DNA from: Eubacteriales bacterium
GTDB taxonomy: Bacteria > Bacillota > Clostridia > Lachnospirales > Lachnospiraceae
Reading direction: 5' to 3'
Length of the DNA: 37,098 nucleotides
NCBI GenBank assembly: GCA_030526665.1
Contig: JAUNCI010000007.1
Span: forward strand, 1 to 37,098
Of the stretch, positions 1 through 37,098 are shown in pieces (within the stretch, counting starts at the first letter, position 1; every line of letters starts with the position of its first letter). The notes under the pieces were generated by a model that saw only the letters and a program-made list of their open reading frames with translations, did not search any database and had not been told where the DNA came from. The position numbers were made by a program, and so were the translations under genes.

Positions 1-71
1 GGTGACAGGATTCGAACCTGCGGCCTCCTGGTCCCAAACCAGGCGCTCTAGCCAAACTGAGCCACACCCCG
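1..71 (-). tRNA. tRNA-Pro(TGG), 3' end cut by window edge
   Basis: Read on the minus strand, a cloverleaf starts at 71 with acceptor strand CGGGGTG, followed by a D arm (GCTC...GAGC), an anticodon stem CCTGG/CCAGG with loop TTTGGGA, so anticodon TGG, and a T arm GCAGG-TTCGAAT-CCTGT. The last three acceptor bases and the discriminator lie off the left edge. A consensus promoter sits about 60 bp upstream (137-165). Confidence 0.95.
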
Positions 72-351
72 CTGAAGTTGCCATTTCTCGTTTCAAGATA
101 TTTAATTGGCTTTGCGTTTCCCTCAACGCAAGACATATATTATCATCTGAGTTTCGATATGTCAACACTTTTTTTTATTTTTTTCAAAAAAATATTATTT
201 TCTATTTTCCCCCAAACACCAAAGTCCCGAAAAGCCCGAAAATACGGGGGTTTCAGGACATTGACATTTGCATTGATTTTCTACTCGAATCACATATTTT
301 TATGTGAAATTCAAAAATTCTCAAAAATTTTTTTCAAAATTTTTTTCTAAT
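72..351. other. AT-rich intergenic region between tRNA-Pro and rdgB
   Basis: No gene is supported here. It holds the tRNA-Pro promoter and leader (about 72-165) and the downstream end of the rdgB transcript. Two small inverted repeats are visible: CACATA-TTTT-TATGTG at 291-306 and CCCG-6 nt-CGGG at 235-248. The second is followed on the minus strand by CTTTTCGGG and could be a weak terminator for the rdgB operon, but its stem is only 4 bp. Open frames here run through the tRNA and A/T runs and are not credible. Confidence 0.6.
137..165 (-). promoter_or_regulatory. Promoter of tRNA-Pro
   Basis: Minus strand TTGACA (165-160), 17-bp spacer, TAATAT (142-137). This is a near-consensus housekeeping sigma promoter, with predicted start near 130, upstream of tRNA-Pro. 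Confidence 0.75.
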
Positions 352-957
352 TTATTCTGAAAGATTCATTTTTTCCTTCAAAATTTCTTTAATTGCTCTT
401 AGTGCTTTTCCACGATGACTGATTTTATTTTTTTCTTCCATAGACAATTCCGCAGAAGTACATCCATATTCCGGAAGCACAAAGATTGGATCATATCCAA
501 ATCCGTTTTCTCCTGTCTCCTGATACCCTATGATTCCTTCCATGACACCTCGCACAGTCTCTACCGTTCCATCCGGAAATGCCGCAGCGATCTCACATAC
601 AAATCGAGCAGTTCTTTTTTCATCCGGTACCCCGGCCAGACGCTCGATCAAATTATTATTTTTGATATGATAAGATGTATTCTCTCCCATATAGCGTGCC
701 GAATAGATTCCCGGTTCTTTGTTCAGATAATCGATCTCCAGTCCGGAATCATCCGCCAATGCTATCTCTTTGCTTGCTTCGCAGATGGTTTTGGCTTTGA
801 TGATTGCATTCTCACGAAATGATTTTCCATCTTCGATGATTTCCACGTCTATACCGGCTTCTTTCATCGAAACAACTTCTATATTCATGTCACTCAGAAT
901 TTCTCTGATTTCGCGCAGTTTTCCCTGATTTCCTGTTGCAAATATAATTCTATTCAT
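352..957 (-). CDS. rdgB: XTP/dITP diphosphatase (RdgB/HAM1 family)
   Basis: This 201-residue protein hydrolyses non-canonical purine triphosphates (XTP, dITP, ITP) to monophosphates and pyrophosphate in the cytoplasm, keeping deaminated bases out of nucleic acids. The N-terminus IIFATGNQGKLREI carries the family's T/S-x4-K nucleotide-binding motif. ALADDSGLEIDYL is the conserved catalytic Asp region, and FGYDPIFVLPEYG and SHRGKALRAI match the C-terminal substrate-binding segments. Length is normal for the family (about 195-205). Its ATG overlaps the stop of the upstream methyltransferase gene by one base (TAATG), which suggests translational coupling. It is the last gene of a three-gene operon with the THUMP methyltransferase and the YfcE-like phosphodiesterase. 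Confidence 0.95.
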   Translation of the reverse strand: MNRIIFATGNQGKLREIREILSDMNIEVVSMKEAGIDVEIIEDGKSFRENAIIKAKTICEASKEIALADDSGLEIDYLNKEPGIYSARYMGENTSYHIKNNNLIERLAGVPDEKRTARFVCEIAAAFPDGTVETVRGVMEGIIGYQETGENGFGYDPIFVLPEYGCTSAELSMEEKNKISHRGKALRAIKEILKEKMNLSE

Positions 958-2111
958 TATTTATCTCCATTTCTTTTTGGCGGTTTTGGTCCCAGAAACT
1001 GATAATAATATGTCTTGAGCATACCATTGTATATTTTGCGATTTTTGTCCGCTTTACGTCCAATGTCATTTTCTGTACGATCATATGAAGTAATCAGATA
1101 CATAGACCACTTATCCAGTTTACGATAACTTTCCCCAATTTCACGATACAACTGAGGCAGTGCAGCTTTTTCTTCCAAACGTTCTCCATAAGGCGGATTG
1201 GTGATAATAAATCCATATGGTTTTGCATGGCTCAGATCTTTCACTGCTCTTTGCTGGAAATGAATCAGTTTCTCTACGCCCGCCATTTTCGCATTCGAAC
1301 GTGCCGCCTTCAGTGCTTCCGGATCGATATCATAGCCTTGAATATCCGTATCGATATCTAGTGTCACACGTTCCTGCGCGTCCTCTAATGCGTCATACCA
1401 GTGTCTTCTCGGCACAAGGTGCTTCCAGTCCTCTGCAAGGAAAGAACGATTCATACCGGGCGCAATATTGGCTGCAATCATCGCTGCTTCAATCGGAAAT
1501 GTTCCGCTTCCACAAAAAGGATCCACCAAAATTCGATCTTTGTTCCATGGAGTCAGCATTATCAACGCTGAGGCCAGTGTTTCTGTGATCGGTGCTTTTA
1601 CCGTCATCTGTCTGTAACCTCGTTTATGCAGGGAAACGCCCGATGTATCGATTCCAATCGTTGCGACGTCTTTCATAAAAGAAACTCGAATCGGAAAACT
1701 TGCACCATCTTCCTCGAACCAAGATACGTGATATACCCCTTTCAGACGCTCTACGATTGCTTTTTTCATAATCGACTGGATATCAGAAGGACTGAACAAT
1801 TTACTTTTGATAGAATTCGCTTTTGCAACCCAGAATTTACCATCTTTTGGAATATAGTTTTCCCATGGCAATTCCTTCGTTTTATCAAATAACTCTTCAA
1901 AGGTTGTTGCATGTATATCAGCCACTTTCAGAAGGATACGTTCTGTAGTACGCAAAAACATATTGGCATAAGCTACGCCTTCTGCATCTGCCCAGAATGT
2001 AACTTTCCCATCTTCCACCTTAGAAATCTCATAACCAAGATCCAGTATTTCTCTTTTCAATACCGCTTCCATACCAAAATGACATGGTGCGATCAATTCC
2101 CATTTTTCCAT
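957..2111 (-). CDS. THUMP-domain class I RNA methyltransferase (RlmL-N/YpsC-like)
   Basis: Predicted SAM-dependent RNA N2-guanine methyltransferase. The family includes the N-terminal half of E. coli RlmL (m2G2445 of 23S rRNA) and B. subtilis YpsC. The first 155 or so residues form the ferredoxin-like/THUMP RNA-binding part. The Rossmann domain follows, with VDPFCGSGT (196-204), GYDIDP (259-264) and the catalytic NPPYGE (305-310). The start is placed at the ATG at 2111, giving 384 aa (MEKWELIAPCHFGME), because GAGAGGAT lies just upstream. An in-frame ATG 14 codons earlier would overlap the preceding gene and lacks a site. It lies 31 bp after the YfcE-like gene and overlaps rdgB by one base. 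The exact rRNA target is inferred. Confidence 0.9.
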   Translation of the reverse strand: MEKWELIAPCHFGMEAVLKREILDLGYEISKVEDGKVTFWADAEGVAYANMFLRTTERILLKVADIHATTFEELFDKTKELPWENYIPKDGKFWVAKANSIKSKLFSPSDIQSIMKKAIVERLKGVYHVSWFEEDGASFPIRVSFMKDVATIGIDTSGVSLHKRGYRQMTVKAPITETLASALIMLTPWNKDRILVDPFCGSGTFPIEAAMIAANIAPGMNRSFLAEDWKHLVPRRHWYDALEDAQERVTLDIDTDIQGYDIDPEALKAARSNAKMAGVEKLIHFQQRAVKDLSHAKPYGFIITNPPYGERLEEKAALPQLYREIGESYRKLDKWSMYLITSYDRTENDIGRKADKNRKIYNGMLKTYYYQFLGPKPPKRNGDK

Positions 2112-2142
2112 AAAATATCCTCTCTTCATCCTGAAAATCGAA

Positions 2143-2685
2143 TTATAATGCAAGCTCTTTGATTATATTTCCGTCAAAATCCTTAATTGTAAATACATTA
2201 TTCTCCAACACTGCATAGCTGCAAGGATTATTTTCTTTTGGAATAGAAACAGAACCAGGATTTAACCAGATATACTCGCCAAATGGTTCCGCTTTCAGCA
2301 CATGCGTATGTCCATGCATCAAAATATCACCTTTTTTCAAAGGCGGCAGATTTTGTGTATTAAAAACATGTCCATGTGTGATAAAAAACATTTTTCCTTC
2401 TATTTCCATAATGCAGTAGTCTGCCATAACAGGAAACTCCAGAACCATCTGATCCACCTCTGCCTCACAGTTTCCTCGCACAGCATAGATCTCATCTTTC
2501 ATTTCGTTCAGCATTTTGATTACTTCTTTTGGTGCATACTCCTTTGGCAGATCATTTCTCGGTCCATGGTACAAAAGATCTCCCAGAAGCACCATTCTCC
2601 CGCCACCTTCTTCTCTATATTTTTCACGTAATTTTCGAAAATAATATGCAGATCCGTGAATATCCGAAGCAAATAAATATTTCAT
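2143..2685 (-). CDS. yfcE: YfcE-type metallophosphodiesterase
   Basis: A small calcineurin-like phosphodiesterase of about 180 aa. Conserved dinuclear-metal motifs are present in order: SDIHG (D8, H10), GDLLYHGPRN, GNCEAEVD (the GN-H/C block), ITHGHVF and GHTHV. E. coli YfcE cleaves model phosphodiesters, and the physiological substrate is not established. The preferred start is the ATG at 2685 (MKYLFASDIHG), because the metal-binding strand begins immediately there. An ATG ten codons earlier would add a charged extension unusual for the family. It is the first gene of the operon with the THUMP methyltransferase and rdgB. An LGDLLYHG block with conserved His supports a functional enzyme. Confidence 0.88.
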   Translation of the reverse strand: MKYLFASDIHGSAYYFRKLREKYREEGGGRMVLLGDLLYHGPRNDLPKEYAPKEVIKMLNEMKDEIYAVRGNCEAEVDQMVLEFPVMADYCIMEIEGKMFFITHGHVFNTQNLPPLKKGDILMHGHTHVLKAEPFGEYIWLNPGSVSIPKENNPCSYAVLENNVFTIKDFDGNIIKELAL

Positions 2686-2926
2686 TCTCTTCGTCTCTCC
2701 TTTTTCAATAACCATTTTTCTTCTTTACCTTATCATGCGCGTTGTCAAAATACAAGCAGACACTCTCTTCATAAGCTGTACTTTCTCTGTCCGGCAGCCT
2801 GGTTTTCTCCATATCCTTCATACCGGCAGCTTGCCGGATGCTTCTATATTATGTGTTAAAGTTTACATAAATCGCGAAAAACTACTATATATGCCTTTTT
2901 TTAGCGCTAAAGTATCGAAAATGATA
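2686..2926. other. Leader/intergenic DNA upstream of yfcE
   Basis: No protein gene is supported. A perfect hairpin CCGGCA-GCT-TGCCGG lies at 2823-2837 and would be in the yfcE 5' leader if transcription starts further right. A TTGACA on the minus strand (2748-2743) lacks a good -10 at the right distance. The yfcE promoter is therefore unresolved. Confidence 0.4.
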
Positions 2927-2955
2927 TTGCCTTTTTTCGTTGTCTGTATTATAAT
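2927..2955 (+). promoter_or_regulatory. Promoter of candidate small RNA
   Basis: Plus strand TTGCCT (2927-2932), 17-bp spacer, perfect TATAAT (2950-2955). Predicted start is near 2961. No plus-strand protein gene lies downstream before the terminator at 3032-3068. Confidence 0.65.
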
Positions 2956-2960
2956 ATGTC

Positions 2961-3068
2961 GTGTAAAAAGAATTATCCCTTCAATTTTTCTTTTTACAAA
3001 CCCCTTATTTAATTATTTATACTCCCCTCGAAACAGTCGATAGCTCCCCTATCGGCTGTTTCTCTTTA
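2961..3068 (+). ncRNA. Candidate small RNA of about 105 nt
   Basis: Three elements line up on the plus strand: a TTGCCT-17-TATAAT promoter, an 11-bp perfect hairpin starting at the predicted first or second base (2962-2972 paired with 2988-2998, 15-nt loop), and a 12-bp hairpin followed by a T-rich tract (3032-3068) that looks like an intrinsic terminator. No start codon with a ribosome binding site lies between them. The unit sits in the gap between divergent yfcE and convergent capA. No known RNA family was recognised; 6S RNA and SRP RNA do not fit by size or structure. This is a prediction from layout only. Confidence 0.4.
3032..3068 (+). terminator. Intrinsic terminator (end of candidate small RNA)
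   Basis: Arms AACAGTCGATAG (3032-3043) and CTATCGGCTGTT (3049-3060) form a 12-bp stem with one mismatch and a 5-nt loop, followed by TCTCTTT. The T tract is on the plus strand only. Confidence 0.6.
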
Positions 3069-3074
3069 TCCGGA

Positions 3075-3131
3075 AAACAAAAAGCACCATGCATATGTCT
3101 TTAAAACATTGACATATGCATGGTGTTTTTT
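3075..3131 (-). terminator. Terminator of capA (possibly bidirectional)
   Basis: Perfect 15-bp arms, CACCATGCATATGTC (3085-3099) and its complement (3111-3125), with an 11-nt loop. On the minus strand the stem is followed by CTTTTTGTTTT, right after the capA stop. On the plus strand it is followed by TTTTTT, so it may also stop plus-strand transcription. Confidence 0.85.
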
Positions 3132-3132
3132 A

Positions 3133-4812
3133 TTAATACTCATCATCATAGGAATCGTAACTATCATCATAGTCATCTGAATCGTTATCTTCCACTGATG
3201 GGCCGGCCACTTCTTTTCCATCCGCAGAATCAGAGTTTGTATCTGATGCTGCTTTATGTCCGGAAACCGGATTAGCCGGAAGATCTCGTTTTGTTTTAAT
3301 TGTAATTCCTCCAACCGTTTCCATTTCGCCAAAAGTCTGTTTTGCCAGCGCCAGGCCATTCTTCATCACATCCATGGTTCGGTCAAAAGAAGCCTGTGCG
3401 GATTCTTTGATTCCGGAAATTCCGGTTGTGGTTTCTATATTTTTCACATCATCCAATGGGAGAATATAATATTTTCCGTCATCATTCAGATAGACCCAGG
3501 TCGGCAGCAATTCTACCCCCGTCAGTGTAACCTCTCCATATACATCCTGATGAAGATTCAACAGTGCAACAACACCATCCTCGGTGTGTCCGGACGGCAT
3601 TTCGCTGATTAAATCTCTTCTCTGATTACTCAGTGCATTTCCTACAGAGAATACACACAGCATTTTGGATGAACCATCTGTTGATTCAAATACATCCGTT
3701 GGCTGTTCACAATGTGGATGTCCTCCAATCAATGCATTCACACCCATATCGCATAATTTCTGAGCCATTGCGTCCTGCGTTGCATTTTCCTGTAATTGAT
3801 ACTCTTCTCCCCAGTGCATACACGCAACAATAAACTGCGCTCCGTCCGCCTTCATTCCATCGATGTTTGTCTGCATTTCAGAATAGAATGCATCCAGCTT
3901 TTCATAATTAAATGTATTTGTCAGTGGCACATCCGATGCATCAATTGCAATACCATTAACGCCTACACCATTTGAATCATCTATACCATCGTTATCCTGA
4001 TAAACATAGTTCACAAATCCAACTTTGATTCCATCAATATCTGCCACAGTATAGCGTGGAACGGTTTCATCCTTTCGTACACCGCCATATGTTACACCTT
4101 TTTCATCAAGAACCTGCATGGTTCTGCGGAAGCCCTCATTTCCACCGTCATACATATGATTGGATGCCAAAAGCTGCAGATCCACACCGCTGCCTTTGAT
4201 TGCGTCGATTGCTTCATCCGGTGTATGGAAATTCGGATATCCGGAGTAATCATATCCAAGCAATACCCCTTCGAACTCACAGGTCATATAATCCGGCGAA
4301 GAATAATACGCCGTAATGTATTTATAGATATCGGTAAAATCAAATTTATCTTCATCACCAATACGACCACTCTCAATTACCGGTCCGTGAAACAACATAC
4401 ATCCGGTACTTCCAATCGAGATATCCTTTACCTCATAAGGCGTTGCCGTGATTTCAGGCATTACGATTTGAATCGGTTCTTTCCTCGAAAACACTTTTGT
4501 TCCGACAAAAGTGACTGCCTTAACGCCCCCCACCAGCAACAACAGCAAAACCAGAAATGTCGCTGTCATAATCGATATTGCCTTCGCATTTTTCAGTTTT
4601 CGTTTACGCAGCCATACTTTATACTGCTGCGGCGAAAGCCGCTTCTTTTGAATCCGTCTTCTTTTTACTTCTTTTTTTCGTCTTGCCCGGGATTTTCGAT
4701 ATGTATTCGCAATCATTGTCCCGATTGAAGCAAAAAAATTTACTACACTTCCCGCCGCATTTTTGATAACTCCTGCAGCTCTGCTAAAAAAGTCAATTAT
4801 TCTCTCTTTCAT
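3133..4812 (-). CDS. Membrane-anchored CapA/PgsA-family protein
   Basis: A 559-aa protein of the CapA (PGA_cap) metallophosphatase-like family, typified by the poly-gamma-glutamate capsule protein. A very basic cytoplasmic N-terminus (about 40-75) precedes one membrane segment (about 78-103). The CapA domain then lies outside, with ASNHMYDGG (216-224), HWGEEY (333-338) and GGHPH (363-367), the family's conserved His/Asp blocks. The usual GDVMLGR block is represented by a divergent GSTGCMLFHG. The last 30 or so residues are Asp/Tyr/Ser-rich and low complexity. No capB/capC genes are adjacent, so a role in poly-glutamate export is not supported by context; many Clostridia carry such stand-alone CapA proteins. 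The ribosome binding site is GGCGGGA, weaker than its neighbours'. Confidence 0.88.
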   Translation of the reverse strand: MKERIIDFFSRAAGVIKNAAGSVVNFFASIGTMIANTYRKSRARRKKEVKRRRIQKKRLSPQQYKVWLRKRKLKNAKAISIMTATFLVLLLLLVGGVKAVTFVGTKVFSRKEPIQIVMPEITATPYEVKDISIGSTGCMLFHGPVIESGRIGDEDKFDFTDIYKYITAYYSSPDYMTCEFEGVLLGYDYSGYPNFHTPDEAIDAIKGSGVDLQLLASNHMYDGGNEGFRRTMQVLDEKGVTYGGVRKDETVPRYTVADIDGIKVGFVNYVYQDNDGIDDSNGVGVNGIAIDASDVPLTNTFNYEKLDAFYSEMQTNIDGMKADGAQFIVACMHWGEEYQLQENATQDAMAQKLCDMGVNALIGGHPHCEQPTDVFESTDGSSKMLCVFSVGNALSNQRRDLISEMPSGHTEDGVVALLNLHQDVYGEVTLTGVELLPTWVYLNDDGKYYILPLDDVKNIETTTGISGIKESAQASFDRTMDVMKNGLALAKQTFGEMETVGGITIKTKRDLPANPVSGHKAASDTNSDSADGKEVAGPSVEDNDSDDYDDSYDSYDDEY

Positions 4813-4862
4813 CTATTCCCGCCCCACAAAATCAGTTTCTTGCTGATTCATTTTATTCCTAT

Positions 4863-4893
4863 AATATAGTAACACGGAATCGCTTTTCGTCAA
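4863..4893 (-). promoter_or_regulatory. Possible capA promoter
   Basis: Minus strand TTGACG (4893-4888), 19-bp spacer, TATATT (4868-4863). The spacer is long, so this is moderate evidence. A small inverted repeat, AATCAG...CTGATT, lies between it and capA. Confidence 0.4.
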
Positions 4894-4964
4894 CAAAAAT
4901 CATTTATATTAAAGCTTAAAATCCGGTGTTTTGTATAATCAGAAAATGCAGTTTTCCATAATAC

Positions 4965-4996
4965 AAAAAACTCTCGACGATTTTCATCGCCGAGAG
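4965..4996 (-). terminator. Terminator of the SPFH/zinc-ribbon gene
   Basis: On the minus strand CTCTCGGCGAT-GAAA-ATCGTCGAGAG forms an 11-bp stem (one G-U pair) with a GAAA tetraloop, followed by TTTTTTG. It lies about 55 bp after the stop of the gene at 5052. Confidence 0.9.
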
Positions 4997-5051
4997 CTAT
5001 TTGCATCTTCATCATTTTACGGATATTGGGATTGATTCGTATTCTTTCTTA

Positions 5052-6353
5052 TTATGAAACGATATCTTCATCACCAAATGGATCGCCGCATTCCGGACAG
5101 AATTTCGGTGGTTTTGTCGGGTCCTTCGGAGCCCATCCGCATTTATCACATTTATACTGAATTGCACCTGCAGGTTTTTTGGCACCGCATTCCGAACAAA
5201 ATCTGCCCTGATTTACCGCACCGCAGGAACAGGTCCATCCTGCTGCCTGTTCCGGTTTTTTCGTACCGCATTCTTTACAGAATTTACCGGTATTAACTGC
5301 GCCGCAGGTACAGGTCCAGGAATCTGCTGCAGGTTTCTGAGCTGCGGCCTGCTGCTGTCCCATTGCAAATAATGACTGTGCATCAAATCCGCCGGCTGCA
5401 CCTGCCATATTCATTCCCATAAATCCCATTGCTGCACCATTCGCATTCGCTGCCGCGCTCTGCATAGCGGATGACTGTGCGCCGACAAGCTGTGCTGCTG
5501 CCATATTAGGATTTCTGAATGCCGCATTTCTCTGTAGCTCTTTGATCATCTTTTCATCTTCTTCAGGAACTTTTACTGAAGAAACACCGAAGGAAACAAT
5601 TTCAAGACCTCTGAGATCTTTCCATTTTTCAGTCAGAATCGTATTCAGGATTTCTGAAAGTTCTGTTGTATGTCCCGGAAGTGCGGAATAACGGATTCCC
5701 ATTTCAGAAATCTTGGCAAAAGCCGGCTGAAGAGCTGTCAGAAGCTCTGATTTCAGCTGTGATTCAATCTGTGATGTAAGATAGGTATCATTCACATTTC
5801 CACATACATTTGTGTAAAACAGAATCGGGTTTGCAATTCTGAAACTGTATTCACCGAAACATTTTACAGAAGTGTCAATGTCAAGTCCCACATTTGTATC
5901 TACTACACGGAAAGGAATCGGCTGTACCGTACCATATTTATTTCCTGTGATTTCTTTTGTATTAAAGAAATAAATTCTCTGATCTTTTGCTGCTTCTCCG
6001 CCATACGCAAAACGTCCAAGACCATTTTTAAATACTGCTTTCAGACCATCATCCATAAACAACGATGGCTCCGTTGACATATCGTAGATATATTCGCCTG
6101 CCATTGCACACGCATCTACAACTTTACCATTGTCAACGATCAGCATACACTGTCCGTCTGCAACTGCAATTTTGGATCCGTTTGAAATAATATTGTCAGA
6201 TCCCTTATTGTTTTTTGTATTTTTCTTTCTGCCTTTTGCAACAAGAACATTGTTCGGAAGTGCTTCACAGTAAAAATATTCTTTCCACTGATCATTTAAA
6301 GTACTGGTAACAGAGGATACACCTGCACCGATCACGCTTCTAATCAATCCCAT
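5052..6353 (-). CDS. SPFH-domain protein with three C-terminal zinc ribbons (YdjI/virion-core-like)
   Basis: A 433-aa protein. The N-terminal 260 or so residues form an SPFH/band-7-like domain of the type annotated as YdjI or 'virion core protein', without an N-terminal membrane helix. An Ala/Met/Gly-rich linker (about 280-345) leads to three Cys4 zinc ribbons. The first two are near-duplicates (346-372 and 373-399, pattern WTCxCGAVNxGxFCxECGxKKP). The third (400-433, YKCDKCGW...FCPECG) is of another subtype. In B. subtilis YdjI helps localise PspA at stressed membranes; no PspA-like partner is visible here, so that role is only by family. AAAGGAG lies 9 nt before the ATG. Only 45 bp separate it from the upstream FGGY kinase and no clear promoter is seen there, so the two may share a transcript. 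Confidence 0.85.
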   Translation of the reverse strand: MGLIRSVIGAGVSSVTSTLNDQWKEYFYCEALPNNVLVAKGRKKNTKNNKGSDNIISNGSKIAVADGQCMLIVDNGKVVDACAMAGEYIYDMSTEPSLFMDDGLKAVFKNGLGRFAYGGEAAKDQRIYFFNTKEITGNKYGTVQPIPFRVVDTNVGLDIDTSVKCFGEYSFRIANPILFYTNVCGNVNDTYLTSQIESQLKSELLTALQPAFAKISEMGIRYSALPGHTTELSEILNTILTEKWKDLRGLEIVSFGVSSVKVPEEDEKMIKELQRNAAFRNPNMAAAQLVGAQSSAMQSAAANANGAAMGFMGMNMAGAAGGFDAQSLFAMGQQQAAAQKPAADSWTCTCGAVNTGKFCKECGTKKPEQAAGWTCSCGAVNQGRFCSECGAKKPAGAIQYKCDKCGWAPKDPTKPPKFCPECGDPFGDEDIVS

Positions 6354-6398
6354 AAACCTGTTCTCCTTTCATTTTCGAAATTATTGACAATTTCCATA

Positions 6399-8003
6399 TT
6401 ACCAGATTTTGCTGTCTACCGCCGCACGTTCGATAGAAAGACCTTTCATATATCTTTCCATGAATGCATTATAACCTTTTACACCTTCTTCTGTTGGTGC
6501 CAGTGTAGATCCTTCATATTTGGAGAATACTTTTTCATCCAGGTAAGAAGCCAATGTTTCTCCATCTTCTTTATTTACTAAATAAGATGCAAGAAGCGCG
6601 ATTCCCCATGCGCCGCCTTCACCTGCTGTTGACATTACAGAAACCGGTACATTTACAGAATCAGCAAGGAACTGCTGTCCAACGCCTTCTGTCTTAAATA
6701 ATCCTCCATGACCAAGCAAACGATCTACTTTTACATGTTCTTTGTTCATCAGAAGATCCATACCAACACGCATTGCTCCAATACTTGTGTATAAATGGGT
6801 TCTCATAAAGTTGGCAAGGTTGAATTTGCTTTCAGAAGAACGAACAAACAAAGGACGGCCTTCTTCAAAACCTGTTACGTGTTCTCCTGAGAAATAGCAG
6901 TAAGATAACAATCCGCCGCAGTCGGCATCGCCTTCGAGAGCTTTTTTATACAGTGTACCATACAGCTTATCCATATCTACTTCCACGCCAAGCGACTGCT
7001 GGAATTCTTTAAAAATATTTACCCATGCATTCAGATCTGAGGTACAGTTATTGGAATGCGCCATGGCAACCGGTTCACCGGATGGTGTAGTAACCATATC
7101 AATTTCCACATATGGTTTAGAAAGTGCTTTTTCCAAAACGATCATTGCAAAAGCGGAAGTTCCTGCAGAAACATTACCGGTTCTCTGTGCAACACTGTTG
7201 GTAGCTACCATACCGGTACCTGCATCACCTTCCGGAGGACACATCGGAATGCCGGCTTTCAATTTTCCGGTTGGGTCGAGAAGTTTTGCGCCTTCTTCTG
7301 TAAGTTTACCTGCATCTTCGCCGGCAACATAAACTTTCGGGAAAATGTCTCTGAATTTCCATGGGAATCCATATGGAGCAACCAGTTCATCAAATTTCTG
7401 AACCATCTCTTCTACGTAATCATTTGTATTAGAGTCACAAGGGAACATACCGGCAGCATCACCGATACCCTGTGCTCTGACACCTGTTAATTTCCAGTGT
7501 ACATAAGCTTCCAGAGTTGTAACATAATCGATATCTTTTACATGCTCTTCACCATTCAGAATTGCCTGATAAAGATGTGCAATCGTCCATCTCTGAGGAA
7601 TGTTAAAGTTAAACAATGCAGAAAGTTTTTCACTTGCTTCACCTGTAATGGTATTTCTCCATGTACGGAACGGAACCATCAGTTCTCCGTCTTTGTTGAA
7701 AGGCATATATCCATGCATCATGGCACTGACACCGAACGCACCAACACTTTCAAGTTCAACATCATATTTTTCTTTTACATTTTTTACAAGGTCTGCATAA
7801 CAGTCCTGAATTCCACCCCAGATGTCTTCCAGGCTATATGTCCATACACCATTCTCATAACGGTTTTCCCATCCATGACCGCCTGAAGCAATCGGTTCGT
7901 TTGTATCATCAACAAGTACTGCTTTAATTCTTGTAGAACCAAATTCAATTCCAAGTGCAGTTTTGTTTGCCAAAATCGCAGTTTTAATCTCATTAACACC
8001 CAT
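6399..8003 (-). CDS. FGGY-family carbohydrate kinase (substrate unknown)
   Basis: A 534-aa sugar kinase of the FGGY family (xylulokinase/ribulokinase superfamily), which phosphorylates a sugar or polyol with ATP. The N-terminal phosphate-binding strand [10 protein letters not shown] (16-25), the MMHGYMP segment (95-101) and RTWRN (113-117) belong to the sugar-binding domain. The C-terminal ATP-binding domain includes [19 protein letters not shown] (from 431) and [13 protein letters not shown]. The sequence is diverged enough from classical XylB and AraB that the substrate cannot be named; a pentulose is a reasonable guess. No isomerase, epimerase or transporter is adjacent. GGAGGAT precedes the ATG. 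It is divergent from fhs, with 490 bp of regulatory DNA between. Confidence 0.85.
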
Positions 8004-8068
8004 TGTTAAAATCCTCCATAATACCTTCTTTTATTATTCGCATAAATGCCCTATGCATTATTAGTTGT

Positions 8069-8077
8069 ATTTTATCA
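8069..8077 (-). promoter_or_regulatory. Possible extended -10 promoter of the FGGY kinase
   Basis: Minus strand TGATAAAAT, an extended -10 (TG-N-TAAAAT), about 65 bp before the kinase start, with no good -35. The leader that follows contains AATGC-CCTAT-GCATT, which could be a small hairpin or operator half-sites. Confidence 0.35.
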
Positions 8078-8224
8078 TATTTTCCATTTTCCGCATACTG
8101 TTCATTTATGATTTTTTGTCGTTTTTTTATAATTTCATCTATTTTATCCTGGATTCTTTTTATTTTATACGTAATGAATTTTATTCTTCTCATTCTAATT
8201 CTATGTAAAAATCGCACATATAAA

Positions 8225-8253
8225 TTGACATATACCAAAAAAAATGTTAAAAT
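8225..8253 (+). promoter_or_regulatory. Promoter of fhs
   Basis: TTGACA (8225-8230), 17-bp spacer, TAAAAT (8248-8253). Predicted start is near 8260, just before the riboswitch. Confidence 0.85.
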
Positions 8254-8265
8254 GTCACAAAAGAT

Positions 8266-8355
8266 AAGGTCTTTGGTTACTGACGGATGAGAGTGGAGTT
8301 TACCACAGTGGAATCAAAGAATCGACAATTTTTGAAAGCCGACCGTCTGGGCAGT
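8266..8355 (+). promoter_or_regulatory. ZTP (pfl) riboswitch controlling fhs
   Basis: The RNA matches the ZTP/ZMP riboswitch layout by eye. Outer helix P1 pairs CTTTGGTT (8271-8278) with AATCAAAG (8312-8319). The conserved ACTGACGG internal-loop strand follows the 5' arm. The GTGG...CCAC hairpin sits in the middle with GTGGAA after it. The terminal GCCGACCGTCTGGGCA block (8338-8353) corresponds to the conserved GCCGCCUGGGC segment that forms the pseudoknot and ligand site. ZTP and ZMP accumulate when 10-formyl-THF is short, so the natural output is higher fhs expression. The 3' GGGC overlaps the terminator stem that follows, giving a plausible transcriptional ON switch. THF riboswitch features are absent. 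Confidence 0.85.
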
Positions 8356-8385
8356 ATTTGAAGCGCAAATACTGCCTTTTCTTTT
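8350..8385 (+). terminator. Riboswitch expression-platform terminator
   Basis: GGCAGTATTTG (8350-8360), loop AAGCG, CAAATACTGCC (8366-8376), a perfect 11-bp stem, then TTTTCTTTT. Its 5' arm shares GGGCA with the riboswitch P3 block, so ligand-stabilised folding should disfavour termination. Confidence 0.9.
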
Positions 8386-8492
8386 ACCTTTTCTTTCGTA
8401 ATTCCGATGATCCCCATTCATCGTAAAATCAAACATAAAACAGCTCGCGTCTGTTTTATAAATCAACGCATTTTCTAAGGAGGTAGAAAATT
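8386..8492 (+). other. fhs leader downstream of the riboswitch terminator
   Basis: This untranslated stretch carries two further perfect hairpins: CGATGA-7 nt-TCATCG (8405-8423) and ATAAAACAG-CTCGCGT-CTGTTTTAT (8435-8459). Neither has a T tract. The ribosome binding site AAGGAGG ends 8 nt before the fhs ATG and is not paired in either hairpin. Confidence 0.55.
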
Positions 8493-10187
8493 ATGGGATT
8501 CAAAAGTGACATTGAAATCGCACAGGAAGCAGTTGTTGCTCCAATTACCGAGATTGCAGCAAAGGCCGGTATTGAAGACAAATACTTAGAGCAGTATGGT
8601 AAAACAAAAGCCAAAATCGACTACAATCTTCTGAAAGAAAAAGAAAAAAATGGTACTCCTGATGGAAAACTGATCCTCGTTACAGCGATCAACCCTACTC
8701 CTGCCGGAGAAGGAAAAACTACTACATCTGTAGGTCTTGCTGATGGTCTTAGCAGAATCGGCAAAAAAGTTATGGTTGCACTTCGTGAGCCATCTCTCGG
8801 ACCAGTATTCGGTGTTAAAGGTGGTGCTGCCGGCGGCGGATATGCTCAGGTAGTTCCTATGGAAGACATCAACCTTCATTTCACAGGTGACTTCCATGCA
8901 ATCGGCGCTGCTAACAACCTTCTTGCAGCAATGATCGATAATCATATTTTCCAGGGCAACGCTCTGAACATTGACCCAAGAAAAATCACATGGAGAAGAT
9001 GTGTTGATATGAACGACCGTCAGCTTCGTAACGTAGTCGATGGTCTTGGCGGAAGAACAAACGGTATGCCTCGTGAAGACGGCTATGACATCACTGTTGC
9101 ATCTGAAATCATGGCAGTTCTTTGCCTCGCTCGTGACATCACAGACCTGAAAGAAAGACTTTCAAAAATCATTATCGGTTATACATATGGTAAAGTTTCA
9201 GAACAGAAACCTGTTACAGCCGGCGACCTGAATGCACAGGGTGCTATGGCAGCTCTTCTGAAAGATGCTCTGAAACCAAACCTTGTTCAGACACTTGAAG
9301 GAACACCTGCAATCGTTCACGGCGGTCCTTTCGCTAACATCGCTCATGGATGTAACTCAGTTACAGCTACAAAAATGGCTCTGAAACTTGCTGATTATGC
9401 TGTTACAGAAGCCGGATTCGGTGCTGACCTTGGTGCAGAGAAATTCCTCGACATCAAATGCCGTATGGCAGGTCTGAAACCAAACGCTGTTGTTATCGTA
9501 GCTACCGTACGTGCTCTGAAATACAACGGTGGTGTTGCTAAAGCTGACCTCAACAACGAAAACCTTGAAGCTCTTGAAGCAGGTATGCCTAACCTTCTGA
9601 AACATGTAAGCAATATCACAAACGTTTTCAAACTTCCATGTGTTGTTGCTATTAACGCATTCCCAACAGATACAGAAGCTGAACTGAAACTCGTTGAAGC
9701 TAAATGTAAAGAACTCGGCGTAAACGTTGTTCTTTCTGAAGTTTGGGCAAAAGGCGGCGAAGGCGGTGTTGCTCTCGCAGAAGAAGTTGTACGTCTTTGC
9801 GAACAGCCAAATGAATTCGAATTCAGCTATGATCTTGATCAGTCTATCGAAGAAAAACTTAACACAATCGTTACCAGAATCTATGGCGGAAGCAAAGTTG
9901 TTCTTACAGCAAACGCTCAGAAACAGGCTAAACAGCTTGCAGCTCTTGGATTTGACAAAGCTCCGATCTGTATGGCTAAAACACAGTACAGCTTAACAGA
10001 CGACCAGACAAAACTTGGTGCTCCTACAGGATTTGAAGTTACTGTACGTAACCTGAAAATTTCTGCCGGTGCCGGATTCATCGTTGCACTTACCGGTGAG
10101 ATCATGACAATGCCAGGTCTTCCAAAAGTTCCTGCAGCAGAAAAAATCGATGTAGACGAAACAGGAAAGATCACAGGTCTGTTCTAA
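8493..10187 (+). CDS. fhs: Formate--tetrahydrofolate ligase
   Basis: A 564-aa enzyme making 10-formyl-THF from formate, ATP and THF in the cytoplasm. It feeds purine synthesis, formyl-Met-tRNA and, in acetogens, the methyl branch of the Wood-Ljungdahl pathway. The P-loop-like [10 protein letters not shown] lies at 69-78. [21 protein letters not shown] and [14 protein letters not shown] are signature segments, and the length fits the family (about 555-565). The start is fixed by AAGGAGG 8 nt upstream. Codon choice is strongly biased (GAA, AAA, GTT, CTT-rich), as in highly expressed genes. It is transcribed alone: promoter and ZTP riboswitch upstream, strong terminator downstream. Acetogenesis itself cannot be claimed because no other pathway gene is in the window. 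Confidence 0.98.
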
Positions 10188-10255
10188 TTTTCAATACCAT
10201 TTTCTGCGGAAGTATCCAATGGTTATTATCCACAGACTAAATACGATTTAAACAC

Positions 10256-10296
10256 AACAGTCACCGGCACAGTCCGGTGGCTGTTTTTGGTTTTTC
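10256..10296 (+). terminator. Terminator of fhs
   Basis: AACAGTCACCGG (10256-10267), loop CACAGT, CCGGTGGCTGTT (10274-10285), then TTTGGTTTTT. A 12-bp stem with one mismatch position. Confidence 0.9.
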
Positions 10297-10325
10297 TTGA
10301 ATTTTCGTCCATCTCATACTATAAT
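10297..10325 (+). promoter_or_regulatory. Promoter of glmS
   Basis: TTGAAT (10297-10302), 17-bp spacer, perfect TATAAT (10320-10325). It abuts the T tract of the fhs terminator. Predicted start is near 10332. Confidence 0.8.
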
Positions 10326-10331
10326 TACGAC

Positions 10332-10431
10332 ATCAAAGTATTCTATTCCTATTGTCGTGCAGCATATGCTTCGCCCCATACCGAATAGATACAAATCAAT
10401 TAGACATATACAAAAAGGATGAATTAATACA
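10332..10431 (+). promoter_or_regulatory. Structured leader of glmS (not the glmS ribozyme)
   Basis: A roughly 100-nt leader. GTATTCTATTC (10338-10348) can pair with GAATAGATAC (10383-10392) with one bulged T, enclosing the palindrome AGCATATGCT (10361-10370). The conserved core of the glmS ribozyme was looked for and not seen. The ribosome binding site is only a weak AAGGA about 12 nt before the ATG. Function is unknown. Confidence 0.4.
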
Positions 10432-12300
10432 ATGTGTGGAATAGTAGGTTATGTAGGCAAACAGCAGGCAGCTCCAATCCTGCTGGAAGGATTGTCTAAA
10501 CTTGAATACAGAGGATATGATTCTGCCGGTCTTGCAGTTCGAGACGGCGAGAATCTCGCAGAGGTTGTAAAGGCAACCGGACGACTTCAGAATTTATATG
10601 AAAAAACAGATGACGGCAGAACCCTGAAAGGAACCTGTGGTATCGGTCATACACGCTGGGCAACTCACGGCGCACCATCTCAGGCCAACAGCCACCCGCA
10701 TGTAAGCGGTAACTGTTCCGGTTCCGGTTCCGGCGAAGTCACTTCCGATGTTGTCGGTGTTCACAATGGTATCATCGAAAACTACCAGGAATTAAAAGAA
10801 AAACTTCAGAAACATGGCTATGTTTTTTACAGCCAGACCGACACTGAAGTAGTCATTAAGCTTGTTGATTATTATTACAAAAAACACAAAATCGGTCCGA
10901 TCGACGCAATTGCAAAAACGATGATCCGTGTACGCGGAAGTTATGCTTTGGAATTAATGTTCAAAGATTATCCGGGTGAAGTATGGGTTGCACGAAAAGA
11001 CAATCCGATGATCATCGGTATATCTGATGGCGATACCTATATTGCATCTGATGTACCGGCAATTTTGAATCATACAAGAGACATTTACTACATCGGTAAT
11101 TATGAATTTGCACGTCTCCTTCCGGGAGAGGCTCACTTCTACAATCTCGACGGCGAAGAAGTACACAAAGACACCGTACGTATTACCTGGGATGCAGATG
11201 CGGCAGAAAAAGGCGGCTACATGCACTTCATGATCAAAGAAATCCATGAACAGCCAAAAGCCGTTGCCGATACGCTCCACTCTCTCATAAAAGACGGAAA
11301 TATCGACCTCACCGAAGTTGGTTTGTCCGAAGAAGAAATCAAAAAGATTTCTCAGATTCATATTGTTGCCTGCGGTTCTGCATGGCATGCCGGTATGGTA
11401 ACACAATACGTAATGGAAGATTTGGCCGGTATTCCGGTTCGTGTTGAACTTGCATCAGAATTCCGTTATCGCAACCCGATTTTGCAGAAAAATGATCTGG
11501 TTATTCTCATCTCGCAGTCCGGCGAGACCGCAGATACTTTAGCTGCATTACGACTCGCAAAGGATCAGGGGATCAAAACTCTGGGAATTGTCAATGTTGT
11601 AGGTTCCTCTATCGCTCGAGAAGCGGACAATGTCCTCTATACTTTGGCCGGTCCGGAAATTTCCGTTGCAACGACAAAAGCATATTCTGCCCAGTTAATG
11701 GCCGGATATTGCCTGTCTGTGCAGTTTGCAAAGGTTCGTGAAAAAATCGATGAAGAAAAATATAAATATTATATTTCAGAGCTGGAATCTATTCCTGACA
11801 AAATCGAAAAAATATTTGAGCATAAGGAACGTCTGCAGTGGTTCGCCGCTAAACAGGTAAATGCCCGTGATGTCTTTTTCATCGGACGAGGTATTGATTA
11901 TGCCATTTCGATGGAAGGCAGTCTGAAATTGAAAGAAATCTCCTACATTCACAGCGAAGCCTATGCTGCAGGAGAATTAAAACACGGTACCATCAGCCTT
12001 ATTGAAGATGGCATTCTGGTAATTGGTGTTCTGACGCAGTCCTCCGTATTTGAAAAAACGGTTTCCAATATGGTTGAATGTCAGGCACGTGGGGCATATC
12101 TGATGGGTCTTACCACATATGGTAAATATGAAATTGAAGATCTTGCGGATTTCAGCTTCTATGTTCCAAAAGTAGATGAACATTTTGTAGGAAGCTTATC
12201 CGTTATTACACTTCAGTTATTGGGATATTATGTATCAGTTGCCAAAGGTCTCGATGTTGACAAACCTCGAAACCTCGCAAAATCCGTTACTGTTGAATAA
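10432..12300 (+). CDS. glmS: Glutamine--fructose-6-phosphate aminotransferase (isomerizing)
   Basis: A 622-aa enzyme converting fructose-6-phosphate and glutamine to glucosamine-6-phosphate, the first step toward UDP-GlcNAc and peptidoglycan. The N-terminal glutaminase domain starts with the nucleophile Cys2 (MCGIVGYVG) and includes YRGYDSAG, HTRWATHG and HNGIIENY. Two SIS isomerase domains follow (about 300-430 and 470-610), with SQSGETADT. The C-terminus LAKSVTVE is typical of the family. It is a little longer than usual (about 600-610 aa) because of a Gly/Ser-rich insertion near residues 92-106, in the loop after NSHPH. It has its own promoter and is convergent with gatD. Leader control other than the ribozyme is possible. 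Confidence 0.98.
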   Translation: MCGIVGYVGKQQAAPILLEGLSKLEYRGYDSAGLAVRDGENLAEVVKATGRLQNLYEKTDDGRTLKGTCGIGHTRWATHGAPSQANSHPHVSGNCSGSGSGEVTSDVVGVHNGIIENYQELKEKLQKHGYVFYSQTDTEVVIKLVDYYYKKHKIGPIDAIAKTMIRVRGSYALELMFKDYPGEVWVARKDNPMIIGISDGDTYIASDVPAILNHTRDIYYIGNYEFARLLPGEAHFYNLDGEEVHKDTVRITWDADAAEKGGYMHFMIKEIHEQPKAVADTLHSLIKDGNIDLTEVGLSEEEIKKISQIHIVACGSAWHAGMVTQYVMEDLAGIPVRVELASEFRYRNPILQKNDLVILISQSGETADTLAALRLAKDQGIKTLGIVNVVGSSIAREADNVLYTLAGPEISVATTKAYSAQLMAGYCLSVQFAKVREKIDEEKYKYYISELESIPDKIEKIFEHKERLQWFAAKQVNARDVFFIGRGIDYAISMEGSLKLKEISYIHSEAYAAGELKHGTISLIEDGILVIGVLTQSSVFEKTVSNMVECQARGAYLMGLTTYGKYEIEDLADFSFYVPKVDEHFVGSLSVITLQLLGYYVSVAKGLDVDKPRNLAKSVTVE

Positions 12301-12350
12301 AGCCATAGAACAAAGTGCATCCGAAATGCACTCTTGCACCCAACATTTAT

Positions 12351-12390
12351 ACAAAACAAAACAGCCGGAGATTCATATGAGTCTCCGGCT
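12351..12390 (-). terminator. Terminator between glmS and gatD
   Basis: Perfect 9-bp arms AGCCGGAGA (12363-12371) and TCTCCGGCT (12382-12390) with a 10-nt loop. On the minus strand it is followed by TGTTTTGTTTTGT, suiting the gatD transcript. On the plus strand the tract is poor (ATTCTTATCC), so glmS may use it inefficiently. A second 7-bp hairpin AGTGCAT-CCGAA-ATGCACT (12314-12332) sits just after the glmS stop. Confidence 0.75.
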
Positions 12391-12421
12391 ATTCTTATCC
12401 CCTCAGATTCTGTTTTGTTTT

Positions 12422-13138
12422 CTATCCTGGAAAGCGCTTTGCAATATATGTATTTGCTTCTATTTCCTCCTTATCGTCCAATGGCATCAGTTCTCCGTTT
12501 CCATATCTCCTCTCCAGTGCATTTTTCAGCAGGTAATCACAGACTTCCGGATTTTTCGGCAATAGCGGACCATGCAAATACGTTCCGATTACATTTTTAT
12601 AGATTACGCCTTCTGTTTTACCATCGTCATTATTTCCATGTCCGAATACGACCCTTCCAAACGGCTGATTTTCTCCAATATAAGTTCTGCCTCCATGATT
12701 CTCAAAGCCAACAACAGGCATGGAAAAGTGATCATTTTGAATCACAATATTGGAAATCAAACGCGGATTTCCCTGTTCCGTATATAAATCGACGAGAGAC
12801 AGTCCTTCCATTCTTCCTTCCGAAGTATCATAATAATGTCCCAATAGCTGGTATCCGCCGCAAATTGCTATGACCGATCCGCTGTCTTCCACATACTCTT
12901 TAAAATCTGATTTGATTTTTTTCAGTTTCTCGCATACGATTCTTTGTTCTCGGTCCGAGCCGCCACCAAGCAGGACAATATCCAGATTCTCAAAATCTAT
13001 CCTATCGCCGAGACGGTACTCTTGTATTTCCGCCGATATTCCTCTCCATTCGCATCTTTTTTTCATACACTGAATATTGCCTCTGTCACCATAGAGATTT
13101 AATAAATCCGGATATAAATGTCCGATTCTCAGTTTCAT
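12422..13138 (-). CDS. gatD: Lipid II isoglutaminyl synthase, glutaminase subunit GatD
   Basis: A 238-aa class I (triad) glutamine amidotransferase that supplies ammonia to MurT for amidating D-Glu of lipid II to D-isoglutamine. The nucleophile is Cys93 in AICGGYQLLG and the catalytic His is His189 in GTYLHGPLLP. These closely match the C94/H189 positions known for S. aureus GatD. The N-terminus MKLRIGHLYPDLLNLYGDRGN is the family signature. Its ATG overlaps the last 4 bases of murT (ATGA), the usual coupled arrangement of this heterodimer. Acts at the inner face of the membrane on lipid-linked precursor. Confidence 0.96.
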   Translation of the reverse strand: MKLRIGHLYPDLLNLYGDRGNIQCMKKRCEWRGISAEIQEYRLGDRIDFENLDIVLLGGGSDREQRIVCEKLKKIKSDFKEYVEDSGSVIAICGGYQLLGHYYDTSEGRMEGLSLVDLYTEQGNPRLISNIVIQNDHFSMPVVGFENHGGRTYIGENQPFGRVVFGHGNNDDGKTEGVIYKNVIGTYLHGPLLPKNPEVCDYLLKNALERRYGNGELMPLDDKEEIEANTYIAKRFPG

Positions 13139-14478
13139 ACCTTACCTCCGGCTTCCATTTTCTTAAGTAATTTATGTGCGGAATAAAGGGCTGTATAATT
13201 CACCAGAACATACAAATTGCCACATCCATTCTGAATCCGATCTTCTATCGCCGTTTTGACGTCTTCTATATACACAGACGGTATATTGGCATATTTTAAT
13301 CTAAGCCGCATATCCAGTCCGCGAATCCCGCTGACAACTATGGACTGCACTCTTTCATCGTCTATTTTCTCAAAATCCACATCCCAAAGCCACGAAATAT
13401 CTTTTCCATCCTGCGCATTATCATTGATTACAATAATCAAATCTTTTTCTCTCGTATCTGTCATAACCGAATCAATATTTTGATTAAATCCTGCCGGATT
13501 TTTCGCAAGATTCAGCAGTATTTCCGTATTTTTGACCCGAAATTTTTCATTTCTGCCATTTTCCGGAGAAAACCTTTGAAGCACGGCTTCCAGATTCGTC
13601 ACAGGAACGCCCAGGCTGCTTATTGCCGAATATACAGCAAGTATATTATAAACATTATAAAAACCGCGATAATCGGCTTCTAACTGTTTTCCGTCAACCG
13701 TAAATGCAAGTCCATTCTCCAGACGAATATCCGCAGCATTATACTTAATCCTCGGACGTTTAAAATCACACTTTGGACAATGATACGGTCCAAGCTGACT
13801 GTAATGATAAAATTCATATTCCAGTTTTGCACCGCATTTTTTACAAAAGCCGCTTTCACGCACTTCATTTGATTTCAAAAGCGTATTTACCGGTTCATTT
13901 ACACCGAAGCAGTTCGTTTCATGCCCGCTGACTTCAGCCAGATATGCCAAAAGTGCGTCATCTCCATTTACGATCAATTTCATATCCGGAACCATTTCTA
14001 TAGCTCTTTTCAGAATCTCTATCGTAGTATCGATTTCCCCATAACGGTCAAGCTGGTCTCGAAAAAGATTCGTCAAAATCATATAATCCGGCGTCAGATG
14101 AGGGAACACCTTTACCGTAGATGCTTCATCAATTTCGATGCATGCATAATCTGCCTCCAGTTTTCCGTTTACTTTCGCCGCCAGAACATAGGAAGTAACA
14201 ATGCCATACAACATATTGGAACCGGTATGATTACAGATTACACGCTTTCCTTCCGCCTCCAGCGCGGCACACAGCAGATTGTTTGTCGTCGTTTTCCCAT
14301 TTGTCCCGCATACAACGATTGTTTCTTTTTTTACCTGTTTTGCCAGTTTTTCCAAAATACCGGGATCTATTTTCCATGCAACTTTCCCGGCCAATGTAAC
14401 GCCCTGTCTGCCAGCCATTCTGCAGGCTTTTTGAACAATACGCGCCGACAAAATCGCAAACATAGTTCGTAATTTCAA
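13135..14478 (-). CDS. murT: Lipid II isoglutaminyl synthase, Mur-ligase subunit MurT
   Basis: A Mur-ligase-like ATPase that activates the D-Glu carboxylate of lipid II for amidation by ammonia from GatD. GTNGKTTT (58-65 from the chosen start) is the P-loop. A Cys4 zinc ribbon characteristic of MurT is inserted in the central domain (CKKCG...CPKC, about 211-236). NDNAQDGKDISWLWD matches the C-terminal MurT block with the conserved Asp. The start is uncertain. No ATG is available near the N-terminus, so TTG is used. I prefer TTG at 14478 (LKLRTMFAILS, 447 aa), preceded by GAAGGG; another TTG nine codons upstream (14505), preceded by AGGA, is the alternative. First gene of the murT-gatD operon, overlapping gatD by 4 bp. 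Confidence 0.93.
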   Translation of the reverse strand: MKLRTMFAILSARIVQKACRMAGRQGVTLAGKVAWKIDPGILEKLAKQVKKETIVVCGTNGKTTTNNLLCAALEAEGKRVICNHTGSNMLYGIVTSYVLAAKVNGKLEADYACIEIDEASTVKVFPHLTPDYMILTNLFRDQLDRYGEIDTTIEILKRAIEMVPDMKLIVNGDDALLAYLAEVSGHETNCFGVNEPVNTLLKSNEVRESGFCKKCGAKLEYEFYHYSQLGPYHCPKCDFKRPRIKYNAADIRLENGLAFTVDGKQLEADYRGFYNVYNILAVYSAISSLGVPVTNLEAVLQRFSPENGRNEKFRVKNTEILLNLAKNPAGFNQNIDSVMTDTREKDLIIVINDNAQDGKDISWLWDVDFEKIDDERVQSIVVSGIRGLDMRLRLKYANIPSVYIEDVKTAIEDRIQNGCGNLYVLVNYTALYSAHKLLKKMEAGGKV

Positions 14479-14523
14479 ATTGTATCCCTTCTCTCTTTTA
14501 TTCAAGATTTCCTATTATACAAC

Positions 14524-14558
14524 AAAAAGAGCGCATTGAACCTGAGTCCAAGCGCCCT
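14524..14558 (-). terminator. Terminator-like hairpin in the murT leader
   Basis: On the minus strand GGGCGC-TTGGA pairs with TTCAA-(T)-GCGCTC (one bulged T, G-U pairs, 6-nt loop), followed by TTTTTG. It lies after the predicted murT promoter (14599-14571) and before the start codon. It could be an attenuator for murT-gatD, or a back-up terminator for the tRNA-Arg transcript. Confidence 0.6.
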
Positions 14559-14570
14559 TGCTTTTGTATA

Positions 14571-14599
14571 ACAATATCTCGTTCTAATTTATTTGTCAA
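14571..14599 (-). promoter_or_regulatory. Promoter of murT-gatD
   Basis: Minus strand TTGACA (14599-14594), 17-bp spacer, TATTGT (14576-14571). Predicted start is near 14564. A second TATAAT at about 14518 lies after the leader hairpin but lacks a well-spaced -35. Confidence 0.65.
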
Positions 14600-14603
14600 T
14601 ACG

Positions 14604-14629
14604 AAAAAAGGAGATGCATTCGCATCTCC
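14604..14629 (-). terminator. Terminator of tRNA-Arg
   Basis: Perfect 8-bp arms GGAGATGC/GCATCTCC with loop ATTC (14610-14629), followed on the minus strand by TTTTTT. It starts 4 bases after the tRNA 3' end. Confidence 0.9.
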
Positions 14630-14632
14630 TTA

Positions 14633-14706
14633 CGTGCGTTAGAGGATTCGAACCCCCGACCTTTTGGTCCGTAGCCAAACGCTCTATCCAGCTGAGCTAA
14701 ACGCAC
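14633..14706 (-). tRNA. tRNA-Arg(ACG)
   Basis: 74 nt. Acceptor GTGCGTT/AACGCAC, D arm GCTC...GAGC, anticodon arm TTTGG-CTACGGA-CCAAA giving anticodon ACG, T arm with GGTTCGAATCC, discriminator G. CCA is not encoded. It has its own promoter (14778-14750) and terminator, so it is a single-gene unit. Confidence 0.97.
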
Positions 14707-14749
14707 ATTCCTTTGTTCGCTTGATGTCATCTCGCTTACAACAATAGAT

Positions 14750-14778
14750 ACTATACAGTATATATCAAATAAAGTCAA
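14750..14778 (-). promoter_or_regulatory. Promoter of tRNA-Arg
   Basis: Minus strand TTGACT (14778-14773), 17-bp spacer, TATAGT (14755-14750). Confidence 0.8.
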
Positions 14779-14827
14779 GCACTTTTTTTAACTTTTTTCA
14801 ATTTTTTCCAGAAATTATTCTGACATA

Positions 14828-14873
14828 AATTTTCAGGCTGAACGCATGTGTTTCTTTTCCATGCATTCAGCCT
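14828..14873 (-). terminator. Hairpin ending the antiporter operon
   Basis: Arms AGGCTGAACGCATG (14835-14848) and CATGCATTCAGCCT (14860-14873) form a 14-bp stem with one G-U position and an 11-nt loop, 22 bp after the last antiporter gene. The following minus-strand tract (GAAAATTTATG) is weak in T, so termination may be partial. Confidence 0.65.
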
Positions 14874-14895
14874 GATTCATTACATTATTTTTTAG

Positions 14896-17067
14896 TTATT
14901 TCATCCATCCGATCAGCACGATCAACAGATAGATCAATGTTCCGCATAAGCCAATCGCAAACAGAATCAATCCATAAGATAAACTTCTTCCAATCAATCC
15001 GCTGCTGGCTTTCATACTCTCATGTTTCATAGCAAGAATATGTGTATAATCTTTTGTCTTTGGATTTTTTCTGCGGAATGTTGCATTCAAAATCGCATTG
15101 ATTCGATTTCCGATTTTTCCGATACTGTTTGTCAAAGCGTTCCCCTCTTCCAATTCATGCGGAAGCGGTGTGTTCTGGTAAACATGTTTCTTGAACAAAA
15201 TAACGACACTGTCTTTGATCGTATCAAACAATCCGGTTTCCACACCAGGGGAAATCGGGAGAATCTTTGCAGCAAAGTCAACAAAATGATCTAATATCGC
15301 ACAAATCGTACCTGCAATCACAGGAATAATCGTAAGTAATATCGGTCTGTACAGGTAATCTTCCAGGTCCAGTACTTTTGGCCAGCGATTGACATAATTT
15401 TTCACATGTCTGTTTTCTTTTTCCATCAACATACCACGTGCAACCACAATGTAAATCACAACACCAATTGCAATGGAAATGATACCGCCTTTCAAATTCT
15501 CAAGGCTGAAATAATGAACGGTATGTGTAAATTCCTGCAATCCCATAAAGCCCTGTCCCTGATCCGCAAGCTTATCCATTGTCATATGTGGGAAAGATCC
15601 CATGACAGGGAAAAGAATTGCACAGATTCCAAGAACTGCTTTGCTCAGCAAACTCATATAGGATTTGCTCATTGCATCATATTTTGCCTGCACTTCAGCA
15701 TCTTTATTTTTCTCAATGAAAACCGCGATAAACAGTTTGCACATATATGCAACGGTAAGACCGCCGCTGATCAAAAAGATCCATTCAATAATTTTTATAT
15801 CACTTGCTGAAAGCCATCCCATCAAATGTGTACTTTCGTGCAATTCCTCCATGTACTCCACGATACTCTCATGAATCAGAGTCTTGCTTACATATCCGGA
15901 GAAAAGCGGGATACCGCCGATTCCCAGAGCTCCGCACAGATAAACAACAGCCAGGAATGGTTTCTTGCGGCCAAATCCACGAATATCGTTCAGATCCAGC
16001 TTATGAAGATTCATATAAATGACACCGGCTACCATAAAGAGCAAAAGCTTAAACAGTGAATGGTTCACCATATGAAGCAGGCTTCCTCGTACTGCAAGTG
16101 CATTTTCTTCTCCAAGCAGTCCCTGCATTCCGATTCCGACCAGAATAAAACCGATCTGCGATACGGATGAGCATGCAAGTGTACGTTTGAAGTCGATGGA
16201 GAACAATGCCAAAATGGCTCCGGCAAACATAGTAACGGTACCAATTAATAATACAAATGTGCCCCATTTCCAATCATGCAGAAAAATCTGACAGCTGATT
16301 ACGAGAATTCCAAACACACCTGTTTTTGTCAAAATACCGGAAAGCAATGCACTTGCCGGTGCAGGAGCAACCGGATGTGCTTTTGGAAGCCAGATATGCA
16401 GTGGAAATGCACCCGCCTTGGCACCAAAGCCAAAGAACATAAGCCCTGCAGCAAGATACATATTTTTTCCTTCACAAGCCGCATGCAATTCTGAAATAGT
16501 CAGTGTTCCTGTCTGGTTGTACAACAGGAAAATTCCCATCAGCATCACCAGACCACCAATGACCGCTACAGCCAGATAGGTTGCTGCAGCACGCATAGAT
16601 TCCGCTCTCTCATCCTGCGCTACCCATACATAGGAAGCCATTGACATCACTTCAAAAAAGATAAAGGTTGTATACAGGTCCGCAGAAAGGAAAATTCCTT
16701 CTGTCGCGCCAAGTGTTAATAACTGAAACAAATAATAACGATTACGATTTCTATAGTGTCCAAAATATTCTTTTGAAAACAGAGAAGTCATCATCCACAT
16801 AAATGCAGCAATCGTACCATACAGAACACGAAAACCATCAACCGTAAAGTGCAGCCCCATTCCACAAAATCCGGGAATATCAAATCCTGCACCTTTTGTT
16901 CCTGTCTGCAGCCATACAAACAGCAGCATCAGAAACTCAACGATTGCAATTCCTCCAACCACGTTGTCACGCAGTTTTTTGTTCTGTCTTCCGACAATAT
17001 ATGAAACAAATGCTCCAACCATCGGGAAAAATACGATTACAGCCAATAAAAACATACTATTTTCCAT
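14896..17067 (-). CDS. NuoL/MrpA-N-like proton-translocating subunit with long C-terminal extension
   Basis: A 723-aa polytopic membrane protein of the complex I NuoL/M/N - Mrp A/D family. The channel residues are kept: Glu139 in FIFFEVMS, Lys217 in FGAKAGAFPLHIWLP and Lys248 in SGILTKTG. PKAHPVAPAPASALLSG is the family signature and HMVNHSLFK carries the distal His/Lys. Beyond residue 500 there is an extension with a membrane segment near 530-550, a second near 575-590, a soluble stretch, and a final helix near 695-720. This is longer than MrpD and resembles NuoL/Hyf-type C-termini that carry a lateral helix. AAGGGAG precedes the ATG by 11 nt. Last gene of the ten-gene operon, 18 bp after its neighbour. 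Confidence 0.85.
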   Translation of the reverse strand: MENSMFLLAVIVFFPMVGAFVSYIVGRQNKKLRDNVVGGIAIVEFLMLLFVWLQTGTKGAGFDIPGFCGMGLHFTVDGFRVLYGTIAAFMWMMTSLFSKEYFGHYRNRNRYYLFQLLTLGATEGIFLSADLYTTFIFFEVMSMASYVWVAQDERAESMRAAATYLAVAVIGGLVMLMGIFLLYNQTGTLTISELHAACEGKNMYLAAGLMFFGFGAKAGAFPLHIWLPKAHPVAPAPASALLSGILTKTGVFGILVISCQIFLHDWKWGTFVLLIGTVTMFAGAILALFSIDFKRTLACSSVSQIGFILVGIGMQGLLGEENALAVRGSLLHMVNHSLFKLLLFMVAGVIYMNLHKLDLNDIRGFGRKKPFLAVVYLCGALGIGGIPLFSGYVSKTLIHESIVEYMEELHESTHLMGWLSASDIKIIEWIFLISGGLTVAYMCKLFIAVFIEKNKDAEVQAKYDAMSKSYMSLLSKAVLGICAILFPVMGSFPHMTMDKLADQGQGFMGLQEFTHTVHYFSLENLKGGIISIAIGVVIYIVVARGMLMEKENRHVKNYVNRWPKVLDLEDYLYRPILLTIIPVIAGTICAILDHFVDFAAKILPISPGVETGLFDTIKDSVVILFKKHVYQNTPLPHELEEGNALTNSIGKIGNRINAILNATFRRKNPKTKDYTHILAMKHESMKASSGLIGRSLSYGLILFAIGLCGTLIYLLIVLIGWMK

Positions 17068-17085
17068 ATTTTCGCATTCTCCCTT

Positions 17086-18570
17086 CTAATAGATTCCTTC
17101 CGCAATTTCCCATACAAAACTTACGAATCGCGGAGAGAATAATCCAAGTGCTACGATAACGATTACAAAGAAAATCAGCGGCACACACATTTTCCAGGAA
17201 GGATCTTTTACGTATTCGATCGTACTGTAATCAAATCCCTTACGTGGGAAATATGCACGGAACACGACTGTCATCATATAGATAACCGTCAAAAGAGCTG
17301 AAATCAACAGGCAGGCAATACCAAAATATGCCTGTACATTGCCGCTCTCAACCGCTGCTTCTGCAAGATTCCATTTACTTACAAATCCGGCAAGGCCCGG
17401 TACACCGGCAAGCGCCAATGCAGAAACTGTGAAGCAGGCAAAAACGATCGGCATTCTTTTGGCCATACCGTCCAGCTCATTGATAAATTTCTTCTCTGAT
17501 TTATGCATGATCGCACCTGCACAGAAGAAAGAACAGATTTTCATAAATGCATGACAAATCATATGGCAGACTGCTCCGACAAAACCAAATGGTGTCATAA
17601 TCGTCACACCAAATAAAATGTATGACAGGTTGCTGACTGTCGAATAAGCAAGACGACGTTTAATATGCATCTGCGAAACCGCTTTTGCACAGCCGTAAAC
17701 GATCGTAAACATAGAAAATCCCATCACTACATTTTGTACCCAGGTACCGCGAAGGAATTCTGTTCCAAAACAATAGTAAGTCAAACGGATAATACCAAAT
17801 GCACCTGCTTTTACTACCGCAACCGCATGGAGAAGTCCCGTAACAGGAGTTGGCGCTACACCGGCATCCGGAAGCCATCCGCTCATTGGCCAGATTGCTG
17901 CTTTTACACCAAATCCCATAAATGCAAGCAGGTAAATGATCAAAAACATATTTGATCGATAATCCGTTGCTGCCGTTCTCAGCACACCGCCCATTGTAAA
18001 TTCACAGGCATTATCGCTGTATACGATCAGGAATACCATTCCCATCATTGCAAAGGCAGCGCCACCCAATGAATAATACAGATATTTTCTGGTAGCAAGA
18101 ATTGCTTCTCGCGACAGAGAATGCATAATCAACGGCACGGTTACAAGTGTCAGCATTTCATAAAACATATACATTGTCAGCATATTGGAAGCATATGAAA
18201 TACCAAGTGTTACACCAAATGTCATACTGTAGAACATGAAGAAAATACGTTCTGCTTTTTTTCGTTCGTGTTCCATATATTCAAACGCATACAGCATACA
18301 AAACGGCCATAATACGGATACCAGTCCACCAAAAATCATGGTCATACCATCGATTTTAAATGAAATGGATAAGTCTTTTACAAAATGAACCACTTCCAGC
18401 TTCGGCATCGTTCCATGCAAAAGCAGGTTCAATGATATTGCTGATGTAATCACAGTGATCGTTTCCAGATAGATCAGCATATGATTACGCTTTTTAAAAG
18501 GCAGCAAAGGCGTTAAGGCGCCGCCCAGAATAGGCAATAAAATTGCTGCCAGAATCCAATATTGATTCAT
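17086..18570 (-). CDS. MrpD-like antiporter subunit (third in operon)
   Basis: A 494-aa polytopic protein of the proton-conducting transporter family (NuoM/MrpD type), about 14 membrane segments. The conserved channel residues are Glu138 (MYMFYEMLTL), Lys223 (GFGVKAAIWPMSGWLPDA) and Lys254 (AVAVVKAGAFG), with HMICHAFMK for the distal site. It differs from the neighbouring paralogue in VAPTPVTGLLHAV instead of VAPAPASAVLSG, a variant seen in some Mrp/Hyf subunits. It lies 16 bp after the previous gene. Proposed role: one of four cation/proton pathways in the complex. The transported ion cannot be read from the sequence. Confidence 0.87.
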   Translation of the reverse strand: MNQYWILAAILLPILGGALTPLLPFKKRNHMLIYLETITVITSAISLNLLLHGTMPKLEVVHFVKDLSISFKIDGMTMIFGGLVSVLWPFCMLYAFEYMEHERKKAERIFFMFYSMTFGVTLGISYASNMLTMYMFYEMLTLVTVPLIMHSLSREAILATRKYLYYSLGGAAFAMMGMVFLIVYSDNACEFTMGGVLRTAATDYRSNMFLIIYLLAFMGFGVKAAIWPMSGWLPDAGVAPTPVTGLLHAVAVVKAGAFGIIRLTYYCFGTEFLRGTWVQNVVMGFSMFTIVYGCAKAVSQMHIKRRLAYSTVSNLSYILFGVTIMTPFGFVGAVCHMICHAFMKICSFFCAGAIMHKSEKKFINELDGMAKRMPIVFACFTVSALALAGVPGLAGFVSKWNLAEAAVESGNVQAYFGIACLLISALLTVIYMMTVVFRAYFPRKGFDYSTIEYVKDPSWKMCVPLIFFVIVIVALGLFSPRFVSFVWEIAEGIY

Positions 18571-18586
18571 TCCACCTTCGTCCTTT

Positions 18587-20065
18587 CTATAATAATGTAT
18601 TGATCACATCGGTAATATAATTTACCAATGGATTCGGAATCACACCCAGCAGCAATGCAAGTCCTGCCAAAATCAAAAGCGGAACCACCATCACCTTCAC
18701 CGGTTCCAGTTTCTCTAAAGATGCATAGTCATAGGATGCACCCGGAAGAAATCCTTTGATTGTAATCGGCAGTAAATAACCTGCTGTCAAAAGTGCACTC
18801 ACCAGTAAAATCACAGGTCCCAACCAGGATATTACAGGGATTTCTGAACTCAGGGATCCCTGTGCCAGATACCATTTACTGATAAAACCGCTTGCCGGAG
18901 GTATACCGATCAGTGCAAGCGAAACAATTGTATAGCACCAGATCGTAATCGGCATTTCTTTTCCGATACCGGTCAGATCATCTACATTGGTTTTGCCTGT
19001 TTTATAGATGATTGCACCTGCAGAAAGGAACAGGCACGATTTGATTACCGCATGGAATACCACATGCAGCAGAGATCCTGTCATTGCTGTCGGCTGAAGC
19101 AATGCCAGTCCAAATAAAATATAAGATGCCTGGCTTACCGTTGAATATGCCAAACGTTTTTTCATGATTTTTTCTCTGTATGCCAGCATTGATCCCATAA
19201 ACACGGTAATCAATGTAAGTACCAGCCATGCATTCTGTACCCATGTTCCACGGATAAATTCCGGTCCCACAATGTAATATACGCCGCGGATGATACCAAG
19301 CACACCCATTTTCACGATCAGACCTGACAGAACCGCACTAGCCGGAGCCGGAGCTACCGGATGAGCCGTCGGAAGCCATGCATGCATTGGGAACATACCT
19401 GCCTTTACACCAAATCCGAGAATCAAAAGGAAACTCATAATCAAAATCAATGATTCATTTCCCTGAACAGCACTCAGATTCAATGTTCCCTGTGCTGTAA
19501 AATCAAGGGAAGTTGTGTATTTATTCAGGAAATTAATTCCCATCAATACCAGATATGCACCGCACATGGAGTACAGCAAATATTTCATTGCAGCTGATAT
19601 CGATTCTCTGGTCTTTGAATGCAATACCATTGGCACTGTTGTCAGAGTCATCATTTCATAAAACATATAATAAGTTACTAAATTTCCGGAGAAACATAAT
19701 GCAAGAAGTACACCATATACAAGCACATAAAATCCAAAGTAGCGCTTCTCTTCTCCTTCATGTTTCATATATTCATAAGAGAAAAAACCTGCCAGAAGCC
19801 ACACAACGGTAACGACCAGGGCAAATAATTTTCCCATCTGATCTACATGAAAATAAAGCTGTAAATTTTCTCCAAATGTCAAAAGCTGCAGGCTATAATC
19901 TTTACCGATTACAACCAGCACGGCCAGCACGGCAGTCATCACCAGGCTGATCGTTGTAGCCGTGTGAATTTGTTTTCGCTCTTTCACTGACGGAAGCAGC
20001 AAAATTCCAATCCCACACAGGATTGGAAAAAATATTGCTGCAGCGATCAATAATGAACCACTCAT
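18587..20065 (-). CDS. MrpD-like antiporter subunit (second in operon)
   Basis: A 492-aa NuoM/MrpD-family membrane subunit. Glu137 (YYMFYEMMTL), Lys221 (GFGVKAGMFPMHAWLP) and Lys252 (SGLIVKMGVLG) are conserved, with TAHPVAPAPASAVLSG as the family signature and HVVFHAVIKS distally. AGGAGG lies 8 nt before the ATG. It starts 12 bp after the upstream antiporter gene. Sequence features are closer to the 494-aa paralogue than to the 504-aa one, suggesting duplication within the operon. Confidence 0.88.
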   Translation of the reverse strand: MSGSLLIAAAIFFPILCGIGILLLPSVKERKQIHTATTISLVMTAVLAVLVVIGKDYSLQLLTFGENLQLYFHVDQMGKLFALVVTVVWLLAGFFSYEYMKHEGEEKRYFGFYVLVYGVLLALCFSGNLVTYYMFYEMMTLTTVPMVLHSKTRESISAAMKYLLYSMCGAYLVLMGINFLNKYTTSLDFTAQGTLNLSAVQGNESLILIMSFLLILGFGVKAGMFPMHAWLPTAHPVAPAPASAVLSGLIVKMGVLGIIRGVYYIVGPEFIRGTWVQNAWLVLTLITVFMGSMLAYREKIMKKRLAYSTVSQASYILFGLALLQPTAMTGSLLHVVFHAVIKSCLFLSAGAIIYKTGKTNVDDLTGIGKEMPITIWCYTIVSLALIGIPPASGFISKWYLAQGSLSSEIPVISWLGPVILLVSALLTAGYLLPITIKGFLPGASYDYASLEKLEPVKVMVVPLLILAGLALLLGVIPNPLVNYITDVINTLL

Positions 20066-20077
20066 CTCTTTTCCCTC

Positions 20078-21592
20078 CTATGCAAAATTACGTAATCCGG
20101 TCTGAATGATGTAAAGAATATCTTCTGACATCAATCCTAAAACCATATTAAATATAACAAACATTACAATTGCAAACGAATAAGCTTTCTGTTTTGCCCA
20201 AACGATGCTGGTATATTTTTTCTTTTCTATAATTTCTTTTTTCTCAGGTGTGTAGATACGGATCGTTGTTTTCAGGAAGTAAATCGCATTCAAAATTGTA
20301 CTGATTGCCAAAACGACCAGTGTCGGCAGCATTTTTTCAGTCGGGTGAATAATTGCAGCTTCTGCAAACAAATATTTTGTAACAAAACCTGCAAAGAACG
20401 GAATACCGACCATTGACAAAGAACCGACTGTAAATCCGACACCTGCAATTTTATTACGATAACCGGATCCTGAAAGTTCAAAGAAACTTCTATTTCCTCC
20501 GGAAACATCAGTCAAACCAATCGCTGCTATAAACAGCAGTGATTTCGTTGCGGCATGTGCGAGAATATGATAGATACTCGCAGTCATACCTTCTGTTGTT
20601 CCAAGACCAAATCCCATATAAATATATCCGATCTGTGCTACGGAAGAAAAAGCGATCATTCGTCTGATATCTTTTTCCAAAATTGCACTGACAGAACCAA
20701 AGATCATTCCGCATAAGCCAAATGCAAACAATACATTGATAATCTTCGTACCACAGATAATATTAAAGCCGATCACACGATAGAAAATTTTGATCAACAG
20801 GAAAATGTATCCTTTGGAAACCAGACTTGACAGTATTGCCGCAGAGGAAACCGTTGAATACCCATAAGCATCCGGCAGCCATGCATGGAATGGAAACAGT
20901 GCACTTTTAATAGCAAGACCTACTGTCATCATGCCGATCGAGATAATCAGCGGTACCTGATAGGTTCCTGTTTTCACAATATAGGTAATAGCCGTATGAA
21001 CATTTTCCATCAGCAGATGGCCGGTCAGATCATACAACATACAAATACCCATCAAAAGCATACCGGATCCCAAAAGGCTCATAACCATGTAGCGAACTCC
21101 GGCTTCAATCGTACGTCCATTTTGTCTGATAATGATCAGGCCGCATGCGGAAATCGTATTGATCTCGACGAAAACGTAAGCGGTAAATAAGTCGTTTGTA
21201 TATACCAGAGCCAAAAGGGAACTCAGAAGCAGGTCCACCATAATGTAGTACAGTTTATGTTTATTTAATTCCACTTCGTTTTTTAATTTGTGATATCCGC
21301 CCACCATACTGAAAAACATAATGAACGAAAAGATAAATGCCATTCCGGCTTCCAGAGCACCTGCTCTGAGTTCATTACCCCATGGTGCCGGGAATCGTCC
21401 CATTTTGTATACGAAGCTGCCTCCGGTCTGCATTGTGTAAAACAACAATCCTGCAGACAAACCAAGCACAGCTAAAATAGCTATATAGTTCAAAACTCTT
21501 GCAGCTTTTCTCGGAAGTGCTGCTGTAATAATTCCTGCCATCATACAGATAATGATGGAAAAACAAGGGAAATTTTGTGCAAAATCGAGCAT
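20078..21592 (-). CDS. MrpD-like antiporter subunit (first in operon)
   Basis: A 504-aa NuoM/MrpD-type polytopic protein. Glu143 (AYVFVEINTISA), Lys229 (GLAIKSALFPFHAWLPDAYG) and Lys260 (SSLVSKGYIF) correspond to the channel Glu and Lys residues, and HILAHAATKS is the distal site. The YGYSTVSSAAILSSLVSK block replaces the HPVAPAPASA block of the other paralogues, making this the most MrpD/MbhH-like of the four. Its ATG directly follows the stop of the mrpC-like gene (TAAATG), and its ribosome binding site AAGGAGGG lies within the end of that gene. Confidence 0.88.
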   Translation of the reverse strand: MLDFAQNFPCFSIIICMMAGIITAALPRKAARVLNYIAILAVLGLSAGLLFYTMQTGGSFVYKMGRFPAPWGNELRAGALEAGMAFIFSFIMFFSMVGGYHKLKNEVELNKHKLYYIMVDLLLSSLLALVYTNDLFTAYVFVEINTISACGLIIIRQNGRTIEAGVRYMVMSLLGSGMLLMGICMLYDLTGHLLMENVHTAITYIVKTGTYQVPLIISIGMMTVGLAIKSALFPFHAWLPDAYGYSTVSSAAILSSLVSKGYIFLLIKIFYRVIGFNIICGTKIINVLFAFGLCGMIFGSVSAILEKDIRRMIAFSSVAQIGYIYMGFGLGTTEGMTASIYHILAHAATKSLLFIAAIGLTDVSGGNRSFFELSGSGYRNKIAGVGFTVGSLSMVGIPFFAGFVTKYLFAEAAIIHPTEKMLPTLVVLAISTILNAIYFLKTTIRIYTPEKKEIIEKKKYTSIVWAKQKAYSFAIVMFVIFNMVLGLMSEDILYIIQTGLRNFA

Positions 21593-21979
21593 TTATTTAC
21601 CCTCCTTTTTGATCAGGAATGAAATCTCATCCATATCAAGTGTATGATATCGATTATACAGACGAATTGTAAGTGATAACATCAACGCACTTACTGACAC
21701 AGATACAACGATTCCGGTCAGAACCAGTCCACTGGGAATCGGATTGATGTAATAATCCGCACTGGTGATACCATTTACAATAATCGGTGCCGCTTTTCCT
21801 GTGATATAACCTTTTTCTGCAAGGAACAGGTACACAGCGGTATCCATAATATTCATTCCAATTATTTTTTTTATCAAATTTTTCTGAAGAAGCAGATTGG
21901 CACATCCAATTCCAAACAGGATCATTGCGATTGCTTCTCCATAGTTTGCCCATAAATTGGATCCTATATTAAATCCCAT
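21593..21979 (-). CDS. mrpC: MrpC/MbhG-like (NuoK-type) subunit
   Basis: A 128-aa NuoK-like protein with three membrane segments (about 10-25, 35-50, 75-100). The segments GEAIAMILFGIGCANLLLQKNLIKKIIGMNIMDTAVYLFL and SGLVLTGIVVSVSVSALMLSLTIRLY are typical of MrpC/MnhC, including the D-P/A-L-[LV]LT[AG]IV-type motif. The start is placed at the ATG at 21979, preceded by GAGGAG 9 nt upstream. An ATG 13 codons earlier lies inside the preceding gene. It begins right after the stop of the mbhE-mrpB fusion gene. Confidence 0.9.
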   Translation of the reverse strand: MGFNIGSNLWANYGEAIAMILFGIGCANLLLQKNLIKKIIGMNIMDTAVYLFLAEKGYITGKAAPIIVNGITSADYYINPIPSGLVLTGIVVSVSVSALMLSLTIRLYNRYHTLDMDEISFLIKKEGK

Positions 21980-21980
21980 A

Positions 21981-22943
21981 TTAAATATCTCCTCTTCTGA
22001 ACAATGCGTAAAATGCATACATTGTGCAGGCTACTTCGAGTCCGACCAGAATATTGATCGGCAGGATCAGTCCCGCACTGAAAATATGCCCCGGTGTTCC
22101 AAGCGGAATATGATTGTCAAGTCCATTTGCACCGGTATAGAAGAAATAAATCATCAGAACACCATAAATGCAAAGTGATGCCACTTTAATGATGGTGTAT
22201 ATTTTTTCATTGAAAAAGCGCTGTGTTTTCTTTGTTCCATATGCACTCACATACAAAATAAGTCCGGCTCCGATCATAGAACCGCCGGCGAATCCGCCTC
22301 CAGGTCCCAAATGTCCGTTAAACATAACGTAAAGGCCAAACATAAATACGATTGGTACAAGAAACATGGCTATTTTCTGCAATATGATATCTGATTTCGG
22401 TTCAAAAGAACGATCATCCATTTTCAACAATTTTCTCATCGGTTTATCTTCTACCAAAAGCAGGATCATAACACAGCAGGTTGCAATGTATAATACATTT
22501 GTCTCTCCAAATGTATCAAATGCACGATAATTCAAAATCATACCGCCGACAATATTGATACCACCGGTATCTGTCAGTCCGTCTTCAATATACTTCTGCG
22601 TAACCTCATTGTTCGTTGGTTTGTTTGCACTTCCTACCGGAGGTAAATAAGATACCTCGATCAACAGAATCGCAACCAGCATGATACAACAGAGCAAAGC
22701 TGCGATACGGTAAAAGTGTCGAAAGAAACGTAAACTGCGATTCTCGTCGAGATCATATGCTTTTGAAAGCATATTTTCCATATCTTCTTTGTTCTTTTTA
22801 TTTTTTTCTTCATCCGGAACATATTCCAGCGGAACACGTATTTCTTCCTCCTCACGATACTTCCGCTGTTCACCACTGATAAAGCGTTTTGCCCGGACAC
22901 TGAAGCGCTGTTCATTTTCTTCATTTGAAATCCGTCTACTCAT
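21981..22943 (-). CDS. MbhE-MrpB fusion subunit of the antiporter
   Basis: A 320-aa protein. Residues 1-80 form a highly charged hydrophilic extension (many Arg, Lys, Glu). A membrane segment (about 82-103) follows. Then comes the MbhE/MrpA C-terminal block with INIVGGMILNYRAFDTFGETNVLYIAT. The MrpB/MnhB domain follows (about 185-320), with FNGHLGPGGGFAGGSMIGAGLILY. In Mrp operons the MbhE part belongs to MrpA and MrpB is separate; in archaeal Mbh they are MbhE and MbhF. Here they are joined. The start is the ATG at 22943, after a perfect AGGAGG 6 nt upstream. It overlaps the preceding gene by 8 bp, so translation is probably coupled. Confidence 0.87.
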   Translation of the reverse strand: MSRRISNEENEQRFSVRAKRFISGEQRKYREEEEIRVPLEYVPDEEKNKKNKEDMENMLSKAYDLDENRSLRFFRHFYRIAALLCCIMLVAILLIEVSYLPPVGSANKPTNNEVTQKYIEDGLTDTGGINIVGGMILNYRAFDTFGETNVLYIATCCVMILLLVEDKPMRKLLKMDDRSFEPKSDIILQKIAMFLVPIVFMFGLYVMFNGHLGPGGGFAGGSMIGAGLILYVSAYGTKKTQRFFNEKIYTIIKVASLCIYGVLMIYFFYTGANGLDNHIPLGTPGHIFSAGLILPINILVGLEVACTMYAFYALFRRGDI

Positions 22944-23190
22944 CTTTGTCCTCCTCATCAATGGCATGAATCTTCTTTAATGTCACAAAGAAAAGCACAC
23001 TGGTTACACCTGCACCAACGGCTGCCTCTGTGATAGCAAGGTCCGGTGATTCCAGAAGAATCCAGATAATGGACATAATTAAGCTATATGACATAAATAC
23101 GATGATTGAATTCAATAATTTTTTTGTAAAGCTGACCGCAATTGCACAAACCAGCAACAATCCAAGAAGAATATAGGTAAATAAATTCAT
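22936..23190 (-). CDS. MbhD-like subunit (DUF4040, MrpA C-terminal part)
   Basis: An 84-aa membrane protein with three hydrophobic segments. The PDLAITEAAVGAGVTSVLFFVTL motif is the hallmark of MbhD/DUF4040, which in canonical Mrp is part of MrpA (NuoJ-like). A short acidic tail (HAIDEEDKDE) ends it. Its ATG overlaps the stop of the mrpG gene by one base and AAAGGAG is correctly spaced. Together with the MbhE part of the next gene it supplies what a full MrpA would carry at its C-terminus. Confidence 0.9.
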   Translation of the reverse strand: MNLFTYILLGLLLVCAIAVSFTKKLLNSIIVFMSYSLIMSIIWILLESPDLAITEAAVGAGVTSVLFFVTLKKIHAIDEEDKDE

Positions 23191-23576
23191 TATACTTCTC
23201 CTTTCTTTTCTGACAGCTTTTCATTTTCTTTTTTAATTTCTTCTTCCGCGCTCTCCTCGATCTCACATTCTTTCTCAAAATCCGGATTTATCGTCATTTC
23301 AAGTTTTGAGATCAGATGCGAAGAAACCGGTGAAGCACACCACAAAAATGCCACTACCAAAAATAATTTCAGTGTAACAAAAGAAAAGCCGGCAAAAATC
23401 GCAAGTCCCAGAATACAAAGTCCGATTCCCGCAGTGTCACCCATTGCCGCAGAATGCATACGATTTAAGACATACTTAAATCGAAAAATACCAAATACCT
23501 GTACGATCATTACCAGTACACCAAGGATGAGAAATGTCAAACCAATCCCAAAACGTACCCAATCAAGAATCTGCAT
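23190..23576 (-). CDS. mrpG: MrpG/MnhG-like subunit
   Basis: A 128-aa protein with three membrane segments in the first 90 or so residues. FGIFRFKYVLNRMHSAAMGDTAGIGLCILG is the family signature (R-x-x-D-x-x-x-R-x-H-A-[AG]-t-x-x-D-t-x-G type). The final 30-35 residues are hydrophilic and Glu/Lys-rich (ECEIEESAEEEIKKENEK), longer than in typical MnhG. It overlaps the mrpF gene by 14 bp, with AAAGGAG inside the mrpF end. Confidence 0.9.
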   Translation of the reverse strand: MQILDWVRFGIGLTFLILGVLVMIVQVFGIFRFKYVLNRMHSAAMGDTAGIGLCILGLAIFAGFSFVTLKLFLVVAFLWCASPVSSHLISKLEMTINPDFEKECEIEESAEEEIKKENEKLSEKKGEV

Positions 23577-23883
23577 GATCTTTCTCTCCTTTCTTCACTT
23601 TTTTCTCCAGATACACACCCGTGTATACTTTGGTCAATACAACCACAGACAGGAAGCTTATCATTGCATAAATCAATCCGATATCTGCCAGATAGGACTC
23701 TCCCATCAGCAATGTCAGAATAGAAATAATTACAATTACGATCGTTCCCATCATATTGATTGCGATCACTCGGTCCGCAATACGAGGTCCGATAATTGCT
23801 CTCACAAGACATAAAATCAGAAGAACTGCGAGAACAATCAATATGATTGTAAAAATCCCGGAAAATTTCTGCATCAATTCCAT
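23563..23883 (-). CDS. mrpF: MrpF/MnhF-like subunit
   Basis: A 106-aa small membrane protein with three segments. The GPRIADRVIAINMMGTIVIVIISILTLLMGESYLADIGLIYAMISFLSVVVLTK arrangement (conserved GP-x-x-x-DRV-x-x-x-N and D-x-x-L-x-Y-x-x-x-x-F) is diagnostic of MrpF/MnhF/MbhB. It begins 4 bp after mrpE ends and overlaps mrpG. The C-terminus is short and basic (KKVKKGEKDHADS). Confidence 0.92.
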   Translation of the reverse strand: MELMQKFSGIFTIILIVLAVLLILCLVRAIIGPRIADRVIAINMMGTIVIVIISILTLLMGESYLADIGLIYAMISFLSVVVLTKVYTGVYLEKKVKKGEKDHADS

Positions 23884-23887
23884 TTGA

Positions 23888-24355
23888 TCATCCTCCTATC
23901 CTTTCCATTTTTGTCAGCATTTTTACAAACACTGAGTCTTCCAGTCCCTCTGCAAGACTTTTATCCAGACAATGAACCATCAAAATATCGTCTTTGAGAG
24001 AAACGGTAATTGTTCCCGGTGTTAAAGTAATAGAGTTTGCCAAAATCACCCTGGCAAATTTTGATTTCAGTGTGGTACGAAATGATACCAATACCGGTTC
24101 CTGAACACTTTGCATTGAGATTACTCTGCCCAGCACATCCACATTTGCCTTCAGAATTTCAACGATCAATACCACAAGATATTTCAGGAAATAAAAACTG
24201 CGCTGTACAAGAATCAGATCTTTTCGGAACGAAAAGTCCATGAAGAAACACATGAACACATACAACAGAATGGAAACACCGGCACCAATTGCCAAAATTT
24301 CCCCTGTGACTGCTCCATTAAAGATGATCCAGGTCAGCATAAACAGAATCAGCAT
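23888..24355 (-). CDS. mrpE: MrpE/MnhE-like subunit
   Basis: A 155-aa protein with two or three membrane segments in the first half and a cytoplasmic C-terminal domain. RVILANSITLTPGTITVSLKDDILMVHCLD is the MnhE/MbhA signature. It is the first gene of the operon, with GGGAGGAG 6 nt before the ATG and an extended -10 promoter about 65 bp upstream. The operon order from here (E, F, G, MbhD, MbhE-B, C, then antiporter subunits) follows the archaeal Mbh/Mbs order rather than the usual mrpABCDEFG. Confidence 0.92.
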   Translation of the reverse strand: MLILFMLTWIIFNGAVTGEILAIGAGVSILLYVFMCFFMDFSFRKDLILVQRSFYFLKYLVVLIVEILKANVDVLGRVISMQSVQEPVLVSFRTTLKSKFARVILANSITLTPGTITVSLKDDILMVHCLDKSLAEGLEDSVFVKMLTKMERIGG

Positions 24356-24418
24356 TTTTGACTCCTCCCTTTAAAATATTTAGAATTTAATTATTGCATA
24401 ATTATTCCAATTCTACTG

Positions 24419-24427
24419 ATTATAGCA
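24419..24427 (-). promoter_or_regulatory. Extended -10 promoter of the antiporter operon
   Basis: Minus strand TGCTATAAT, a perfect -10 with upstream TG. The -35 is weak (TATGAA at 17 bp). It lies between the M18 aminopeptidase terminator and mrpE. Confidence 0.6.
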
Positions 24428-24495
24428 CTATTCACAAAAATTTCATAGAATTATTTTCTTTTAAGATTTGATAAAAATATTCCATATTAAGACGC

Positions 24496-24546
24496 AAAAA
24501 CAGCTGTGCTTTTATCCTAAAATCGGTCAAAACCACAGCTGTTTTT
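24496..24546 (-). terminator. Terminator of the M18 aminopeptidase transcript
   Basis: Arms AAAAACAGCTGTG (24496-24508) and CACAGCTGTTTTT (24534-24546) are perfectly complementary, with a 25-nt loop and T tracts on both strands. Confidence 0.8.
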
Positions 24547-24567
24547 ATATATTCGTTACGTTTGCAA

Positions 24568-25959
24568 TTATGCTTCTGTCAAAAATGCTTTATATGCTTT
24601 TTTTGCCTCATACAGATCCGCTTTACTTGTTACCTCCCACGGTGCATGCATACTCAATACGGCAACTCCGCTGTCGATTACATCCATTCCATATAAAGCA
24701 GCAATATAAGCGATTGTACCACCGCCTCCAAAATCTACTTTTCCAAGTTCTGCAGTCTGGAAAGCAATCTCATATTGGTCAAAGATTCTTCTGACTTTTG
24801 CAACATATTCTGCATTTGCATCGTTAGAGCCTGACTTTCCTCTGGCACCTGTAAATTTATTTAATACGATACCACGTCCAAGATAAGCAGCATTCTTTTT
24901 CTCAAAAGCTTCTGCGTATGCAGGATCAAATCCGGCACTCACATCAGAAGATAACATACTGCTGTTCTGCAGTGCTCTTCTCAATGTCAATTCAGAATAG
25001 CATCCCATTGCATCCAATAATTCTGCAACACTATTCTCAAAAAAGCGAGATTGCATACCGGTTGCTCCAACACTGCCGATTTCTTCCTTATCAACCAGCA
25101 GACAGCAGCCTGTTTTCTTTGGATTTTCCATCTCAAGCATTGCCAGAAGTGATGTATAAGCACATACACGGTCATCCTGTCCGTATGCAGCGATCATACT
25201 GCGATCAAGTCCACAGTCTCTTGCTTTTCCGGCCGGAACGATTTCAAGCTCAGCAGACAGGAAATCTTCTTCCTCAATATCATAAGTTTCCTTTAAAATA
25301 CGAAGTACGTTTTCCTGAACCGCATTTTTCTTCTTTTCATCTGTCAAGGATTTCAATGGTTTACTTCCTATAAGGATATCCAGATTTTCTCCTTCTATTA
25401 CAGAAGCTCCCTTTTTCTCCAGCTGCTTTGCCGATAAATGAATCAAAAGATCTGTGATGTACACGATCGGATCTTCTTCTTTTTCCCCAATGCAAATATC
25501 AACGACCGTACCATCTTTTTTTGCAACGACTCCATGAATTGCCATTGGAAGAGCTACCCACTGATATTTCTTCACGCCGCCATAATAATGTGTATCCAGA
25601 TAAGCAAGATCTGCTTCTTCATACAGCGGATTCTGTTTTACATCCAGACGAGGAGAATCAATATGTGCTCCCAGGATATTCATTCCGGCTTCCATTGGTT
25701 CATTGCCTACATGGAATAATGCAATAATTTTTTTCATTGCAACAGTGTATACCTTATCTCCGGCTTTTATACCATTTCCCTGTGCAGCTTTTTTAGAAAG
25801 TTCCACATATCCTGCAGCTTCTGCCGCTTTCACGATTTCTTTTACACATTCTCGTTCTGTTTTTCCATGATCCAAAAAGTCTCTGTAGCTTTTTGAAAGT
25901 TCTTCTACTTTTACCTCATCTGCTTCCTCATAAGAAAGCCATGCATTTCTACGTTCCAT
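24568..25959 (-). CDS. M18-family aminopeptidase
   Basis: A 463-aa dizinc aminopeptidase (M18; LAP4/ApeB type) that trims N-terminal residues, often acidic or neutral, from peptides in the cytoplasm. The metal-binding blocks are GAHIDSPRLD (His99, Asp101), LVDKEEIGSVGATG (catalytic/ligand Glu pair), DVSAGFDPAY and SMHAPWEVTSK (His438). Length is normal for bacterial M18. It follows the small lipoprotein gene by 7 bp and both precede a strong terminator, so they probably share a transcript. The substrate preference cannot be read from the sequence. Confidence 0.95.
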   Translation of the reverse strand: MERRNAWLSYEEADEVKVEELSKSYRDFLDHGKTERECVKEIVKAAEAAGYVELSKKAAQGNGIKAGDKVYTVAMKKIIALFHVGNEPMEAGMNILGAHIDSPRLDVKQNPLYEEADLAYLDTHYYGGVKKYQWVALPMAIHGVVAKKDGTVVDICIGEKEEDPIVYITDLLIHLSAKQLEKKGASVIEGENLDILIGSKPLKSLTDEKKKNAVQENVLRILKETYDIEEEDFLSAELEIVPAGKARDCGLDRSMIAAYGQDDRVCAYTSLLAMLEMENPKKTGCCLLVDKEEIGSVGATGMQSRFFENSVAELLDAMGCYSELTLRRALQNSSMLSSDVSAGFDPAYAEAFEKKNAAYLGRGIVLNKFTGARGKSGSNDANAEYVAKVRRIFDQYEIAFQTAELGKVDFGGGGTIAYIAALYGMDVIDSGVAVLSMHAPWEVTSKADLYEAKKAYKAFLTEA

Positions 25960-25966
25960 TTTTTAT

Positions 25967-26314
25967 CTACTGTTTTTCAAACGTGACAGTAACATTGTCC
26001 TGTTCGTATACCAGTTTTCCTCCATCATTCACAAAATTCAACTCTTTATCTACCAAAACACCATTCTCTGATTCATCCCATTTTCCGGATTGTGTCTCGC
26101 CATTCATCTCAACGGATGCTTTCCCTTTCGCATCAAACGTCAAAATAAAGGATCCAAAGTATTCCTCAATGCTAAGTTCCATACCGGCTGTTGATGCAGA
26201 AACGCCTTTCCATGTTCCTACATAAGGACTGTTTGAATAATCTTTTCCGCATCCCGACAACATAATAACAGCAATCATAAGGCAGGCTAATAAAGCTGTG
26301 TTTATTTTTTTCAT
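25967..26314 (-). CDS. Small secreted lipoprotein of unknown function
   Basis: A 115-aa protein with a type II signal peptide: MKK, a hydrophobic stretch, and the lipobox LSGC with Cys near position 22, followed by GKDYSNS. The mature part (about 93 aa) looks like a small beta-rich domain (VGTWKG..., ILTFDAKGKASVEMNGETQSGKWDE, VTVTFEKQ), resembling the lipocalin-like or DUF-type 'cell-surface' domains common in Lachnospiraceae. I could not assign a family. The start is the ATG at 26314, because GGGAGGA lies 7 nt upstream; that site is itself inside an earlier in-frame ATG frame. It is 7 bp before the M18 gene. Confidence 0.8.
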   Translation of the reverse strand: MKKINTALLACLMIAVIMLSGCGKDYSNSPYVGTWKGVSASTAGMELSIEEYFGSFILTFDAKGKASVEMNGETQSGKWDESENGVLVDKELNFVNDGGKLVYEQDNVTVTFEKQ

Positions 26315-26368
26315 GTAATATCCTCCCTTCATATCTTTGTAGTATAATACGTTTCTGAGTATAGCATA

Positions 26369-27571
26369 TTATTTTTCGTCGCACACCTGGAAGATGTAGA
26401 ATTTTAAATAATAAGATTCCTCAGCCGCCCACAAAATCGGATGATCCGGTGCCTGTGTACGGTACTCGATCTGACGCAATCGTTTATGCACATTTCGCGC
26501 AGCCTGACCGATCGTCTGCGTAAATAATTCATAGTCCATAAAATGTGAGCATGAACAGGTTGCCAGATATCCGCCGTCTTTTACAAGTTTCATAGCTCGA
26601 AGGTTAATCTCTCTATAACCTTTTGTTGCATTTTTTATTGAATTTCGAGACTTCGTGAATGCAGGAGGATCCAAAATGACAACATCATATTTTTCACCTT
26701 CCTCCTCAAGTCTCGGAAGCAGTTCAAAGACATCTTCACATATAAATTTTACGCGATCTGACAAATTGTTCAGCTGAGCATTTTTCGTTGCCTGTGCAAC
26801 CGCCAGTTCTGATGCATCAACACCGGTAACAGACTTTGCTCCCGCAATACCTGCATTTAACGCAAACGATCCGGTATGCGTAAAGCAGTCCAGTACTTTT
26901 GCATCCTTACAGATTTTCTGAATTGCAAGTCGATTATACTTCTGGTCCAGGAAGAATCCTGTTTTCTGACCGTCCTTGATATCAACTTCATATTTCACGC
27001 CATTTTCTTCAATCATGACAGTTGTCGGGAATGGTTCACCAATGAACCCTTTGTATAATTCCATGCCTTCCTGTTTGCGAACTTTAACATCACTTCTCTC
27101 ATATATTCCTCGAATCATAATTCCATCTTCCGCAAGAACCTTTTTGAGAATGTCCAAAATCTGTAATTTCATACGATCGATGCCGAGCGCCAATGACTGT
27201 ACTACCAGAACATCCGAAAATTTATCAACGACGATACCCGGAAGGAAATCTGCCTCTCCAAAAATCAAACGACAGCAATTCAGATCCACAACTTTTTTGC
27301 GATATTCCCAGGCATCTCGAACTCTCATTTCCAGAAATTCTTCATTAATTTCCTGTCTTTCGTTTCTGGTCAACATTCGAACTACAATTTTTGACTTCAT
27401 ATTAATAAAGCCTTTTCCCATCGGATATCCGTCAAAATCACGAACCAGAACAATATCTCCATCCAGAAAACTTCCCATAATGGATGCAATTTCATTATCA
27501 AAAATCCACATTCCTCCGGCTTTCAGAAATCGACCTTCTCCTCTTTTGATCGTTACTACCGCCATGCTCAT
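26369..27571 (-). CDS. rlmI: RlmI-like 23S rRNA cytosine-C5 methyltransferase
   Basis: A 400-aa class I SAM methyltransferase. It has an N-terminal PUA-like domain (1-75; GEGRFLKAGGMWIFDNEI), an RNA-binding EEHEE-type middle region (about 80-185), and a C-terminal Rossmann domain with VLDCFTHTGSFALNAGIAGAKSVTGVDAS and ILDPPAFTKS; CSCSHF supplies a candidate catalytic Cys. E. coli RlmI makes m5C1962 of 23S rRNA, and the same target is likely but inferred. GGAGG sits 7 nt before the first ATG. The next gene to the left begins about 55 bp downstream. Confidence 0.88.
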   Translation of the reverse strand: MSMAVVTIKRGEGRFLKAGGMWIFDNEIASIMGSFLDGDIVLVRDFDGYPMGKGFINMKSKIVVRMLTRNERQEINEEFLEMRVRDAWEYRKKVVDLNCCRLIFGEADFLPGIVVDKFSDVLVVQSLALGIDRMKLQILDILKKVLAEDGIMIRGIYERSDVKVRKQEGMELYKGFIGEPFPTTVMIEENGVKYEVDIKDGQKTGFFLDQKYNRLAIQKICKDAKVLDCFTHTGSFALNAGIAGAKSVTGVDASELAVAQATKNAQLNNLSDRVKFICEDVFELLPRLEEEGEKYDVVILDPPAFTKSRNSIKNATKGYREINLRAMKLVKDGGYLATCSCSHFMDYELFTQTIGQAARNVHKRLRQIEYRTQAPDHPILWAAEESYYLKFYIFQVCDEK

Positions 27572-27671
27572 CTTTTATCCTCCATTATTTCAAATCCACA
27601 TATATCTAATTTGATAAACAATGCTTGAATCTACAGGTTTTATCCTATAGATTTTTGCTCCTATATAAGCC

Positions 27672-27700
27672 AAACACTGCCGGGAATCCCGACAGTGTTT
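27672..27700. terminator. Inverted repeat between the DUF1002 gene and rlmI
   Basis: AAACACTG-C-CGGG-AAT-CCCG-A-CAGTGTTT, 12-13 paired positions around a 3-nt loop. On the minus strand the arm ends GTGTTTGG, so it would be a modest terminator for the DUF1002 transcript. The stretch 27572-27782 contains nothing else I can support. Confidence 0.55.
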
Positions 27701-27782
27701 ACCTTTTATACTACATTTGAAATTATAAAATAATCATCCGTAAATCGCAATAGATATCTCTTTTTATTTGATTATCGTATGA

Positions 27783-29606
27783 TCAATAATAATCATCTCC
27801 ATCATAATCATAGACTTCCTGATCATATCCTTCTCCCATATTCTCAATGTTGTCTGATGGAATTTCTTCACCATATGACTCTGATGCTATTTCGGTGTTG
27901 TCTGTTACCATTTCGCCATACAGATTTGAGAAGAATCTGATACTGTCATTATACAGTGTTGTACGATCAGCTTCCATAATAGCAGCAGCTGCTGCATCCG
28001 GTGTTCCGTTCTGCAGTCCAAAGAACTGTTTCAGATACTGGTTCATTGCATTCAATTCCATGTTCATAAACTGCTCGGTTCCATCTGCATAATACTGTGT
28101 TGTACCGTTCAGAACATTGTAATAGTATGTTTCAATTGCTTTGGAAACAGCCTGTCCGGTAACCTGATCAAGAATAACGAATCCGTAGGTATAATTATAA
28201 GCATCCTCTCCGACTGCAGTATTTAACTGATTGTAATCGCCTTCGTATTCACCTTTGCAGAATGCCTGCGCTTTTACGAACTGTGATTTTGCCTGTTCAC
28301 TTAACAGATCTGTATTTAATTCATTCGAATTGCTATCTGCAGCAGTATTGACCTCTTCTTCTGTTCCCAGAGTATTTTCCGTCTCTACGCTCTCAATGTC
28401 TGTGTTTTCAGATTCCGGTAATGCCTGTGGAATAGAGTCGGACGGATCTTCTGCATTCACTTCTAAGCCATCTGCATCCATTTCAGGATCAACGGTAATC
28501 TGTTCTGTTTCCGGTTCAACCTCGATCGTATTTTCACTATCTACTGCGTCCGCTTCGCTCAGACCGCCATCAGCAATATCGTCAATCGGTGTTTCTGTTT
28601 CTAATGCCTCAATTGTCTGGTCGGCAAGATTTTCGTCAAACTGGAAGTTCATATCTTCTTCGCTCATGATGACTTCATCGGAAGCACCGGTTTCTTCGGC
28701 AAGCGTTGGGTCGTCTGTAGAATCCTCAATAACATCTTCTTCGAATACAGTAGAATCCACTTCGTTCAAAATGGAATCCTCGTCAGCTGCGAGAGTTTCA
28801 TTTTCAATTACTTCCCCTTCTTCAGAAACAGTTCCGTTCAGGTTATCATCTACTGTTTCCAATGTCTCTTTTACATCTTCATATTCATAATCCTGATCAG
28901 AAACTTTTTCCAGGAAATCAGTAATTTCTTCTGCCTGTTCTTCCGTGATATTATAATTATTCTCCAGAGCAATATTTACAACTATATTGTAAATTTCATT
29001 GTTATTTGTGACGTTGTTCTGAATAACGTTCATTTTGGCTTTATTTACAACATTCGTTGCAGCTTTTTTACCAACATCTGTTGCATATCTCTCTGTAACA
29101 ACCACTTCCTGTGCAGCCAGTTTTTTCTTTGTCGGATCGAGCGGCTGTCCTGTTGCACTTTCGTATGCCATCTGCACACCGGTAAGAGCTCCTGTACCAG
29201 ATACTTCAATAGGGCAGGCTGCTACAACTTCACAGTTTTTGACACCTGCTGTAGAAAGTGAAGATGCGATCATATTACATGTAACCCAGTTTAAATTTGC
29301 AGTACGTACTTTGATTCCGCCGGATTGTGTAGGTTTAACATACGCACAGCTTAAAGTACGTGTTCCGATCTGAGATTCCGGAGCATATCCGAGGAGATGA
29401 TTTCTCTCATCCTGATTGGTAATCAGAAGAATTCTGGCTTCATTCTGGCTTACATTGAAATATCTCATCATTGTATTTTTCTGTTCCTGTGTTAAGTCGC
29501 TTCCGAGAGTAACGACTTTAGAAGCATCAGCCATAGCAGGAGCTGCACTTCCCAAAGCAAGACCTGCGCTGCATACCAGAGCAGCGAATAATTTCATTTT
29601 TTTCAT
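27783..29606 (-). CDS. Secreted DUF1002-family protein with acidic linker
   Basis: A 607-aa exported protein of unknown function. The signal peptide is MKKMKLFAALVCSAGLALGS, with cleavage predicted after APAMA. Residues about 25-240 are the DUF1002 domain (LGSDLTQEQKNTMMRYF, NWVTCNMIASSL). A roughly 180-residue acidic, Thr/Ser/Glu/Asp-rich, low-complexity stretch follows (about 240-430), then an Asn/Tyr-rich helical domain (about 440-560), then an Asp/Tyr-rich tail. Typical DUF1002 proteins are about 250-300 aa, so most of this protein is extra. The start is set at 29606, where GGAGGG is properly spaced; an ATG six codons earlier overlaps that site. It is divergent from mgtE, with promoters about 60 bp apart. 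Confidence 0.85.
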   Translation of the reverse strand: MKKMKLFAALVCSAGLALGSAAPAMADASKVVTLGSDLTQEQKNTMMRYFNVSQNEARILLITNQDERNHLLGYAPESQIGTRTLSCAYVKPTQSGGIKVRTANLNWVTCNMIASSLSTAGVKNCEVVAACPIEVSGTGALTGVQMAYESATGQPLDPTKKKLAAQEVVVTERYATDVGKKAATNVVNKAKMNVIQNNVTNNNEIYNIVVNIALENNYNITEEQAEEITDFLEKVSDQDYEYEDVKETLETVDDNLNGTVSEEGEVIENETLAADEDSILNEVDSTVFEEDVIEDSTDDPTLAEETGASDEVIMSEEDMNFQFDENLADQTIEALETETPIDDIADGGLSEADAVDSENTIEVEPETEQITVDPEMDADGLEVNAEDPSDSIPQALPESENTDIESVETENTLGTEEEVNTAADSNSNELNTDLLSEQAKSQFVKAQAFCKGEYEGDYNQLNTAVGEDAYNYTYGFVILDQVTGQAVSKAIETYYYNVLNGTTQYYADGTEQFMNMELNAMNQYLKQFFGLQNGTPDAAAAAIMEADRTTLYNDSIRFFSNLYGEMVTDNTEIASESYGEEIPSDNIENMGEGYDQEVYDYDGDDYY

Positions 29607-29692
29607 ACTCTTTATACCCTCCATTAATTCCTGTTAAATGAAATTTCAAATATAGCTCTTCGTTTTTGATAGAATTTTCTATTTCTTCTTGC

Positions 29693-29701
29693 ATTATAAC
29701 A
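29693..29701 (-). promoter_or_regulatory. Extended -10 promoter of the DUF1002 gene
   Basis: Minus strand TGTTATAAT (TG-N-TATAAT), about 85 bp before the start codon. The -35 is poor. Confidence 0.55.
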
Positions 29702-29753
29702 TACCTTTTGGCAATTTTGTATTTTAAATATCCCGGTCAATTTTTTTCAAAGA

Positions 29754-29782
29754 TTGACATTTTTTCTTATAAAGTGTATGTT
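29754..29782 (+). promoter_or_regulatory. Promoter of the mgtE leader and mgtE
   Basis: TTGACA (29754-29759), 17-bp spacer, TATGTT (29777-29782). Predicted start is near 29789, giving a leader of about 210 nt before the mgtE ATG. Confidence 0.7.
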
Positions 29783-29792
29783 TTAATAGGTA

Positions 29793-29820
29793 TGATGTCG
29801 ATATTATGAAATTGACATCA
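29793..29820 (+). promoter_or_regulatory. Hairpin at the start of the mgtE leader
   Basis: TGATGTC (29793-29799) and GACATCA (29814-29820) form a perfect 7-bp stem with a 14-nt loop, at the predicted 5' end of the transcript. It could also be an operator, being an inverted repeat next to the promoter. Confidence 0.4.
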
Positions 29821-29848
29821 ATTTATTCTATGACAAGGAGGCTAAAAT

Positions 29849-29935
29849 ATGGACGCGGATAGTAGTAGCGGCACGACAGATATCCCTTTACAGACAAACG
29901 CGAATCATTTGCGTCTATATAAGTCTGTTAGATAG
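29849..29935 (+). CDS. Leader peptide ORF upstream of mgtE (28 codons)
   Basis: An ATG at 29849, preceded by AAGGAGG 7 nt upstream, opens a frame of 28 codons ending in TAG at 29935. The peptide begins MDADSSSGTTDIPLQ, with two acidic residues at positions 2 and 4, and ends basic (HLRLYKSVR). It sits between the mgtE promoter and mgtE. This recalls the MgtL leader peptide of enteric bacteria, which also begins with acidic/Pro codons and senses Mg2+ through ribosome stalling or drop-off; that parallel is inference. TCTAT at 29914-29918 inside the ORF and TCTAT at 29947-29951 can each pair with ATAGA at 29932-29936, which overlaps the stop codon, so ribosome position could choose the fold. Confidence 0.6.
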   Translation: MDADSSSGTTDIPLQTNANHLRLYKSVR

Positions 29936-29999
29936 ATTTCGTTGTGTCTATACTTCAATCTCTGTACGAATATTATTCTAAAAGAGGAGGAAGAAACAC

Positions 30000-31358
30000 A
30001 TGACAGATGCATTAGAAACACTTCGCACCAGTATTAAAGCACTGTTCGAAGCAAAAAAATATGCCACTCTTCGTGACATTTTATCTACAATGAATGCAGC
30101 TGATATTGCATCTTTATTTGAAGATGATATTTCAGAAGAAATCATACCACTTCTGTATCGCCTGTTGCCAAAAGAACTTGCGGCAGATACTTTTGTTGAA
30201 ATGGATACCGACACTCAGGAAATGCTGATCAAGAGTTTTTCCGACAGTGAGTTAAAAGAGGTCATCGATGAGTTATATGTCGATGATGCGGTTGACCTCG
30301 TTGAGGAAATGCCTGCAAATGTTGTAAAACGAATTCTGCTGCAGGCGGATCCTGAAAAACGTGCAATGATCAATACCATGCTGAAATATCCGGAAGATTC
30401 TGCCGGAAGTATCATGACAACAGAGTATGTGGAATTAAGACCACGCATGACTGTTGAAGATGCTATTTTGAGCATTCGTCGAAGCGGTATCGAAAAAGAA
30501 ACCATTAATAACTGTTATATTACCTCTTCTGCACGTAAACTTCTCGGTGCAGTTACTATTCGAGGTATTATCATGGCAGCTCCTGAAACCACCATGGAAC
30601 AGATTATGGAAGAAAACGTAATTTCCGTTGGAACCATGGAAGACCAGGAAACCGTTGCGCAGCACTTTTCCAAATATAATTTACTTGCCATGCCTGTTGT
30701 TGACGGGGAGGATCGTCTGGTCGGTATTGTTACTGTCGATGACGTTCTCGATGTCTTAGAAGAAGAGGCAACAGAGGATATTGAGAAAATGGCCGCTATC
30801 GTGCCGGCGGATAAACCATATCTGAAGCTTTCCACTTTCGATCTTTGGAAAAGCCGTATCCCATGGCTGCTTCTGTTAATGATTTCCGCTACTTTTACAG
30901 GCATGATCATCACTAGTTTTGAAAATGCATTATCCAAATTCGTTATTCTTACAGCATATATCCCGATGTTGATGGATACCGGCGGAAATTCCGGCGGTCA
31001 GGCCTCTGCTACCATCATCCGTGGATTATCTCTGAAGGATATTGAGTTTTCCGATATTTTCCGGGTAATCTGGAAAGAGATCCGCGTGGCTCTTGCCTGC
31101 GGTGCAACATTGGCTATCTGCAATTTCGCGAAACTGCTTCTATTCGATAAGGTTTCGGTACCGGTTGCACTTACGATCTGTCTGACACTGATTGTAACTA
31201 TTTTCTGTGCAAAGCTGGTAGGCTGTACTCTTCCAATGATTGCCTACAAAATCGGATTTGACCCTGCAGTTATGGCCAGCCCATTCATTACAACTATCGT
31301 TGATGCCATTTCACTGCTTGTTTACTTCCAGTTTGCCAGCAGAATTCTTTCGATATAA
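30000..31358 (+). CDS. mgtE: Magnesium transporter MgtE
   Basis: A 452-aa Mg2+ channel. The N-terminal alpha-superhelical domain (about 10-125) senses Mg2+ and is followed by two CBS domains (about 135-255) and five membrane helices (about 285-450). The selectivity segment MDTGGNSGGQASATIIRGL (GGNSGGQ at 328-334) is present and is diagnostic. AGAGGAGG lies 9 nt upstream of the ATG. It is transcribed alone from a promoter about 215 bp upstream, with a long leader holding a small ORF. No M-box sequence was recognised. A strong terminator follows. Acts in the plasma membrane, with gating by cytoplasmic Mg2+. Confidence 0.97.
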   Translation: MTDALETLRTSIKALFEAKKYATLRDILSTMNAADIASLFEDDISEEIIPLLYRLLPKELAADTFVEMDTDTQEMLIKSFSDSELKEVIDELYVDDAVDLVEEMPANVVKRILLQADPEKRAMINTMLKYPEDSAGSIMTTEYVELRPRMTVEDAILSIRRSGIEKETINNCYITSSARKLLGAVTIRGIIMAAPETTMEQIMEENVISVGTMEDQETVAQHFSKYNLLAMPVVDGEDRLVGIVTVDDVLDVLEEEATEDIEKMAAIVPADKPYLKLSTFDLWKSRIPWLLLLMISATFTGMIITSFENALSKFVILTAYIPMLMDTGGNSGGQASATIIRGLSLKDIEFSDIFRVIWKEIRVALACGATLAICNFAKLLLFDKVSVPVALTICLTLIVTIFCAKLVGCTLPMIAYKIGFDPAVMASPFITTIVDAISLLVYFQFASRILSI

Positions 31359-31405
31359 ACAAAATCAAATATACTTATTCAAAAATAGAAAATAAAAAAT
31401 TTTAT

Positions 31406-31448
31406 AAAAAAATCGGAGACAAAATCCTGTCTCCGATTTTTTTCTTTT
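31406..31448. terminator. Shared bidirectional terminator of mgtE and the phosphoglucomutase gene
   Basis: AATCGGAGACA (31411-31421), loop AAATCC, TGTCTCCGATT (31428-31438), a perfect 11-bp core. It is flanked by A-rich and T-rich tracts, so it works on both strands between the convergent genes. Confidence 0.9.
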
Positions 31449-31482
31449 TATATGGGATATTCCCATGTTCTCATGCGAACGA

Positions 31483-33165
31483 TTATGCAAATAAAGGTTT
31501 TAAAGCTTCTGCTAATTTATCCTTCTGTTCCTGTGCTTCCGCAAGATCTTTTCCAAGTGTTGTATAGTATGTTTTGATTTTTGGTTCTGTACCGGATGGA
31601 CGTACCACAACGGTTGCACCGCCTTCAAGAGAATAAATCAAAACATTTGCTGCAGGAAGTCCTGTTTCTTCCGGTTTTTTGTAATCTACAACTTTTGTAA
31701 CTTTCAATCCGGCAATTTCTGCAGGTGGATTTTCACGAAGCTGTGTCATAATTCCGGCCATCTTGTCCATACCTGTAAGTCCCGGGAATTCAAAGCTGTC
31801 GATCTTGTTCAGATAACGTCCATATTCAGCATAGATTTCTTCCAGACGCTGTTTGATAGAACTTCCGATACTTCTATAATATGCAGCCATTTCACAGATC
31901 AGCATAGATCCGATAACCGCATCTTTGTCACGTACGTAAGATCCTGCGAGATATCCATAGCTTTCTTCAAAGCCAAAGATAAATCTTTCTACTTCACCGT
32001 CTGCTTCCAGTCCGGCAATCTGATCTCCGATCCATTTAAAACCGGTCAGAACGTTTCTCATTTCAACTCCGTAATGAGCAGCGATTGCATCTGCAAGCGG
32101 TGTCGAAACAATGGATTTTACAGCTACAGGTTTTTCAGGCATTGTTCCTTTTTCGATACGACCTGCACAGATATAGTCAAGGAGAAGTGCTCCCATTTCA
32201 TTTCCACTTACCAGTTCATAAGAACCATCCGGGCATTTCATAGCGATACCAACACGGTCAGCATCCGGGTCTGTTGCAAGCATCAGATCTGCGCCTGTTT
32301 CTTTTGCAAGATTCAGCCCAAGTTCAAGTGCAGCAAAAATTTCCGGATTTGGATAAGAACATGTTGTAAAGTATCCATTTGGATATTCCTGTTCCGGAAC
32401 AATTGTAATGTCTTCAATACCCATATCATTCAGAATATGTGTAACCGGGACAAGTCCGGAACCATTTAATGGGCTGTATACAAGTTTCAGGCCTGCTGTT
32501 TTGCAAAGATTCGGGCGAACCTGACGAGATTCGATTGCTTCATAGAAAGCTTTTTTGCAGTCATCACCGACAAAACGAATCATTCCTGTTTCAACACCTT
32601 CAGCAAATGAGATGTATTTCGCGCCATCAAGAACATCTGTTTTCTGAATTTCATCGTATACGATTGCTGCCGCATCGTCTGTCATCTGGCATCCATCCGG
32701 TCCATAAGCTTTGTATCCGTTGTATTTTGCCGGATTGTGAGATGCTGTAACCATAATACCTGCATTACATTCATAATATCTTGTTGCAAATGAAAGTGCC
32801 GGTACCGGCATAAGTGCATCATAAATGCGAACCTTAATTCCGTTCGCTGCCAATACTCCGGCTGCTGTTTTTGCGAAAACATCTGATTTCAGTCGGCTGT
32901 CATAGCTGATTGCAACAAGCTGATTTCCGCCCTGTGTTTTTACCCAGTTTGCAAGTCCCTGTGTAGCCTGACGAACTACATAAATATTCATACGGTTTGT
33001 TCCTGCACCAAGGACACCACGAAGTCCGGCTGTACCGAATTTCAGGGCAACCGCAAAACGATCTTTAATTTCTTCATCGTTTCCTTTAATTTTAGAAAGC
33101 TCCGGTTTTAAATCAGCATCTTCCAGATTGGCTGCAAGCCAACGTTCATATTCTTTTACATACAT
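31483..33165 (-). CDS. Phospho-sugar mutase (phosphoglucomutase/phosphomannomutase)
   Basis: A 560-aa alpha-D-phosphohexomutase of the PgcA type, interconverting glucose-1-P and glucose-6-P, with possible mannose activity. It supplies precursors for UDP-glucose and polysaccharide. The active-site Ser142 lies in TASHNPAKYNGYK, the Mg2+ loop is DPDADRVG (298-305), the sugar-binding loop is GFEESYGYL, and the phosphate-binding loop is RPSGTEPKIK near the C-terminus. Length matches Gram-positive PgcA (about 570-580). GGAGAG precedes the ATG by 8 nt. It converges on mgtE and is separated by 52 bp from the aldolase gene upstream, so co-transcription with it is possible. Confidence 0.95.
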   Translation of the reverse strand: MYVKEYERWLAANLEDADLKPELSKIKGNDEEIKDRFAVALKFGTAGLRGVLGAGTNRMNIYVVRQATQGLANWVKTQGGNQLVAISYDSRLKSDVFAKTAAGVLAANGIKVRIYDALMPVPALSFATRYYECNAGIMVTASHNPAKYNGYKAYGPDGCQMTDDAAAIVYDEIQKTDVLDGAKYISFAEGVETGMIRFVGDDCKKAFYEAIESRQVRPNLCKTAGLKLVYSPLNGSGLVPVTHILNDMGIEDITIVPEQEYPNGYFTTCSYPNPEIFAALELGLNLAKETGADLMLATDPDADRVGIAMKCPDGSYELVSGNEMGALLLDYICAGRIEKGTMPEKPVAVKSIVSTPLADAIAAHYGVEMRNVLTGFKWIGDQIAGLEADGEVERFIFGFEESYGYLAGSYVRDKDAVIGSMLICEMAAYYRSIGSSIKQRLEEIYAEYGRYLNKIDSFEFPGLTGMDKMAGIMTQLRENPPAEIAGLKVTKVVDYKKPEETGLPAANVLIYSLEGGATVVVRPSGTEPKIKTYYTTLGKDLAEAQEQKDKLAEALKPLFA

Positions 33166-33217
33166 AGTCTTTTCTCTCCAAATCTTATAGTAAATTTATT
33201 AGTATCCCCATTATGAT

Positions 33218-34204
33218 TTATTTACTTTTTTTCATAATTTCAGCGACAACCATTTCAACAATTTTCTGAACATCGGCATCAGAAGAGCCGGTATTTCTTT
33301 GGCTTGCAGGAACGATTGGCGTACCAAAAGTAGATTTGATCGTATTGGCATTTTTTCCTGTGCTGGAGAACAACTGCATTTTCTTCATTGTCTCCTGTTT
33401 AACGGCTTCTACCGCTGCTGGAATTAAGTCAATAATGCCTTTCCCCATACCCTGGAAATGTCTAAACTGTGCCTCAACGGCAGCAACATTAATATCCGTA
33501 AAAATATTTACCTTGCTGATTCCTTCATGAATTGCCTGTCTGAAATCATTGTCTGTCAGACCGGAACCTCCGTGAAGTACAAGCGGTACATCAATGGTAT
33601 TCGCAATTGTGCGAATTCTCTCAAAATCAAGTTTCGGCGGCAGTTTATATGCGCCATGTGCATTTCCGACTGCGATAGCCAGAGCATCCACACCGGTTTT
33701 ATCAACATAGTCTTTTGCCATCTTAGGATCTGTAAAATATTTACTTGGATCTATCAGCTGGGAATCTCCTTCTGCCGAATCCGGATTATCTCCGACATGA
33801 CCAAGTTCACCTTCGATCGTTGCTCCATAGGAATGCGCGATATCTGCCATTTCTTTTACTTTTGCAACATTCACATCATAAGGATCTGTAGAACAGTCAT
33901 ACATGATAGAAGAAAAACCAAGTTCCAGAGCCTTCAGACATGTTTCTTTATTCAATCCGTGATCCAGGTGAATAACAACCGGAACATTTGCTTTTTTTGC
34001 CATTGGCAGCAAATAATATGATACTTCTTCCAATGGACCATATGGAAATAATATTTCTGCAGTTCCCATAATCACAGGCGATTGCGTACTTTCCGCCGCA
34101 GCAATAATTCCTCTTGCCAATTCAAGGTTCACTGCATTGAATAAACCTACTGCGTATTTTCCTTTCTTTGCCGGGAGTAATACATCATTTAAATTGACTA
34201 ACAT
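33218..34204 (-). CDS. Class II (ketose-bisphosphate) aldolase
   Basis: A 328-aa zinc-dependent aldolase of the FbaA/GatY/KbaY family, cleaving a ketose-1,6-bisphosphate (fructose or tagatose type) to dihydroxyacetone phosphate and an aldehyde. Asp81-His82 (HLDHGLN), Glu133, His183 (GNAHGAYK) and His211 (VLHGGSG) fit the catalytic and Zn sites. The C-terminus carries about 50 extra residues (after 275), lysine-rich, with TFGTPIVPASQRNTGSSDADVQ. Whether this is the glycolytic enzyme or a catabolic one cannot be decided; the adjacent PfkB kinase slightly favours a dedicated sugar route. A possible extended -10 promoter lies at 34291-34262. Confidence 0.9.
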   Translation of the reverse strand: MLVNLNDVLLPAKKGKYAVGLFNAVNLELARGIIAAAESTQSPVIMGTAEILFPYGPLEEVSYYLLPMAKKANVPVVIHLDHGLNKETCLKALELGFSSIMYDCSTDPYDVNVAKVKEMADIAHSYGATIEGELGHVGDNPDSAEGDSQLIDPSKYFTDPKMAKDYVDKTGVDALAIAVGNAHGAYKLPPKLDFERIRTIANTIDVPLVLHGGSGLTDNDFRQAIHEGISKVNIFTDINVAAVEAQFRHFQGMGKGIIDLIPAAVEAVKQETMKKMQLFSSTGKNANTIKSTFGTPIVPASQRNTGSSDADVQKIVEMVVAEIMKKSK

Positions 34205-34261
34205 AATTAACCTCCGAAAATAGTAAACTTAGCTTAGCACGAACCACTAAACATCATTACT

Positions 34262-34291
34262 ATTTTATCATATTCCATTGTTACATCACAA
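34262..34291 (-). promoter_or_regulatory. Possible promoter of the aldolase gene
   Basis: Minus strand TTGTGA (34291-34286), 18-bp spacer, TGATAAAAT with -10 TAAAAT (34267-34262). It lies just after the kinase stop codon. Confidence 0.5.
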
Positions 34292-34294
34292 TGT

Positions 34295-35425
34295 TTATTT
34301 TCGTTTTTCCCATCCGGCAGCAACCAGTTTTTCAACCTCTTTGAGCGGCTTAATTCCACTCAGTGAATCGTATGTCTGAACACATAATGCACCTGTTGCG
34401 GTCGCCAGATGAAGGGCCTCTTCCCATGATTTTCCTTCTATGGTTGACGCAAGGAAGGCCGCAATCGTTGTATCTCCCGCACCGATTCCGGATGCTACGT
34501 TTTTCACAAGATAACTTTTCTCAAACGCTTCCTGATCTGCCCAGGCTTCTGCGATTTCTCCGCCGATTCCGCCGCCGATTTTTGAAAGCGTTGCCTGATC
34601 TGCCGTTCTAAAATAAAGTCCCGGAGTTCCGCATTTTATCAGAACCACTTTTGCCCCATATTCCAGCAATCGATCCGCGAGAGGTTTTACGTCCTTTTCT
34701 ATATCGAGAATACTGGTGATGTCTTTTCCGGCAGCGCGTTCTCTCCATTCATGATAGCGGTCGCGATCCAGCATAAGGCAAAGTTCTTCCACACTCGGCA
34801 CAAAGAAATCCACATACGGAAGCAACTCTTTGAGTATTGCGTTCCAATCCTGCTGTCCGGCCTCCGTAGCCTCCTCAAACATTGCCATATCAAGGGATAC
34901 CGCTACACCTGTTTCATGAATCGTTTTGATTAAACGAATCAATTCAGCTCCCTGATTGATATATAGGCTTCTCATAAGCGGCGGATATCCAAAGTGGAAC
35001 AGATTCGCCTGTTTCACTTTTTCAAGATCAATATCATCCAATGTATATTTATCGTTTGCACCTCGATAATGCAATGCAATGCGATCGATTCCTGGAGGTG
35101 CAAGTATTACCGTATAGGAAGTTGCAATATCAGATCGAACGATCATCGTATCTCCTGATATACCATATCGTTCCATTTCGCTCAATATCATTCTGCTGAA
35201 CGGATCATCTCCGATCATCCCCATGAGATCCACGTCAGCGCCTAATAATTTTAATCCGATACCGGTATTGGAAACGGCACCGCCCAGGCTGACACTTGCC
35301 TCTTTCATCTCCACCAAAGCCCCGGGGATAAACAGATCCTGTACTGAGCGCTCCTGTGTTCCGTTAAAAGCCGGAGTAATATCCAGACAAATATGCCCTG
35401 CAGCAATGATTTTTTTCTTGCTCAT
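34295..35425 (-). CDS. PfkB-family sugar kinase
   Basis: A 376-aa ribokinase/PfkB-fold kinase, phosphorylating a sugar or nucleoside with ATP. LGGAVSNTGIGLKLLGADVDLMGMIGDD (from 48) is the N-terminal PfkB signature. GIGAGDTTIAAFLAS (from 313) is the C-terminal signature with the catalytic Asp near 318 and the anion hole before it. It is longer than ribokinase (about 310) because of insertions near 200-260 (LDRDRYHEWRERAAGKDITSIL). It lies 90 bp upstream of the class II aldolase gene, in the same direction, a pairing seen in catabolic phosphosugar routes. The substrate is not assigned. GGAGG precedes the ATG by 9 nt; a nearby out-of-frame ATG is not used. Confidence 0.88.
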   Translation of the reverse strand: MSKKKIIAAGHICLDITPAFNGTQERSVQDLFIPGALVEMKEASVSLGGAVSNTGIGLKLLGADVDLMGMIGDDPFSRMILSEMERYGISGDTMIVRSDIATSYTVILAPPGIDRIALHYRGANDKYTLDDIDLEKVKQANLFHFGYPPLMRSLYINQGAELIRLIKTIHETGVAVSLDMAMFEEATEAGQQDWNAILKELLPYVDFFVPSVEELCLMLDRDRYHEWRERAAGKDITSILDIEKDVKPLADRLLEYGAKVVLIKCGTPGLYFRTADQATLSKIGGGIGGEIAEAWADQEAFEKSYLVKNVASGIGAGDTTIAAFLASTIEGKSWEEALHLATATGALCVQTYDSLSGIKPLKEVEKLVAAGWEKRK

Positions 35426-35453
35426 CCATTATTTCCTCCCGTTTTTTATGATA

Positions 35454-35482
35454 ATTATATAATTATTTCCGATAGCTGTAAA
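35454..35482 (-). promoter_or_regulatory. Promoter of the PfkB kinase gene
   Basis: Minus strand TTTACA (35482-35477), 17-bp spacer, perfect TATAAT (35459-35454), about 30 bp before the start codon. No terminator separates it from rlmD upstream. Confidence 0.8.
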
Positions 35483-35511
35483 CATTAATCATGCAAAACA
35501 GCCAAGAATCA

Positions 35512-36888
35512 TCACTCACGCTTTGTCAAAAGTGCCACAGTTTCTATGTGAACTGTCTCGCAAAATTGGTCAATACAGCTAGCACGTTCCACCTGATATC
35601 CGGCTTCCTGCAGCATCTGCAGATCCCTTGCCAGACTGGTTGCCTTACATGAGATATAGACGATCTTGTCCACTCCATATTTCAGAATTTTCGGCAATGC
35701 TTTCGGATGCACACCATCTCGCGGAGGATCCAAAATGATGACATCCGGTTTTTCTGTCACCTCATCGATTACCTTCAAAACATCTCCCGCGATAAATCTG
35801 CAGTTATTTAAATGATTTAATTTAGCATTTTCCGCAGCTGCCTCAACCGCTTCTTCTACGATCTCGACTCCGATTACCTCTTTTGCAACAGAAGCTGCCA
35901 GCTGTGCAATGGTTCCCGTTCCGCTATATAAGTCAAACACTTCCAGATTCTTTGTATCACCAATATAATCTCTGACTACGGAATACAGAACTTCCGCTGC
36001 CAGTGAGTTCGGCTGAAAGAAGGAAAATGTACTGACCTTGAAGCGAAGTCCCAGCAGCGTTTCATAAAAATAATCTCTTCCATACAGAATTCTGGTTTCA
36101 TCACTTCTGACTACATCCGACAAGGAGTCATTGATCAGATGCATAATTCCGGCAATTTCGCCTTCCAGAGGCAGCGCCTGAATCTGTCCGGTTAATTCCG
36201 TCAAATCATGCTCTTCCTGGCTGGTTGTTACCAGATGAATTAAAAGTTCTCCCGTTGTTACACTTCTTCGCAGCAGCAAATGGCGAAGATATCCGACATG
36301 CTGCATTTTTTTGTAATAAGATACGCCGCGTTCTCTAAAATATTCCAGCACACAATTAAGGATTTTGGTCATATCCTCATGAACCAGAACACAATCCGAT
36401 GCTGTCAGTACATCATATGTACTGCCCTTTTTGTGAAGCCCCAAGGATAATGGTCCGTCTTTGTACTCATCGCCAAATGAAAACTCCATTTTATTTCGAT
36501 AGCGTAATTCTATCGGACTTTTATGAATTCCTTCCCACCAGTTTTCTGAAGTAACTCCATTTTCATGAAGTGCCTCTGTGAGAATTTCTTTTACCTGTGC
36601 TTCCTTCATTTTCAGCTGTTCCTCATATGGCATGGTCTGATACATACACCCGCCACAGGCAGGGAAAAGGCTGCACAAAGGTTCTCTGCGCTCCAGCGGG
36701 GACTTTTCAAGTACTTCCAGCAAACGTCCTTCCAGTTTATTTGACCTTTTCTTATTGATCATGAACCGAACCTTCTGACCCGGAATTCCATTTTTCACAA
36801 TCACTTTATGCTCATCGATTCTAATAATTCCTTTATTCGGATATTCTACTTTTTCGATGATACCTTCATAAATCTCACCTTTTTTCAT
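35512..36888 (-). CDS. rlmD: 23S rRNA (uracil-C5)-methyltransferase, RlmD/RlmCD type
   Basis: A 458-aa TrmA-family methyltransferase making m5U in 23S rRNA (in Gram-positives the RlmCD type can do U747 and U1939; the exact site is inferred). An N-terminal TRAM domain (1-62) is followed by the [4Fe-4S] cysteines C72, C78, C81 and C166. The SAM domain contains FDLYSGTGTIAQLAA, ILDPPRDGVHPKAL and YISCKATSLARDLQ, with the catalytic Cys and general-base Glu region near the end (VHIETVALL). GGAGG lies only 4-5 nt before the ATG, slightly short spacing. It is upstream of the PfkB gene, without a terminator between. Confidence 0.93.
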   Translation of the reverse strand: MKKGEIYEGIIEKVEYPNKGIIRIDEHKVIVKNGIPGQKVRFMINKKRSNKLEGRLLEVLEKSPLERREPLCSLFPACGGCMYQTMPYEEQLKMKEAQVKEILTEALHENGVTSENWWEGIHKSPIELRYRNKMEFSFGDEYKDGPLSLGLHKKGSTYDVLTASDCVLVHEDMTKILNCVLEYFRERGVSYYKKMQHVGYLRHLLLRRSVTTGELLIHLVTTSQEEHDLTELTGQIQALPLEGEIAGIMHLINDSLSDVVRSDETRILYGRDYFYETLLGLRFKVSTFSFFQPNSLAAEVLYSVVRDYIGDTKNLEVFDLYSGTGTIAQLAASVAKEVIGVEIVEEAVEAAAENAKLNHLNNCRFIAGDVLKVIDEVTEKPDVIILDPPRDGVHPKALPKILKYGVDKIVYISCKATSLARDLQMLQEAGYQVERASCIDQFCETVHIETVALLTKRE

Positions 36889-36964
36889 ATGTCCTCCATT
36901 TAAATATAATTAATCATTATTTCTAATTGCGTTATTTTCTCACAAAGTTTCCTACCATAAATCG

Positions 36965-36993
36965 AAAAATGACTCCGGTACTATGCCGGAGCC
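36965..36993 (-). terminator. Terminator of the right-edge gene
   Basis: On the minus strand GGCTCCGG-7 nt-CCGGAGTC (36993-36971), 8 bp with one G-U, followed by ATTTTTCG. It lies about 57 bp after the stop of the partial gene at 37051. Confidence 0.85.
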
Positions 36994-37050
36994 ATTTGAA
37001 TTGCATTCATTCACACAATGTGAAACCGATAATAATTCTTTTTCCACTGA

Positions 37051-37098
37051 TTATTCTTCAGTTTTCTCTGCGTCTTCTGCGTCTTCGGCTTCTTCTGC
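37051..37098 (-). CDS. C-terminal end of an acidic-tailed protein (partial)
   Basis: Only the last 15 codons and the TAA stop are in the window. They read Ala/Glu/Asp repeats ending AEDAEDAEKTEE. Such tails occur in ribosomal protein S2, trigger factor and other abundant Firmicute proteins, but the fragment is too short to name. A hairpin terminator follows at 36993-36965, which supports this being a real gene end. Confidence 0.6.
   Translation of the reverse strand, partial: AEEAEDAEDAEKTEE

Follow-up and report, generated by a model that had tools for sequence, protein, structure and literature searches.

Sensing of Mg2+ through acidic nascent peptides has been described for the enterobacterial transporter genes mgtA and mgtB (PMC11282234, PMC8092293). 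In Salmonella, the mgtQ open reading frame (ORF) lies in the mgtC-mgtB intergenic region, has an AGGAGG Shine-Dalgarno (SD) sequence, and encodes 8 amino acids, among them Asp2 and Glu5; its acidic residues make the ribosome unstable, stem 2:3 is formed, and mgtB gains a free ribosome-binding site (RBS) (PMC8092293). Attenuators of this type are marked by acidic residues that lower uORF translation, by dependence on L31 (rpmE), and by induction at low Mg2+. In the MgtL system, low Mg2+ causes ribosomes to drop off on an E-P-D-P motif, and mgtA is transcribed (PMC11282234). Among the matches listed in searches of the open-access literature, there was no report of a clostridial mgtE leader peptide, and the term "mgtE" was absent from the main texts of PMC8632094, PMC6429828, and PMC2965389.

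The mgtE gene studied here, located in a window of 37,098 nucleotides (the whole stretch of DNA that was analysed), carried a short ORF with an acidic start in its leader. At the level of sequence, comparison with related leaders demonstrated three covarying pairings and, for this upstream ORF (uORF), conservation of a coding type together with an acidic start of the peptide. The arrangement probably represents an MgtQ/MgtL-like attenuator on mgtE, sensed by the ribosome and widespread in Clostridia.

The mgtE leader and its upstream reading frame

All features in the window were on the forward (+) strand. The mgtE gene (30000..31358) encodes a 452-aa Mg2+ transporter, with a PF01769 match at 30960-31328 (E = 7.3e-39). 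A promoter-like site, TTGACA-17-TATGTT (29754..29782), was identified purely by its match to consensus, with 3 such sites found and 2.2 expected in shuffles. A leader starting at this candidate promoter would have a length of about 210 nt, in agreement with the first-pass annotation. A terminator-like hairpin of 10 pairs, 3 of them G-C, stood at the 5' end of the leader, upstream of the uORF (29793..29820; 1 found, 0.1 expected). The earlier description of the uORF also held: a perfect AAGGAGG SD (29835..29841) preceded an ATG at 29849, opening a 28-codon frame (MDADSSSGTTDIPLQTNANHLRLYKSVR, 29849..29935) that ran to a TAG at 29933-29935 and ended 64 nt before mgtE, with an acidic start (MDAD) and a basic end (RLYKSVR). 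Asp2 and Asp4 were the two acidic residues near the start of the peptide, with no proline nearby and no E-P-D-P motif. As had been claimed, an M-box was not recognisable; in the Rfam scan of the window leader no family reached its gathering score, and the leader did not match the M-box covariance model (RF00380). Other known RNAs, three snoRNA families and bxd_6, were at chance level (E 1.8-8.4) and were rejected.

Conservation was followed in 80 named mgtE loci (L031-L110) and 30 further loci from relatives. A window-type uORF, of the family MDA[DG]SSSGT, was found in 52 leaders, namely the window (L001), L003, and 50 of the 80 named loci, the last being a count by peptide pattern in 330 nt of upstream sequence with no SD condition; with the SD condition, the figure for close homologues was 41 of 72. 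Left out of the uORF set by name were L002 and L004-L007, outside the named loci, and L048, inside them. SD-like sequence also preceded the relatives' uORFs. Examples of the encoded peptides were MDADSSGTAQVPIRIKNAVSAPVSSYIT (L031, whose MgtE was 82% identical), MDADSSSGTAKVPIQYHRN... (L033), MDAGSSNGTLAVPLCNRA... (L036), MDAGSTGGTAGRER... (L044), and MDAGSSSGTIPDRRR... (L063). Three of the 52 were looser (L038, L057, and L100, without the MD[AT][DG] start), leaving 49 strict cases, in which codon 2 was GAC (39) or GAT (10), codon 3 was GCT (25), GCG (12), GCA (10), GCC (1), or ACT (1), and codon 4 was GGC (25), GAC (13), GGA (5), GGG (4), GAT (1), or GGT (1). Nearly all differences at codons 2-3 were third-base changes; codon 4 showed, in addition, an alternation between Gly and Asp. 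In the 43 uORFs with Gly-Thr, the preceding stretch comprised 2, 3, or 4 codons (4, 33, and 6 cases), always whole codons, and one relative's uORF started with GTG in place of ATG. Judged from these alignments, the conservation is of a coding type. The check that the first-pass annotation had proposed, an alignment of related mgtE upstream regions, was thereby borne out for the conservation of the 28-codon ORF and its synonymous bias, and also for the covariation of its pairings described below.

The C-terminal half of the uORF was not conserved as a peptide, which makes a role in cis likelier than a functional small protein. The RNA was constrained too, since the Gly codon of Gly-Thr was GGC in 43 of 43 cases and the serines were mostly AGT. 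Part of the N-terminal conservation could also be at the RNA level, as the GA of codon 2 and GGACGC also lie within the helix formed by the uORF start. A peptide HMM matched 48 of 196 genomes at E <= 1; only the window scored well, at 3.5e-9 (29849-29932), and the remaining matches, none better than 0.0018, were set aside as uninformative, since conservation is confined to the N-terminus. A DNA pattern matched 5 of 391 genomes, including the window and genome G373, where the match was also upstream of mgtE; the reversed pattern, used as a control, also matched, in 2 genomes.

Alternative pairings and the position of the ribosome

Eight pairs of leader segments were evaluated for complementarity in 42 non-redundant leaders (51 minus 9 near-duplicates), with partners swapped between loci and shuffled sequences as controls. 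Only three of the eight exceeded both controls. The uORF start region (TIR, ATATGGACGCGGAT, 29847..29860) covaried with strand E (ATTTGCGTCTATAT, 29907..29920) in the 3' half of the uORF (p = 1.1e-12 against swapped partners), forming 14 pairs in the window (29847-29860 with 29907-29920). Strand R1 (GTAGCGGCACGAC, codons 6-10, 29865..29877) covaried with strand D (GTTGTGTCTATACTTC and TCTCT, 29941..29963; p = 1.6e-8), the window pairing being 29870-29877 with 29941-29948 (GGCACGAC/GTTGTGTC). Strand D covaried in turn with the mgtE RBS and start (29983..30004; p = 2.4e-10), through 29941-29947/29998-30004, 29953-29956/29990-29993, and 29959-29963/29983-29987. Because R1:D and D:RBS were both above the controls, D has two alternative partners. 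The pairs R1:RBS, TIR:D, E:D, E:RBS, and TIR:RBS were not above the swapped control in the 42 leaders, and TIR:D was above shuffles only (p = 6.8e-3). When leaders were read by eye, the GGCAC of the Ser-Gly-Thr codons complemented a conserved GTG[TC]C... in strand D, 3' of the uORF; D complemented the mgtE RBS (ccttgtc/gacaagg in L064, ccttgc/gcaagg in L044 and L091); and the uORF start ATGGACGC complemented strand E.

Competing hairpins had been proposed earlier between ATAGA (29932-29936), which overlaps the uORF stop codon, and TCTAT on either side of it. Both pairings were possible in folds of the window: the minimum-energy fold joined ATAGA to TCTAT at 29827-29831, and when the uORF start was masked, 29932-29937 paired with 29946-29951. 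These are not the conserved pairings, and as a switch they were unsupported by TIR:E, R1:D, and D:RBS.

The 42 leaders were then folded with a ribosome footprint held unpaired. In the absence of a ribosome, the mgtE RBS was unpaired with a mean probability of 0.331. The value became 0.397 for a ribosome placed at the uORF start, 0.294 when codons 4-12 were covered, and 0.354 for a position further along. The RBS was more open with the ribosome on the start codon than on codons 4-12 at 37 of 42 loci (p = 1.3e-8). This difference, 0.103 in the natural leaders, was -0.006 with D shuffled and 0.019 with codons 5-14 shuffled, and was still above zero in 20 and 30 of the 42 shuffled leaders, respectively. 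In the window itself, where the masks were placed one base too far 3' with respect to the ATG at 29849, changes in RBS accessibility were small, from 0.41 with no ribosome to 0.52 (start codon), 0.38 (codons 1-12), 0.45 (codons 11-22), and 0.49 (stop codon). Part of D would also lie under a ribosome positioned at the window stop codon, and two helices, CTTC:GAAG and TCTCT:AGAGG, stayed in every folded state. The effects of ribosome position are predictions of an energy model and are modest in size. GGCAC started mostly 18-24 nt after the A of the uORF start codon (range 12-24), and R1 in the window started at +16 to +21. Given the size of its footprint, the leading edge of a ribosome on the start codon ends just short of GGCAC.

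We consider it fairly likely that the leader is a ribosome-controlled translational attenuator, with low Mg2+ signalled through the acidic N-terminus of the uORF. In the ribosome-free leader, the uORF start would pair with E and the mgtE RBS with D, keeping mgtE off. A ribosome held at the first uORF codons, or re-initiating there repeatedly, would break TIR:E and leave R1 free; free R1 would capture D, the RBS would open, and mgtE would be turned on. A ribosome elongating over codons 4-12 would instead block R1, returning D to the RBS and mgtE to the off state. The uORF would have to be translated, and the signal would be low Mg2+, delaying or destabilising ribosomes on the acidic N-terminus (Asp2 and, here, also Asp4). 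The ribosome would then be the Mg2+ sensor, either replacing an M-box or working alongside one. We infer Mg2+ as the signal from the gene association described in the next section. Strong intrinsic destabilisation by the window peptide is not assured, since it carries just two acidic residues close to the start and lacks E-P-D-P.

The same leader peptide might act on transcription rather than on the RBS, through Rho-dependent termination of the kind used by MgtL (PMC11282234), and the hairpin 5' of the uORF at 29793-29820 is at least terminator-like. A terminator-like site between the uORF and mgtE was present in only 1 of 51 leaders and the mgtE SD core was paired in the minimum-energy fold in 34 of 51, so that translational control fits better than intrinsic termination; the covariation of D with the mgtE RBS itself also argues against a transcriptional output, which we regard as unlikely.

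Acidic leader peptides across the class Clostridia

Matches to PF01769 occurred in 200 of the 292 class genomes searched. The survey comprised 230 loci, namely 130 class-wide leaders (L146-L275) together with L001-L020 and L031-L110; 20 were dropped for a short upstream stretch or as near-duplicates, leaving 210, with mgtE starts chosen by script. Leaders were counted as positive when they held a uORF that was 15-50 codons long, followed an SD match of 5 or more, and encoded Asp or Glu as its second residue. Such uORFs were present in 104 of the 210 leaders and not in the other 106, compared with 2.5 +/- 1.5 (maximum 5) over 30 rounds of dinucleotide shuffling. By set, the counts were 7/20 (L001-L020), 41/72 (L031-L110), and 56/118 (class-wide); as homologues were sought with the MgtE protein, 100 of the 230 loci are skewed towards the clade of the window, and the class-wide sample alone is the 56 of 118. 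Any uORF with an SD was found in 129 of 210 leaders (30.3 in shuffles), and residue 2 of the 160 SD-uORF candidates was Asp in 97 (61%, compared with 3% in shuffles) and Glu in 10. The 56 class-wide positives spanned 29 GTDB families by hand count, a few singletons of which may be chance. The sequence types were MDAGSSSGT-like, MDAGGNSG-like, MDAYPGR-like, and MDxxPLP-type. Residues 2-4 of the acidic peptides, of which residue 2 was selected for, were 42% D/E and 0.3% K/R, and residues 9-20 were 18-20% K/R.

The same criterion was applied to control genes, for which the longest ORF at each locus was taken as the gene and starts were set by script. No positive was found among trkH (0/30), P-type ATPases below the mgtA cut-off (0/25), or Nramp (0/19, the loci used of 30 fetched, with E of 1e-20 or better and an unsplit gene), 0/74 overall. 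In the set of other Mg2+ transporters, locus L306 had an acidic leader, MSDESSSGMEPDG..., that fell short of the criterion. Positives were found for 3 of 30 corA genes (MDIDPYPNYS..., MDTDPYPNRS..., and MDSDPGGSRD...) and for 1 of 5 mgtA genes above the cut-off (MDGSPDGLCN...). By Fisher tests against trkH plus the other ATPases, p was 1.7e-14 for mgtE and 0.04 for corA. The counts for mgtE, corA, mgtA, and the controls together indicated that the acidic uORF is linked to Mg2+ transporters, an association drawn from gene-anchored surveys rather than from a genome-wide peptide search.

The M-box (ykoK leader, RF00380) also controls Mg2+ transporters in cis, including mgtE in these genomes, and unlike the uORF is absent from the window. 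With the Rfam model, an M-box was found in 15 of the 80 close homologues, 13 of the 15 copies being aligned; in five of the 15 (L031, L032, L034, L068, and L099) it stood upstream of a uORF. Class-wide, it occurred in 7 of 20 uORF-positive and 5 of 20 uORF-negative leaders, which were hand-picked. A strict exclusion between M-box and uORF was ruled out by this co-occurrence, which indicated that the two are separate modules that can stand in tandem.

These associations bear on whether the uORF might report charged tRNA, ATP, or the general rate of translation rather than Mg2+. Precedent exists in the mgtM and mgtP ORFs of the Salmonella mgtCBRU leader, which respond to ATP and charged tRNA-Pro (PMC8092293), and some of the clostridial uORFs are rich in proline. 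Such a signal is improbable given that the uORFs precede mgtE and some corA and mgtA genes and none of the 74 control genes, that an acidic residue 2, itself the selection criterion, is common to the uORF groups, and that some of the leaders carry an M-box as well.

Of the 104 acidic leaders, 25, in other clostridia, encoded MDxxPLP, MDPxPLP, MDPYPEP, and similar peptides. The earlier statement that the uORF is unrelated in sequence to MgtL therefore stood for the window family and not for these leaders, which are alike in kind to enteric MgtL and near its destabilising E-P-D-P (PMC11282234). Codon 2 was GAT in 22, GAC in 2, and GAA in 1, and the Pro codons within codons 2-9 were CCT (35), CCC (11), CCG (6), and CCA (4). 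For pairing, 24 of the 25 were used, with the uORF nearest mgtE taken where a locus had two candidates, and each leader was split into the uORF start (1), an early part, a later part (2), the pre-RBS segment (3), and the RBS (4). Pairs 3:4 (p = 0.0058 swapped, 1.2e-5 shuffled) and 2:3 (0.0075, 2.5e-4) were above both controls, as was 1:2 (0.039, 2e-4), for which 0.039 fails correction for ten pairs; the other seven of the ten were not above the swapped control in these 24 leaders. The topology, 1:2 plus 3:4 versus 2:3, is the one described for Salmonella mgtQ, where stem 3:4 contains the transporter RBS (PMC8092293).

The codon usage of both groups also bears on a switch made of RNA only, in which D, R1, TIR, and E would form an Mg2+- or ligand-binding RNA and the ORF would be incidental. 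The strong covariation, the invariant third base of GGC (43/43), and the fact that a pseudoknot is the only form in which TIR:E could stand together with R1:D would all suit such an RNA. It does not account for third-base changes at codons 2-3, length changes by whole codons, a GTG in place of ATG, the use of all four Pro codons in the 25 MDxxPLP-type leaders, or Asp at residue 2 in 97 of 160 candidates, and we hold it to be quite improbable. Plain re-initiation or coupling, raising mgtE translation and sensing nothing, is very unlikely. Leaders that work by re-initiation have been proposed for bacteria (PMC4833913), and 17 of 24 MDxxPLP-type uORFs end 10-35 nt before mgtE, but such a leader needs neither a conserved acidic N-terminus nor competing pairings, and the window uORF ends 64 nt away.

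For the class as a whole, we lean somewhat towards the reading that the ribosome serves as the Mg2+ sensor for mgtE, and sometimes for corA and mgtA, with unrelated Asp2/Glu2 peptide types repeatedly built into translational attenuators, some with an M-box in tandem, as a convergent Gram-positive counterpart of MgtL and MgtQ. If this is true, ribosome instability on acidic N-termini at low Mg2+ would have been recruited in distant bacteria to serve another family of transporters, with translation as the output, and nascent-chain Mg2+ sensing would be a widespread principle. It would also point to a means of regulating mgtE in those Clostridia whose gene lacks an M-box, and natural variants (MDAGSSSGT, MDSGPLPG, MDPYPEPN, MDSCDSHGRS, and others) could define nascent-chain sensitivity to Mg2+.

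Relation to described leader systems

In translational attenuators of the ermC type, the position of a ribosome on the leader ORF, set by a drug-induced stall, selects between stems that occlude or free the RBS. The proposed mgtE attenuator resembles these in that ribosome position would pick between stems, and differs in the drug-induced nature of the ermC stall; we know of no link between ermC-type attenuators and Mg2+. The mgtE motif SRC-65-1 of Thioalkalivibrio is likewise an RNA 5' of mgtE, in which a stem has the SD and AUG at its base; it is a riboswitch candidate of a single genus, and a leader ORF is not described in the excerpted text (PMC11109978). A mycobacterial leader combines an M-box and subsequent uORFs in one translational platform, but there the M-box acts on a small ORF specific to Mycobacterium, which precedes pe20 and related genes, and the excerpt does not describe an acidic leader ORF of mgtE with a strand that captures the RBS (PMC12810186).

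The first-pass annotation had suggested a peptide-based sensor analogous to MgtL. The conserved ORF, its synonymous bias, and the covarying pairings sustained a peptide-coding attenuator on mgtE, while MgtQ proved the better match. MgtL shares with the mgtE leader a leader ORF, translated in MgtL and presumably so here, that controls an Mg2+ transporter, and an acidic or proline-containing N-terminus (PMC11282234). It differs in acting on mgtA rather than mgtE and through a Rho-dependent terminator and E-P-D-P, whereas the window peptide begins MDADSSSG without a nearby proline and its output is likely translational. Like mgtQ, the window has a short ORF that follows a strong SD and encodes Asp at its second codon, and its folds contain an RBS-occluding stem whose other strand can pair with a uORF-linked strand; slowed or aborted uORF translation, which opens the transporter RBS in mgtQ, is predicted to do so here (PMC8092293). 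The mgtQ ORF differs in encoding 8 aa within an operon, before mgtB, in enterobacteria, compared with 20-36 aa in the 5' leader of mgtE in Clostridia, and in the window family the strand that captures D would be R1, which lies in the loop of TIR:E, and not E. The translational output, Asp2, and the RBS-occluding stems nevertheless make MgtQ, rather than MgtL, the best-matching known mechanism.

A second leader ORF family at an mgtE paralogue

The genus to which the window belongs also carries a distant mgtE paralogue (24-26% identical), the leaders of which are loci L022-L030. A second conserved uORF, a leader ORF preceded by an SD site, was found in these leaders, encoding the peptide M-D-S-C-D-S-H-G-R-S and close variants at 9 of 10 loci (L021-L030). 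Start codons were ATG or GTG, serine codons exchanged between TCT and AGT, and the SD region was AAAGGCAGGTGAACAGA. The start region of this uORF is able to pair with the 3' part of the same ORF, as in L025 (AACAGAATGGA with TCCATTCTGTT).

Other leader ORFs of magnesium transporter genes

Among the clostridial mgtE leaders with an acidic, proline-rich MDxxPLP-type peptide start (e.g., L160, L162, and L182), a C-terminal motif recurred, AITT...VWL and similar. This motif may represent an RNA constraint: the codons specifying it in both L160 and L162 (GCCATAACTACT) were complementary to the start region of the uORF (GTAGTTATGG or, allowing G-U pairs, GTAGTTGTGG).

A different type of leader ORF preceded mgtE in L094, L096, and L097 (MTNNSSPDSSIPGRSS..., MKKSSKSYSTDVPLPGRQN...). 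These ORFs had not reached a stop where mgtE begins, which suggests that they overlap mgtE and are translationally coupled to it.

Leader ORFs with an acidic N-terminus were also observed upstream of corA (MDIDPYPNYS, MDTDPYPNRS, and MDSDPGGSRD in L294, L299, and L302) and mgtA (MSDESSSGMEPDG and MDGSPDGLCN in L306 and L308).

Additional RNA elements

In the window, a terminator-like hairpin (TGATGTCGAT...ATTGACATCA, 29793-29820) lies between the promoter-like site and the uORF, and could possibly provide an additional control step ahead of the latter. The mgtE leader of L031 contained a Clostridiales-1 RNA (RF01699, 1142-1299) between its M-box (945-1098) and its uORF. Elsewhere in the window, a ZMP/ZTP riboswitch (RF01750) was detected at 8266-8359 on the forward strand (55.1 bits).
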